NCBI GenBank assembly: GCA_012514185.1
Contig: JAAZAT010000070.1
Coordinates: forward strand, 1 to 40,433
From: Spirochaetales bacterium
GTDB lineage: Bacteria; Spirochaetota; Spirochaetia; Sphaerochaetales; Sphaerochaetaceae
Length of the DNA stretch: 40,433 nt
Reading direction: 5' to 3'
This document shows positions 1-40,433 of the stretch, piece after piece (within the stretch, counting starts at the first letter, position 1; each line of letters opens with the position of its first letter). The translations under genes were made by a program, and so were the position numbers. A model generated the notes under the pieces. The model did no database searches and was not told the DNA's origin. It saw only the letters and a list, made by a program, of their open reading frames with translations.

Positions 1-442
1 GCTGCCGACGTATCCTACATCCTGTCGAGCTACGATTACCAAAGGGGCACTCAGATAGGAATCGGTGAAAACCAAGGACTTGCTGCGCTGTTCCGTCGGG
101 CTGAGGGATGCGGTCATATCAATATCGCCTGACAAGAGCCTCTGATACCCCTGCTCCCAGGTCACGGGAACATCAAACTCAAAGGTGAGGCCGGTGATCT
201 GTGCTATCTCGTCCAGATACTGCTTGGAAAGACCTGCTATCTTCTTGTTACGATCCACATATTCCAACGGAGCCCAGGCGGGATCGTACAGTACGGTTAC
301 CACCGGATGGGAGGCAAGAAACTGTTTCTCACGCTCATCCAAGCGTGAAAGGAATGTAGCCTCCATCATTTGCATAGACGGCCAAGCACGCAAACAGAAG
401 AAGGATTGCCGACATTAGCCTCTGCCTTTTTGATCTAAGCAT
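1..442 (-). CDS. N-terminal part of an exported solute-binding (SBP family 3) sensor protein, apparently frameshifted; runs off the window
   Basis: An ATG at 442 overlaps the stop of the PAS gene upstream (ATGCTTAG), and opens a signal peptide, MLRSKRQRLMSAILLLFACL followed by AVYA. That frame closes about 11 residues later. The next frame, open from about 375 to the window edge, reads FLSRLDEREKQFLASHPVV and then LYDPAWAPLEYVDRNKKIAG. This is the usual N-terminus of periplasmic family-3 solute-binding domains found on BvgS/EvgS-type sensor kinases. Signal peptide and domain therefore lie one base out of register. A protein starting at an internal ATG (375, 369 or 366) would lack export. It could be a decayed gene, a sequencing error or recoding. 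The ATG/stop overlap suggests co-translation with the orphan PAS protein. The C-terminal part, possibly a kinase, is outside the window. Confidence 0.6.
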
Positions 443-1823
443 TCCGATCCTCCTCCACTGCAGCATAGCGAATCGGCTTTCCTTCCTGCTTGAGCAACGT
501 ATTCACTTTCCGCTTCAACTCCATGATGCGGTCTTCACGGTGGGCCATCACTGCATACCAGCGCTTCAGCTGATCAAGCTGCTTGGCGTTTTCCATCTCA
601 ATCATCTTTCGCTGGGTGATGTCCTGCCCTTGTGCTATGGTGGCCATCAAGGCGCCGGTGTCAGGATTATCGATGGGGCTTGCATTCCAAATGAACGTCC
701 GTCTTTCCCCGTTTTCATTCTCCATCTCCAGTTCAGCCGACGAAATCGCTTGATTCTCCTCAAGTTGCTTAAATAAGTCCGATCGATACCTTGCATTGAT
801 GTGCTTGGCAAAGTCTGCGAGGTTCCTGCCCACTACATCCGCTACGGTTCGCCCGAACAAGGATGCAAACGCCTGGTTGGCAAGCGTGATTTTCATTGCG
901 GGATCCCAAACCACGATGGGTGCATTTGCATGGGCCAGCAGGCCTTCTACATAGTTCTTCGCCTCCCTGAGCTCGACCTCGATCTGCTTCTGCTTGGTGA
1001 TCATCTCCGTATAGATGATGATGCCCCCGATCGTCCCCTCCTCTGTATACCAGGGCCGACACTCCCATCGGGTATACTCAACCTTTCCGTTTGCCCTGAT
1101 GTACTGGTCGTCTTCGGCACTGAGGATCTCTCCCGCCAGTGCTCTCTGATGGACATCCCTCCATTTCTGGGGAAGGTCGGGCAGAACTTCATAGTGATGC
1201 CTGCCGATAATTGATGCAGCATCCTGTATGCCGTACTCATCCAGGTACTTCTGACTCACATAGAGATAGCACAGGTTCGTATCGTGGATTGCAATGGAAC
1301 TTCTGGTGTGCTCGATGACATACCGCATCAAGTCTGCTGAGTGCTGCAACGAGAGCTCAACCTTCTTTCGCATGGCGATAGTGCGGTAAAAGCACATGAA
1401 GGCCGGATTTGTCGTGCCCAATGCGGTGACGGACACCTCAAAGGGAAGAAACGAGCCGTCTTTTATCCGTTGCTCGGTTTCCAGAATCACTGATTTCTGC
1501 AGCTCGATTGTTTTCAAGTGAGAAAACAATGTCTCACTACGATTTTCCCTCAAAACCAGCTTCAGGTTTTTCCCGACCAGATCGCTTCGCGCATACCCTG
1601 TCATCGCGAGGTATGCGTCATTCACATCCTGAATGATTCCCTGGCCATCAAGGCCGATGTATCCTTCCGGCATGGCGCGAAGCAGCGTTTCAACTTGATT
1701 TGCATCAACCGAGGATTCAGTTTTTTTGCGCACACAATGCATGAAGAGCATGCCGACTGCCACAACCATCAGGATGACAAGCATGAGATACAAGGATATC
1801 TCAGCTATACACGGGATGAGCAC
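435..1823 (-). CDS. Membrane-anchored protein with three PAS domains, no kinase domain
   Basis: About 462 residues. A single N-terminal membrane helix (SLYLMLVILMVVAVGMLFM) is followed by three tandem PAS domains of about 115 residues each. Each has recognisable PAS cores, such as GLDGQGIIQDVNDAYLAMTGY in the first and the WDPAMKITLANQAFASLFGR region in the third. The protein ends in a charged helix (REDRIMELKRKVNTLLKQ, then GKPIRYA) that in related proteins links PAS domains to an output module. No histidine kinase, GGDEF or EAL domain follows. The GTG at 1823 is chosen because AAAGGAG lies 8 bases upstream; a TTG at 1844 in the same frame lies before that site. Its stop overlaps the start of the solute-binding sensor gene, so the two probably form one signalling unit. 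Ligand unknown. Confidence 0.8.
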   Translation of the reverse strand: MLIPCIAEISLYLMLVILMVVAVGMLFMHCVRKKTESSVDANQVETLLRAMPEGYIGLDGQGIIQDVNDAYLAMTGYARSDLVGKNLKLVLRENRSETLFSHLKTIELQKSVILETEQRIKDGSFLPFEVSVTALGTTNPAFMCFYRTIAMRKKVELSLQHSADLMRYVIEHTRSSIAIHDTNLCYLYVSQKYLDEYGIQDAASIIGRHHYEVLPDLPQKWRDVHQRALAGEILSAEDDQYIRANGKVEYTRWECRPWYTEEGTIGGIIIYTEMITKQKQIEVELREAKNYVEGLLAHANAPIVVWDPAMKITLANQAFASLFGRTVADVVGRNLADFAKHINARYRSDLFKQLEENQAISSAELEMENENGERRTFIWNASPIDNPDTGALMATIAQGQDITQRKMIEMENAKQLDQLKRWYAVMAHREDRIMELKRKVNTLLKQEGKPIRYAAVEEDRNA

Positions 1824-1854
1824 CTGTGCAACTCCTTTCAACAAAAGGTATATT

Positions 1855-1869
1855 CAGCATAGCATGCTG
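1855..1869. promoter_or_regulatory. Short palindrome upstream of the PAS gene
   Basis: CAGCAT-agc-ATGCTG is a perfect inverted repeat with a 3-base centre in the gap between the HAD gene and the PAS gene. It could be a binding site or a chance repeat. No matching second copy was seen nearby. Confidence 0.25.
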
Positions 1870-1890
1870 TCAGCAAACCTGCCAGATACA

Positions 1891-2673
1891 TTATTGCGAC
1901 AACACAATTGCATGCACGGTAGCTTCCAAATCATGGCAATGCTCAAATGCATGTCTTTTCAGGTTTTCGTGGGCGCTGCCCATCAAGTACCCCTTTCCTG
2001 CCGCCTTGAGCATGGAAATATCATTCTCATCATCACCGAATGCATAGGTATGTTCGATAGGAATCCCAAAGTGCGAGCTGATGGCAACCAAGGAATCGCC
2101 TTTGCTGGTCGGGCAGATATCGAAAAGCTCCTTGCCGGTGGTTACCACATGGTAGGAATCAGCCCATCTTTTTCGGCTTTGGCTGAGGATGGCTTCCTTG
2201 TTTTGGCGGCAGACACCGGTGATTTGGAGAATCTCGTCGTTGATGTCGGAAAATGCATCAAATGTCTTGGTGAAGCCCTTGGCCAAATACCCTTTGTTCT
2301 GCTCTTGCTCGAGCGAAGCAGTGGGGAGATGAATGGCGTTCTTGCCGGAAAGCAAAGGAATCGCCCCTTGCTCGAGCAAGGATTGCGTGATTTGCTTTGC
2401 ATCCGAAACATGGATGGTATGGTTGGGGATCAACTCACGTCCCTGGTAAAGGATCCTGCAGCCGTTGGATGCGGAAAAGACAACCTCATCCTCGACTTGC
2501 GCAAAGAGAGGAATCAGGGAGAGATGAAAGCGCCCGCTCGAAATGCAAAACAGATATCCTTGTTTCTTTGCCTCATGCACCAGGGAGAAGAAGGATGGGG
2601 AAACCTCACGCTGTCCGTGGGGAAGAATGGTCCCATCCACATCACAAAAAAACATACCTTTGTACCGATTCAC
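1891..2673 (-). CDS. Cof-type HAD-superfamily (IIB) phosphatase
   Basis: About 260 residues, the normal size for the family. It has the nucleophile motif CDVDGTI near the N-terminus (two Asp residues in DxDGT), motif II in FCISSGR, and the acid motif GDDENDISMLKAAG near residue 210, with a type IIB cap between them. Such proteins dephosphorylate small sugar phosphates or cofactors such as flavin mononucleotide or pyridoxal phosphate; the substrate cannot be read from sequence. The GTG at 2673 is preferred because GGAGG lies 5 bases before it and the DxD motif follows within 15 residues. An upstream ATG at 2730 would add an unconserved tail. It follows catalase on the same strand, separated by a stem-loop. 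Confidence 0.85.
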   Translation of the reverse strand: MNRYKGMFFCDVDGTILPHGQREVSPSFFSLVHEAKKQGYLFCISSGRFHLSLIPLFAQVEDEVVFSASNGCRILYQGRELIPNHTIHVSDAKQITQSLLEQGAIPLLSGKNAIHLPTASLEQEQNKGYLAKGFTKTFDAFSDINDEILQITGVCRQNKEAILSQSRKRWADSYHVVTTGKELFDICPTSKGDSLVAISSHFGIPIEHTYAFGDDENDISMLKAAGKGYLMGSAHENLKRHAFEHCHDLEATVHAIVLSQ

Positions 2674-2732
2674 AACCACCTCCACCCCTTTTGGTGCAGT
2701 ATGACAAATTACGTTCTTTGGTACAAGCAATT

Positions 2733-2762
2733 ATCCCGCAGTCAGTTGAAAGACTGCGGGAT
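2733..2762 (-). terminator. Stem-loop downstream of catalase
   Basis: ATCCCGCAGTC and GACTGCGGGAT form an 11-bp perfect stem with an 8-base loop, just past the catalase stop. The minus-strand T-run after it is poor (AATTGCTTG), so it may be a weak terminator or an mRNA-protecting hairpin. Confidence 0.6.
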
Positions 2763-2782
2763 AGAATCAAGAAGAGAAAGGG

Positions 2783-4291
2783 TCAGCCCCTGGCTCCGTA
2801 GGTATCGTGCATGTCAACATCGGCGATGGAAATGCCCAAAGCCTTTGCCACACCCTCCCCATAGGCTGGGTCGGCGAGGTAGCAGTGCCTGATGTGACGC
2901 TTTTGCACCAGGACTGTCGTACCCTGCATGTTGCGAGCGGTGTTCTCAAAGAGCCGCTGCTTCTCATCCTCCTTCATGATGGAAAAGAGCTTTCCCGTCT
3001 GTTCATAGTAGTGGTCGTCATCCTCACGATAATCGTAGTGGTCGACAGGGCCTCCTCCATCGTAGGCGGGTTCGGTCAGATCAATCTGGTCCTTCCACAT
3101 CCCATACGAGTTTGGGTTGTAGTGCACGCTGCCGCCAAAGTTTCCATCCATTCGCATTGCACCGTCGCGATGGAAATGGTTGGTTTCAACCTTGCTGCGG
3201 TTGACGGGAATCTGGTAGTGGTTCACCCCCAGCCGATAGCGCTGTGCATCACCGTAGGAGAAGAGCCTGCCTTGCAGCATGCGGTCCGGCGAGTAGCCGA
3301 TGCCGGGAACGCAGTTTGCCGGATTGAAGGCTGCCTGCTCGACGTCCTGGAAGTAGTTGTCCGGGTTTCTGTTGAGCTCGAGCACCCCTACTTCATGAAG
3401 CGGATACTGGCCGTGGTACCAGACCTTGGTGAGGTCGAAGGGATTGTCCGGATGCTTTGCAGCCTGCTTTTCGCTCATAATCTGCACATACATGGTCCAG
3501 CGGGGGAAATTTCCTTTCTCAATGGATTCAAACAGGTCCCTCTGGTGGCTTTCCCTGTCATTGGCAACAATTGCCGCTGCTTCAGCATCGGTCAAAAACT
3601 CAATGCCCTGCTGGGTCTTGAGGGTGAATTTCACCCAGACACGCTCATTCTTCGCATTGATGAAGGAGTAGGTATGCGAGCCGTAGCCGTTCATATGCCG
3701 ATAGCTTTTGGGAATGCCTCGGTCTCCCATGGTGATGGTAACCTGCTGCAGCGCCTCAGGGAGGGCGGACCAGAAGTCCCAGTTGTTCTGCGCCGAACGC
3801 ATGTTGGTCCTGGGATCGCGCTTCACTGCATGGTTGAGGTCGGGAAAAAGCATCGGATCGCGGAAGAAGAATACCGGGGTGTTGTTTCCCACCAGGTCCC
3901 AGTTCCCTTCCTCGGTGTAATACTTCATTGCAAAACCGCGGATGTCACGTTCTGCATCGGCAGCCCCTCGTTCACCTGCAACGGTTGAAAAGCGGACGAA
4001 CACCTCGGTTTTCTTGCCCACTTCACTGAAAATCTTCGCCTTGGTCCACGCTGTAATGTCCTTGGTCACCGTGAACGTACCAAAGGCTCCGCTTCCTTTG
4101 GCATGCATGCGCCGCTCAGGAATAACCTCCCGGTCGAAGTGCGCCATTTTTTCCAAGTACCAGGTATCCTGCAAGGTCACCGGTCCACGCCTGCCTGCTG
4201 TCTGGATGTTCTCGTTCTGTGCAACAGGACGGCCACTGATTGAAGTCAATGGTTTCTTTTTCGTTTCGTCTCGCCCATCTCGGTCGGCCAT
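2783..4291 (-). CDS. katA: Monofunctional haem catalase
   Basis: About 502 residues, the size of small-subunit haem catalases, which convert hydrogen peroxide to water and oxygen in the cytoplasm. The catalytic pair is intact: His63 in [13 protein letters not shown] and Asn136 in [14 protein letters not shown]. They are 73 residues apart, as in bovine catalase (74/147). The haem-ligand Tyr346 lies in [12 protein letters not shown], 283 residues after the catalytic His, again as in the family. The ATG at 4291 is chosen because AAAGGAGG precedes it by 7 bases; the longer form from 4321 starts before that site. It has its own promoter (4339-4366) and is divergent from the diguanylate cyclase. 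In an otherwise anaerobe-like gene set, it suggests that the host meets oxygen. Confidence 0.96.
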
Positions 4292-4338
4292 GATCGGTCC
4301 TCCTTTTTCTCTGCATAACAATAAGTTCCTATGACTTC

Positions 4339-4366
4339 AGTATGACATAACCGGGCCAAATTACAA
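4339..4366 (-). promoter_or_regulatory. Candidate catalase promoter
   Basis: On the minus strand, TTGTAA (4361-4366) and CATACT (4339-4344) are spaced by 16 bases and lie about 48 bases upstream of the catalase ATG. This is a moderate match to a housekeeping promoter. Confidence 0.4.
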
Positions 4367-4376
4367 TTAAAATCAC

Positions 4377-4389
4377 TTCCTATTAGGAA
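4377..4389. promoter_or_regulatory. Palindrome TTCCTA-t-TAGGAA between catalase and the diguanylate cyclase
   Basis: A perfect 13-base palindrome with one central base, about 11 bases upstream of the candidate catalase -35 box and about 84 bases before the GGDEF start. Its position suits an operator shared by the divergent genes. It is not a clear match to the standard PerR or Fur box. Confidence 0.4.
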
Positions 4390-4472
4390 TATTTACTGGT
4401 ATGGCTCTGTATCGAGGCCTCTATATTTCGAGGTTTTCCCATGCTATCATGCAACAAGACGAGGATAGTCAC

Positions 4473-5492
4473 ATGATGGACGAAACGCTTGATCTCCGAC
4501 CGAAACTATTGAAACGACTACACCCCTATATGCTTGGCATTGTGCTTATCGCCCTGCTGGCCGTGCTGGCTCCCGTCTCGTATCAGAATCCTGACAAGCC
4601 GGCCTATGTCATCCTGTTGCTCGTACTTGCAGTCTTGTTGCTTGCATCCATGGCTGTACTGCGAAAAGGCTATTACCATGCCGGTGCCTTCTTGACTGTT
4701 GGAGTCTCTTTTCTTGGCACCTGGGTCTCTTTCTTGATCAACTCCAGGATGCTCTTCTGCGACTTTTTCCCCTTGGTCTATGTCACTGGCTCCATCATAC
4801 TCTCCAGCCTCTTTCTTCCCCTTGCCGCAACGCTTGTCATCATTGCCGCCCACACCCTGCTCTTGGTGGCCGTCGTCCTCACCACTCCGATCCTGCAGAC
4901 TCAGAACTGGCCGAGTTTTTTCATCTATATCCTGTTTGTCTCCCTGCTCAGCACCATTGCCAACCAGCTCATCAAGACTCAGCTTATCCAGTTGCGGGAG
5001 AGCTCGATCAGGGACCATCTGACAGGGCTGTTCAACCGCCGATACTTTGAAGAGACGTTGAAAAACAAGCTGAAACGGGCACAAGGCGCTGAATCTTCAT
5101 TGGGTATCATCCTCCTCGATGTGGACCACTTCAAGCAATTCAACGATACCTATGGCCACGACGCCGGCGATGCGGTGCTCACCGAGCTTGCCAATCTTAT
5201 GCTCCGCCACTTCGATATCACCGTCAGTGTCTGCCGCTATGGCGGCGATGAGTTTGCCGTCCTTCTCTCCAAAACACAGAAGGAGGAACTGTTGTTGCTT
5301 GCAGAGTCCTTGGTAAAGAAAGTACGCAGCCTTTCGGTGATGCACAAAAACAAGCCGTTGGGAGCAATGACCATCTCCTGCGGCTATGCCCTGCACAACC
5401 GAACTGAGGGTCTCGAACAGTTCATCAAGCGGGCGGACCAAGCTTTGTATCAAGCAAAAGAGCAGGGAAAGGACCGGGTGGCTGGGCACTAG
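4473..5492 (+). CDS. Membrane-bound diguanylate cyclase (GGDEF protein)
   Basis: About 339 residues. The first 175 form several hydrophobic helices (for example GIVLIALLAVLAPV, YVILLLVLAVLLLASMAVL and LSSLFLPLAATLVIIAAHTL), without a recognised sensor family. A complete GGDEF domain follows, from IRDHLTGLFNRRYFEE to the end, with the exact active-site motif GGDEF at 257-261. It should make cyclic di-GMP at the inner membrane. The product-inhibition RxxD motif is absent at the usual place just before GGDEF, so feedback control is probably lost. The ATG at 4473 (followed by a second ATG) has GAGGA upstream; an earlier in-frame ATG at 4401 has no such site. No c-di-GMP phosphodiesterase lies in the window. 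Confidence 0.92.
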   Translation: MMDETLDLRPKLLKRLHPYMLGIVLIALLAVLAPVSYQNPDKPAYVILLLVLAVLLLASMAVLRKGYYHAGAFLTVGVSFLGTWVSFLINSRMLFCDFFPLVYVTGSIILSSLFLPLAATLVIIAAHTLLLVAVVLTTPILQTQNWPSFFIYILFVSLLSTIANQLIKTQLIQLRESSIRDHLTGLFNRRYFEETLKNKLKRAQGAESSLGIILLDVDHFKQFNDTYGHDAGDAVLTELANLMLRHFDITVSVCRYGGDEFAVLLSKTQKEELLLLAESLVKKVRSLSVMHKNKPLGAMTISCGYALHNRTEGLEQFIKRADQALYQAKEQGKDRVAGH

Positions 5493-5498
5493 TTCCTC

Positions 5499-5527
5499 TT
5501 GATTACTTAACATTTATATAGTATATC
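5499..5527 (+). promoter_or_regulatory. Promoter of the DUF72-imuB-dnaE operon, very close to the start codon
   Basis: TTGATT (5499-5504), a 17-base spacer, and TATATC (5522-5527). The DUF72 ATG begins 7 bases after the -10 box, where transcription would be expected to start. There is no Shine-Dalgarno sequence between them. Confidence 0.5.
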
Positions 5528-5533
5528 TGAAGT

Positions 5534-6361
5534 ATGAGTACGATTCTGATAGGAACTTCAGGCTACAGCTATACCGAATGGGTGGGCCCTGTCTACCCCA
5601 AGGGCACCAAGAGCGAGGAGTTTCTGTTCTCGTATGCACAGATGTTTCCCACCGTCGAGCTGAACTTCAGTTACTACCGCATGCCCGAGGCCGCCCAGCT
5701 TGCCTTGATGCATCAGAGTGCTCCTTCCCTCAGGTTTTCCATCAAGGCCCACCAAAGCCTCACCCATGTCATCGACGCCGGGCATTGGAGGGAGCAGGCG
5801 ACCATCTTCCGCCGTGCTTTGGAGCCGCTGCTCGCCAATGAGGTGCTCGATGCCGTGCTTTTGCAGTTTCCCTCTTCCTTCCACTATGAAGTAGACCAGC
5901 GAAAGTACCTGGACACACTGCTCAGGGTCCTCTCCCCCCTTCCCTTGGCGGTAGAGTTCCGCAACAGCCGGTGGTACAACAACCGCACCCTCGATTCGCT
6001 GAGAGCGCGGCAGGTCTCGTTTGTCTCTCTCGACCTGCCGCAAATCCAAGGAAATCCTCCGGTCATGGATGTCCCCACCTCATCACTTGCCTATCTGCGC
6101 CTGCACGGAAGGAACAAGGAGACGTGGTGGGGTTCCGATGCAGCAAGCAGGTATGACTATCTGTACAGCGACAGCGAGCTGAAGGTCCTGTTGGAGCGGG
6201 TGCTTTCGCTGATGGTGGGAGCAGAGAAAGTCCTGGTGTATTTCAACAACCATCGCAGAGGACAGGCGGCCTCCAATGCCAAACGGCTCAGGCAGCTGCT
6301 TGATGCAAGCGGAGGTGGGTCATGCATGAGCGAAAAGCAAGCATTGTCCATATCAACATAA
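5534..6361 (+). CDS. DUF72 (YecE-like) family protein
   Basis: About 275 residues. The N-terminal ILIGTSGYSYTEWVGPVYP, the FSYYRMP segment, the AVEFRNSRWYN stretch, SLDLPQI and the C-terminal VYFNNHRRGQAASNAKRL are the hallmarks of DUF72, a predicted TIM-barrel family with no established biochemical role. The conserved N-terminus begins at the third residue, which fixes the ATG. No Shine-Dalgarno site is present and a -10 box ends 7 bases earlier, so the mRNA may be leaderless. The 3' end overlaps the ImuB-like gene by 40 bases, so the protein is co-expressed with a DNA-damage polymerase module. That context suggests, but does not prove, a role in DNA repair or tolerance. Confidence 0.88.
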   Translation: MSTILIGTSGYSYTEWVGPVYPKGTKSEEFLFSYAQMFPTVELNFSYYRMPEAAQLALMHQSAPSLRFSIKAHQSLTHVIDAGHWREQATIFRRALEPLLANEVLDAVLLQFPSSFHYEVDQRKYLDTLLRVLSPLPLAVEFRNSRWYNNRTLDSLRARQVSFVSLDLPQIQGNPPVMDVPTSSLAYLRLHGRNKETWWGSDAASRYDYLYSDSELKVLLERVLSLMVGAEKVLVYFNNHRRGQAASNAKRLRQLLDASGGGSCMSEKQALSIST

Positions 6362-7500
6362 CAGATTTCGCTGCAGCGGTTGCAATTGCAAAACAACCCC
6401 GCCTTGCAGACCGTCCGTTCGCCATCGCCTTGGAGGGCTCCGCCCGGAATGTAATCATCACAACCTCCCGCAAGGCATGGCAGGAGGGAATCCGTGTTGG
6501 AATGCCGGTCACTACTGCACAGCGCATGCTCCCCGACCTGCAGGTACTGCCCCCCGACACCCAGTCGGCCGCACAGGCGGACAGTGCAATAGCTATGCTG
6601 GTGGCCTCCTACTCTCCCGACATCCAGTGCGACAAAGGCGGGCATGTCTACCTGGACATGAAGGGAACGGACAGGCTCTTCGGACCTGTTCTGGACAGCG
6701 CCCTGCGGATTCGCAAGGACATCCGCGAGCACCTGGGTCTTGAGGGGGCGGTGGCGGTTGCCTCGAACAAGCTGGTGGCAAAAATCGGGACCAGGGCCAT
6801 CAGGCCCTGTGGATTGGCCCATATTCGCGAGGGTGAGGAAGCTTCCTTTTTGGCAAGTCAGGATGTGAGCCTGCTCTCGGGGGTGGGACCTGCCATCGCC
6901 AGGCTCCTGAGGGTTGCCGGCATCACCCAAATCGGGCAGATAGCCGCCTTGGACGACAACCAAGTCCTCGCTTTTTTGGGCAGGCGCGGCCTTGCCCTGC
7001 GCGATGCCGCCAGGGGGCTTGACACCTCGCCGCTGCAAAAAGGGGTGATGGACAAGCAGTTCATCCACAGAAAGGTCAATTTTGCCGAACCGATTCTCAA
7101 CCTTGCGGAGCTCAAGGCCGGCATATTCGCCGCAGCCGAGGATGCAGGTCTGCAGATGAGAAGGGAGGGCATGAGCTGCCAGGCTGTCCAGATCAGCCTT
7201 TTTTGGAGCGACGGCAGGACCAGCGAGGCAACCAAGCGGACCAAGGGCCAGTGGATCTACGATGCTGAGATAGCGGACGCCCTCTTCCAAGCGGCTCTGC
7301 AGGCGATGGGACGCCGGGTCAGGCTCCTGTCCTTCGCCTTCAAGCTCTTTGACTTGGGTCCATCCCTCAGACAGACCGACCTGTTCATCCCCGAGATTCT
7401 GCAGAAGCAGGACTCATTGCAACAGGCAATCGACGAGGTACGCCAGAGGTTCGGGCCAGGCATCCTCACTCATGCAACGGCCCTGTGTCATGGAAACTAG
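6322..7500 (+). CDS. imuB: Catalytically dead Y-family polymerase homologue (ImuB-like)
   Basis: 392 residues with the Y-family layout: palm/fingers (1-170), helix-hairpin-helix region (LLSGVGPAIARLLRVAGITQIG, about 185-205) and little-finger domain (about 235-345). The metal-binding carboxylates of active Pol IV are missing. The HxDxD-type motif reads HINIT (Asn12 and Thr14), and the SIDEAYLD motif reads KGGHVYLD, with Gly107 and His108 in place of Asp and Glu. This is the signature of ImuB, the inactive adaptor of the ImuB/DnaE2 mutasome. A clamp-binding motif, QTDLF at 351-355, fits that role. GGAGGT lies 5 bases before the ATG, inside the DUF72 gene, and the stop overlaps the dnaE start. 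Overall it is about equally similar to DinB; the lost residues decide the call. Confidence 0.82.
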   Translation: MHERKASIVHINITDFAAAVAIAKQPRLADRPFAIALEGSARNVIITTSRKAWQEGIRVGMPVTTAQRMLPDLQVLPPDTQSAAQADSAIAMLVASYSPDIQCDKGGHVYLDMKGTDRLFGPVLDSALRIRKDIREHLGLEGAVAVASNKLVAKIGTRAIRPCGLAHIREGEEASFLASQDVSLLSGVGPAIARLLRVAGITQIGQIAALDDNQVLAFLGRRGLALRDAARGLDTSPLQKGVMDKQFIHRKVNFAEPILNLAELKAGIFAAAEDAGLQMRREGMSCQAVQISLFWSDGRTSEATKRTKGQWIYDAEIADALFQAALQAMGRRVRLLSFAFKLFDLGPSLRQTDLFIPEILQKQDSLQQAIDEVRQRFGPGILTHATALCHGN

Positions 7501-10402
7501 GCTTGCCCTGACCACCAGCTACTCCCTTTTGTGGGGGACGATGCAGCCGGGTCTTCTGTTCGACCAACTCAAGCAATGGAAGGTGAAAAAGGTCGCCATC
7601 ACCGACCGGGACAACCTGTATGGGTATCCTGCATGCAGGCAGGAGGCTCAGAGGTGCAACATTGAACTGATCTGTGCAGCCTGCCTGACCGAAGGAAACG
7701 ATGCAATCTTTGCCTTTGTGCAGGACCAAAAAGGATATGAGCAACTCTGCCTGCTGCTTACCAGACGGGCGCAAGACCGTACGTTTTCCTATCTTCCCTC
7801 CCTGCTTGCAGACAGCGAGGGGCTTGTGCTTGCCACAACCAGCCCTGCCCTGCTCACGACGCTTGCCACAAGCAAGGCCCGTCTCTATGGTGCAATCACC
7901 CCGACCTGCCTTGCCGCAGTGCAGACTGCGCGCAGGCTCGGCATCGCCCTGCTTGCCTGCGATGATGCACTGCTACAGGACAAGATGGACGAGGAAGTCC
8001 ATCGAATCCTTCGCTGCATGGCCCTGCACAAGACAGTCGGGACGCTGGAACACCACGATTGCTCGCCGCCCGGCAAGGTCCTGCTCGATCCCGACCAGTG
8101 GAATCGGGCATTCTCCTGCTGGCCCGATGCGGTGGACAATGCAAACCAGCTCAAGGCCTACGACCCCTTCCCCTCCTCGCTCATTTTCCCCGACTATCCG
8201 GTCGACGATGCGCCCAAGGAGTTGGAACAGCGGGTGCTTGCCGGTGCCGAGGTGCGGTACGGGGAAGTCAACGATGCCATCCTGGAACGCATCACCTATG
8301 AGCTGGGCATCATCAAGGACAAGGGCTTCGCCCCTTACTTTTTGGTCATGCACGACATCGTGCAGATGAGCAGCCGCACCTGCGGCCGTGGTTCGGGGGC
8401 GGCGTCAATCGTCTCCTACTGCCTGTTCATCACCAATGTCGATCCCATCGCCCATCAGCTCTACTTTGAACGCTTTCTCTCCCCTTCCCGGCTCGATCCC
8501 CCCGATATCGATGTCGACTTTGCCTGGGACGAGCGCGACGGAGTCTTTGCCGCGGTGTTTGAACGGTTCGGCCGAGAACATTGTGCACGGGTTGCCAATC
8601 ACAACTGCTTCAGGCTGCGCGGGGCGGTCAGGGAGACCGGCCGCTGCTACGGCCTCAGTGATACCCAGATCAGCGAAGCCGAAAAAAAGCTGTTCATCAG
8701 CGGCCTGAATGAGCTCGACGACCCCTTGTGGCAGACCATCTGCCGGGTTGCGACCAAGCTTGAAGGACTGCCCAAGGAGATTTCCATGCACTGTGGAGGC
8801 TTGGTCATCACCCCAAGGCCGGTCTCCTGCTATGCTCCGCTGGGACTGAGCAGCGACGGGTATCCCTTGCTTGCCTGGGAGAAGGAGGGAACCGAGATGG
8901 CCTCTTTTGTGAAGATCGACCTCTTGGGAAACCGCTCCCTTGCCGTCATCCGCGACACCTTGGCAAATCTGGTGGAAGAGGACATCCATATAGATCAGCG
9001 GCTGTGGCATCCCGCTGAGGATGCACCTACCATCGCAGCCCTGGCAAAGGGTGATTCCATGGGAGTCTTCTACATTGAGTCTCCTGCAATGCGGCAGCTG
9101 CAAAAAAAGACCGGACGAGGCGATTTCGAACACATCGTCATCCACTCCTCGATCATCCGACCCGCGGCGAATGCGTTCATCAGCGAATATGTCGAGCGGC
9201 TTCGGGGCAAGAAGTGGGAACCGCTGCATCCCAGGCTTGCCTACATCCTCGATGAGACCTACGGGATTCTCTGTTATCAGGAGGATGTATCCAAGACCGC
9301 CGTCGCCCTGGCCGGCTTTTGCGAGTCCGATGCAGACAAGCTGCGCAAGGTCATCGCAAAGAAGGCCGGGGGGGAGAAACTCAAGGCCTACCGCCGGCAA
9401 TTCTTCGACGGATGCAGTGCCAATGGCGTGAGCGAAGAGACGACACAGAAAATCTGGGAGATGATGCTCAGTTTCGACGGGTACTCCTTTTGCAAGCCAC
9501 ACTCCGCCTCATATGCGATGGTCTCCTTCCAAAGCGCATACCTCAGGGTCCATCATCCCGCACATTTCATGGCGGCCGTCCTGTCCAACCAAGGCGGCTA
9601 CTACCGCAGCCAGGCATACATCAGCGAGGCTCAGAGGATGGGCATCCGCATTGAAGGTCCGGACCTCAATCTCAGCAGGATCGCCTACCATGCCCGAGGC
9701 AATACCTTGTTCATCGGCCTGATGGCCATTGCCAACCTGACTATGCAGGCTAAGATGCAGATAGTCGGGGAGCGAAAGAGGCGAGGAGCATTTTCTGACC
9801 TCAAGGATGCTTCCTCCCGCCTGAACCTCTGCCGGGAAGACTGGGTTTCGCTGGTGGAAAGTGGATGCTGCGACAGCCTTGCCCTGCAATACCGCCGCAG
9901 CGAGCAGCTGAGGATCCTGCTTACCAATTCAGCAAGAAAGATCGAATCCGATCAACTTGAGCTTTTTGCCAGGCCAAACCAGGTTGCACGGCACGAGCGC
10001 GCCTTGGTGCAGGTCAGGCGCACCGAGGACGAGCTGCACCGTGAATTCTCCGCCTTGGGCTTTTTGCGTGCTTCCCATCCCCTGCTCTTGTGGTCGCAGT
10101 ACCTTAGGGGCCTTGCCCGGGTGAAAGCCTCCGAGCTCGGCCGGTACAAGGGACGCTATGTGAATCTCATAGGCTATCAGATCACCCAGAAACAAGTCAT
10201 GACCAAAGGAGGGCAGAGCATGAGCTTTGTCTCCTTCGAGGACGAGACAGCCCTGTATGAGACTGTCCTGTTTCCCGACCTGTATCAACGCTATTATCCC
10301 TTGCTCTCAAGCTTGTGGCCGTTGGTGGTGTTCGGCTTGGTGCAGGACGATCAGGGGGCCTTGGTGGTGGAAGTCCAGCATCTCAAGAAAGTTGGTTCTT
10401 GA
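7490..10402 (+). CDS. dnaE2: DnaE-type DNA polymerase III alpha subunit, error-prone DnaE2-like
   Basis: About 970 residues, the length of DnaE2 rather than the longer replicative DnaE1. An N-terminal PHP domain is present but degenerate: the usual HxH before SxYSLL reads ALT, and the TDH motif reads TDR. The polymerase core is intact, with Asp341 and Asp343 in PPDIDVDF and Asp477 in VKIDLLGN, matching E. coli 401, 403 and 555. A helix-hairpin-helix region and a C-terminal OB-fold follow (RYVNLIGYQITQKQ to the end). The ATG at 7490 overlaps the ImuB stop (ATGGAAACTAG), so translation is coupled. The longer in-frame extension upstream lies within imuB and is not conserved. It probably synthesises across lesions, recruited to the clamp by the ImuB-like protein. 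No ImuA, LexA or RecA gene is in the window. Confidence 0.88.
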   Translation: METRLALTTSYSLLWGTMQPGLLFDQLKQWKVKKVAITDRDNLYGYPACRQEAQRCNIELICAACLTEGNDAIFAFVQDQKGYEQLCLLLTRRAQDRTFSYLPSLLADSEGLVLATTSPALLTTLATSKARLYGAITPTCLAAVQTARRLGIALLACDDALLQDKMDEEVHRILRCMALHKTVGTLEHHDCSPPGKVLLDPDQWNRAFSCWPDAVDNANQLKAYDPFPSSLIFPDYPVDDAPKELEQRVLAGAEVRYGEVNDAILERITYELGIIKDKGFAPYFLVMHDIVQMSSRTCGRGSGAASIVSYCLFITNVDPIAHQLYFERFLSPSRLDPPDIDVDFAWDERDGVFAAVFERFGREHCARVANHNCFRLRGAVRETGRCYGLSDTQISEAEKKLFISGLNELDDPLWQTICRVATKLEGLPKEISMHCGGLVITPRPVSCYAPLGLSSDGYPLLAWEKEGTEMASFVKIDLLGNRSLAVIRDTLANLVEEDIHIDQRLWHPAEDAPTIAALAKGDSMGVFYIESPAMRQLQKKTGRGDFEHIVIHSSIIRPAANAFISEYVERLRGKKWEPLHPRLAYILDETYGILCYQEDVSKTAVALAGFCESDADKLRKVIAKKAGGEKLKAYRRQFFDGCSANGVSEETTQKIWEMMLSFDGYSFCKPHSASYAMVSFQSAYLRVHHPAHFMAAVLSNQGGYYRSQAYISEAQRMGIRIEGPDLNLSRIAYHARGNTLFIGLMAIANLTMQAKMQIVGERKRRGAFSDLKDASSRLNLCREDWVSLVESGCCDSLALQYRRSEQLRILLTNSARKIESDQLELFARPNQVARHERALVQVRRTEDELHREFSALGFLRASHPLLLWSQYLRGLARVKASELGRYKGRYVNLIGYQITQKQVMTKGGQSMSFVSFEDETALYETVLFPDLYQRYYPLLSSLWPLVVFGLVQDDQGALVVEVQHLKKVGS

Positions 10403-11762
10403 GCGCAATTTCCTTCTCTATGCGGGCGATATAGCCGCTCATATCGAATTTGCGTTCAAGGCCCTTGTCGTTCATGTAGCGGATATTGCCGAAAATCGGT
10501 CTCTCGGCCCAAGGTCGGTCATGCGCGCCGAAACACCAGGCAACCCCTGCATAGCCGTTGGGATCGCGGCCGTCCATCTGATAGGTGTTGTTCAAGGCCA
10601 AGGCACGGTGGAAGGCCTCCTTGGGTGTGGGACTCCACTCGAGGATCTTCTTTCCCCAATACATGCGCAGATAGTTGTGCATGGTCCCCAGTTCAGTCAG
10701 CTCCCTTTGTGCGGTATTCCAGTAGACATCATGGGTTTGTGCCTGCTCCAACTCTGCAAAGGTGTAGAGAACAGGCCTTCTGTCCTGTTCGTGGTAGCCA
10801 AGGCTCTTTTTTGCCCAAGCAGGCAACCCTTCATAGGCGTCGTACAAGGGGTTGAACCAAACATAATTGTAGGCAAGCTCCCGCCTGACGACAAGCTCCT
10901 CCAAAAAGACCGGTACATCGGGCACATGAACATCCTTGACTGCATGGTAGATGTCGATTGCGCTGATCTGGCCGAAATGCAGGTAGGGACTCAAGCCGGA
11001 ACTGAAGGTGTGTGAGGGATCGTTGCGGCCATCTGCATAGCTGCCCAATCGTGACTCGATGAACAAGGAGAGCTTGCGCTGTCCTTCCTGCCCGCCTCCT
11101 TTGAGGTGTGGGCAAGACTCTCCCTTGTTTCCCAGGGAGAGAGAATCCAAAACCCGGGATGGATCGGCTGGATCGATGGGGACAAATAGGGGTTCCAAGG
11201 AAAGGCCGTTCATCAGGGGCGCAGAGAACTCAATACGTTGGGCAAAGTAGGCGGTCATGCCCTCGATTTTGCGCCTGAGCGTTGCAGCCGAATACTCCTG
11301 CTTATCTGACACAGCTTCAACAGGTACGATGACATTGGTCTCTACCTCATACACGGGACAGAGACTGAAGGCTGCGACCTGCTTGCGCCAAAGCCGTTCG
11401 GTTCGGGTATAGCCGCGATCGGTGACCAAAAGGCACATCGACGGCATGAGCTTTGCAAGACCTGAGAGGATTCCATCGTCGTGGACCCAAAAAGGAATGC
11501 CCATCGCTTGCAGCTCTTGCTGCACTTCTTTCAGTCCTTCAAGCATGAATCGGTAGTGGCGGCCCTGCGCTGAGTCGAAGCTTCGCTCGAGGCCGAAGTA
11601 GACAACCAAGGGTTTTTTCAGGTTGTCTGCCTGCTCGATGGCAAAACAGAGCGCCTCATTCTGTTTGCAACGTTGGGCTGCCTGCATCCAATACACTACG
11701 CAGGAGCCCTCTTTCTTGACCGGATCGGCAACCAGTTTTGTGATTCTCTGTGCATCTACCAT
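10383..11762 (-). CDS. phrB: Class II CPD photolyase
   Basis: 459 residues, the size of class II deoxyribodipyrimidine photolyases, which split cyclobutane pyrimidine dimers using light and reduced FAD. Class II features are visible: VVYWMQAAQRCKQNEAL at the N-terminus, ELVVRRELAYNYVWFNP, and the C-terminal block DGRDPNGYAGVAWCFG with AHDRPWAERPIFGNIRYM. Class I enzymes lack this block. The gene meets the DnaE gene tail to tail, overlapping it by 20 bases. It lies 35 bases after the DUF3795 gene and may be read with it. A possible -10 box (TATGCT, 11769-11774) ends 7 bases before the ATG without a good -35, so an independent short-leader transcript is possible. Together with the polymerase operon it forms a DNA-damage cluster. 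Confidence 0.93.
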   Translation of the reverse strand: MVDAQRITKLVADPVKKEGSCVVYWMQAAQRCKQNEALCFAIEQADNLKKPLVVYFGLERSFDSAQGRHYRFMLEGLKEVQQELQAMGIPFWVHDDGILSGLAKLMPSMCLLVTDRGYTRTERLWRKQVAAFSLCPVYEVETNVIVPVEAVSDKQEYSAATLRRKIEGMTAYFAQRIEFSAPLMNGLSLEPLFVPIDPADPSRVLDSLSLGNKGESCPHLKGGGQEGQRKLSLFIESRLGSYADGRNDPSHTFSSGLSPYLHFGQISAIDIYHAVKDVHVPDVPVFLEELVVRRELAYNYVWFNPLYDAYEGLPAWAKKSLGYHEQDRRPVLYTFAELEQAQTHDVYWNTAQRELTELGTMHNYLRMYWGKKILEWSPTPKEAFHRALALNNTYQMDGRDPNGYAGVAWCFGAHDRPWAERPIFGNIRYMNDKGLERKFDMSGYIARIEKEIALKNQLS

Positions 11763-11797
11763 GGCCTGAGCATACCACGGATTATTGGAGAAGACAG

Positions 11798-12175
11798 CTA
11801 CAATGAGTGCTGAAGATAGGAGAGGATCGCCTCTTCATCTCCCAGGGCATCGTAGTCGCCGATGAGCTGACCCTCATAGTGATAGACCACCCCTTTTGCC
11901 TCATTTGCAGCCAGGATGCGGGCCAGATCCTCTTCATCATGGTCCCGCAGGAACGAAGCGAAGGCCAAAATGCGCGGTTTTGCAAACATGGGGGCGTCAC
12001 AAGGAAAGTCCGGGCACTGCCAGCACCCGCTAAAGCCGTGTTCTCTACAACAGATGGAGTGTCTGCACCAATCCTTGGTGCTGCAACCGCCGTTTCTACA
12101 GCCGCTGCAGGTGGTATTCTCACTGCACAGGCAGCAGGCAAGGCCGCAATAGGCGAATCCTTTTTCCCTTTCCAT
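11798..12175 (-). CDS. Cysteine-rich DUF3795-family protein
   Basis: About 125 residues with 13 cysteines in the first 60, arranged as CGLACCLC, CSGC, GGC, DWC, ICC, CWQC and FPC. This is the pattern of DUF3795 proteins, which probably bind zinc or another metal and have no settled function. The C-terminal half (FLRDHDEEDLARILAANEAK and onward) is helical and lacks cysteine. The ATG at 12175 is one base after the stop of the flavoprotein gene and is preferred to a GTG at 12187, which lies within that gene and has no better ribosome site. The three minus-strand genes (flavoprotein, this gene, photolyase) run close together and may be one transcript. Confidence 0.8.
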   Translation of the reverse strand: MEREKGFAYCGLACCLCSENTTCSGCRNGGCSTKDWCRHSICCREHGFSGCWQCPDFPCDAPMFAKPRILAFASFLRDHDEEDLARILAANEAKGVVYHYEGQLIGDYDALGDEEAILSYLQHSL

Positions 12176-12176
12176 C

Positions 12177-13751
12177 CTATTTGCCACTCCGCTTCAGGGC
12201 CTTGATCACTTCCTGGGATGCCAGTTTTCCCGTCATGATGGAGATCGGCAGCCCCGATGGGCTGAACGTCCACTGTCCGGCCTGCAGGACATCGGGAATT
12301 GCAGTCTTCACGGAGCGGGTGATGTGCTTCAGCGAATGGATGACAGGCGTCTCCCCTTCGGTGAATGCCCAGCCGGTGATGGCTCCGTCGCTGTTCAAGG
12401 TTGCTCGCGCCAACGTCAGCGGGGTTGCCGAGAAGGCCTCACGTACATGGCTGGACAGAAGAGGATAGATACCCGCACTCAGGACGGATAGCATGCACTC
12501 CTCTATGAAGAGCTTTGCCTCTTCATACCATCCGTCCCTCTCGATTTTGGCAAACAGTGGATAGGATGCAAGGGTGCTGATGATGAGGGCGGTCTTCCCC
12601 TCCGGGGCAAGAGAGCTGTCGCGGAGCGCAGGAATCGAAATCTCATAGGTGGTTGCTTCGCAATAGGCTTTCAGGTAGGCCTTGATCGTGTCCTTATCGT
12701 GACAATTCTCTTTAAGAGCGGTTTGGTCAATGGTGCTCTGCCCGCTCAACGATGGCGTGTAGAACAAGTGCGGTGTGGACAACTGCCCAAAGGAGGAAGG
12801 CGGGAGGTCGACGGCAAGGTAGTAGGTGAAAATCGAGTCTCCGCCATGCTTGGTTTCCATATGTTTCTTGAGTTTCAAGCTGGCCGGAGAGAGCTGTTGC
12901 TCGTCAATGCTGCGATACAGGGCCTTCAAATCGGCAGCCCAAATCAATTTCTTATAGGAAATTCCGTCCAGCAGCGTGTGCTTTTCAACATCAATGTCGG
13001 TGACGAGGGTGTTGAGAAGGATATCCACCCCGTTTTCGTGCAGGAATGTTTCCAACGACCGGGTGAAGCTTCCGGTCCCTCCCACAGGATATTGGTATTC
13101 TCGATAGAGTCCGAAATAGCTGAGGGCGAAGAAGGTGGGGGTATCGGCAAAGAAGTGTTGGGCTATGATGTCGATCAGGGCGCGGTTTTTAGTGAACCTC
13201 TCCAAGTAGGAAACAACCGGCTCATTCAGCCTGTCGATCTTCCCGATGGTTCCCAAGTATCGCATGAGCCAGGGCAGCAGTGTTTTTCGGACATACCCGA
13301 GGTCCTGGTAGTTGTCAAGGAAGAGTGGATTGTCGATGCCGTACAGCACATCCATGTAGCGGGTGATTTTCCGGATCTCCTCCATGATCAGATCGATATC
13401 ACGATCAGATTGGGGGAACAAATGCTTGAGCATCTGCTGGTACCCATCCAGGCTCTGGGTATCCGTAACAACCACCTTCTGATTTGCAATTGCAAGGGTT
13501 ACCAGGCTTCTGACCCACTTCATCTCGATTCCCAATTGCTTCAGCATGGGAAAGACGATGCCGGAATTCTCTATGGCACGGATGCCTTGGTCATAGACAA
13601 ACCCATTGCGATTGAAGGAGTTGACCAGTCCGCCCACCCGGTCCTGCTTCTCGCACTGCAGCACCGAAAGGCCTGCACGTGCACAGTAGGCAGCTGCAGT
13701 CAGACCTGCAATGCCGCCTCCCACCACTACCACATCATAGGATTTCTTCAT
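12177..13751 (-). CDS. FAD-dependent oxidoreductase of the phytoene desaturase (CrtI)/RetSat type
   Basis: About 524 residues. The N-terminus holds a dinucleotide-binding fold (DVVVVGGGIAGLTAAAYCAR, with EKQDRVGG after the second strand), and the C-terminus holds the CrtI-type FAD motif region around QWTFSPSGLPISIMTGKLAS. These enzymes desaturate or isomerise polyenes or saturate retinol-like lipids. No other carotenoid gene is nearby, so the substrate is unknown. The ATG at 13751 has GGGGAAG upstream and starts six residues before the FAD motif; an ATG at 13793 in the same frame would only add an unconserved leader. Followed directly by the DUF3795 and photolyase genes. Confidence 0.82.
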   Translation of the reverse strand: MKKSYDVVVVGGGIAGLTAAAYCARAGLSVLQCEKQDRVGGLVNSFNRNGFVYDQGIRAIENSGIVFPMLKQLGIEMKWVRSLVTLAIANQKVVVTDTQSLDGYQQMLKHLFPQSDRDIDLIMEEIRKITRYMDVLYGIDNPLFLDNYQDLGYVRKTLLPWLMRYLGTIGKIDRLNEPVVSYLERFTKNRALIDIIAQHFFADTPTFFALSYFGLYREYQYPVGGTGSFTRSLETFLHENGVDILLNTLVTDIDVEKHTLLDGISYKKLIWAADLKALYRSIDEQQLSPASLKLKKHMETKHGGDSIFTYYLAVDLPPSSFGQLSTPHLFYTPSLSGQSTIDQTALKENCHDKDTIKAYLKAYCEATTYEISIPALRDSSLAPEGKTALIISTLASYPLFAKIERDGWYEEAKLFIEECMLSVLSAGIYPLLSSHVREAFSATPLTLARATLNSDGAITGWAFTEGETPVIHSLKHITRSVKTAIPDVLQAGQWTFSPSGLPISIMTGKLASQEVIKALKRSGK

Positions 13752-13867
13752 ACCGTTCTTCCCCGACAGACTGACGTGCAAGAGAACATGCAAGCCACAC
13801 TTCCTGTTCCCTTTGTGTCATACCTTAGCATGAAAATCCAAGAATCCGATACTGAAATCGTTGCATC

Positions 13868-15205
13868 TCACCTGCTCCTATCTCCAAGGATGTAGGACTT
13901 GGTTTTTCCTCGTCCCTTCACTTGCAGCATTCCCAGGTCGGTCATGTGCTTGGCAACAATATAAGCCCGGGTTCGTTTCACATTCAGCACATCCATCATT
14001 GTTTGCTCATCGATTTCCTGGTTTGCAGCTACATAGTCAAGAATCTTACGCATTTGGTCGGTGACATATTGGGTTTTACCGGGGGTGCCGTCCGATACCT
14101 CGTCGGCAGCACCTGCATGTTTTCTTGCGGAAATCATATTCACCAAGGTGATGCGAAATGAGTTGTCGGTAACCGCAATTTCAGGCTTGATAGGGCAATC
14201 GCGGTACAGGTCGTATATTCTCCGAAGACCTGTCCCATAGGCTTCTATATGTTTCAAGCGATAGAATATGTGTGCAAGCATCGGGTTTCTTGGTTGTGAT
14301 ATTCCGCTGAGAATATCTTCAGTGGTCAATCCAGGAACAAGACCTCCCATTGAGATGAACTGCATGTACTCTGCGTTTATATTGATTATGATGCTTCCGC
14401 TAAAGCTATAGTCCCTATGGACAATGGCATTCAACAAGGCTTCTCGTATGGCTTCTGGAGGATACTCCATTGTATCAATGCGATCCAAACCACGGATAAC
14501 GGATTCAGTTCGGTTATTAAGCATGCAATAGGTGTACGAGTCATTCAGTTGCTTGAAAATCGAGCCTTTGAATTCTCGCCTGTCTTTGAAAACAGTATTT
14601 GAGGAATTATCATAAACTGCAATTTTTACCGAATGTGTGCATTGGTCGGATAGCAAGAGCGCCAGATTGGTATACAGGCTTTCACCCGGATCGCGCAATC
14701 CCAATGCACGAAACTTGTCTTGCGAAAAAGAAACCTGTTTATTCTTGAATTCTGTCTTCGCACTGTCAAAAGTCAAATCCTGCAACAAGCTTCGTTTTGA
14801 TTCATATGAATCACCATCAGAAAGTTTTATTGCATTTCGAATGTGGTCCCACGTTGCAGGCGCGGTAACTGTTCCCTGTCTCACATATACCCCGGAAGGC
14901 TTTATCCCATGTCTTTTAAGAAAGTAAGGCTTGTTGATTCCTTCTCCGACAGATATCTTGATTATCTTGTTTTCCAATAACTCATAGTGTACGAACATCG
15001 TTACATCGGGCAGAATTGCGTCACGAAGTATGTTTGAAAGACGATTATATTCCGTATCAAGATTTTGGATTCCAATTTCATTTCCGACATCATCAATGCC
15101 GAGGTAGATGATACCGCCATGAGTGTTTGCAAAAGCAATCACTTCCTTGGCAATATCTTCGGTAAGGGACTGTTTGAACTCAACCGATTCACTCTCACAG
15201 AGCAT
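13868..15205 (-). CDS. AlbA_2/Schlafen-type ATP-binding transcriptional regulator
   Basis: 445 residues in three parts. An AlbA_2 (Schlafen-like) domain spans about 1-125 (ESVEFKQSLTEDIAKEVIAF, then ANTHGGIIYLGIDD). An HATPase_c_4-like region lies around 245-345 (REALLNAIVHRDYSFSGSI, SMGGLVPG, SQPRNPMLAHIF, EAYGTGLRRI). A C-terminal winged helix-turn-helix covers about 375-440 (EIDEQTMMDVLNVKRTRAYI). Proteins of this layout are predicted DNA-binding regulators; their signals are mostly unknown. The ATG at 15205 has GGAGG 7 bases upstream. The gene is preceded by a promoter overlaid by three copies of the GTGAATATTCAC palindrome, which fits autorepression by its own winged helix. Base composition is AT-richer than the genes on either side: the 60 bases from 14581 hold 19 G or C. 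This hints at transfer. Confidence 0.85.
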   Translation of the reverse strand: MLCESESVEFKQSLTEDIAKEVIAFANTHGGIIYLGIDDVGNEIGIQNLDTEYNRLSNILRDAILPDVTMFVHYELLENKIIKISVGEGINKPYFLKRHGIKPSGVYVRQGTVTAPATWDHIRNAIKLSDGDSYESKRSLLQDLTFDSAKTEFKNKQVSFSQDKFRALGLRDPGESLYTNLALLLSDQCTHSVKIAVYDNSSNTVFKDRREFKGSIFKQLNDSYTYCMLNNRTESVIRGLDRIDTMEYPPEAIREALLNAIVHRDYSFSGSIIININAEYMQFISMGGLVPGLTTEDILSGISQPRNPMLAHIFYRLKHIEAYGTGLRRIYDLYRDCPIKPEIAVTDNSFRITLVNMISARKHAGAADEVSDGTPGKTQYVTDQMRKILDYVAANQEIDEQTMMDVLNVKRTRAYIVAKHMTDLGMLQVKGRGKTKSYILGDRSR

Positions 15206-15244
15206 TGAAAGACCTCCAGAAAAGCGGTGTATCGAACTAGGAAA

Positions 15245-15273
15245 AGAATACCATGAATATTCACTAACAACAA
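15245..15273 (-). promoter_or_regulatory. Promoter of the AlbA/Schlafen regulator
   Basis: On the minus strand, TTGTTG (15268-15273), a 17-base spacer, and TATTCT (15245-15250), about 40 bases before the start codon. One operator copy lies inside the spacer and another overlaps the -35 box. Confidence 0.55.
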
Positions 15274-15305
15274 GTGAATATTCACTTGATTGTGTGAATA
15301 TTCAC
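15254..15305. repeat. Three phased copies of the palindrome GTGAATATTCAC (operator array)
   Basis: Copy 1 (15254-15263, TGAATATTCA) sits between the -10 and -35 boxes. Copy 2 (15271-15288) is an 18-base perfect palindrome, CAAGTGAATATTCACTTG. Copy 3 (15294-15305) is GTGAATATTCAC. The centres are 21 and 20 bases apart, close to two helical turns, so all three face the same side of the DNA. The array is a likely operator for the adjacent regulator. Confidence 0.8.
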
Positions 15306-15353
15306 TGACTTTCTTGGGAATACAGCAAGAGAAATCTTGCTTGGAACCTTTGC

Positions 15354-16340
15354 TTAAGGCATTTTCACCAGGTTGAATGATGGCATGAAGGGATGAAAGC
15401 CTTTGTCGCCATAGTATGCTATCGGACCGCTGCCAATGGGAATCTCATCATAGGTTGGCCCGAAATCCAACTTATTATTATTCCCATATGTAAGATCATC
15501 GGTATCCTCCCAGAAGTTGAAGGAATCCGCAATATTGATGGTCAGTATGATTTTACTTGTTGCAGATATTCTGAAACTTTCCATTGTTGCGTCGAGACCA
15601 CCGGTAGTTGATCCACTGCGTATGGTGATTTTTGTATCAGGGTTATCGTAATCATCAGCACTGCCCCAGAAATCTTCATTGCTGAACAAGTCTATGATTC
15701 CTACCGCTGGGTGGGTAACCGTATGTAAAAAGAACGTTCTATTCCCCTCTGAATCTTCCAACTCACGCCGCATCCAAGCCCATTCAGGTCCCTCGTCAGT
15801 AGTATACTTTACGACCATATCCCTTTTGTAATAATTCTCATCCGTATTGAAATACAGCCTTATAGTATTGAGTTGGTGTTGCAGTATGGAAGAATCGGTC
15901 TCATCATGTGTTGAGGTAACCAGCGTATGGCTGGCATCGGGCGACCAAGCCGGTACGCTGAACGAGCATTCCAAATCCATCTCCAAATAGGTGAATCTCA
16001 TCTCATAACCGGTATACTCACCAATAGGAATCCGCTTTTTCCCCAAGAGCAACGGGGGATCGATGAAGTGACCGGAGAAATCATAGACAACGGCAGTCTC
16101 CTCATCGATGATGGGAATGACTGCACCATCCTTTCGGATCAAGGCAAAGTAGGTAAGAGCAATTTTGTAGGTGGAAGGGGTGATGTTCCTCGAAACCTCA
16201 GTATCTGTGCTTCTTGCGGAACGAGAAACCGTATCGATGACGGCTTCTAGGCTGACTTCGGCATCTCCTGCAGCCTCGCTGCAGCCGAGCATGACACACA
16301 ACAGAATAACAAGAGCAATGCTTCGAACGAGGTAATTCAT
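15354..16340 (-). CDS. Predicted lipoprotein of unknown function
   Basis: About 328 residues. MNYLVRSIALVILLCVMLGC is a lipoprotein signal with the lipid-bearing Cys at 20. The mature part looks like a secreted beta-rich protein with many Asp, Glu and aromatic residues, including a segment with EDTDDLTYGNNNKLDFGPTY near the C-terminus. No family was recognised. GGAGG lies 5 bases before the ATG at 16340; two earlier codons, including an ATG at 16355, precede that site and are not used. It has its own promoter, whose -35 box overlaps that of the divergent NUDIX gene. Like the AlbA regulator downstream, it is somewhat AT-rich. The two may have arrived together, but the operator array lies after this gene, so it is not directly controlled by it. 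Confidence 0.7.
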   Translation of the reverse strand: MNYLVRSIALVILLCVMLGCSEAAGDAEVSLEAVIDTVSRSARSTDTEVSRNITPSTYKIALTYFALIRKDGAVIPIIDEETAVVYDFSGHFIDPPLLLGKKRIPIGEYTGYEMRFTYLEMDLECSFSVPAWSPDASHTLVTSTHDETDSSILQHQLNTIRLYFNTDENYYKRDMVVKYTTDEGPEWAWMRRELEDSEGNRTFFLHTVTHPAVGIIDLFSNEDFWGSADDYDNPDTKITIRSGSTTGGLDATMESFRISATSKIILTINIADSFNFWEDTDDLTYGNNNKLDFGPTYDEIPIGSGPIAYYGDKGFHPFMPSFNLVKMP

Positions 16341-16373
16341 AGAAACCTCCAACAAACATTACAAGTTGTCTAT

Positions 16374-16401
16374 AGTGTAAAGCATCATTGTATTTTGACA
16401 A
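16374..16401 (-). promoter_or_regulatory. Lipoprotein promoter, sharing its -35 with the opposite strand
   Basis: On the minus strand, TTGTCA (16396-16401), a 16-base spacer, and TACACT (16374-16379). It is 33 bases upstream of the lipoprotein ATG. Confidence 0.5.
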
Positions 16402-16422
16402 TATTGCGAATGTGTCTATCAG
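16395..16422 (+). promoter_or_regulatory. NUDIX gene promoter
   Basis: TTGACA (16395-16400), a 16-base spacer, and TATCAG (16417-16422). The -35 box overlaps that of the divergent lipoprotein promoter by five bases, so the two polymerases should compete. Confidence 0.45.
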
Positions 16423-16477
16423 CACAAAAAGTACATCTTGTATGGCGTTGAAAGCGTGGGGTGTGTATCATCGAGGC

Positions 16478-16912
16478 ATGAAACGAATACGTGCGTATCA
16501 CGGGGCAGGAATACTCTTTTGGACACGTGATGATGACGGAGCACCAACAATCCTGCTTGGAAAGCGAAGCATGAAACCCCAGAACCACCACTGGGCGTTT
16601 CCCGGTGGGGGCTGGGAAGGAGAAGACGGGTTTGACAGCGATGGCAACATCGCCTATCGCACCACCGCCATAAGGGAGTCGACCGAGGAGATGGGAATTG
16701 TCGTACCCGATCCTGATGGCCTGAAGTTGGTATGGTCCCTGGCCCTTCCCTTCTTTCACTACAAGGTCTTCTCCTATGAACTGGATCACAGAGTGACTCC
16801 GCCCGTCCTCTCAGAGTTCAGTGAGTATCGCTGGTGCACGTTGGAGAGTCTTCCAAAACCCATGGTACTCTTTGTCCACTCGCAAATTCGATCCTGGAAG
16901 CTCAGATCTTAA
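16478..16912 (+). CDS. NUDIX hydrolase
   Basis: About 144 residues. The Nudix box is present, with FPGGGWEGEDG followed by AIRESTEEMGI (the RExxEE part). It contains an insertion of about ten residues between its two halves, like the looser box of CoA- or ADP-ribose-type enzymes. It should cleave a nucleoside diphosphate linked to another moiety; the substrate is not readable. The start is uncertain: ATG 16478 begins right before the domain but has GAGG only one base away, whereas ATG 16442 (12 residues longer) has no ribosome site but lies about 13 bases after the expected transcription start. The gene ends at a strong two-way terminator. Confidence 0.82.
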   Translation: MKRIRAYHGAGILFWTRDDDGAPTILLGKRSMKPQNHHWAFPGGGWEGEDGFDSDGNIAYRTTAIRESTEEMGIVVPDPDGLKLVWSLALPFFHYKVFSYELDHRVTPPVLSEFSEYRWCTLESLPKPMVLFVHSQIRSWKLRS

Positions 16913-16940
16913 AAGAGGTGCCGGTTTGTCGGCACCTCTT
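16913..16940. terminator. Bidirectional terminator between NUDIX and the flavin oxidoreductase
   Basis: AAGAGGTGCCG and CGGCACCTCTT form an 11-bp perfect stem with a 6-base loop, directly after the NUDIX stop. On the minus strand it is followed by TTTT, so it can end both convergent transcripts. Confidence 0.85.
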
Positions 16941-16960
16941 GATATCTCCAGTACTCTTTG

Positions 16961-18871
16961 CTAGATGCAACGCACTGCATGATAGCCGTGGTGGACGGCA
17001 CTGAGAATGTTGTCAGGATTCTCGGCATCGCCGACCAGTGCACAGTCGATCTTGTCGGAGAGTTGGTCGTACAAGACGGTGTTGGCCTTGTAGCCGGCTG
17101 CAATGGCAACCGTATCGGCTTCGATCGTGTGCTTCTTGCCGTCCTTCTCATACACTACCATTCCGTTTTCAAAGGCAAGCACCTTTGCACTGGTGATCGC
17201 CTCAACCTTGGAGTCCTGAATCAACTGCCTGAGTGCTTGGTCGTTGTTCTTGCTATGACTGGTGGTCATCAGGATTTCCGGCAGCATCTCGATCATCGTC
17301 ACCGATTCAGCACTTTGCGCTGCGTGACAGGCGGTCTCACAACCGACGAGGCCTGCTCCGACGACAACAACCTTCTTGCCGTAGCTCTTCTTGGACGTAA
17401 GCAAATCGTTTGCACCTACAACCCAACTCTGGTCGATCCCCTTGATCGGAGGCATGACAGGAGTCGCACCGGTTGCGAAAATCACCTTGTCATAGTTTCC
17501 TCTCAGAATCTCTTCGGCACTGCCATCCTTCATCAAGGAAACCTTCACCGTGCTGCGGTGCAGTTTCTGGACCAGGAAGTCCACATAGTCCTTCACATCC
17601 TTCTTGAAAGAAGGCCCGCCGGCTGCCAAAAGCAAGCCGCCCAATACGTTGCGCTTTTCCCACAGCTCGACCTGCATGCCTCGTTCGGCTGCGGTCAAGG
17701 CAGCGGTGATGCCTCCCGGGCCACCACCGACAACAAGCACACGCTTATTAGGAGCGACCGGTCCGAGCGGATAGTAATCCTCGGCAAATGCATGGGGGTT
17801 TACTGCACACTGGAGAATCTTGCCGCTGAAGCCGGCATACAGACACTCGTTGCACCCGATGCACGGGGTGATATCGTAGGTTTCGTTCTTCTTGACTTTT
17901 TGCACCCAGTACGGATCGGCAATCGCCATATGCCCAAGTCCGATCATATCCGCCTTGCCGTCGACCAACGCCGCTTCTGCATCGGCAGGATTCTGCATCT
18001 TGCCCTGGGAGAGCACCGGAACGCCGACATGCTTCTTGATCTCTGCGGCGATGGGAAGCTGCACCATCGCAGGCTGGTATACTGTATTGATCGCCTTGTA
18101 CCAGGCCTCATAACAACCCACGTCGACATGCAGGGCGTCGACACCGGCTTGTTCGAGAATCTTGGCCATCTCGATTCCTTCGGCAAGCTCACGTCCGCCT
18201 TCCACCCCATGGTACGGAGTAAATTTGAAGAGGATCGGGAAACCAGGCCCGACAGCCTCGCGGATGGCCTTGACGCACTCAACCGAGAAACGCATCCGAT
18301 TTTCAAGACTTCCCCCATACTCATCGGTACGGGTATTCCACATGGTTGACTGGAACTGGTCCATCAGGTACCCGCCGTAACCGTGAAGCTCGACGGCATC
18401 AGCACCTGCACGCTTTGCAAACGCTGCACCCTCGCCCATTTTATTGACCAAAAATTGAATGTCTTCCTTGCTGAACGCCTTGCACTTCAAGCCGGGGAAC
18501 CAGAAGGAATCGACTTCGCTGACCGAATAGGGACGTACATCGGCGGTGGTGAACTGCATTCTTCCAAGACCAGGCGTCAGCTGGATGCACAGCTTGGCCC
18601 CATGGTTGTGTACCCTGCGGGCGAGGAAGTTCATCTGCTCGAACGACTTTGCTGTACCGATGACGTTGCATGCTTTTGCCTCATACTGCATGGTTACCTG
18701 GTTGGCACCGGTGATGATGAGCCCAAAACCACCCTTCGCCCGTTCCTCGTAGTAACGGATCGAACGGTCTGAAAAGGAACCATCCGGTTCGGTCTGCGTT
18801 CCCATAGGAGCCATATAGATGCGGTTGCGCAACTTCATCGCTGCAATGTTTGTCTGTTCAAGTAACTTCAT
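16961..18871 (-). CDS. NADH:flavin oxidoreductase / 2,4-dienoyl-CoA reductase (enoate reductase) family protein
   Basis: 636 residues in the classic layout. An old-yellow-enzyme TIM barrel with FMN covers about 1-330 (MAPMGTQTEPDGS near the start, and VELHGYGGYLMDQFQ then RTDEYGGSLENR). A 4Fe-4S cluster loop follows, with Cys spacing CIGCNEC and a fourth Cys in LQCAVNP. An FAD/NAD(P) domain completes the protein (VLVVGGGPGGITAALTAAER and KVVVVGAGLVGCETACHAAQ). Family members reduce activated C=C bonds of enoates, dienoyl-CoAs or bile-acid intermediates in anaerobes. GGAGG lies 7 bases before the ATG. It is divergent from a TetR regulator and has a palindromic operator just downstream of its promoter, so it is probably induced by its substrate. 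Confidence 0.92.
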   Translation of the reverse strand: MKLLEQTNIAAMKLRNRIYMAPMGTQTEPDGSFSDRSIRYYEERAKGGFGLIITGANQVTMQYEAKACNVIGTAKSFEQMNFLARRVHNHGAKLCIQLTPGLGRMQFTTADVRPYSVSEVDSFWFPGLKCKAFSKEDIQFLVNKMGEGAAFAKRAGADAVELHGYGGYLMDQFQSTMWNTRTDEYGGSLENRMRFSVECVKAIREAVGPGFPILFKFTPYHGVEGGRELAEGIEMAKILEQAGVDALHVDVGCYEAWYKAINTVYQPAMVQLPIAAEIKKHVGVPVLSQGKMQNPADAEAALVDGKADMIGLGHMAIADPYWVQKVKKNETYDITPCIGCNECLYAGFSGKILQCAVNPHAFAEDYYPLGPVAPNKRVLVVGGGPGGITAALTAAERGMQVELWEKRNVLGGLLLAAGGPSFKKDVKDYVDFLVQKLHRSTVKVSLMKDGSAEEILRGNYDKVIFATGATPVMPPIKGIDQSWVVGANDLLTSKKSYGKKVVVVGAGLVGCETACHAAQSAESVTMIEMLPEILMTTSHSKNNDQALRQLIQDSKVEAITSAKVLAFENGMVVYEKDGKKHTIEADTVAIAAGYKANTVLYDQLSDKIDCALVGDAENPDNILSAVHHGYHAVRCI

Positions 18872-18899
18872 GTGACATTCCTCCTGTCAGGTATTGATG

Positions 18900-18915
18900 T
18901 ATTACCGCGGTAATA
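18900..18915. promoter_or_regulatory. TetR operator 1 (TATTACC-GC-GGTAATA)
   Basis: A 16-base perfect palindrome, 29 bases upstream of the oxidoreductase ATG and downstream of its -10 box. Binding here would block transcription of the oxidoreductase. Its core, TACC-2-GGTA, is shared with the second site at 18977. Confidence 0.7.
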
Positions 18916-18934
18916 ATTTTGCTTACTTTAGCAC

Positions 18935-18963
18935 ACCATAACAATAAAAAACTTCTATGTCAA
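18935..18963 (-). promoter_or_regulatory. Strong promoter of the flavin oxidoreductase
   Basis: On the minus strand, a perfect TTGACA (18958-18963), a 17-base spacer with a T-run, and TATGGT (18935-18940). It lies between the two operator palindromes. Confidence 0.65.
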
Positions 18964-18976
18964 TCATTTTTTATCG

Positions 18977-18990
18977 ATACCTTGGTATCT
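18977..18990. promoter_or_regulatory. TetR operator 2 (GATACC-TT-GGTATC)
   Basis: A 14-base inverted repeat with the same TACC-2-GGTA core as operator 1. Its centre is 76 bases away from the first, on the TetR-gene side. It probably serves autoregulation. Confidence 0.6.
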
Positions 18991-19050
18991 ATAACTGACC
19001 TTGTTGCCATGGTGAAGTTCTGCTACAGTAAAAAAGAAGGGGTGACCTAT

Positions 19051-19620
19051 ATGGATATGAAGGCATACATCATTGCCAAGGGCGGCGAGTTGTTCAAGGA
19101 GAAAGGGTATGAAGCGGTCACCGTCAACGATATCTGCACTGCCTGCGACATCACAAAAACCACGTTTTATTACCATCTTTCATCCAAGCAGGATATCCTG
19201 CTTCAGCTGTACGATGTCATCGTCGACAACCTGACCCCGATGCTCAGGCAAATGATCCACCTCGACTCCAGCTGGGAACAAATCAAGTTGCTGTTCGAAC
19301 ACCTGATCACCGCCTTTATTGCATTGGGTCCTGACTTGAACAGCCAGTTGCTCATCGTCAACCTGCAACGCAAGGAACGTGCGTTGGATGTCCGTACAAA
19401 CCTGCAGGAAATTGCCGTCGACCTCATCGCCCAAGGGCAGAAACGAGGACAAATCCGCAATACCAATGATCCTGCAAGTCTTTATGCAGCGGCAGCCTAC
19501 ATGTTCACCGGCTATGAATACATGTGGTGCACGCTTCGCGGAGAGTTTGCCTGGAAGGATTTGTTCTTTGCTTCGTTGGAGTCCCTGCTCGATATAGAGC
19601 CGAAGCTGCGCTCACACTAA
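19051..19620 (+). CDS. TetR-family transcriptional regulator
   Basis: About 189 residues. The N-terminal helix-turn-helix (EAVTVNDICTACDITKTTFY, then YHLSSKQDILLQLYD, about 22-57) is typical of TetR repressors, and the all-helical rest would bind a small ligand. GAAGGGGTGA lies before ATG 19051; a second ATG two codons later is also possible. An earlier in-frame opening from 18919 runs through the operator and promoter region and is not used. It is divergent from the enoate-reductase-type gene, and the gap holds two related palindromes, so it very likely represses that gene and itself. It ends at a stem-loop shared with the AraC-type gene. Confidence 0.88.
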   Translation: MDMKAYIIAKGGELFKEKGYEAVTVNDICTACDITKTTFYYHLSSKQDILLQLYDVIVDNLTPMLRQMIHLDSSWEQIKLLFEHLITAFIALGPDLNSQLLIVNLQRKERALDVRTNLQEIAVDLIAQGQKRGQIRNTNDPASLYAAAAYMFTGYEYMWCTLRGEFAWKDLFFASLESLLDIEPKLRSH

Positions 19621-19621
19621 G

Positions 19622-19646
19622 CCCCCTTCCCATAACAGGAAGGGGG
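19622..19646. terminator. Bidirectional stem-loop between TetR and AraC-type genes
   Basis: CCCCCTTCC and GGAAGGGGG form a 9-bp stem with a 7-base loop one base after the TetR stop. It lacks a long T-run on either strand but sits between convergent genes. Confidence 0.65.
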
Positions 19647-19657
19647 ACAATAGATTT

Positions 19658-20530
19658 TCAAGCCTTGTTCACCGGCCGTACGGGCCTTGCTTCGATGTAG
19701 CCGCGATAGCCCATCGGGGCAAGCTGGAACCTGGGACCGTCCTCATCGGCCCACTGATACCCATAGAGAGTCGGATCGTAGGTCTTCATCAACTCCCAAA
19801 GGTTGGTGATTGCACTTTCAAACTTCTCTTCGTCAAAGGGAGGGCCTTGGAACACCATCATCGAGCAGGCAGGCAACGTGATGATATGAAACCCTTCAGG
19901 TATGGCACCGGTAAACGAGAGAGGAACCTCCACTCCCTGCAGGTACTCGCCAGTCCCCAATTTTCTCAGGTTCTCAGGCATCCACATTCCTATGGGTTCA
20001 AACAGGGCTCCTTCGATAGAGCCCAGGATATCCCAAATATCACACCCTACTTCCTCGCAATACTCAAAGTAATGCGTTGCCTTATGGGCAAACTTAACCA
20101 CTGCTTTCCGTTCCGGCCGCTGGACAACCTGGACAAAAACCGTTTCCATACGTGTTTCTCCTTCGCTGTTTGGTGTAAGGGTCGATCGCTGATGATAAGC
20201 GGCAAGAGCTTTGCGGAATGCAGAGGGATTCATACCGAACTGCTTGGTGAAGGCACGCGTGAATCCTTCATGCGAGTCGAATACGAACTCAAATGCTACA
20301 TCTACAATACTCCGATCACTCGTACCCAAGGCATGGGCTGCAGAAGCAAGCCGCCTGCTTCGGATATACGAAAACGGGGCGCAACCGGTTGCTTCCTTGA
20401 ACAGCCTCTGTGCATGCCATGGTGAATACGCAGCAGCCGATGACAGAGCGCTTTGGGTGATTGGATCATCCAAATGCTCTTCAATGTAGGAGAGCATCCG
20501 CATCACCGCACGCTTTTGAAACTCATCCAT
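19658..20530 (-). CDS. AraC-family regulator with a GyrI-like effector domain
   Basis: About 290 residues. The N-terminal 105 residues are an AraC-type double helix-turn-helix (DPITQSALSSAAAYSPWHAQ, then RLFKEATGCAPFSYIRSRRL and FDSHEGFTRAFTKQFGMNP). From about 130 on, a GyrI/AraC-effector domain follows (VQVVQRPERKAVVKFAH to the end), which in relatives such as Rob or BmrR-type proteins binds small hydrophobic drugs or metabolites. The ATG at 20530 is chosen; GGAGG lies 12 bases upstream and the longer start at 20575 gives an unconserved leader. The gene stands alone, convergent with the TetR gene and divergent from the DeoR operon, so its targets are unknown. Confidence 0.85.
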   Translation of the reverse strand: MDEFQKRAVMRMLSYIEEHLDDPITQSALSSAAAYSPWHAQRLFKEATGCAPFSYIRSRRLASAAHALGTSDRSIVDVAFEFVFDSHEGFTRAFTKQFGMNPSAFRKALAAYHQRSTLTPNSEGETRMETVFVQVVQRPERKAVVKFAHKATHYFEYCEEVGCDIWDILGSIEGALFEPIGMWMPENLRKLGTGEYLQGVEVPLSFTGAIPEGFHIITLPACSMMVFQGPPFDEEKFESAITNLWELMKTYDPTLYGYQWADEDGPRFQLAPMGYRGYIEARPVRPVNKA

Positions 20531-20692
20531 CTTCAATCTCGTCCTCCAGCTTGATCCTAGTACAACGCCGTACACCTTTCTTGACCGTCCTTGCTAGTAT
20601 CGCATCAAATGATCGATTCTTGCATTCATGATTCCCTATGAAAATCATATTTTTTCAATTATTTATCAGAATTATTCATTTATTGATTTTTC

Positions 20693-20721
20693 TAGACAAC
20701 AAGAATCTTCAATGCTACAGT
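20693..20721 (+). promoter_or_regulatory. Candidate promoter of the deoR-mtnP-mtnA-ABC operon
   Basis: TAGACA (20693-20698), a 17-base spacer, and TACAGT (20716-20721). An AT-rich stretch of about 55 bases (20641-20695) lies directly upstream and could act as an UP element. The mRNA leader would be about 78 bases. Confidence 0.45.
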
Positions 20722-20802
20722 TGAAGAAAAGAAGTCAGGAAGGGAGTTTTGTACATCAGCACCTGTTTTCGGTGTACAATTGAAGATAAGGAGAGTCCAG
20801 GA
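20716..20802. repeat. Imperfect direct repeat with a TGTACA inverted pair upstream of deoR
   Basis: TACAGTTGAAGAAAAG (from 20716) and TACAATTGAAGATAAG (from 20775) match at 14 of 16 bases, 59 bases apart, and the similarity continues into AGTC/GTCC-AGGA. Between and overlapping them, TTGTACA (20749-20755) and TGTACAA (20773-20779) form an inverted pair with centres 24 bases apart. The first copy overlaps the candidate -10 box and the second runs into the deoR ribosome site. This is a plausible operator for the DeoR protein. Confidence 0.5.
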
Positions 20803-20804
20803 GC

Positions 20805-21554
20805 ATGATCCCATACGTCCGCCAGAGCCAGATCTACTCATACATCAAGATGAAGCAGATTGCATATATCGATGAGCTCCTGGATTTGGCCAAAGTATCG
20901 CTTCCCACCGTGCGTCGCGACCTCAAGAAGCTGGAAGAAGAAGGAAAAATCATCCTGCTCAACGGCGGTGGTGTCAAGCTTTCTGAGGAAGAGAAGCACT
21001 CGGTTGTTGCAAGATTGGAGGTCCAGGCAGACGAAAAGTACCTGATTTGCAACAAGGCCGCCTCCCTGCTTGAGAACGATGAGTTTATCTATGTCGGGCC
21101 GGGGACAACCGAAGACTACCTGATTGGTTTCTTGGCGGGGAAAAACATCACCGTAGTCACCAACGGCATCTATCATGTTCCGAAGCTGTTGGAATACCAC
21201 ATCAAGACCATTGTGATCGGGGGGAGGCTCGACCACAACTACGGCATCACCTGCGGACCAGAGGTACTGGAGGAGCTCGATCGGATGAACTTCTCCACGG
21301 CCCTGATCGGAGCAAGCGCCGTGTCAGATTCTGGCGTCTCTTCATTCGACCGGGATGTCTCGGTGATCAATCGAAAAGTCCTTTCCAGGTCAAAAAAGCG
21401 CATCCTCTTGGTTGATTCAACCAAATTCAGCGCCTTCTCACATCATGTATTCGCTCGCATAGAGGATTTTAACCACATTATCACCACGGCTAAAGCAGGT
21501 GTCGATAGCAGGGACATGGCCAACCTTGTCCTTGCCGATACCGCTGATTTATAA
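20805..21554 (+). CDS. DeoR-family transcriptional regulator of the nucleoside salvage operon
   Basis: 249 residues. The N-terminal winged helix is present (KMKQIAYIDELLDLAKVSLP, then TVRRDLKKLEEEGKIILLNG, the classic DeoR recognition pattern), followed by the DeoR sensor domain (YVGPGTTEDYLIGFLAGKNI, TNGIYHVPKLL, TIVIGGRL and LVDSTKFSAFSHHVF). Family members sense phosphorylated sugars. Here the likely ligand would be a product of the next two genes, such as (methylthio)ribose-1-phosphate or ribulose-1-phosphate; this is inferred from context only. CAGGAG lies right before the ATG. It is first in the operon, 18 bases from the phosphorylase gene, and repeats suited to autoregulation lie upstream. 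Confidence 0.88.
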   Translation: MIPYVRQSQIYSYIKMKQIAYIDELLDLAKVSLPTVRRDLKKLEEEGKIILLNGGGVKLSEEEKHSVVARLEVQADEKYLICNKAASLLENDEFIYVGPGTTEDYLIGFLAGKNITVVTNGIYHVPKLLEYHIKTIVIGGRLDHNYGITCGPEVLEELDRMNFSTALIGASAVSDSGVSSFDRDVSVINRKVLSRSKKRILLVDSTKFSAFSHHVFARIEDFNHIITTAKAGVDSRDMANLVLADTADL

Positions 21555-21572
21555 CAGGAAAAGGTGTTTTGC

Positions 21573-22346
21573 ATGAATAAAGCAATTATCGGAGGAACCG
21601 GAGTCGGCTCGCTTGCGAACCTGAAAGGTCCCTTTGAGACGGAAACAGCATACGGGACGGTTCAAACCTATCGTTTTTCCCTGGGCGAAGAAGAGATTCT
21701 TTTCTTACCCAGACACGGAAGCGGTCATACGACACCGCCGCATGCCATCAACTATCGCGCCCAGATGGCCGCCTTGAAACAAGAGGGCATACGCTATGTC
21801 TACGCGCTGGCGACCAGCGGTTCCATGGACCCATCGATCAGTGAAGGCTCGATCGTGGTGATCGAGGACTTTCTTGACTTCACCACCGGCCGCATCAAGA
21901 CCTTCTTTGACGGCAGCGACCACAAGGTTGCCCATGTCGACATGAGCGATCCCTACTGCAGGAACTTGAAGAGTTTGTTTGTTCAGCATGCAAACAGACA
22001 AGGAGTCGACTTGTACACTGGAGGGGTGTATGTGTGCACCGAAGGCCCGCGGTTCGAAGGCAAGGCTGAAATCGCCATGATGCAGAAACTCGGGGGTACG
22101 CTGGTCGGCATGACCGGCATTCCTGAAGTCTTTTTGGCAAAGGAGCTTGGACTTTGTTACGCTGCCATCGGCATGATTTCCAATATGGCCTGCGGTATAC
22201 GCAATGAGAACCTGGCACGCATCGACCACGGACAAAGAATTAGTGAAGCAAAGGAAGCGGTGATGAAAATCATCACACACGTGTTTTCCACCAGCGTTCT
22301 CGACCAAGACCATTGTGACTGCTCCAACGCAGTTCTCTACTTATAA
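21573..22346 (+). CDS. mtnP: Purine nucleoside phosphorylase of the MTAP/MTIP family
   Basis: About 257 residues, with the family's phosphate-binding RHGSGH at 47-52, the PHAINYRAQ segment, ATSGSMDPSISEGSIVV, CTEGPRFEGKAEI and GTLVGMTGIPEVFLAKELGL. It should split methylthioadenosine or a related 5'-modified nucleoside with phosphate into a base and 5-modified ribose-1-phosphate. The purine-contact segment reads SNMACG: Asn204 and Ala206 stand where human MTAP has Asp220 and Asp222. This resembles enzymes that prefer 6-oxopurines (methylthioinosine phosphorylase). The true substrate may thus be an inosine rather than an adenosine. ATG 21573 has GGAAAAGG upstream. The isomerase gene follows after 13 bases and uses the sugar phosphate made here. 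Confidence 0.86.
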   Translation: MNKAIIGGTGVGSLANLKGPFETETAYGTVQTYRFSLGEEEILFLPRHGSGHTTPPHAINYRAQMAALKQEGIRYVYALATSGSMDPSISEGSIVVIEDFLDFTTGRIKTFFDGSDHKVAHVDMSDPYCRNLKSLFVQHANRQGVDLYTGGVYVCTEGPRFEGKAEIAMMQKLGGTLVGMTGIPEVFLAKELGLCYAAIGMISNMACGIRNENLARIDHGQRISEAKEAVMKIITHVFSTSVLDQDHCDCSNAVLYL

Positions 22347-22359
22347 AGAAGGAGAAGCG

Positions 22360-23424
22360 ATGCACACCACCATCCCAGTCAGTCTGCAGCACGATCCCGA
22401 ACGATTGGTTCTGCTCGACCAGACTAAACTCCCCGAACAAGAGCTGTTCTTGTATTTGGATAGCAGGGACTCAATCTACGAAGCCATCAAGAAGCTTCGG
22501 GTGCGGGGAGCCCCGGCCATCGGCATAGCTGCCGCCTACGGAATGTATGTCTGCCTTGCCCGGCAGAGCTATCCGAGCATGGAGGCCATGGCGCATGATT
22601 TTTCTGTCTTGAAGCACTACTTTGCCTCAAGCCGTCCGACCGCCGTCAACCTGTTCTGGGCCCTTGAGCGCATGCAAAAGCGCTTTGACGCAGAGTTGGC
22701 CCTGGAAGGGGCAAGCCGCAGCAGCATCCTCAACGCCCTGCTTGAAGAGAGCTCGGCCATCTTTGCCGAAGACCAGGCTATGAGCATCGCCATCGGAGAA
22801 CATGGGCTCGCGCTTTTTGACAAGCAAAAGCATTGGGGTGTGATGACCCACTGCAACGCCGGGGGCTTGGCCACCAGCGGCTATGGCACCGCCCTCGCCC
22901 CGCTCTATCTCGGTCATGAGCAGGGTTACTCGTTCAGCATCTACGCGAATGAGACCAGGCCGCTTTTGCAGGGCAGCCGCCTGACCGCTTATGAGCTGGC
23001 CAAAGGAGGGCTCGATGTCACCATCCTCTGCGACAACATGGCCTCCTTGGTGATGAAGGAAGGAAAAATCGATGCTGTCATCGTCGGGGCCGACCGAATC
23101 GCGGCCAATGGCGATACCGCCAACAAGATCGGCACTTCGGGGGTTGCAATCCTCGCAAAACATTACGGCATTCCTTTCTATGTAGCAGCCCCCAGTTCCA
23201 CATTCGACCTTGCCACCAAGCATGGCAGCGACATCGAAATCGAACAGCGCGACGGCGAGGAAGTGGTCAACGGTTTCGGCAGGCGCACCGGACCTGTGGA
23301 TGTGCAGGTCTACAACCCGGCCTTCGATGTGACTGATGCCGCTTTCATCACGGCCATCATCACCGAGAAGGGGATCATCAAGAACCCGACAACCGAGAAG
23401 GTAGCAAAGCACTTGCATGGTTGA
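22360..23424 (+). CDS. mtnA: S-methyl-5-thioribose-1-phosphate isomerase
   Basis: About 354 residues, the family's normal length. It carries RVRGAPAIGIAAAYGMY, the catalytic Cys165 in MTHCNAGGLATSGYGTALAP, and Asp245 in VGADRIAANGDTANKIGT. The 80-residue separation equals that of Cys160 and Asp240 in the Bacillus enzyme. It converts methylthioribose-1-phosphate (or 5-deoxyribose-1-phosphate) to the ribulose form in the cytoplasm. GAAGGAG lies before the ATG at 22360. It directly follows the phosphorylase that makes its substrate. None of the usual next steps (mtnB, mtnK, mtnC, mtnD, or a class II aldolase of the DHAP shunt) is in the window, so the fate of the product must depend on genes elsewhere. 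Relation to eIF2B-like proteins is excluded by the intact active site. Confidence 0.94.
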   Translation: MHTTIPVSLQHDPERLVLLDQTKLPEQELFLYLDSRDSIYEAIKKLRVRGAPAIGIAAAYGMYVCLARQSYPSMEAMAHDFSVLKHYFASSRPTAVNLFWALERMQKRFDAELALEGASRSSILNALLEESSAIFAEDQAMSIAIGEHGLALFDKQKHWGVMTHCNAGGLATSGYGTALAPLYLGHEQGYSFSIYANETRPLLQGSRLTAYELAKGGLDVTILCDNMASLVMKEGKIDAVIVGADRIAANGDTANKIGTSGVAILAKHYGIPFYVAAPSSTFDLATKHGSDIEIEQRDGEEVVNGFGRRTGPVDVQVYNPAFDVTDAAFITAIITEKGIIKNPTTEKVAKHLHG

Positions 23425-23448
23425 CGGGTTGGATATTGCAAAAGCGCG

Positions 23449-23462
23449 ACCATCTTGATGGT
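23449..23462. promoter_or_regulatory. Inverted repeat ACCATC-TT-GATGGT between mtnA and the Bmp gene
   Basis: A 14-base inverted repeat in the 70-base gap before the binding-protein gene. It could be an operator for an internal promoter or a small hairpin in the mRNA. Confidence 0.3.
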
Positions 23463-23494
23463 GGTTGCTGGTATTTCCAAGTAAGGAGAAGGTT

Positions 23495-24619
23495 ATGAAG
23501 AGAGTATCCGTATTCATCGCACTGGTTCTTGTCACCGGCTTGCTTTTCGCAGCAGGAGCTGCAGAATCAAAGCCGGCAGCCGCTGCCGGTTTGAACATCG
23601 CCATTATCACCACCCCCTCAGGGGTCGACGACGGCTCGTTCAACCAGGACAACTACAACGGGATTCTTGCATTTGTGAAGAATCATCCCACAGCAAAAGT
23701 AACAGCCATCCGTGAGCCCAGCGGAGACGTTGCAGCCGCCCTGAAAGCAGCGGCCGATGTCGTAGCTGAATATGATGTATTGGTCTGCACCGGGTTCCAG
23801 TTTGCAGGAATCGGCGAGCTTGCCATGGAAAACCCCGAGACCAAGTTCATCCTTGTAGATACCTACCCTACCGATGCAAAGGGCAATACCGTTGAGCTTC
23901 CCAACGTCTATGCCATGACCTTTGCCGAGCAGGAGTCTGGGTTCTTTGCAGGAGTTGCAGCCGCTCTTGAGACCAAGACCAACAAGGTCGCAGTAGTCAA
24001 CGGTGTGGCCTACCCTTCGAACGTCAACTATCAGTACGGCTTTGAGTCCGGCGTCATCTACGCAAACAAGAAACTCGGCACCAAAGCCCAGGTCATAGAG
24101 CTTGCTTCCCGTGCCGGCACTGATGTTACAGGAGCCAATGTAGGTGGAAACTATGCAGGATCGTTCGCCGATGAAGCAACCGGCAAGGTGATCGGCCAGC
24201 AGTTGTTCGCACAGGGCGTCGACATTATTTTCGTTGCAGCAGGAGCTACGGGCAATGGCGTGTTCACTTCTGCAAAGGAGAGCAACGGCAGGCTGAAGGT
24301 CATCGGCTGCGACGTTGACCAGTGGGACGACGGGACGGTGGGAAGCGGCAACATCATCCTGACCAGCGTCCTGAAGGTGATGAGCTTGAACGTCGAGCGT
24401 GTGCTGAACCAGATCCAGGATGGAACCTTCAAGGGAGCAAACATGTTGCTGAAGGCTGACACCGACTCCACCGGATTTGTGAAGAAAGCCGGTCGAAACC
24501 AGCTTTCCCCCGCCACCATCCAGAAGCTCGATGAGGCATATGAGCTCGTACAGAAAGGTGTTCTTGTTCCTGCATCCAACTTCGGCGGTTTCACCCCCGA
24601 GCAGTTCAAGGTAAACTGA
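23495..24619 (+). CDS. Bmp/PnrA-family nucleoside-binding periplasmic protein
   Basis: About 374 residues. A signal peptide (MKRVSVFIALVLVTGLLFAA, then GAAES) is followed by a Bmp/PnrA-type binding protein, with IITTPSGVDDGSFNQDNYNG at the start of the fold, YDVLVCTGFQFAG, AMTFAEQESGFFAGVAAAL, and VAAGATGNGVFTSAKE then VIGCDVDQWDDG. PnrA of Treponema and BmpA-D of Borrelia bind purine nucleosides. Unlike those lipoproteins, no Cys is present at the cleavage site, so this one is probably soluble in the periplasm. AAGGAGAAGG precedes the ATG at 23495. It heads the transporter genes and follows the MTA-salvage enzymes, so its ligand is probably a nucleoside such as methylthioadenosine, deoxyadenosine or an inosine analogue. 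Confidence 0.9.
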   Translation: MKRVSVFIALVLVTGLLFAAGAAESKPAAAAGLNIAIITTPSGVDDGSFNQDNYNGILAFVKNHPTAKVTAIREPSGDVAAALKAAADVVAEYDVLVCTGFQFAGIGELAMENPETKFILVDTYPTDAKGNTVELPNVYAMTFAEQESGFFAGVAAALETKTNKVAVVNGVAYPSNVNYQYGFESGVIYANKKLGTKAQVIELASRAGTDVTGANVGGNYAGSFADEATGKVIGQQLFAQGVDIIFVAAGATGNGVFTSAKESNGRLKVIGCDVDQWDDGTVGSGNIILTSVLKVMSLNVERVLNQIQDGTFKGANMLLKADTDSTGFVKKAGRNQLSPATIQKLDEAYELVQKGVLVPASNFGGFTPEQFKVN

Positions 24620-24634
24620 GAAAACCAGTGATAT

Positions 24635-24658
24635 ACCCGTGCCTGTGAAGGCACGGGT
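24635..24658 (+). terminator. Stem-loop between the binding-protein and ATPase genes
   Basis: ACCCGTGCC and GGCACGGGT form a 9-bp stem with a 6-base loop, 16 bases after the binding-protein stop. There is no T-run. It probably attenuates transcription or protects the upstream mRNA, so that the binding protein is made in excess over the membrane parts. Confidence 0.65.
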
Positions 24659-24683
24659 CCCTGTTGCAGAGAGGCATATCGAC

Positions 24684-26222
24684 GTGGAAAACCTTGTAGA
24701 ATTTCGGCATATCACCAAACGATTTCCCGGCATTGTTGCGAATGATGACATCTCCCTGGCGGTACGCAAGGGTGAGATTCTTGCCATCCTTGGCGAGAAT
24801 GGAGCGGGAAAAAGCACGCTCATGAGCATGCTGTTCGGCATGTATGCCCCCGATGAAGGCGAGTTGTACGTGCGGGGCAGACAAGAGAACATCACCAGCC
24901 CCCTGGTGGCCAACTCGCTGAACATCGGGATGGTCCACCAGCACTTCATGCTTGTGGAAAACCAAACCATTACAGAAAACATCATCATGGGCATCGAGCC
25001 GAAGAGACGTAAGTTCGGCCTGTTTCCCGTGGTGGATCTGGAAGCTTCCCACGAGAAGGTGCATCAGCTCTCCCTCAACTATCAACTTGAGGTGAATCCG
25101 AGGGACAAAATCGAGGATGTGCCGGTCTCAACCCGGCAGAGGGTTGAAATTCTGAAGATGCTCTACCGCAATGCCGAGATTTTGATTTTTGATGAACCAA
25201 CTGCTGTTCTGACTCCACAGGAGATTGAATCGTTGCTTCAAACCATCAAGGCCCTGCGTGACGGCGGAAAGACCATCATCCTCATCACCCACAAGCTCGA
25301 TGAGATCAAGCGAATCGCCGACCGCTGTGCAATTCTCTGCAAAGGAAAGCTCGTCGATGTCTTGGATGTCGCCACCACCTCGATTCAGCACATGTCGGCT
25401 TTGATGGTCGGCCGCGATGTCTCATTCACCTTGGAGAAAGAGGAGCATGAGAGAGGAGCCGAGGTCTTGCGGGTGGAGAATGTAAGCGTACTCTCGCTGG
25501 ACCACATAACGACGGTAGACTCCGTCAGCTTCAGTGTGCATGAAGGGGAAATCTTGGCGATAGCCGGGGTTTCCGGTAACGGCCAGGTGGAAATCGCCGA
25601 TGCAATAGCCGGCCTCATTCCGGTCAAGAGCGGAAACATCATTCTCTCAGGAAATGATATCACCAATGCCTCTGTTCGCAAGCGCATCGAGGCAGGGCTG
25701 AGTTACATCCCCGAGGACCGCCATGCCGTCGGCTTGATCCTCGACTTCCCCCTCAAGGAAAACCTCTGCCTAAAGCAGTATTACCGCCCTCCTTACAGCA
25801 ATGAACGGGGAATATTGCAGCATGAGGCGATGGCCGAGTTGGGCAGGTCCTTGATCGAGGAGTTCGATATCAGGACCAGCAAGGGAAACGACACCCTGGT
25901 ACGGAGCATGAGCGGGGGCAACCAGCAGAAGGCGATCATCGCTCGGGAGATCAATCTTGATTCCAAGCTGATCATATTCGTCCAGCCCACAAGAGGCTTG
26001 GATGTCGGTGCCATAGAGTCAATCCACATGCGCATCAACAAGCTGCGCAGCGAAGGGAAAGCCATCCTGCTGATCTCCTTGGAACTCGATGAGATCATGC
26101 AACTGTCCGATACCATTTTGGTCATGTACAACGGCAAGGTGCAGACCATCAAGCGAGCGAATGAACTGACAAAACTTCAGGTCGGTGAATACATGATGGG
26201 GGTGCATGTTGAAAAGAACTAG
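24684..26222 (+). CDS. Nucleoside ABC transporter, double ATPase subunit
   Basis: About 512 residues with two fused ABC domains, as in RbsA-type sugar/nucleoside importers. The first has Walker A GENGAGKS, a variant signature (VSTRQRVEILKML) and Walker B ILIFDEPTAVL. The second has the degenerate P-loop GVSGNGQVE, the signature SGGNQQKAIIAREI and FVQPTRGLDVGA in place of a normal Walker B, so only one full site probably hydrolyses ATP. GTG 24684 is chosen, with GAGAGG about 9 bases before it; an upstream start at 24639 lies inside the stem-loop. It energises import through the two permeases that follow; its 3' end overlaps the first of them by 17 bases. Confidence 0.92.
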   Translation: MENLVEFRHITKRFPGIVANDDISLAVRKGEILAILGENGAGKSTLMSMLFGMYAPDEGELYVRGRQENITSPLVANSLNIGMVHQHFMLVENQTITENIIMGIEPKRRKFGLFPVVDLEASHEKVHQLSLNYQLEVNPRDKIEDVPVSTRQRVEILKMLYRNAEILIFDEPTAVLTPQEIESLLQTIKALRDGGKTIILITHKLDEIKRIADRCAILCKGKLVDVLDVATTSIQHMSALMVGRDVSFTLEKEEHERGAEVLRVENVSVLSLDHITTVDSVSFSVHEGEILAIAGVSGNGQVEIADAIAGLIPVKSGNIILSGNDITNASVRKRIEAGLSYIPEDRHAVGLILDFPLKENLCLKQYYRPPYSNERGILQHEAMAELGRSLIEEFDIRTSKGNDTLVRSMSGGNQQKAIIAREINLDSKLIIFVQPTRGLDVGAIESIHMRINKLRSEGKAILLISLELDEIMQLSDTILVMYNGKVQTIKRANELTKLQVGEYMMGVHVEKN

Positions 26223-27336
26223 CCTTCTTAAGCGATTGTTCATCCTTTGCTGCGGCAAGGGCAGGCACCAGCTGCTGCGCACATCGCTGTTTTGCATTTT
26301 CCTCAGCCTGCTTGCAGGGACCATCCTGCTGCTGTTGTTGGACAAGAACCCCCTTGAAGCGTATACGAGCATTCTTCAGGGAGCCGGCATACTTCCCAAA
26401 GGCCGCTATGCAGGCAGGAAGAGCCAGCTGACAGACTTCATGAGCCTGCTCAACTACACCACCCCCATGGTGTTTGCAGCCCTTTCTGTCGCCGTTGCAC
26501 TGAAGTGCGGAATTTTCAATATTTGTGTCTCGGGCATCATGGTCTTTTCCGGTTTCATGGCCACGGTGTTTGTCGGGTATTCCAACCTCGACCCCATTCT
26601 TGCAAAAGTTCTGGTTGTCCTCATCGGTGCCTTGTCAGGTGCGCTGGTCGGCATCCTGATCGGCTATCTCAAGCATCGCTTCAATATGAACGAAGTGGTT
26701 GTAGCCATCATGCTCAATTACATCATCAGCTATGTGGTGAGTTTCTTCATCCAGACCCGGTTCATCGACCCGATCACCCGCCAATCGGTTGCAGTCGGGC
26801 AGAATGCCCGTCTGACGCTCTTCGACCATCCGGTGGGCAATCTCAAGATGGAGATAGCCTTGGTATTTCCGCTTGCCCTGCTCGCGGTCTTTGCCATCAA
26901 GTTCATGCTCGACCGAACCCGGTTCGGTTTCGAGTTGAAGGCTGTAGGAAGCAACAGCAAGGCCAGCAAATATGCCGGAATCCATGTGGGAAAAGCAGTA
27001 GTGTTCACCATGCTCATCAGCGGCTCATTGGCGGGTCTTGCCGGGGTTTCCTACTACCTGGGAAGCAACGCCTCCATACAGCCCAGGGTGCTCCCCTCCC
27101 TGGGATTCGATGCAATCGCAGTGGCCCTATTGGGAAACACCACCACCATAGGCAGTTTTTTTGCCTCGTTGTTGGTCATGGTTTTCGATTGCGGCACCAC
27201 CTACATGTCATCGCGCATGCAGGTGCTTCGTGAAATTGCTGCCCTGATCATCAGCATCCTGCTGCTCTTCAGTGCCATCGGCATCTTCTTTCGGAACCTT
27301 GCCGATCGATACCAACAGGAAGCAGAGGCGGTTTGA
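26206..27336 (+). CDS. Nucleoside ABC transporter permease (BPD_transp_2), first subunit
   Basis: 376 residues, with an N-terminal helix (LLRTSLFCIFLSLLAGTILLLLL) and about eight more membrane segments. The family pattern is visible in LLNYTTPMVFAALSVAVALKCGIFN, MNEVVVAIMLNYIISYVVSF, and FELKAVGSNSKASKYAG then LAGLAGVSYYLG. It resembles YufP-type permeases of nucleoside importers. The ATG lies within the end of the ATPase gene, with a G-rich ribosome site, so the two are translationally coupled. It pairs with the next permease, 4 bases away, to form the membrane channel. Confidence 0.9.
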   Translation: MLKRTSLLKRLFILCCGKGRHQLLRTSLFCIFLSLLAGTILLLLLDKNPLEAYTSILQGAGILPKGRYAGRKSQLTDFMSLLNYTTPMVFAALSVAVALKCGIFNICVSGIMVFSGFMATVFVGYSNLDPILAKVLVVLIGALSGALVGILIGYLKHRFNMNEVVVAIMLNYIISYVVSFFIQTRFIDPITRQSVAVGQNARLTLFDHPVGNLKMEIALVFPLALLAVFAIKFMLDRTRFGFELKAVGSNSKASKYAGIHVGKAVVFTMLISGSLAGLAGVSYYLGSNASIQPRVLPSLGFDAIAVALLGNTTTIGSFFASLLVMVFDCGTTYMSSRMQVLREIAALIISILLLFSAIGIFFRNLADRYQQEAEAV

Positions 27337-27340
27337 ACGT

Positions 27341-28300
27341 ATGAATACTATCATCATTGAAGGACTTTCTTTCTCGCTCCCCCTCTTCATCATCGCCATC
27401 GGCGGCATCTACAGTGAAGGAAGCGGTATCACCAATCTGGCTTTGGAAGGCTTGCTGGGCTTTGGGGCTTTCTTCGGGGGTCTCAGCTATGCAGTGCTCA
27501 GCAGGAGTTTCACAGGCGATCCTACCACACTGATCTACGCCTCGCTGGGCTTTGCCATGATCGGCGGAGCCTTGCTCGCCCTCTTGCACGCCCTGATGTG
27601 CATCAAGTTCAAGGCAAACCAGGTCATCAGCGGGGTGGTCATCAACATGCTCAGCGTCGCGCTTACCGCTTTTTTGGCCAATCAAATCAATGCATCATTT
27701 TTCGGACAACCTTCGAACAAGTTCTTGTTGGAAGTCTTCCCCAAAACTACCATCCCCCTGCTCTCCAACATTCCGATTCTGGGCGCAGTGTTCACCGATT
27801 TCTATACCTTTGAATTGATTATCGTCATAGTCGCCCTTTTCATGGCCTACCTACTCTACAAAACGCCGACCGGTATGCATATCCGCGCATGCGGGGACAA
27901 TCCTCATGCCCTGGCGGCAGCCGGAGGAAACGTCCAGAAGGTTCGTTTCTGGTCGGTCATCGCCAGCGGCGCACTCTCGGGGCTTGGCGGCATGTGCTTT
28001 GCCTACTCGATTTCAACCACCTTCTCTCCCAACATCTACATGGGCTTCGGCTACTTGGCCATTGCCGCCTATATATTCGGCTCTTGGAAAATCGGGCCCA
28101 CCTTCCTTGCCTGCATCCTGTTCGGCTTCGCCCGCAGCGGCGGCTACGTCTTGGTGCAAAAGCTCAAACTGCCTTCGTCGTATGGTGATCTGGTACTCAC
28201 CCTGCCCTACATCGTTACCTTGGTGTTGCTGCTCTTCTTCTCATCGGCCAACAAGCCGCCTCGAGCACTCGGCGAGGTATACGACCAAGCAAAGCGGTAA
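27341..28300 (+). CDS. Nucleoside ABC transporter permease (BPD_transp_2), second subunit
   Basis: About 319 residues, shorter than its partner, as is usual for YufQ-type subunits. Conserved features include ATGs followed by a hydrophobic start (IIIEGLSFSLPLFIIAIGGI), YSEGSGITNLALEGLLGFGA, KANQVISGVVINMLSVALTAF, GMHIRACGDNPHALAAAGGN and ASGALSGLGGMCFAYS. The ATG at 27341 follows the stop of the first permease by 4 bases; a longer in-frame start at 27272 lies inside that gene. It completes the importer with the Bmp protein and the ATPase. Confidence 0.9.
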   Translation: MNTIIIEGLSFSLPLFIIAIGGIYSEGSGITNLALEGLLGFGAFFGGLSYAVLSRSFTGDPTTLIYASLGFAMIGGALLALLHALMCIKFKANQVISGVVINMLSVALTAFLANQINASFFGQPSNKFLLEVFPKTTIPLLSNIPILGAVFTDFYTFELIIVIVALFMAYLLYKTPTGMHIRACGDNPHALAAAGGNVQKVRFWSVIASGALSGLGGMCFAYSISTTFSPNIYMGFGYLAIAAYIFGSWKIGPTFLACILFGFARSGGYVLVQKLKLPSSYGDLVLTLPYIVTLVLLLFFSSANKPPRALGEVYDQAKR

Positions 28301-28358
28301 GAGATCCCTCTTGCAAGAATCGATAAGGCAGAGCATGCTGATATAAGGAGGGATGCGT

Positions 28359-28841
28359 ATGAACAATGAGATTCGCCTGGATGCCATCAACGAAGCAATC
28401 GGGGAAGTTGCTACCGATATCGCCCAAGCCTATGCGGAGTTCGGGGATCTGATCAGCATATACTTGGGGCAAACCTCCTCGACGTTGCAGTTGCGCCTGT
28501 TCAGGCCGCTTGCCTTGGAGACCTCGCTGTATTTGTGTTTTCTTCTGTCCAAGGTGGATAGCCAGTTGGCAGCCTTGGTGAGCGATGATGCAAAGGCTTA
28601 TGCAACCGAGCTTGGCAGACAAGCAGAGACATTCGTCAAGGAGAGCCTGCTCGCATATGAGCATAGTCAGGACGCGCTTGCTCTCTTCATCCAGCGTTGT
28701 CAGGATGTAGTCGGAGGGGATGCATTGTGGTTGAGCACCCAGAGACAGGATGCCCAACCCCGCTTTTCCATCAATGATAAAGGTTATGTAGCAATCCATA
28801 AAGGGGCACAACGATTGGAAAGCCTGATGAATATTCTCTAG
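28359..28841 (+). CDS. Unknown helical protein at the end of the nucleoside operon
   Basis: About 160 residues, predicted mostly helical (LDAINEAIGEVATDIAQAYA, then FETSLYLCFLLSK-like segments and a KAYATELGRQAETFVKESLL stretch). No signal peptide and no recognised family. AAGGAGG lies 7 bases before ATG 28359; another ATG at 28353 is too close to that site. It follows the second permease after a 58-base gap with no clear terminator, so it is probably the last gene of the operon. A small palindrome, TCTTGCAAGA, lies at 28309-28318. Its 3' end overlaps the end of the S41-like gene by 4 bases. Function unknown; a role in nucleoside salvage is only suggested by position. Confidence 0.7.
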   Translation: MNNEIRLDAINEAIGEVATDIAQAYAEFGDLISIYLGQTSSTLQLRLFRPLALETSLYLCFLLSKVDSQLAALVSDDAKAYATELGRQAETFVKESLLAYEHSQDALALFIQRCQDVVGGDALWLSTQRQDAQPRFSINDKGYVAIHKGAQRLESLMNIL

Positions 28842-30088
28842 TACGACATCAAGAGTGCCTCTACCACGGTGTCTCTTCCTGCAAGGATGTCATCCACTGT
28901 CCTCTCTATGACCAAGTCGGGCATCAAAGGACCCGATGGGTGGTTTTCATCCAACACAAATTGCTTGGTTGAGTAGGATACAGGAATCTTGCTGTTCGGC
29001 AGAAAGAAATTGTCGGTCTCCCCATAGTGGTTCACACTGCCTCCGCTCGGACCGCCGACCAGTCGTGCATTCGTCCGTTTCTTGAAATGCATCGCATTCA
29101 TCAGAGCCGAGGAGAACGTCCCTTCGCCAATCAATACATCAATGGAGAATCCTTTTTCAGCCTGACGGGAGCCAAGGCCGTCCACCAACGGCTCCAGCAG
29201 TTGGGAGTCGCCTCCGCTGTTGTACCTTAAGTCGATCATGATATGGGTGATCGGAGCCGAATCTACAACATCGAGAATCTCCTGGATGAAGGCTTGGAGA
29301 GGATAGTCCTCATAGGACATGCACACATTGTATTGGATGAAGAGCGTATTGCTCTCTTCAAGCAGAAGAGCCCGGTACGGAGCATTGTTCGGCCCTGTTT
29401 CAGGATGCTTCTGATACCAAGTTGCAAAGCTCAACATCCCATACTCCTTGGCAGGAACAGGGGTCAAGGAGATGGTATGCTCCTCACCGGTGGAACGCTC
29501 TCTGACAGTGAGAGTCACCGGCTGCAGTGGGGATTCTGCGATACCTGCAGAGGTGTACAGGTTGGTCAGGTTGAGCTGTTGGGAGAGGTAATAGCGAAGC
29601 CATACCTCATTGTCGTGACTGAAAAACGGGGCAACGAGCGCTTCCATTTCCTGCATGGGAAAGCCGTTGATGGCGATGACTTGGCCGCCAACCAAAGCAG
29701 CATGCGTTCGTTCTACAACACTGAGTCTCCACTCCCCTTCAACATAGGAGAACTGGGCGGGTATTGCCGAAAGCCCATCGATGATCTCTTGGGTGAAGCC
29801 GACTGCGGTATGGGAATCCTTGGCCATGGCTGCCAATCGCCTGAGGGTGAAATAGAAGTCCGAATCCCCCAACTTCCCTGCTTCTTCCATCGCTGCCCGA
29901 TAGGCTTTGCCCAGCTCAGCTTTCGAAGTCTCATGGTAGAAATCTACATGGAGCTTGGGAAGCTGTTCATAAATATAAGCAATGTCTGCTTGCTTGGGAT
30001 TGCTGTCTTTTAGGCCGGTGGTGCAGCCACCAAGGAAGACCAGGGCGGCGGCAACCAACAGGAGTATGCCAAAACGGGTATGTTTCAT
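28838..30088 (-). CDS. S41-type (tail-specific protease-like) lipoprotein
   Basis: 416 residues. The lipoprotein signal MKHTRFGILLLVAAALVFLGGC has its lipid Cys at 22. After a helical N-terminal part, the S41 core is visible: IMIDLRYNSGGDSQLLEPL, a catalytic-Ser region GEGTFSSALMNAM (Ser326/327) and GGPSGGSVNHYGE. No classic PDZ was seen, although GGQVIAINGFPMQEMEALV around 140-160 resembles part of one. It may trim envelope proteins or have become a non-peptidase binding protein. The ATG lies 8 bases after an extended -10 box (TGCTATACT) and has no ribosome site, so the mRNA may be leaderless. It is tail to tail with the unknown operon gene. Confidence 0.8.
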   Translation of the reverse strand: MKHTRFGILLLVAAALVFLGGCTTGLKDSNPKQADIAYIYEQLPKLHVDFYHETSKAELGKAYRAAMEEAGKLGDSDFYFTLRRLAAMAKDSHTAVGFTQEIIDGLSAIPAQFSYVEGEWRLSVVERTHAALVGGQVIAINGFPMQEMEALVAPFFSHDNEVWLRYYLSQQLNLTNLYTSAGIAESPLQPVTLTVRERSTGEEHTISLTPVPAKEYGMLSFATWYQKHPETGPNNAPYRALLLEESNTLFIQYNVCMSYEDYPLQAFIQEILDVVDSAPITHIMIDLRYNSGGDSQLLEPLVDGLGSRQAEKGFSIDVLIGEGTFSSALMNAMHFKKRTNARLVGGPSGGSVNHYGETDNFFLPNSKIPVSYSTKQFVLDENHPSGPLMPDLVIERTVDDILAGRDTVVEALLMSY

Positions 30089-30095
30089 AGACAGG

Positions 30096-30104
30096 AGTAT
30101 AGCA
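30096..30104 (-). promoter_or_regulatory. Extended -10 promoter of the S41-like gene
   Basis: On the minus strand, TGC-TATACT ends 8 bases before the ATG. The -35 region (TATGAC at a 17-base spacing) is poor, as expected for an extended -10 promoter. Confidence 0.45.
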
Positions 30105-30168
30105 CATGAGGAGCTTCTGTCATAGGAAACAAGACGATTTGATACTGCACATCAGTCTCACCAAACCA

Positions 30169-30864
30169 TTACAGGGTAATGGTAGTGGATACCCTTATGC
30201 CTACATCAGTTACCTGAAGGATAGGAGAAACCGCCAAGCTCATCTGCAGAGCATCGTTTCCATCCTTGGTAACTTTCAGTCCGTTGCGGAGAGTCTTGTT
30301 GTACCTCGCTCCATAGGGAATCGGCAGTATTGCTTGGATGAGTCGCTCAGCAGCTAAAAAGATTGCCCCAACAGCCATGGTTTGCACGGCAAAATCCTGC
30401 AAGGGGTCTTCAAAGGAGGAAGAGCTTCCACCAAAGACCTGAACGAAAAATAGGTCGATCAAAAAGGTCCCTAAGCCTATACCGATGGTGGTTGCTGCAG
30501 TCCAGTCGGCAATTTGCCCGAAGAGCTGGCCGCCGAGGTCGCCTTGCAGCTTCGATCCTTTGCCGAATCCGGCCAACAAGTTCTTGAAAGCCGGCCAGGC
30601 TATCGAAACTTGGGCTTGTTCATAGAGAGCCGACCGTTGTTCAAACGTCAATTGAGAAAAATCATGGTCCTTGAATGTTCTCTTCAAGGCTCCCAAGGTC
30701 GAGCCGCCAAGATACACACGCTCTCCATCGATTTCAACGGGTATGCCATCTTCAGTATTCAATGCATCCAATCCTGTTCCCACCAACGATATCAAGAGAT
30801 TTTGGGCAGAGAGCGGCACAACCAGCACAAGCAAAACCACGAGACAGATGAGAAAGCGCTTCAT
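30169..30864 (-). CDS. P13-like exported membrane protein
   Basis: About 231 residues. MKRFLICLVVLLVLVVPLSA is a signal peptide cut before QN. The C-terminal half carries hydrophobic, Gly-rich segments (ATTIGIGLGTFLIDLFFVQV and MAVGAIFLAAERLIQAILPI, then PYGARYNKTLRNGLKV) like those of spirochaetal P13 porins. It is longer than Borrelia P13, with an extra N-terminal region (DALNTEDGIPVEIDGERVYL) and a helical part. AAGGAG lies 7 bases before ATG 30864. The family call rests on pattern memory and is moderate. It would be an outer- or inner-membrane protein; a channel role is inferred from the family. It lies upstream of the S41-like gene, with about 80 bases between. Confidence 0.6.
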   Translation of the reverse strand: MKRFLICLVVLLVLVVPLSAQNLLISLVGTGLDALNTEDGIPVEIDGERVYLGGSTLGALKRTFKDHDFSQLTFEQRSALYEQAQVSIAWPAFKNLLAGFGKGSKLQGDLGGQLFGQIADWTAATTIGIGLGTFLIDLFFVQVFGGSSSSFEDPLQDFAVQTMAVGAIFLAAERLIQAILPIPYGARYNKTLRNGLKVTKDGNDALQMSLAVSPILQVTDVGIRVSTTITL

Positions 30865-31137
30865 TTCGAGACTCCTTGTTACATTTTTAGCAGTATAGCA
30901 CAGTTTTTCCAATATCAAGGCGAATGGAGTGTATGCATTGCTTGGTGAATTCACAGGTGTTCAGTCTCCTTTTCAAATCTGAAAATGCAGGGATTTTGTC
31001 CTTCTTTATCAGGAACACTATACTTAATCCCTATGCTTCACCTTGGTTTTTCAAGCCTGTAGTTCTCGGTTTTTGTAGTGCTAACTACTTGACTATAGGA
31101 TAGTTATACCTAATAAATGAAGAATAAGGAGTCAACT
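30865..31137. other. Intergenic region with promoters for the P13-like and large lipoprotein genes
   Basis: A 273-base gap between divergent genes, AT-rich in its centre. TTGACT (31089-31094) with TAATAA 16 bases further on is a weak promoter candidate for the plus-strand lipoprotein. Near it, GTAGT-gcta-ACTAC forms a small inverted repeat. No further gene was recognised. Confidence 0.35.
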
Positions 31138-33969
31138 ATGAACAGGCATGAACACGTAAAGGGAATAACCCTACTCGTGCTTTCAGCCCTGTTGCTGTTG
31201 CTGTTCTTAACCTCCTGCTCGCACACACAACAAGAGACTGATCCAGCACTGCTGTACTCACCAACTTTCTCAAAGTTGGCGACGTCTCCCCTTTCCCTCC
31301 AAAGCGATGCAACTGGGTATGACAGGGAATACGAAGTCTTGGGCGTTGAGCAATTCTCCACTTCAAATCGAGGACCTGCCCTTGGATTCTCGTTGGGACC
31401 GGCGGGCTCTTTTCCTACCGAGAGTGGAGACTCTTGGATTACAGGAACACATCCCGGCGGTCAAATGTACATCGACTTCTATAAGACGAACCCTGCAGCT
31501 TTGCATCTTCGTCCCTATGGCCGGTACGAAGTAAGCTACAACTACAGAGTATTGGAAGCTTCCAGGGAGGGGTTTGAAACCATCTTCTTCTCCTCCACCG
31601 GGGCAAACAGGAATGACTGGGTTGAACAAAGCATCTATTTCAATGAGCCGGCCGGCAGCAGTGGAAGGGCAAGTTTTACTGCTGTCTTGAAGCAGTATGA
31701 TGATTATCAACTGCTGATGAATCTGATCAGCAACGGCTCCATTGCTGTTACTGACATCCAAATCAAGGATCTGGACACCGGTCTAATCGTAACAAAAGAG
31801 GATGGGCAGTCGGTGGTGCATACCCATTCACCAATGCTTCACAGCGAGGGTAATTCCACCATCGTCCCAACAAACACCGGCTACAGCCTCCAGACGGATG
31901 GGTTTGCAAAGCTTTGGACAAACACGCAATTGGTAGTGCTGCCTTCCAATACGAACATCATTCTCGATTTCGACTACAAGGTGTTGGACAACCCCAAGCA
32001 AGAGGAGCATGTCGGATGGGTGCGTCTTTACTCGGGAAGCAAGCCGCACCTTGTGCGCCAAGCCATATCGATTCCCGGCCATCAGGTGCAGGAAGGCCAC
32101 TATACCGGGGCAGTGAAAACTGGTTCGGACAACGACATCTACATTCTTGAGGTTGCTTTCAACCAAGAGGTAAAGCTGCAAGTAAGCAATATTCGGCTCT
32201 CAAAACAAGTTACCGTTGCCCAGTCGCTCGAGCAACATCCTGCACAAAAGCTGAGTGAGGCCAACTTTCCCCGGTTGGGAAATAATTTTCTTTCATTCGG
32301 AGAATGGGTTGCCCATGACGGCGGTGGGTCTGCACAAGGACCTGGGCCGTTGATCAATCTGTTTGAGCTTGAAAAACAGTTGGCGCTCAGCGACATAATC
32401 ATCGGCCTCAACCCCTTCTATCTGTACAACGACCCGGCTGTCTCAAAACGCCTGAAACAGTTCAATCCAAACATTGTCCTGCTTCCATCTGCACAGACGC
32501 ACACCATCGCCCTCTCCCAGGATATGCGAAACATGCCTTCTACAACGATGATGACGGCAGAGAATGAGTATGCGCAAGGCATATCCAAGGATTGGTTTTT
32601 AACTACTTCAAAAGGGCAGGTGGTAAACGACAATGAGGAATATGCACAAATACCCCTCAATATTTCAGCGTTCTGTCCATACAACGACAAAGGCCGGACG
32701 TTCCTCCAATATTGGACAGAGTCCATCATGAACCAAAAGCTGAAGGATGGCACGTGGGAGGGTGTGTTCCTGGAGGAAGCACTTACGTTGGGCAACTGGA
32801 GAATACCCGACATACGTACCAAGAAACGCGTGGATGCAGACTACAACCGCAACTTCAAGAAGGATGAGAGTCCACAGTGGATAACCGAGATGACCGCAGC
32901 TGCAACCCTAGCAATGCTCAGAAGCATCCGTGAACAGGTAGGTTGGGATGAGATGATCATCACCGGCAATGAACTCAACCCCACAATCGCTCCGTTCACC
33001 AATGGTTCGGTCATACAGAATTTCAACTCTATGTGGTATATCGATTATGACCAGAACAATTTCAACGAGAGCCAATGGGGCAAGTTTCTCGATTCTTATC
33101 AGAAGGTGCAGCACCTCTACCATGCACCTTCGGCTATCATTCTAGAAGGCACGCCGGTGTACAAGGATTGGATCCTGCCGGTTGACAAGCGGGAGGCGAC
33201 AGAGTCGGATTTGGCATTCCATCGCTTCGCTTTGGGTACGGCCCTGCTTACCGATGCTTTCTATGAGTTCGCCCTCGTCGATGGGAGAAGCGCACCCTTC
33301 ATCTTCGATGAGATGCTGGTCGACACACACGGTGTCAGTACTTCTGATGCTGCCAACAAAGGCTGGCTTGGTAAACCGCTTGCTCCAAGCGAGCACCTGA
33401 TTCTCAACAAGGAAGAGGTATATCAACAAACCAAGCCGATAATCTTGGGAAACCGCTCTACCAAATGGTTCAATTTGTATGAGGGTGGAAACAAGACAGC
33501 AGAGAGCAGACAGATGCTGATCGAGTTCGACTGGAAGATTCTTACCACCTGCACCGACTACCCGACAGTGAGCTTTGCCGTCAATGATGAGTGGATGGGA
33601 AACTATGATTTTGGTGCAAACATGGCCTCTGAGAGCGGCAGCGCTTCCTACCATACCACCGTTAAGGCAAAAGGATCTGTCATGTACCACCTCAATGTCC
33701 CCAAATTCGGCAGTGTAGAGCTTTCCAACCTCAGGATTTCCTTTGCCGACTGCGGCTTGCATCGACGTGATTTCGAACACGGAATCGTTTTGGTAAATGC
33801 CTCGAACGAGAAGAAGACACTCACGCTCCAGGAAATCAAGGGCAGCTTGAACCGGACCAACATCAGACGCATCAAAGGACGCTCTGATGTACAGACCAAT
33901 TCAGGAGCTCAGGTGACCGGTCCCTTGGTTCTCAAGGCCCACGATGCAATCGTATTGCTTGCGGACTGA
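31138..33969 (+). CDS. Large lipoprotein with a glycosidase-like (GHL15-type) core and flanking beta-sandwich modules
   Basis: About 943 residues. A lipoprotein signal ends at Cys27 (LLFLTSC). Two beta-rich, carbohydrate-binding-like modules come first; the similar phrases YEVSYNYRVLEAS and ILDFDYKVLDNPKQ suggest a duplication. The middle (about 380-720) resembles putative glycosyl hydrolases of the GHL15 kind, with FLSFGEWVAHDGGG, NIVLLPSAQTHTIAL, DGTWEGVFLEEALTLG and MIITGNELNPTIAPF. Acids in the latter two could be catalytic. A third module (LIEFDWKILTTCTDYPTVSF) follows. It should sit on the cell surface and may act on a glycan; activity is not proven. AAGGAG precedes ATG 31138. The next gene, encoding a concanavalin-like protein, follows after 68 bases. 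Confidence 0.7.
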   Translation: MNRHEHVKGITLLVLSALLLLLFLTSCSHTQQETDPALLYSPTFSKLATSPLSLQSDATGYDREYEVLGVEQFSTSNRGPALGFSLGPAGSFPTESGDSWITGTHPGGQMYIDFYKTNPAALHLRPYGRYEVSYNYRVLEASREGFETIFFSSTGANRNDWVEQSIYFNEPAGSSGRASFTAVLKQYDDYQLLMNLISNGSIAVTDIQIKDLDTGLIVTKEDGQSVVHTHSPMLHSEGNSTIVPTNTGYSLQTDGFAKLWTNTQLVVLPSNTNIILDFDYKVLDNPKQEEHVGWVRLYSGSKPHLVRQAISIPGHQVQEGHYTGAVKTGSDNDIYILEVAFNQEVKLQVSNIRLSKQVTVAQSLEQHPAQKLSEANFPRLGNNFLSFGEWVAHDGGGSAQGPGPLINLFELEKQLALSDIIIGLNPFYLYNDPAVSKRLKQFNPNIVLLPSAQTHTIALSQDMRNMPSTTMMTAENEYAQGISKDWFLTTSKGQVVNDNEEYAQIPLNISAFCPYNDKGRTFLQYWTESIMNQKLKDGTWEGVFLEEALTLGNWRIPDIRTKKRVDADYNRNFKKDESPQWITEMTAAATLAMLRSIREQVGWDEMIITGNELNPTIAPFTNGSVIQNFNSMWYIDYDQNNFNESQWGKFLDSYQKVQHLYHAPSAIILEGTPVYKDWILPVDKREATESDLAFHRFALGTALLTDAFYEFALVDGRSAPFIFDEMLVDTHGVSTSDAANKGWLGKPLAPSEHLILNKEEVYQQTKPIILGNRSTKWFNLYEGGNKTAESRQMLIEFDWKILTTCTDYPTVSFAVNDEWMGNYDFGANMASESGSASYHTTVKAKGSVMYHLNVPKFGSVELSNLRISFADCGLHRRDFEHGIVLVNASNEKKTLTLQEIKGSLNRTNIRRIKGRSDVQTNSGAQVTGPLVLKAHDAIVLLAD

Positions 33970-33973
33970 TCAG

Positions 33974-34021
33974 CATGTGGGCGGGCGGCAAATTGCCGCC
34001 TGTCCACTGTAATCCCACATG
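33974..34021 (+). other. Nested RNA stem-loop between two exported-protein genes
   Basis: An outer 8-bp stem (CATGTGGG 33974-33981 with CCCACATG 34014-34021) encloses an inner 6-bp GC stem (GGCGGC with GCCGCC) with a 13-base bulge. The ribosome site CAGGAG of the next gene starts 3 bases later. It could limit read-through or translation of the downstream gene. Confidence 0.5.
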
Positions 34022-34037
34022 TACAGGAGTTGTTGGA

Positions 34038-34634
34038 ATGAAAGGACAACGAATCCTATTTCTGCTGGTTGGGCTGGGCTTTGGGATGTTGCACCTTGGG
34101 GCACAAGAGAGTCTTGTCTACCGGCAGACCTTCGATACCAATAAGGTGTATTGGCCGATTGATGACAACTTCAGGATTGTCGACGGGAAGTATGTGCTGT
34201 ATCAAGAGAACCAAGAGCTCTATGCATATCTCGACCTCCCTTCCAAGGACGGCTCCTTCCAGCTCGATACCAATTTTATCTCTGGAAAAGATACTGCCGG
34301 CTACGGCCTGCTGTTCAGACTGCAGGACCCGTACAATTTCTATTTCTTCTTCATTGTGGGACAAGGCTATTACCTTGCAGGCAAGGCCGTCGACCGTCAA
34401 GGAACAAACTTTTGTCCATGGACCTCTACCGATATCATCAACAAACAGGCGGAGAACTCGTTGAAAGTCACCTACCAGGATCAGAACCTTACCTATCTGA
34501 TCAATGGAAGGGAGGTGTTTTCCTATCAAGATTCAAGCTTTTCAGCAGGTGGCATCGGCCTGTACACCCAAGGCGGGTTGCGGGTCGGGTTTGACAACCT
34601 CCATGTGTGGGAGAGAACTGCATCAGCAGAGTAA
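34038..34634 (+). CDS. Exported concanavalin-like (LamG/DUF1080-type) protein
   Basis: About 198 residues. MKGQRILFLLVGLGFGMLHL then GAQE is a signal peptide without a lipid Cys. The mature part is a single jelly-roll domain of the type found in glycan-binding or DUF1080 proteins, with VYRQTFDTNKVYWPIDDNFR, GKYVLYQENQELYAYLDLP, GYGLLFRLQDPYNFYFFFIV, and SSFSAGGIGLYTQGGLRVGF then DNLHVWER. It probably binds a polysaccharide in the periplasm. CAGGAG lies 8 bases before ATG 34038. Its position behind the large lipoprotein suggests that both act on one glycan. The 3' end overlaps the nitroreductase-like gene by 12 bases. Confidence 0.75.
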   Translation: MKGQRILFLLVGLGFGMLHLGAQESLVYRQTFDTNKVYWPIDDNFRIVDGKYVLYQENQELYAYLDLPSKDGSFQLDTNFISGKDTAGYGLLFRLQDPYNFYFFFIVGQGYYLAGKAVDRQGTNFCPWTSTDIINKQAENSLKVTYQDQNLTYLINGREVFSYQDSSFSAGGIGLYTQGGLRVGFDNLHVWERTASAE

Positions 34635-35351
34635 ATACTGCGCTTGCTTGGATTGCTGGTCGTCAAAATACAGCGTTCTGGTATACGTGATATGCGCATG
34701 CTGCATCGTCAGTTCCAAAAAGAGCAGAAAAATGCCGATATCGATGCTTTGGTAATAGGGAACCAAGGAGACAGGGATGATGCCGCGCTTACGAACAATC
34801 CGATATACATCCAAGAGATTCCCTTCTTGTTTCACCAGCCATGGCTGGGTGTTGCAGGCACTAGGGGCCATACGCACTACGGGGGAGAGGGAATGGGGGT
34901 CCTCCCCTTCCCAGATGTCCTTGGCATCCAATCGGTTCAGCATGGAGTCTTTCGTACGAAAGCAACCCCCATCCTGATTGGCTATGCACAGCATGCAGAC
35001 GAAGTGCAAACCCTCATACTCGCGTTCTTTCGGCCTGCCCATCCCATACCAGCAGGCACCGATGTTTTCATTGGTTAAAAAAAGATCGAGTTGTTCTCCC
35101 AAGTAGCCGATATTCTGCAGGTATCCGTTCTTGCGTTCGCTGTAGAACAGCAGAGCATACTCTCCCTGCCTGCAAGTAGTCTGATTGATGGGAACAATGC
35201 GCAATGCCGTTCGAATATCAGGGACCAGCCTCTGAAGGGTGGAACTGTACGCTTCTATTCCTGCCAGCTGGTCGTTGGTGATAGGTGAAAAAGGTTTTAC
35301 AAACCGATGAAAGGATTTTCGTCTGAAAAGCTGTTCATAGAGTTCCTGCAT
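34623..35351 (-). CDS. Nitroreductase-family protein, divergent
   Basis: 242 residues. MQELYEQLFRRKSFHRFVKP resembles the RRSxRxF start of nitroreductases. The QNIGYLGEQLDLFLTNENIG segment, then ACWYGMGRPKE and MAPSACNTQPWLV (the PSxxNxQPW motif), supports an FMN-binding nitroreductase fold. The order of motifs suits the 'putative TM nitroreductase' type. CAGGAG lies 8 bases before the ATG. FMN and NAD(P)H use is expected; the natural substrate is unknown. It is convergent with, and overlaps, the concanavalin-like gene, and divergent from the barrel-like gene. Confidence 0.8.
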   Translation of the reverse strand: MQELYEQLFRRKSFHRFVKPFSPITNDQLAGIEAYSSTLQRLVPDIRTALRIVPINQTTCRQGEYALLFYSERKNGYLQNIGYLGEQLDLFLTNENIGACWYGMGRPKEREYEGLHFVCMLCIANQDGGCFRTKDSMLNRLDAKDIWEGEDPHSLSPVVRMAPSACNTQPWLVKQEGNLLDVYRIVRKRGIIPVSLVPYYQSIDIGIFLLFLELTMQHAHITYTRTLYFDDQQSKQAQYLLC

Positions 35352-35437
35352 GGCGTTGTCTCCTGCGCATGATATACCATGAAGAGAACGTCAAATACAG
35401 ATACGTATGAAATTTTCCTGAATTCTTGTTATTTTTC

Positions 35438-35465
35438 TTGACCATAAGCTATATCTCTTTATACT
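35438..35465 (+). promoter_or_regulatory. Strong promoter of the barrel-like protein gene
   Basis: TTGACC (35438-35443), a 16-base spacer, and TATACT (35460-35465). The start codon begins 10 bases after the -10 box, leaving a leader of only about three bases with no ribosome site. Confidence 0.6.
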
Positions 35466-35474
35466 GTCTTCACC

Positions 35475-36191
35475 ATGCGGCAAAGCCTGTTGCAACCTAG
35501 TGCCAAACGAATATTCCTCTTGCTTTGCCTGCTGTTGATGCTTCCAGGTATTGCCATCCATGCATCACCGCTTACGGTGCAAAGCATGACACTCGGACTG
35601 GGAAGCCACGACTCGATCGTCAAGGAACAGGCTCGATCCGTCTATGCCATTCTGCAGCTTGAAAGTCCTTCCTCGGGACTTGTCATCGGGTACCGCAATC
35701 GAAACCCGGTACAGGATATTTCATTGCGAGCCACCCGAGAGATTTCCAACACCTTTGCCTTGGTTTCCAACCTGCATACATCCTTGGGAACAGCCGATGC
35801 CGTCCTGATCGATCTTGTGGTCGGCTATGAACACGGTTTCACACACAAGGGTTTCTTCTTTTCCTATGGATTGGGCCTCCAGGCCAGTGCTTCATTTCTC
35901 CCTGTTCTCGAGCTTCCACTGTTCAACGCAAGCCCCTATCTTGCAGCCAAGCTGGGCTATTCCTGCCAAGATCGTTTCAAGCTTGTCCTCTCTAGCACCA
36001 CCAACACCTTGTTCGATTATGCTTGTCAGTCCATCAGTCCCATCTTAGGCTCGGACCTTGCTGTTGCCATCAGTGACGAGTTGGAAGCGGGTGCAAGCTT
36101 CTTCATGCAACTTTCCGATGTAAGCCCTGAGGCGGTACTGATAGTTTCCAAGGAGGTACTTGTTTATGCCACATACAAACCAAGGAACTAG
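35475..36191 (+). CDS. Exported protein, possibly a small outer-membrane beta barrel
   Basis: 238 residues. A signal peptide (residues 1-31, ending AIHA before SP) is followed by repeating amphipathic strands with alternating polar and hydrophobic residues: SVYAILQLESPSSGLVIGYR, TFALVSNLHTSLGTADAVLI and FFFSYGLGLQASASFLPVLE. This resembles an eight- to twelve-strand barrel, but no family was recognised and no typical C-terminal Phe is present. The ATG is placed 10 bases after a strong -10 box without a Shine-Dalgarno. The 3' end overlaps the phosphoesterase gene by 26 bases, so the two proteins are probably made together. Confidence 0.6.
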   Translation: MRQSLLQPSAKRIFLLLCLLLMLPGIAIHASPLTVQSMTLGLGSHDSIVKEQARSVYAILQLESPSSGLVIGYRNRNPVQDISLRATREISNTFALVSNLHTSLGTADAVLIDLVVGYEHGFTHKGFFFSYGLGLQASASFLPVLELPLFNASPYLAAKLGYSCQDRFKLVLSSTTNTLFDYACQSISPILGSDLAVAISDELEAGASFFMQLSDVSPEAVLIVSKEVLVYATYKPRN

Positions 36192-37083
36192 AAAACTTTT
36201 CCAGCTGTGCCTGCTTCTTGCAAGCCTTCTGCTTTTTCCAAGTTGTTCAGAAAATTTGTTGTCGAGAATTGAATTCAACCATCCAGGCGGATCGTTCAAC
36301 CAGGCGATCGACCCAACCGAAGCAAGAACTTCCTTCTCGTTCCTGGTTCTCAGCGACCTCCACTATGGCAGAACCGAGGACGGAGTCTATTATGAATTCG
36401 ATGCATTCGATGCATGGCTGGACGACTATCCTGATCCGCTTGCCTTTGCCCTGCACCTTGGCGATGGTACTGCCTATTCGCTGGAGTCGGAGTATCGAGA
36501 CTATGGCTCTTTTATGCAAGGCTTGGGTTTGGATGCACATGCAGTGCCGGGCAACCATGATGTGCGGGGCGACGGCAGGAAGCTGTTCGCCCAATACATA
36601 CACCCTCTTACAGCCCGCCGCTTCAGCTATAACGGCATATCCTTCTACCTGTTGGACACGGGCAATGCCAGCTTGGGCAAAGTGCAGTTGGACAACCTAA
36701 TGGATGCTGCGGCCTCTGATCCCAATCCCAAGATTTTCTGCGGCCATATTCCTCTCTATGGAGGTGCGGACATGTTCTATTTCTCCCTGAAGGATCCGCA
36801 TGAACGAGCACTCTTGGTCGATACCATGGTCAAGAACAAGGTCGGCCTCTACCTGGGAGGCCATCTGCATCTCACCCACAAGATGTATCACTATACCGAT
36901 ACAACCCATGAGTTCGTAAGCGAGTCGTTCCATGGCCGTACCGGCTTGTTTGAGAACACCCTGCCCGTCTGGTATGTGTTCAGCTACGATGCGGTGAGCA
37001 ACAGCATCACCATCAAGAGGTATGCTGTAGAGCGTAATGATACTATCAGCGAGTCAACCCTATCGACGCTGCTTCTTCCCTGA
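36166..37083 (+). CDS. Metallophosphoesterase lipoprotein
   Basis: About 305 residues. A lipoprotein signal ends at Cys27 (LLFPSC). All calcineurin-type metal motifs are present: Asp64 and His66 in LSDLHYG, Asp100 in LHLGDG, Asn130 and His131 in PGNHDV, then CGHIPL and GGHLHL near residues 190-230. It should hydrolyse a phosphate ester or anhydride outside the inner membrane; the substrate is unknown. GGAGGT lies 8 bases before ATG 36166, inside the barrel-like gene. An earlier TTG is a poorer start. A stem-loop follows the gene. Confidence 0.88.
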   Translation: MPHTNQGTRKLFQLCLLLASLLLFPSCSENLLSRIEFNHPGGSFNQAIDPTEARTSFSFLVLSDLHYGRTEDGVYYEFDAFDAWLDDYPDPLAFALHLGDGTAYSLESEYRDYGSFMQGLGLDAHAVPGNHDVRGDGRKLFAQYIHPLTARRFSYNGISFYLLDTGNASLGKVQLDNLMDAAASDPNPKIFCGHIPLYGGADMFYFSLKDPHERALLVDTMVKNKVGLYLGGHLHLTHKMYHYTDTTHEFVSESFHGRTGLFENTLPVWYVFSYDAVSNSITIKRYAVERNDTISESTLSTLLLP

Positions 37084-37115
37084 TCCTTTGACAAGCTGCA
37101 TCCTCTTTGTATGAG

Positions 37116-37145
37116 TGCCGGTGCCTTCAGGTGAAAGCACCGGCA
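37116..37145. terminator. Stem-loop between the phosphoesterase and the CoA-disulfide reductase genes
   Basis: TGCCGGTGC and GCACCGGCA form a 9-bp stem with a 12-base loop in the convergent gap. It may end both transcripts, though neither side has a strong T-run. Confidence 0.6.
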
Positions 37146-37160
37146 AATACTAAAAGTCTC

Positions 37161-39167
37161 TCATCGTCTTGCCATCATGTCATGCAGGCCGCCGCCGTTC
37201 TCCACATTGGTGAAACCCATCTGCTTGAGCATGCGCATGCCGTAGCTGGAACGTGCTCCCGAGGCGCAGTAGATCAGAATCTCACGATTCTTGTCCTCTA
37301 TCGTCTCTGCCCACTCGACAAGACTGTCCAATCCTACATTGATCGCACCCGGATAGGCTCCCATGGCGAACTCCATCGGGGTTCGGACATCGAGGATGAT
37401 CGGGCCGTGCTCATCGGTTTCACAGGCAGGTTCTGCAGCCAAACCATCCGAGGCATCCTCTCTTCTCTCGTGGACGGTTTTTCTTTCAATCGGGAACAGG
37501 CCGACACTCAGATGCTCAAACCCTACAGCCCGAGCCTGCCGCTCCAAGCTAAGGTATCCGCCGCTGAGGTTGTAGACCTTCTCAAATCCTGCTCCCTTGA
37601 GCATCCTGAGGGCGACATGTCCTTTTTGGCCGTCATCGGTGATCAGGACAATGGCATGCTCCTTGGGGATGCGGCCAAGATTCTCCCTGAGGACGTTCTG
37701 GCTGAGGTTGTTCGAGCCTCGCAGGTTTGCCTTTGCATAGCTGATCGGATCGCGCAGGTCGATGGCGATCGGAGATTGCTCGAGTACAAACTGCTCAAAG
37801 TCCTGGGCAAGAATGGCGGGACTGAAACCGGTTTGCTTGTTGACAGCGGTAAAAGCAGCCATATTCACCGGCCCGTTGGGCGAGTTGAACGGAGGTGCAT
37901 ACGCGAGGTCCAATTCTGTAAGGTCGTCGATGGTCAACTCTCCTGCAATGGCAGTTGCCAAGACATCGATGCGCTTGTCAACGCCCACCTTTCCTCCAAC
38001 CTGGGCTCCAAGGACTTTGCCGGTTGCCTTGTCCCAGATGAGCATCAGGCTCACTTTCTCCGATCCAGGGTAGTATGCGGTGTGGCTGACCTTGTGTACG
38101 ACAACGGCATCAGCGTCGAAGCCGGCATCCTTGGCTGCCTTGAGGCTGAGCCCGGTCGAGCCTGCCGCAACTTCAAAGACTTTCACGATCGAGGTACCCA
38201 GCGCTCCCTTGTAAACACGGTTGCCGCCGAGTGCATTTTCTGCAGCAATCCTGCCCTGCCTGTTGGCAGGCCCAGCCAGGGGAAGCCGTACCAATTTGCC
38301 TGAAACAGTTTGATGGATTTCTACCATGTCCCCGGCAGCATAGATGGACGGGTCACTGGTTCGCAGGTTTTCATCCACCTTCAGGCCTCCGCAGGATCCA
38401 AGTTCAAGGTTTGCATCCTTTGCCAGTTGCAACGTAGGTCGTACACCGACCGAGAGCAGGACAAAATCGGTATCTACTACTGTCCCGTCGCTCAGTCGAA
38501 CACAGCTGTCCTCTACCGCTTGCAACGACTTGCCCAGCTTGAGCTTTACGCCATAGTCCTGTAGTTCCTTGGTAAGCAAGCCTGCAAACTCACCCTCCAT
38601 AGCAGCCATGACTTGGTCGGCCATCTCCACCAACGTAACCGCAACGCCTCGCTTGGTCAGGGCCTCGACCATCTCCAGGCCGATGAAACCACCACCAACG
38701 ACAACAGCCTTCTTTGGTTCATGTTCGGTGATGTATCTATCCATCCGGTCCATGTCATCGAGGGTCCACAGCTGAAATACATGGCTCTTGTCCACCCCGG
38801 GAAGCGGTGGGACGATAGGTTTGCCGCCTTGGGCAAGAATCAGTGCATCGTATGAAAAGTGTGTTTCTTCACCTGTCTGGGTGTTGCGTGCTTTGACTTG
38901 TTTATTCTCTCGGTCGATGGACAGTGCCTGGGTATGGGTATGGACCTTGATCCGGTACTGGTCATGGAAGGTCTCTTCACTTGCCAAGATCAACGACGAC
39001 CGGTACGCAATGTCTCTTCCCAAGTAATACGGAAGCCCGCAGTTGGCGAATGAAACATCAGCTCCAGCTTCCAACAACGTGATAGTGACATCGTTGTCCA
39101 GTCTTCGTGCCCTGGCGGCAGCAGTGGCACCAGCTGCAACCCCACCGATTATTACAAGATTTTTCAT
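37161..39167 (-). CDS. CoA-disulfide reductase / NADH oxidase-type flavoprotein with two rhodanese domains
   Basis: About 668 residues. The first 450 form a class III pyridine nucleotide-disulfide oxidoreductase: FAD motif LVIIGGVAAGATAAARARRL, single redox Cys43 in SFANCGLPYYLG, NAD motif KKAVVVGGGFIGLEMVEAL and an FAD contact near YAAGDMVE. Relatives reduce CoA disulfide or polysulfide with NADH. A rhodanese domain at about 455-550 is degenerate: its active loop reads TDDGQKGH, without Cys. The last domain has an intact loop, YCASGARS with Cys634. This suggests per- or polysulfide chemistry, with one scaffold and one active rhodanese. An acidic linker joins the two domains. AGGAG lies before ATG 39167, and a palindrome overlaps the promoter. 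Confidence 0.88.
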   Translation of the reverse strand: MKNLVIIGGVAAGATAAARARRLDNDVTITLLEAGADVSFANCGLPYYLGRDIAYRSSLILASEETFHDQYRIKVHTHTQALSIDRENKQVKARNTQTGEETHFSYDALILAQGGKPIVPPLPGVDKSHVFQLWTLDDMDRMDRYITEHEPKKAVVVGGGFIGLEMVEALTKRGVAVTLVEMADQVMAAMEGEFAGLLTKELQDYGVKLKLGKSLQAVEDSCVRLSDGTVVDTDFVLLSVGVRPTLQLAKDANLELGSCGGLKVDENLRTSDPSIYAAGDMVEIHQTVSGKLVRLPLAGPANRQGRIAAENALGGNRVYKGALGTSIVKVFEVAAGSTGLSLKAAKDAGFDADAVVVHKVSHTAYYPGSEKVSLMLIWDKATGKVLGAQVGGKVGVDKRIDVLATAIAGELTIDDLTELDLAYAPPFNSPNGPVNMAAFTAVNKQTGFSPAILAQDFEQFVLEQSPIAIDLRDPISYAKANLRGSNNLSQNVLRENLGRIPKEHAIVLITDDGQKGHVALRMLKGAGFEKVYNLSGGYLSLERQARAVGFEHLSVGLFPIERKTVHERREDASDGLAAEPACETDEHGPIILDVRTPMEFAMGAYPGAINVGLDSLVEWAETIEDKNREILIYCASGARSSYGMRMLKQMGFTNVENGGGLHDMMARR

Positions 39168-39192
39168 CTGTTTCTCCTCTGATAACGTTGAG

Positions 39193-39221
39193 AATATAGT
39201 ATATTTACTTGCTAGTGGCAA
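39193..39221 (-). promoter_or_regulatory. Promoter of the CoA-disulfide reductase-like gene
   Basis: On the minus strand, TTGCCA (39216-39221), a 17-base spacer, and TATATT (39193-39198), 26 bases before the ATG. The -35 lies inside a palindrome. Confidence 0.55.
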
Positions 39222-39224
39222 GTA
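39206..39224. promoter_or_regulatory. Operator-like palindrome TACTTGC-tagtg-GCAAGTA
   Basis: A perfect 7-base inverted repeat with a 5-base centre overlying the -35 box of the reductase promoter. A repressor bound here would block the promoter. No regulator gene adjoins, so the factor is unknown. Confidence 0.55.
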
Positions 39225-39366
39225 TTTATCAAAGGTATTTTCCGCCTATTGTAGAAGAGTGATGCCAAGGTATGCTGTCAGACTTTTTGCAGTATGTTCA
39301 ACTCATTTTTGCGACACCGTTACCGAGCATCTCACACCCAAGGATACTCTGTACGTTTCCAGAGGG

Positions 39367-39394
39367 TTGCAATTGCATGCGACCATGCTATATT
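39367..39394 (+). promoter_or_regulatory. Promoter of the GNAT gene
   Basis: TTGCAA (39367-39372), a 16-base spacer ending in the extended TGC, and TATATT (39389-39394). The ATG begins 10 bases later with no ribosome site. Confidence 0.5.
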
Positions 39395-39403
39395 CATGAT
39401 TCT

Positions 39404-40165
39404 ATGGAAATCTTAAAGAACCCCAGCTTGGCCAAGCCCTTGTTCATGGGAAAGAACAGCCCCTTCTTCGATGCATGCCTGTACAGCGGCATGGGCTCTG
39501 TGTATGCAGACAGGTCCAAGAAGCCCAAGAGCGCAATAGCCCTTATTGGTGACTTTGCTATGTTGGGAGGACAACCATCCGAGGCTTTGCTCAAACGTTT
39601 CTTAACGTTTCGATCCGAAGCATACCTAATTCTCGTGGGTCCCGACCAACAGTGGAACAAGCTCATTGAAATTGTCTTCAACAGCCGAGCAAAAGCCTTC
39701 ACACGCTACGCCCTGAAAAAGAATGAGCACAGTTTTGATGAAGCTACCCTGAAAAAAAGTGTTGATTCGCTGAAGAATGGCTTTGTGTTACAACCCATTG
39801 ATGAATGGTTATGCCATAGGTGCCTCAGTGAGAGTTGGTCAAAGGATTTGGTCGCATTGTTTACCAACTATGCGCAGTACGCTGAACACGGTCGAGGCTT
39901 TTGTGTGCTCAAGGATGGGAACATTGTCAGCGGCGCCTCATCGTATTACTACTATGAAAAGGGAATCGAAGTTGAGGTTGATACCCATCCTGATTATAGA
40001 GCGCAGGGATTGGCTACCGCCTGCTGTGCCCAGCTCATCCAGAGCTGCATGCAACAAGGTATCTTCCCCTCCTGGGACGCCCATACAACCACTTCCCTGC
40101 ACCTGGCTCTTAATCTGGGGTACCATTTTGACTATGCATACACTGCGTATGAGATCAACGGCTGA
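39404..40165 (+). CDS. GNAT acetyltransferase family protein
   Basis: About 253 residues. The C-terminal half has a GNAT fold with the acetyl-CoA loop in VEVDTHPDYRAQGLATACCA (R/QxxGxA type), followed by SWDAHTTTSLHLALNLGYHF, typical of the closing part. The N-terminal half (FDACLYSGMGSVYADRSKKP and onward) fits the larger GNAT_acetyltran family, whose substrates are unknown. It is probably cytoplasmic, as no signal is present. The ATG at 39404 lies 10 bases after a -10 box with no Shine-Dalgarno; upstream in-frame codons reach into the promoter and are rejected. It stands alone. Confidence 0.75.
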   Translation: MEILKNPSLAKPLFMGKNSPFFDACLYSGMGSVYADRSKKPKSAIALIGDFAMLGGQPSEALLKRFLTFRSEAYLILVGPDQQWNKLIEIVFNSRAKAFTRYALKKNEHSFDEATLKKSVDSLKNGFVLQPIDEWLCHRCLSESWSKDLVALFTNYAQYAEHGRGFCVLKDGNIVSGASSYYYYEKGIEVEVDTHPDYRAQGLATACCAQLIQSCMQQGIFPSWDAHTTTSLHLALNLGYHFDYAYTAYEING

Positions 40166-40433
40166 CCACTCGTTTTGATTGCGCTAGGTTCTGATAACAC
40201 TTGTTCGGCAACAAAAATGCATTTGCCTTGCTTTTAGAGAATCTTCGGCGATACTATCAAGAACAGTGAGAACACACAAAACCAAGTATCAAATGAGGCT
40301 CTTGCAAAATAGCAAATGCTTGATATTTTCATTCTTCTGAGCTACTTGAGGCAGCTTCAGAAGCCCAGCCCAGATGAAAACAAGCATGTAATTTGAAGAT
40401 TTGTATAGAAATGGACCTGACAATCCTTTATAA
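40166..40433. other. Gene-free end of the window, possibly with the end of an insertion sequence
   Basis: No convincing gene is seen in this 268-base stretch. GAGGCTCTTGCAAAA at about 40297-40311 resembles the terminal repeats of some insertion sequences (GAGGCTGTTGCAAAA type), but no transposase is visible before the edge. A frame open on the minus strand runs in from the edge for about 45 codons without a recognised product. Confidence 0.25.

Follow-up and report, generated by a model that had tools for sequence, protein, structure and literature searches.

A DUF72 gene, an inactive Y-family polymerase homologue and DnaE2 in overlapping order: a putative SOS-inducible mutasome of Sphaerochaetaceae

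The question of how DnaE2 functions when ImuA and ImuB are absent, and of what a DUF72 protein may do at its side, is raised by three overlapping genes encoding DUF72, an inactive Y-family polymerase homologue (iPolY) and DnaE2 at positions 5534-10402 of the window, the 40,433-nucleotide stretch of DNA analysed here from a Spirochaetales bacterium of the family Sphaerochaetaceae (Table 1). To our knowledge, DUF72 is a large protein family for which structures have been solved but no function assigned, and the gene order kept across phyla ties the question of its function to translesion synthesis; at this locus both questions become testable together. A first-pass annotation had described a variant mutasome-like operon in a spirochaete-like genome, joining a dead Y-family protein to an active-looking DnaE2, and our results support that description and refine the lineage to Sphaerochaetaceae. 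Overall, we consider it probable that the operon encodes an SOS-inducible translesion mutasome of the DnaE2B-iPolY-RecA type that has DUF72 as an additional constant member.

Table 1. Positions of the genes, motifs and putative regulatory elements in the window
Feature	Position	Strand	Remarks
-35-like hexamer TTGATT	5499..5504	+	TTGA kept upstream of DUF72 across Sphaerochaetaceae; no score from the consensus scanner
-10-like hexamer TATATC	5522..5527	+	6 nt from the ATG, after a 17-nt spacer; position kept within the genus; putative promoter element
Candidate LexA operator TACTTAACATTTATATAGTA	5504..5523		Degenerate palindrome; precedes the operon in nearly every family locus
DUF72 protein	5534..6361	+	275 aa with TIM-barrel fold; heads the operon; PF01904, E 2.9e-57; model pLDDT 88
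iPolY, inactive Y-family polymerase homologue	6322..7500	+	392 aa; 40-nt overlap with DUF72; PF00817/PF11799
Clamp-binding motif QTDLF, iPolY residues 351-355	7372..7386	+	xDLF (D353, L354, F355) nearly invariant in 24 orthologues
RecA-N-terminus-like motif QKQDSLQQAIDEVRQRFGPGILT, iPolY residues 361-383	7402..7470	+	Scored against RecA N-termini
DnaE2 (DnaE2B-like), C-family polymerase, probably error-prone	7490..10402	+	970 aa; 11-nt overlap with iPolY; assigned by Pfam, tree and catalytic Asp
Putative second clamp motif QLELF, DnaE2 residues 822-826	9953..9967	+	Found in sequence; few relatives only, weak

Gene order, iPolY and DnaE2

The order DUF72-iPolY-dnaE2 is not a chance arrangement, since 30 of the 31 Sphaerochaetaceae loci share it, again with overlapping genes, the single exception being a locus where a transposase-like gene replaces the 5' part of iPolY. 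The comparison of gene order in related genomes, which the first-pass annotation had proposed as a check, thus upholds the arrangement, and its remark that neither ImuA nor LexA is adjacent also holds, as neither lexA nor imuA adjoins the operon within the window.

The middle gene product matched the Pfam domains IMS and IMS_C (E 2.4e-28 and 5.5e-07, respectively) and its predicted structure has the Y-family fold. Alignment with DinB of Escherichia coli and with the genome's own DinB, which has intact catalytic acids, placed N12, T14, G107 and H108 of iPolY at the positions of D8, D10, D103 and E104 of E. coli DinB, and among 24 iPolY orthologues G107 is invariant and N12 and H108 each show conservation of 90% or more. 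The replacement of the metal-binding acids, the retained fold and the QTDLF motif were all read correctly in the first-pass annotation. Moreover, D8, D103 and E104 are stably replaced, mostly by N, G and H, in Spirochaetota, Desulfobacterota and Myxococcota, and no orthologue, within the family or more distant, had intact catalytic acids at the aligned positions. Judged by its sequence, iPolY is catalytically inactive. That it might still polymerize DNA through other active-site residues, as its retained fold would allow, is extremely unlikely considering that all three metal-binding acids are gone, that their substitutes are conserved across three phyla and that the adjacent gene encodes a catalytic polymerase.

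The neighbouring polymerase gene probably starts at the ATG at 7490, the listed TTG at 7349 being merely the first start codon in frame. Its product matched the Pfam domains DNA_pol3_alpha, finger, HHH and PHP, and D339, D341 and D477, corresponding to D401, D403 and D555 of the E. coli enzyme, are kept in all 32 DnaE2 rows of the alignment, in agreement with the three polymerase Asp residues reported earlier; the PHP site appears degenerate by eye. The QLELF clamp motif of DnaE2 is present in the window and is not general among relatives, and we regard it as weak because only a few of them carry it.

Comparison with known mutasomes

An inactive Y-family protein next to DnaE2, with a catalytic loss like that of ImuB from Agrobacterium and Burkholderia plasmids, could be taken for a canonical ImuB-DnaE2 mutasome that has simply lost ImuA, and the middle gene had indeed been named ImuB in the first-pass annotation. 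This name is not supported, because the protein has no ImuB-C domain and its DnaE2 partner falls outside the DnaE2A clade. The protein ends nine residues after the RecA-N-terminus-like motif, and ImuB-C (PF20114) was found in iPolY or elsewhere in 0 of 13 genomes, the Caulobacter control being positive. Phylogenetic analysis placed DnaE2 outside DnaE1 and outside the DnaE2A clade paired with ImuA-ImuB, with SH-aLRT values of 98-100 in a tree holding only two DnaE2A rows. The earlier reading as an ImuB-DnaE2 pair thus has to be revised. Besides, the NCBIfam models that matched iPolY best were those for DNA polymerase IV, and none of these matches reached its cut-off. Canonical ImuB was therefore rejected, and a reduced canonical system is very improbable and largely refuted. 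What the locus shares with ImuA-ImuB-DnaE2 is a dead Y-family partner with an active-looking DnaE2, along with likely SOS control, whereas it differs in lacking ImuB-C and an adjacent ImuA and in the clade of its DnaE2. Searching the genome for RecA-family proteins returned only RecA and weak matches to a protein of about 455 aa that resembles RadA, with a RecA model that may miss ImuA, and the ImuA queries gave no match near the distant loci.

The composition of the locus fits, by sequence, the putative DnaE2B-iPolY-RecA mutasome already proposed for the scDinB2 and gbDinB2 types (PMC12926913, PMC6511836), in which an inactive PolY with a RecA-N-terminal motif and no ImuB-C likewise adjoins a DnaE2 outside DnaE2A. 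In ungapped scoring the RecA-like motif of iPolY reached 39.5 against 10 RecA N-termini, compared with 31.1 for the best of 20,000 tail shuffles and a background maximum of 17.9; the match is strong in the window and in close relatives and weak in several distant family members. DnaE2 differs both from the DnaE1 of its own genome and from the DnaE2A encoded on ImuA-ImuB plasmids, and it groups on a long branch with a Persicobacter DnaE2 that adjoins a PolY, in a tree without any named DnaE2B row from Streptomyces or Geobacter. The difference from the proposed type lies in DUF72, which here is a fixed component at the first position and is often joined by lexA. PMC12926913 does not mention DUF72 in its main text, and DUF72 as a fixed third mutasome component was not found in the literature searched. 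In the neighbourhoods of PolB2 mutasomes, which involve another polymerase family and other partners (iRadA, PPB2), DUF72 is a partly enriched neighbour, being enriched beside polB2 translesion operons in archaea and bacteria (PMC11791011).

Candidate operator and proposed mechanism

The candidate LexA operator spans the putative operon promoter, and in other genera it takes the form TACTATAC-N4-GTATAGTA. Its core, YAACNNNNRTATAGTA, has few occurrences in the genome; it is also present at the promoters of the recA and lexA operons in 7 of 7 congeneric genomes, the left half of the box being degenerate at recA and lexA. A lexA gene is present in the genome. SOS control of the operon is likely, because the predicted operator resembles these sites of the recA and lexA operons. 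The informative search was that for the core pattern with T at its first base; searching for the full palindrome with mismatches gave mostly chance matches, no better than the reversed control. No copy of the operator turned up near either lexA or recA in three other genera, those of genomes G124, G021 and G121, and genome G090 has a three-mismatch site near recA. A palindrome upstream of ispG, ACTTTACAATTGTAAAGT, resembles the site of another regulator and was not counted. The Sphaerochaeta group thereby gains a candidate LexA box.

In the mechanism that we propose, LexA would bind and block the promoter at 5504-5523 until DNA damage occurs, after which DnaE2 would act as the sole catalytic polymerase of the set. 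The protein iPolY may serve as a non-catalytic adaptor, tethered to the sliding clamp by its xDLF motif and docked on RecA, in place of ImuA, through its C-terminal RecA-N-terminus-like helix, while its polymerase body would hold DnaE2 at the stalled end. DUF72, as fold kin of UV-damage endonuclease and endonuclease IV, would most likely bind or process the damaged template, leading to bypass or coupled repair. We infer that the proteins form a complex in this manner and that DNA synthesis by it would be error-prone.

The DUF72 protein

Profile search and structural modelling agree that the first gene encodes a PF01904 protein with a TIM-barrel fold, which matched the structure of Tm1631 (PDB 1vpq) with E 9e-51, 38% identity and Z 32. 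Residues N44, Y47, Y48, K71, H78, Q111, R143 and R189 coincide with the DNA site predicted for Tm1631 (PMC3828134), a member of the same family, and about 15 polar residues are invariant, most of them common to Tm1631. Beyond its own family, the model resembled UV-damage endonuclease (UVDE; Z 14.5 for 3tc3 and 14.0 for 4gle), sugar epimerases (Z 13-14) and endonuclease IV. UVDE is a fold neighbour only, with about 10% identity, and the fold by itself does not prove work on DNA because the nearest folds mix UVDE and endonuclease IV with sugar epimerases. No activity of DUF72 was found in the literature searched.

Of 139 genomes, 33 carry iPolY and all of these encode operon-type DUF72, which beyond them occurred only as one 44% match and one fragment (Fisher 6e-30, kinship ignored). 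Among other Spirochaetota, 19 of 19 further inactive-type loci had DUF72, while three loci with intact DinB were without it, and DUF72 also adjoins iPolY-dnaE2 in Myxococcota and Desulfobacterota, where lexA usually heads the operon. In three phyla or more, DUF72 is therefore conserved as the third component; the first-pass annotation had correctly given it the first place, and the role of a substitute assigned to it there did not hold.

It is nevertheless conceivable, if unlikely, that DUF72 is a passenger, an SOS-regulated enzyme of unrelated (e.g., sugar or nucleotide) metabolism, and that the mutasome consists of iPolY and DnaE2 only. DUF72 proteins are also encoded outside the operon in these genomes, the nearest folds include the epimerases, and the pair lacks an adjacent DUF72 in two Gemmatimonadota and two Desulfobacterota loci and in Nitrospira, where no DUF72 match was found upstream of iPolY. 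Against this stand the 33/33 co-occurrence within one family, the adjacency in three phyla despite diverged sequence, the genes overlapping by 4-40 nt in almost every locus of the family, the enrichment near polB2 mutasomes (PMC11791011) and the highest conservation of the three genes (mean identity of 63% vs. 47% and 57% for the other two). A role of DUF72 as a regulator of the mutasome instead of a DNA-processing enzyme would suit a first gene that overlaps the next and a family with unproven chemistry, whose solved structures hold no metal (PMC3828134); we consider this quite improbable, since the invariant polar residues suggest an active or ligand site.

We thus favour DUF72 as most likely a lesion-binding or lesion-processing partner, and only tentatively advance the more specific proposal that it is a lesion-recognising or lesion-incising enzyme and an integral subunit of an SOS mutasome formed by LexA-controlled DUF72, iPolY and DnaE2B together with RecA. 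If true, the lesion-enzyme proposal would provide the first function for the widespread DUF72/YecE family, and template processing and error-prone synthesis would be encoded as one unit.

In some Desulfobacterota, iPolY and dnaE2 are separated by gaps with unrelated small ORFs that gave no ImuB-C match. Most loci of this phylum have the order lexA-DUF72-iPolY-dnaE2, with lexA first, and a mobilizable Desulfosarcina ovata plasmid carries this cassette too; therefore, damage-induced mutagenesis of such a type may move between bacteria.

Composition and distribution of the operon

The DUF72 gene belongs to the operon system of iPolY, a Y-family polymerase homologue without the catalytic acids, and the C-family polymerase gene dnaE2. 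The DUF72-iPolY-dnaE2 order was found in 30 of 31 Sphaerochaetaceae loci (one of the 30 ends before dnaE2), the DUF72 and iPolY genes overlapping by 4 to 40 nt, with a 6-nt gap as the single exception, and iPolY and dnaE2 by 8 or 11 nt. At the exceptional locus (L052 of genome G112, 6183-7742 in reverse-strand coordinates), the place expected for the 5' part of iPolY is taken by a transposase-like gene, and the DUF72 gene is located on a different contig. Among 139 genomes of the family, iPolY was present in 33 and the operon-type DUF72 in the same 33, besides one 44% match and one fragment (Fisher p 6e-30 for co-occurrence, uncorrected for kinship).

Outside the family, DUF72 lay directly upstream in all 19 inactive-type iPolY loci inspected in the phylum-wide sample, and it was not directly upstream of three hits in that sample with intact DDDE. 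On named contigs, DUF72 was upstream in 30/33 Thermodesulfobacteriota loci (31 loci having at least 900 bp upstream) and in 4/4 loci labelled Myxococcota, with lexA upstream in 28 and three loci, respectively, while DUF72 was absent upstream of iPolY in Nitrospira (12 loci) and Gemmatimonadota (2 loci). The mobilizable Desulfosarcina ovata plasmid Do28_1 (L185) carries lexA-DUF72-iPolY-dnaE2 near a relaxase gene. Moreover, DUF72 is the most conserved operon protein (mean identity of 63% versus 47% and 57% for the other two), and the operon DUF72 proteins are set apart from a second DUF72 in the same genomes.

Features of the operon and its products
Feature	Position	Strand	Remarks
DUF72 gene	5534-6361	+	overlaps Y-family gene
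Y-family homologue (iPolY) gene	6322-7500	+	overlaps DUF72 gene and dnaE-type gene
DnaE-type polymerase gene (dnaE2)	probable ATG 7490, end 10402	+	overlaps iPolY gene
RecA-NT-like motif	iPolY residues 361-383		after clamp motif; QKQDSLQQAIDEVRQRFGPGILT
Candidate operator, 20 nt			lies across the promoter-like TTGATT-TATATC pair upstream of DUF72; TACTTAACATTTATATAGTA

The contig forming the window comes from a 2.76-Mb genome (86% complete) that also encodes an intact DinB as second Y-family polymerase (contig 71) and the replicative DnaE1 (contig 26). Since the named neighbours of iPolY in sequence, at about 50-84% identity, include Sphaerochaeta species, the organism is a Sphaerochaeta-like spirochaete. 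A DNA photolyase gene (10383-11762, reverse strand) is convergent with dnaE2, and this adjacency, retained in many congeneric genomes, indicates clustering of UV-damage genes at the locus. Besides, five genomes (G091, G092, G101, G110, and G113) have a paralogous second DUF72 gene at a distance of about 12-24 kb from the operon, and two strong iPolY matches apiece in genomes G350 and G434 may reflect operon duplication. A Sphaerochaeta-type operon (84-90% identity) was also observed on L104 (JANJVG010000209.1), a contig of a metagenome-assembled genome labelled Burkholderiaceae, to which it was probably misassigned.

Predicted roles of iPolY and DnaE2

PDB matches and a joint alignment including the genome's own DinB placed N12, G107, and H108 of iPolY at the metal-binding D8, D103, and E104 of E. 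coli DinB, and T14 at D10. None of 24 family orthologues departs from G107, and conservation of N12 and H108 among them is 90% or higher; with few exceptions, the N..GH pattern is kept in the Desulfobacterota and Myxococcota relatives, and in Nitrospira relatives the second site reads GS. The top structural matches of the AlphaFold model (mean pLDDT 83) were Y-family polymerases.

An adaptor function is predicted for iPolY and is supported by its C-terminal motifs. D353, L354, and F355 of the clamp motif QTDLF are nearly invariant in the 24 orthologues, and residues 361-383 scored 39.5 against ten RecA N-termini, including the genome's own (QKREALEAARIQIDKQFGKGSLM), versus a maximum of 31.1 among 20,000 shuffles of the tail. 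Several distant family members scored at background level, yet their motif columns stay aligned. The protein terminates nine residues past the RecA-NT-like motif and therefore lacks the ImuB C-terminal domain (PF20114), which was found in none of 13 genomes searched and was detected in the Caulobacter positive control.

DnaE2 retains D339, D341, and D477, residues that support its predicted polymerase activity, and its PHP region, judged by eye, is without the His pattern of DnaE1. A DnaE tree of 45 proteins, built by a quick method with only two DnaE2A rows (taken from plasmid-borne ImuA-ImuB-DnaE2 cassettes of Agrobacterium and Burkholderia), separated DnaE1, DnaE2A, and the window's clade with SH-aLRT of 98-100. 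The operon differs from the ImuA-ImuB-DnaE2 system in its DnaE2 clade and in an iPolY without ImuB-C, whereas by composition it matches the DnaE2B-iPolY-RecA type, which is already published as a prediction (PMC12926913) and was foreshadowed earlier (PMC6511836).

Possible function of DUF72

The closest match of the operon DUF72 was Tm1631 (38% identity, Z 32), a protein for which binding to damaged DNA has been predicted, with N44, Y47, Y48, K72, H79, Q114, R145, and R191 among the residues involved, and in whose crystal no metal was seen (Konc et al., PMC3828134). Their equivalents in the operon DUF72 proteins, N44, Y47, Y48, K71, H78, Q111, R143, and R189, show no or almost no variation. 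Beyond DUF72 entries, fold matches included two UV-damage endonuclease structures (Z 14.5 and, for the one containing 6-4PP DNA, 14.0) as well as endonuclease IV (13.6), but sugar epimerases were equally close. DUF72 is also reported to be enriched beside polB2 mutasomes (PMC11791011). Considered jointly, the likeness to Tm1631, the folds, the conserved residues, and the neighbourhoods make a role at DNA lesions our best guess, held with moderate confidence and based on association and homology. Among the openly accessible main texts searched, none connects DUF72 to DnaE2; the sole text match (PMC5720831) appears to be a longer DUF number sharing the opening digits.

Candidate LexA operator and proposed mechanism

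The 41-nt gap upstream of DUF72 contains TTGATT and TATATC separated by 17 nt, and near-perfect palindromes occur at the operator position in other genera (ACTATACATATGTATAGT). The T form of the operator core (TAACNNNNRTATAGTA) gave 19 hits across seven congeneric genomes. The DUF72-iPolY-dnaE2 and rpe-dtd-recA operons account for seven hits each, the lexA operon for one, and other places for four; the remaining six genomes have the C form at the lexA operon. This distribution points to a LexA box, although the recA and lexA sites have a degenerate left half and just one further case of the operator near recA or lexA came from other genera.

In the mechanism that we propose, DNA damage would lift LexA from the operon, a step supported by the candidate operator and the lexA linkage, and DUF72, iPolY, and DnaE2 would then be produced together. 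At the stalled end, iPolY would deliver DnaE2 to the clamp and to RecA, while the template would be acted on by DUF72.

A -10-like hexamer (5522-5534 region) ends about 6 nt upstream of the DUF72 ATG genus-wide, which suggests an mRNA that is leaderless or has a very short leader. An ispG-like gene in genome G000 is preceded by another palindrome, ACTTTACAATTGTAAAGT (G000:C119 23504; L216), which has a near copy in genome G091 and is probably the site of another regulator.

Follow-up and report, generated by a model that had tools for sequence, protein, structure and literature searches.

A predicted autoregulatory operator array upstream of a gene for a Schlafen (AlbA_2)-HATPase-winged-helix protein

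Results and Discussion

The 40-kb contig analysed here (40,433 nucleotides; hereafter the window) carries three palindromes upstream of the gene for P0001, a protein of 445 residues. Sequence comparisons make it highly probable that these palindromes are an operator array, to which the winged helix of the encoded protein binds and through which the gene is negatively autoregulated; the product is a predicted ribonuclease of the Schlafen type that also carries an ATP-binding domain. The evidence consists of the arrangement of the copies at the promoter, their recurrence before orthologous genes, their near restriction to the cognate promoter, and the dependence of the site on the C-terminal part of the protein.

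Palindrome array and promoter

The three copies lie within 15253-15305, 20-21 bp apart, and were recognized both by reading the sequence and by pattern search. The features at the promoter are as follows.

15294-15305: operator copy 3, GTGAATATTCAC, exact, upstream
15274-15285: operator copy 2, GTGAATATTCAC, exact, abutting the -35 box
15268-15273, minus strand: putative -35 box TTGTTG, read by eye (TTGTTA at the corresponding position of L016)
15253-15264: operator copy 1, ATGAATATTCAC, one mismatch, in the -10/-35 spacer; the orthologue L016, 80% identical, is arranged alike
15245-15250, minus strand: putative -10 box TATTCT, read by eye (TATTCT in L016, TATCCT in L019)
15213-15217, minus strand: putative ribosome-binding site GGAGG, read by eye

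The centres of the copies are at 15258.5, 15279.5 and 15299.5, giving steps of 21 and 20 bp. The initial annotation had described three palindromes with about these centres, and they were found again here. It had also placed one copy between the -10 and -35 boxes; copy 1 does lie inside the 17-bp spacer, though both hexamers are weak, TTGTTG matching the sigma-70 consensus at 3/6 positions and TATTCT at 4/6. A stricter promoter scan reported none. The palindrome is thus present in several helically spaced copies at the promoter of the gene that encodes the putative regulator itself, as is characteristic of an autoregulatory array.

The ARG box bound by ArgR is an 18-bp palindrome in which TGAAT and ATTCA stand four bases apart, and ARG boxes are paired 21 bp centre to centre. 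The sites upstream of P0001 share with them the TGAAT...ATTCA half-sites and the 21-bp centre distance. Identity with the ARG box was rejected, because the half-sites abut in all three copies and the ARG box needs four bases between them.

Domain organization and predicted fold of P0001

All three domains of the Schlafen (AlbA_2)-HATPase-wHTH family were found in P0001, together with the acidic residues of the Schlafen nuclease site.

13868-15205, minus strand: P0001 gene, 445 aa, AlbA_2 (Schlafen) - HATPase_c_4 - winged helix
14858-15196, minus strand: AlbA_2/Schlafen core, residues 4-116 (PF04326, E 2.1e-19, 70.6 bits, cut-off 25.3)
14144-14392, minus strand: HATPase_c_4, residues 272-354 (PF13749, E 3.6e-14, 53 bits, cut-off 26)
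13886-14059, minus strand: C-terminal winged helix, residues 383-440, from the predicted structure, with a CadC/MecI-like fold
13937-13975, minus strand: predicted recognition helix, residues 411-423; all 48 sequences have T412 and R413, and 414-416 covary with the operator

The structure prediction, which used 48 sequences, has a mean pLDDT of 76.5 with a poor stretch at 89-132. In the model, the winged helix is composed of helices 383-395, 400-407 and 411-423 and two strands. Residues 1-90 match Schlafen cores, human ones among them (SLFN5/11/13/14), with Z of about 9.5-9.9; for SLFN5 the values are Z 9.9 and rmsd 2.3 over 90 residues. Residues 199-357 match SpoIIAB (Z 9.6), and residues 371-444 match CadC (Z 11.3, rmsd 2.3, 74 residues) and MecI (Z 10.5). 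Most of the chain matches an uncharacterised structure, 3LMM (Z 22.7).

E4 and E9 are invariant in 48/48 sequences, and D38 is present in at least 90%. Residue 1 of P0001 aligns to SLFN11 206 in the aligned ranges, by which E4 and E9 would sit at 209 and 214. We take these positions to be those of the catalytic acidic residues of Schlafen nucleases. Since the N-terminal domain keeps the Schlafen acidic pair, P0001 looks like a self-controlling effector with predicted RNase activity. P0001 had initially been annotated as a regulator. Its predicted role in reading DNA is supported; with the acidic nuclease pair kept, the protein is probably an effector too.

Recurrence of the array before orthologous genes

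It is the recurrence before orthologues that we regard as the decisive evidence, at the level of sequence, for the array being real. In the relatives L016, L018, L019, L022, L027, and L047, two to four copies are present at 18-21 bp spacing. L017 has two copies that are spaced more widely. L023 and L049, close in sequence to P0001, are without the site, and both are incomplete reading frames. More distant relatives of P0001 are without the palindrome upstream.

A scan of one genome per species yielded 80 orthologues with 51-56% identity. After the removal of two loci with less than 140 bp upstream and of six redundant ones, 72 non-redundant upstreams remained. Exact YGAAWWTTCR is present in 70/72 of them; in 100 shuffle rounds the mean was 1.1 and the maximum 5. 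At least two sites were found in 47/72 upstreams and in none during 100 shuffle rounds. Spacings between adjacent sites, with one mismatch allowed, peak at 11 (36 times), 20 (21 times), and 30 bp (17 times), plus neighbouring values. By record title, the hosts are Bacillota in 76/80 cases and Spirochaetota, Bacteroidota, Synergistota, and Planctomycetota in one case each. Most of these records are metagenome-assembled, and odd assignments such as Planctomycetota may therefore be binning errors.

A match to a sigma-70 promoter, with no more than three mismatches, was observed in 71/72 orthologue upstreams, the promoter being taken as the best match in 150 bp, so that some may be due to chance. 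The sites are located directly upstream of the -35 box in 67/72 and in the -10/-35 spacer in 14/72. In most Clostridia they are only upstream of the -35 box, a layout that would be compatible with activation as well. With a 30-bp spacing, the -35 box can remain uncovered between neighbouring sites.

Occurrence in whole genomes

With at most two mismatches, the window contains four palindrome matches against a shuffle mean of 1.35; single sites therefore carry no meaning. In the 2.76 Mb genome, which is 86% complete, the exact 12-mer GTGAATATTCAC occurs only at 15274-15285 and 15294-15305. The 10-mer TGAATATTCA occurs at five places, three of them within the P0001 array. Eight near or core matches elsewhere in this genome (L001, L002, L007-L011, and L013) are divided into six in ORFs and two in intergenic regions, and single sites are scattered in four near-complete relatives. 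In neither this genome nor those four relatives is a wider regulon visible beyond the promoter of P0001 itself, so the regulon expected from a genome search was not recovered.

Arrays behave differently from single sites. They are not scattered at random in the genome of the window, in 60 related genomes, or in 392 Spirochaetota genomes. Tandem pairs were found in 8/60 related genomes; in seven of these the pair precedes the cognate gene, and in the eighth it is at an unrelated locus. The tandem pattern was found in 8/392 Spirochaetota genomes, three times in P0001-type arrays and five times elsewhere. Around those five (L180 and L275-L278), the stretch examined contained no significant relative of P0001 (best E 1.5); L275 is at a contig start, and its neighbourhood is thus cut. 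These five pairs are treated as chance or hairpins. Phage-borne decoys were considered as well: in the viral_contigs set, the tandem pattern has no exact match, and a scan with the P0001 protein gave two distant loci.

Winged helix and the specificity of the site

P0001 and L018, which have the site in common, are 54% identical in the N-terminal part and 36% in the C-terminal part. In comparison with L020, L045, and L046, which are without the site, the identity is 46-51% in the N-terminal part and 12-22% in the C-terminal part. In these sequences the specificity of the site tracks the winged helix, similarity in the rest of the protein being about equal. In L019:1501-2439 (G018), AlbA_2 is lost in frame, and the HATPase domain, the winged helix, and the operator array are kept. 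The L019 genome has downstream surroundings in common with the window.

Covariation was analysed with 164 sites, base 2 being mostly T (68%) or C (30%). Among 242 protein columns, residue 415 (Y vs F) best explains base 2 (F-test p 4.7e-14). Apart from 309, the nine best columns all fall within 392-422. This covariation between base 2 and the helix is confounded by descent. When independent contrasts were computed on a tree built from residues 1-370 (234 columns), 414, 416, and 415 were among the best four, and residue 143, outside the winged helix, ranked third. Helix 411-423 contributes ten of the 234 columns and accounts for three of the top five (hypergeometric p 5e-4). An independent-pairs test gave averages of 1.6 pairs in the same way and 0.1 in the opposite way, from only 3 supported pairs, with which significance cannot be reached. 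Operator base 1 and the central bases, tested in the same manner for covariation, do not point to the recognition helix.

The initial annotation had proposed an operator of the downstream gene that could define the DNA site of this protein. Recurrence, restriction to the cognate promoter, tracking with the winged helix, and covariation between base and residue strongly support that proposal.

Mode of regulation

It is very likely, judging from the sequences compared, that P0001 binds its own sites, and we infer that the binding is cooperative. The recognition helix 411-423 would bind each SYGAAWWTTCRS palindrome as a symmetric pair. Several P0001 dimers would align on one face of the DNA, in steps of 10-11, 20-21, or 30-31 bp. 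Such an array of dimers, covering the -35 region and the DNA immediately upstream, would keep RNA polymerase off. Repression by an array would be expected to look like this, with phased sites lying across a strong promoter, and autorepression is for this reason considered the most likely mode.

Positive or dual autoregulation is an improbable reading, in which the same sites activate, or the upstream sites activate and the spacer site represses. The position directly upstream of the -35 box, seen in 67/72 upstreams, is indeed common for activators. However, many such promoters match TTGACA/TATAAT with 0-1 mismatches and would thus hardly need an activator, and a spacer site is present in 14/72 upstreams and in the window. 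There is very little probability that some other, unrelated regulator of the host acts on the P0001 gene through these sites. Palindromic sites are common to many regulators, and single near-matches are present elsewhere in the genomes, but the site accompanies P0001 orthologues in several phyla and the arrays are nearly exclusive to the cognate gene. The site also changes with the gene's own winged helix, and base 2 covaries with the recognition helix. The chance that the repeats act as RNA, in a terminator or attenuator hairpin, appears slighter still. Neighbouring palindromes can pair, and 5/6 terminator-like matches fall on palindromes; against this, each copy is itself palindromic, the spacing is helical, and most orthologue copies are upstream of the -35 box and hence not transcribed from that promoter.

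Relation to known systems

The literature search found no operator of the AlbA_2-HATPase_c_4-wHTH family, subscription papers and preprints being thinly covered, so that this is no proof of absence. The exact 12-mer GTGAATATTCAC is present in four papers, which are unrelated by title. The site proposed here is a predicted DNA site for a protein of this family, for which we found none in print. It offers a lead to the sites of other members, namely to seek a repeat array upstream of each member's own gene. Proteins with helicase-like or ATP-binding annotations, which form a large group, may thereby become testable as self-regulated effectors. The pairing of one residue (Y/F415) with one base is a ready test of specificity.

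In autoregulated toxin-antitoxin operons, the harmful protein is linked to a repressor, which binds palindromic sites in the promoter of the operon. P0001 differs from them in that the putative effector and the putative repressor are one polypeptide. A speculative extension, to which we give a low probability, is that Schlafen-HATPase-wHTH proteins are one-polypeptide counterparts of toxin-antitoxin systems. An ATP-dependent protein array on the phased operators would silence the gene and hold the nuclease inactive; release, by a nucleotide change or a phage-derived signal, would derepress the gene and arm the effector at the same time. Each lineage would pair its own operator with its own winged helix. 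If true, there would be many mutually insulated switches, one operator-helix pair per lineage.

Bacterial proteins composed of a Schlafen RNase, a minimal histidine kinase, and a wHTH have been described (PMC12839542), and that paper cites a preprint on bacterial Schlafens in phage defence. P0001 is similar to these proteins in having three domains in identical order and in the invariant E4 and E9, which correspond in position to the acidic pair of Schlafens. Restriction genes among the neighbours are another likeness, between P0001 relatives and the proteins in the accessible part of PMC12839542, and a role of P0001 in phage defence may be considered. Unlike for the P0001 array, operators or autoregulation are not mentioned in the accessible part of that paper.

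TrlG of Photorhabdus, with AlbA_2 and HATPase_c_4, restricts growth at high temperature, according to the available text of PMC7554251. It has the same two Pfam domains as P0001 and is portrayed in that text as a growth-limiting effector, a likeness by description. Unlike P0001, TrlG shares its operon with TrlR, a small putative regulator that is encoded separately, and the available text of PMC7554251 reports no repeat array.

Arrays in the wider family

At least three copies of a repeat (p <=0.01) were found before 37/126 other family members and in 13/147 control promoters (Fisher 1.6e-5), a tally in which L033 and L054 are one gene counted twice and L228 and L232 belong to the P0001 clade. 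For at least four copies, the numbers are 27 of 126 and 4 of 147 (1.2e-6). After collapsing at 60% identity, at least three copies were present in 21/68 against 13/147 (p 9e-5) and at least four in 15/68 against 4/147 (p 1e-5); the motif used to sort the clade was widened between the family count (20 clade members) and the collapsed count (25). A smaller count, made first (29/77 vs 4/39), is superseded by the larger one. L146 was read from a frame interrupted by a stop, and the start assigned to it is unreliable. By this test 89/126 other family members have no array; the array rule is thus not universal, or the test is insensitive.

The arrays upstream of other members' genes include the following.

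L043, L151, L154, L155, L157, L161, L162, L164: TATCGGATA repeats before own gene
L144: ATGTCGGTTTA, six times before own gene
L034: 10-bp unit, four in tandem, before own gene
L170, L251 (different genomes): TTGAAGT units at 11-12 bp before own gene
L221: ATCGTTAATTCT unit, six times before own gene

The arrays of L144, L034, L043, L221, L251, and L170, which have other winged helices, mostly show 10-12 or 19-21 bp spacing. Of the same-strand spacings of at most 45 bp, 50/58 deviate from a multiple of 10.5 by no more than 1.5 bp, against 12/20 in positive controls and a uniform expectation of 0.38, the value of 50/58 being inflated by short tandem repeats of 9-12 bp. In L258, an 8-bp unit is present in eight tandem copies before a family gene, and its spacing is not helical.

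One control promoter, L088:3876-5256, has seven AATGGTGACA-like copies, and its gene is another AlbA_2/HATPase_c_4 member. It is a blind rediscovery of a family array and was kept among the controls in all counts. Another locus, L078:925-1978, has seven CATGAATTG-like copies before a gene without a Pfam match.

Gene neighbourhood

Clustering of 147 genes adjacent to the orthologues gave 135 clusters. The neighbours thus differ, and the site accompanies the gene rather than its surroundings. Forty downstream neighbours, taken from a list of 67, were scanned; 33 share the strand of the orthologue and seven do not. They include N6 DNA methylases (5), C5 methylases (2), N6/N4 methylases (2), and GmrSD (2), among which overlap is possible. 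By their sequences, these methylase and GmrSD neighbours fit defence islands. In some relatives, a restriction-modification or GmrSD gene comes next on the same strand, and a shared operon may also be under the control of the array there. In the window itself, the minus-strand gene at 16961-18871 encodes a flavin oxidoreductase, which resembles the models of BaiCD and the long-form bilirubin reductase below their cut-offs.

Follow-up and report, generated by a model that had tools for sequence, protein, structure and literature searches.

A putative DHAP shunt with nucleoside import and prior deamination in a Sphaerochaeta-like bacterium

Gene organization and conservation of the locus

The analysed window, a stretch of 40,433 nucleotides, represents an entire contig (JAAZAT010000070.1) of a Sphaerochaeta-like genome assembly (2.76 Mb, 86% complete). 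Eight intact genes are located on its plus strand, in one direction and with tight spacing as placed by the first-pass annotation, and are separated by gaps of 18, 13, 70, 67, -17, 4 and 52 bases. Families were assigned by Pfam and NCBIfam profiles. The first gene encodes a DeoR/GlpR-family repressor (20805..21554; PF00455 and PF08220) and is followed by genes for an MTIP/MTAP-family nucleoside phosphorylase (21573..22346; NF006599 and PF01048) and for MtnA, an aldose-1-phosphate isomerase (22360..23424; TIGR00512). The transport genes encode a Bmp/PnrA-type nucleoside-binding protein with a signal peptide (23495..24619; PF02608), the importer's double ATPase (24687..26222), identified by family matches and its place in a conserved block, and two permeases (26206..27336 and 27341..28300), both matching PF02653 (BPD_transp_2). 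The eighth gene (28353..28841) encodes a 162-aa protein for which Pfam and NCBIfam searches returned no match. The window contains no tRNA or Rfam matches.

A comparison with 60 related genomes, 25 of them from the same genus, identified close orthologues of the phosphorylase (65-84% identity) in 12 of the 25. The gene order from DeoR through phosphorylase, MtnA, Bmp protein and ATPase to the two permeases is kept in those 11 of the 12 whose context is readable (one frameshifted), and in the twelfth the contig stops after the phosphorylase gene. The block from DeoR to permease 2 is therefore not a chance arrangement and recurs in roughly half of the genomes of Sphaerochaeta type. One relative (L053) does not have the eighth gene, some others have it separated from the block by a GGDEF gene, and a further genome (G014) has a relative of it in an unrelated place; it is therefore regarded as a downstream passenger. 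Consequently, the eight-gene operon proposed at first is upheld for its first seven genes, with the eighth lying outside the conserved unit.

The gap between the MtnA and Bmp genes contains a stem-loop (23446..23468, plus strand), and an alignment revealed a short hairpin-like repeat at the equivalent position in most relatives, without a good T-run. A search for terminators within the block returned 17 matches compared to 8.1 in shuffled sequences, but most were located in coding sequence or on the opposite strand, and these candidates were rejected. No shared operator was found in an alignment of the regions upstream of the DeoR start across relatives.

In relatives, the DeoR gene is preceded by a gene for an exported protein of about 410 aa, here termed LIP, which carries a lipobox in some of them. 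Among the 25 same-genus genomes, all 12 with the phosphorylase orthologue have LIP and the 13 others do not (Fisher P 2e-7, phylogeny ignored). Relatives of LIP also adjoin the cluster in Lachnospiraceae and further spirochaetes. A search of the window's own genome did not find LIP. Instead, positions 20531-20727 align with the LIP upstream region of two relatives (L042 and L044; 71-75%) up to and including a promoter-like site, TAGACA-17-TACAGT with a TG before the -10 element (20693..20721, plus strand), that lies upstream of the LIP gene in both. The consensus score of this site alone is not above chance; the evidence for it is its conservation in three genomes. Beyond the site, a scar region at the place of the LIP gene (20722..20790, plus strand) leads to the point just before DeoR at which the window sequence rejoins that of the relatives. 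The simplest reading of these alignments is that LIP was deleted in this genome. LIP matches no Pfam or NCBIfam family at cut-off, and its AlphaFold model (pLDDT 84) yielded nothing significant in Foldseek. Structural alignment with VIA-align placed residues 28-157 near SLH domains (Z 9.1, rmsd 2.7, 110 aligned residues) and residues 219-344 near CutA-like folds (Z about 5); both are weak similarities, the former without Foldseek significance.

Substrate signatures and linkage of the importer to MtnA

The phosphorylase scores above the NCBIfam cut-off for MTIP (NF006599; 231 vs 223 bits) and below that for MTAP (TIGR01694; 240 vs 274.85 bits). In an alignment with human MTAP (1cb0), its residues Asn204 and Ala206 occupy the positions of Asp220 and Asp222, which bind adenine in the human enzyme (PMC5738077). 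The P. aeruginosa enzyme 3ozb likewise exhibits Asn and Ala at the purine site, so that both score and purine site group the phosphorylase with the MTI phosphorylases. Across 13 homologues Asn204 never varies and Ala206 almost never does, and related operons retain the 6-oxopurine Asn in every phosphorylase of the PNP and MTP types. Since the adenine-binding Asp residues are replaced, the enzyme is expected to use a deaminated, inosine-type (6-oxopurine) nucleoside. Methylthioadenosine (MTA) itself as the phosphorylase substrate is thus not supported, and the original reading as MTA salvage requires modification.

The 5' side of the phosphorylase alignment is ambiguous. The His that matches the ligand of the ribose 5'-OH in ordinary PNPs is kept in most PNPs of Firmicutes operons. 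Its use as a 5'-OH specificity marker (His257-equivalent) was abandoned, as it is lost in three loci (L100, L103 and L167) and the MTPs can be aligned there only ambiguously.

The best solved relatives of the Bmp protein are pneumococcal PnrA, T. pallidum TmpC and Borrelia BmpA/BmpD. The pocket residues of PnrA, whose roles in aromatic stacking and ribose contacts have been described (PMC13325309), align with F49 (the stacking Phe), Y179 (an aromatic residue at the second stacking position) and D122, D273 and K294 (the Asp/Asp/Lys that contacts the ribose), all of which are invariant in the Bmp alignment (A2). The protein differs from these spirochaetal and pneumococcal relatives in belonging to another subfamily, with a Tyr at the position of the second stacking Phe, with extra inserts and with genes for MtnA and a phosphorylase in its neighborhood.

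This neighborhood was surveyed by scanning genome contigs with the Bmp alignment, which gave 80 loci, or 81 with the plasmid of Pusillibacter faecalis. At 39 of the 81, MtnA is encoded no more than seven genes away on the same strand; most of these loci belong to Firmicutes (Bacillota), the others to spirochaetes. If no more than 2% of random neighborhoods contained MtnA, an assumed rate, this linkage would have a P of about 5e-44, a value that serves as a guide only because the loci are related. The MtnA-linked loci further comprise genes for an alcohol dehydrogenase (30), an amidohydrolase of the deaminase kind (23), an aldolase (19), a PNP (14) and an MTP (8). The fullest clusters add class II aldolase, 6-oxopurine phosphorylase, alcohol dehydrogenase and MTA/SAH-type deaminase. 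The cluster on the P. faecalis plasmid reads aldolase-DeoR-cupin-SDR-MtnA-Bmp-DeoD-ABC-amidohydrolase. Most MtnA-less loci, sampled and inspected by eye, exhibit no recurring catabolic gene and have mutually dissimilar neighbors.

The amidohydrolase of the Lachnospiraceae-type operons has the MTA/SAH deaminase 4f0r as its best solved relative, followed by 4gbd, the P. aeruginosa MTA deaminase, and by TM0936; that of P. faecalis is nearer to 8-oxoguanine deaminase. The MtnA of the window is a canonical family member (TIGR00512; 414 bits, cut-off 279) and clusters with the MtnAs of the Firmicutes operons in a tree of 47 sequences (support 97/94), from which the second MtnA of the genome stands apart. 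That a nucleoside importer is coupled with MtnA, as initially proposed, is supported by this recurrence, and the importer can be predicted with considerable confidence to feed MtnA.

Proposed pathway and alternative readings

Genes for an aldolase, a deaminase or an alcohol dehydrogenase are absent from the window operon itself, in agreement with the first-pass annotation, which had noted the absence of the next steps. The suggested search of the remaining genome identified candidates for some of them. Among four class II aldolases, three were set aside as acting on other sugars: C254 is AraD-like, C177 is rhamnulose aldolase-like and C252 lies in a kinase cluster. The fourth (G000:C145) stands alone in the genome and is 50-53% identical to the operon aldolases of Pleomorphochaeta (L103) and another spirochaete (L100), which are located between the isomerase and the PNP; identity to the remaining operon aldolases is 24-30%. 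C145 occurs in 24 of 26 same-genus genomes, including operon-less ones, and is therefore not dedicated to the operon. An MTA/SAH-deaminase-type enzyme is encoded directly before the second MtnA (G000:C183), and a further locus (C76) combines a divergent MtnA with a TadA-like deaminase and another MTIP-like enzyme. The genome contains a relative of the operon alcohol dehydrogenase with 31% identity. It also encodes a PNP and two DeoD proteins, as well as another Bmp importer accompanied by DeoD. MtnK, acireductone dioxygenase and RuBisCO-like protein were not found, which is provisional since the genome is only 86% complete.

We propose, with a probability of roughly 0.6, that the operon represents a DHAP shunt that is fed by import and begins with deamination. 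In this model, expression would be controlled by DeoR and purine nucleosides would be taken up by the Bmp-type ABC importer. Adenine forms would be converted to inosine forms by the C183 deaminase, and the phosphorylase would then split the 6-oxopurine nucleoside into the base and a 5-substituted ribose-1-phosphate. MtnA would isomerize the latter to the ribulose-1-phosphate form, which a class II aldolase encoded elsewhere, presumably C145, would cleave into DHAP and an aldehyde. The gene families, their conservation, the linkage across phyla and the 6-oxopurine signature are demonstrated at the level of sequence, and the cluster very probably serves to take up external purine nucleosides and to split them for breakdown of the sugar. 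The 5' substituent (methylthio, deoxy or hydroxyl) is fixed by no sequence feature; the main substrates are somewhat more likely than not to be 5'-deoxy- and 5'-methylthio-purine nucleosides, the waste of S-adenosylmethionine chemistry.

It is possible, though rather unlikely, that ordinary inosine or guanosine is the substrate, yielding ribose-1-phosphate, then ribulose-1-phosphate by the MtnA homologue, and finally DHAP and glycolaldehyde by the aldolase. A generic PNP or DeoD, mostly with the 5'-OH His, indeed replaces the MTIP-type enzyme in many Firmicutes operons. Binding of ordinary nucleosides by Bmp/PnrA proteins is also known. The model for ribulose-1-phosphate aldolase, an enzyme present in halophilic archaea (PMC12628685), scores 215 and 134 bits against operon aldolases, below its cut-off of 300. 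Such a route would bypass ribose-5-phosphate and could, tentatively, be a bacterial parallel to the final step in the ribulose-1-phosphate pathway of haloarchaea. However, the co-encoded deaminase resembles enzymes for 5'-modified adenosines more closely than it does the adenosine deaminase family, the MtnA match is canonical, and the genome already contains the PNP, DeoD and second importer genes mentioned above.

An internal role appears improbable. An MTAP or MTIP together with MtnA forms the first steps of methionine salvage, and the importer might merely recapture leaked MTA or MTI for recycling to methionine. Leakage of MTR from cells is documented (PMC6302742). Against this, three members of the set MtnKABCDEWX were not found in the 86%-complete genome, as stated above, the separate deaminase-MtnA pair and the MTIP of C76 could serve internal salvage, and the operon MtnA belongs to a dedicated clade tied to the importer. 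It is less probable still that the importer carries another ligand, such as a vitamin, and that the enzyme genes are mere neighbors. Many loci of the same Bmp subfamily are devoid of MtnA, and among the named NCBIfam importer models the double ATPase and the permeases come nearest to those of putative B6 transporters; these models, however, score far under their cut-offs, and the linkage to MtnA and phosphorylase recurs in spirochaetes and Bacillota in differing gene orders. Import coupled to MtnA survives from the initial salvage reading, with an inosine form expected in place of MTA at the phosphorylase.

Relation to known pathways and significance

The preferred reading, a DHAP shunt fed by import, describes a pathway of a known kind. 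The DHAP shunt disposes of 5-deoxyribose by DrdK-DrdI-DrdA or MtnK-MtnA-Ald2 (PMC6079011; PMC10986504), and clusters of a kinase or phosphorylase with an isomerase and an aldolase were described in six phyla, four of the drawn clusters carrying putative sugar transporters, for which uptake of exogenous 5-deoxyribose was proposed (Beaudoin, 2018; PMC6079011). E. coli with this shunt grows on externally supplied MTA and 5'-deoxyadenosine (PMC10986504), and its genes are repressed by the DeoR-family MtnR (PMC12632272). The putative window system would work in the same manner, with a phosphorylase or kinase followed by MtnA and a class II aldolase of predicted role; some published clusters also use an MTAP homologue, and the DeoR gene has its parallel in E. 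coli. In contrast to these transporter-bearing clusters published in 2018, the importer is a nucleoside-type ABC system of the Bmp kind, one subfamily of which is linked with MtnA; the phosphorylase belongs to the 6-oxopurine type and is joined by a deaminase in fuller related clusters; and the aldolase is unlinked to the operon in this genus. The importer, the inosine route and this split layout are what is new here, and within the literature collection searched nothing was found that joins MtnA, a BMP importer and a class II aldolase.

Deamination before phosphorolysis and an MTIP-type purine site are shared with the P. aeruginosa route of MTA deaminase and MTI phosphorylase (Guan 2011/2012, as cited in PMC6302742), which belongs to internal MTA metabolism, in contrast to the importer linkage found here. 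The archaeal nucleoside-fed pentose bisphosphate pathways (PMC12628685) likewise combine a BMP-type importer with an eIF2B-family isomerase; the differences are that no RuBisCO was found in the window's genome and that MtnA takes the place of ribose-1,5-bisphosphate isomerase.

Related clusters in many anaerobic gut bacteria contain most of the steps that are missing from the window operon. Such clusters suggest that nucleoside waste serves as food for some microbes, and this waste possibly consists of S-adenosylmethionine by-products. If the proposed pathway is correct, anaerobes of gut and sediment would possess an energy-driven uptake of nucleoside waste, possibly MTA and 5'-deoxyadenosine from their neighbors, and would use it for carbon. 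A tractable test of microbial cross-feeding on S-adenosylmethionine by-products would then be at hand, and a pathway would be assigned to a large, unnamed subfamily of Bmp importers and to the exported LIP family.

Hairpin and flanking genes of the importer-MtnA cluster

A short hairpin at window 23446-23468 lies in the MtnA-Bmp gap, a position common to most relatives, and is perhaps an mRNA-stabilising or processing element ahead of the binding-protein gene. Genes for exported proteins of the LIP family (~410-460 aa; motif QYGHSD...EPKVSIYxYLLDWGP; no Pfam or NCBIfam match reaching cut-off) are linked to the cluster in both spirochaetes and Lachnospiraceae, with members at L103:11671-12900 (Pleomorphochaeta), L129:3874-5256 and L053:7514-8758. 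The LIP gene is absent at window 20727-20790, apparently lost by deletion. Upstream, a divergent Old-yellow-enzyme-type oxidoreductase/TetR regulator pair (window 16961-19620) adjoins an AraC-type regulator gene (window 19661-20530). In several relatives, the gene related to that of the 162-aa unknown protein overlaps the end of a GGDEF-domain gene (as at L045:15813-17545).

Further MtnA genes in the same genome

Contig C76 carries a row of three genes (L055:352-2584) coding for a TadA-like deaminase, a divergent MtnA scoring under the TIGR00512 cut-off and the genome's second MTIP-like phosphorylase, near a gene for a Met/Cys-metabolism PLP enzyme. On contig C183, an MTA/SAH-deaminase-type gene lies immediately 5' of the second canonical MtnA gene (L198:5491-7838), a pair also kept in two relatives (G010 and G012).

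Separate importer clusters and a plasmid-borne variant

In a separate importer cluster of G002 and G014 (L203 and L205), genes for a substrate-binding protein, an ATPase and a permease are accompanied by those for an amidohydrolase of the MTA-deaminase type and an MFS-like transporter; in L205, class II aldolase and PNP genes are placed between the importer and deaminase genes. A variant of the entire pathway is carried by the Pusillibacter faecalis plasmid pMM59_01 (L092; 504 kb), which is typed as conjugative.
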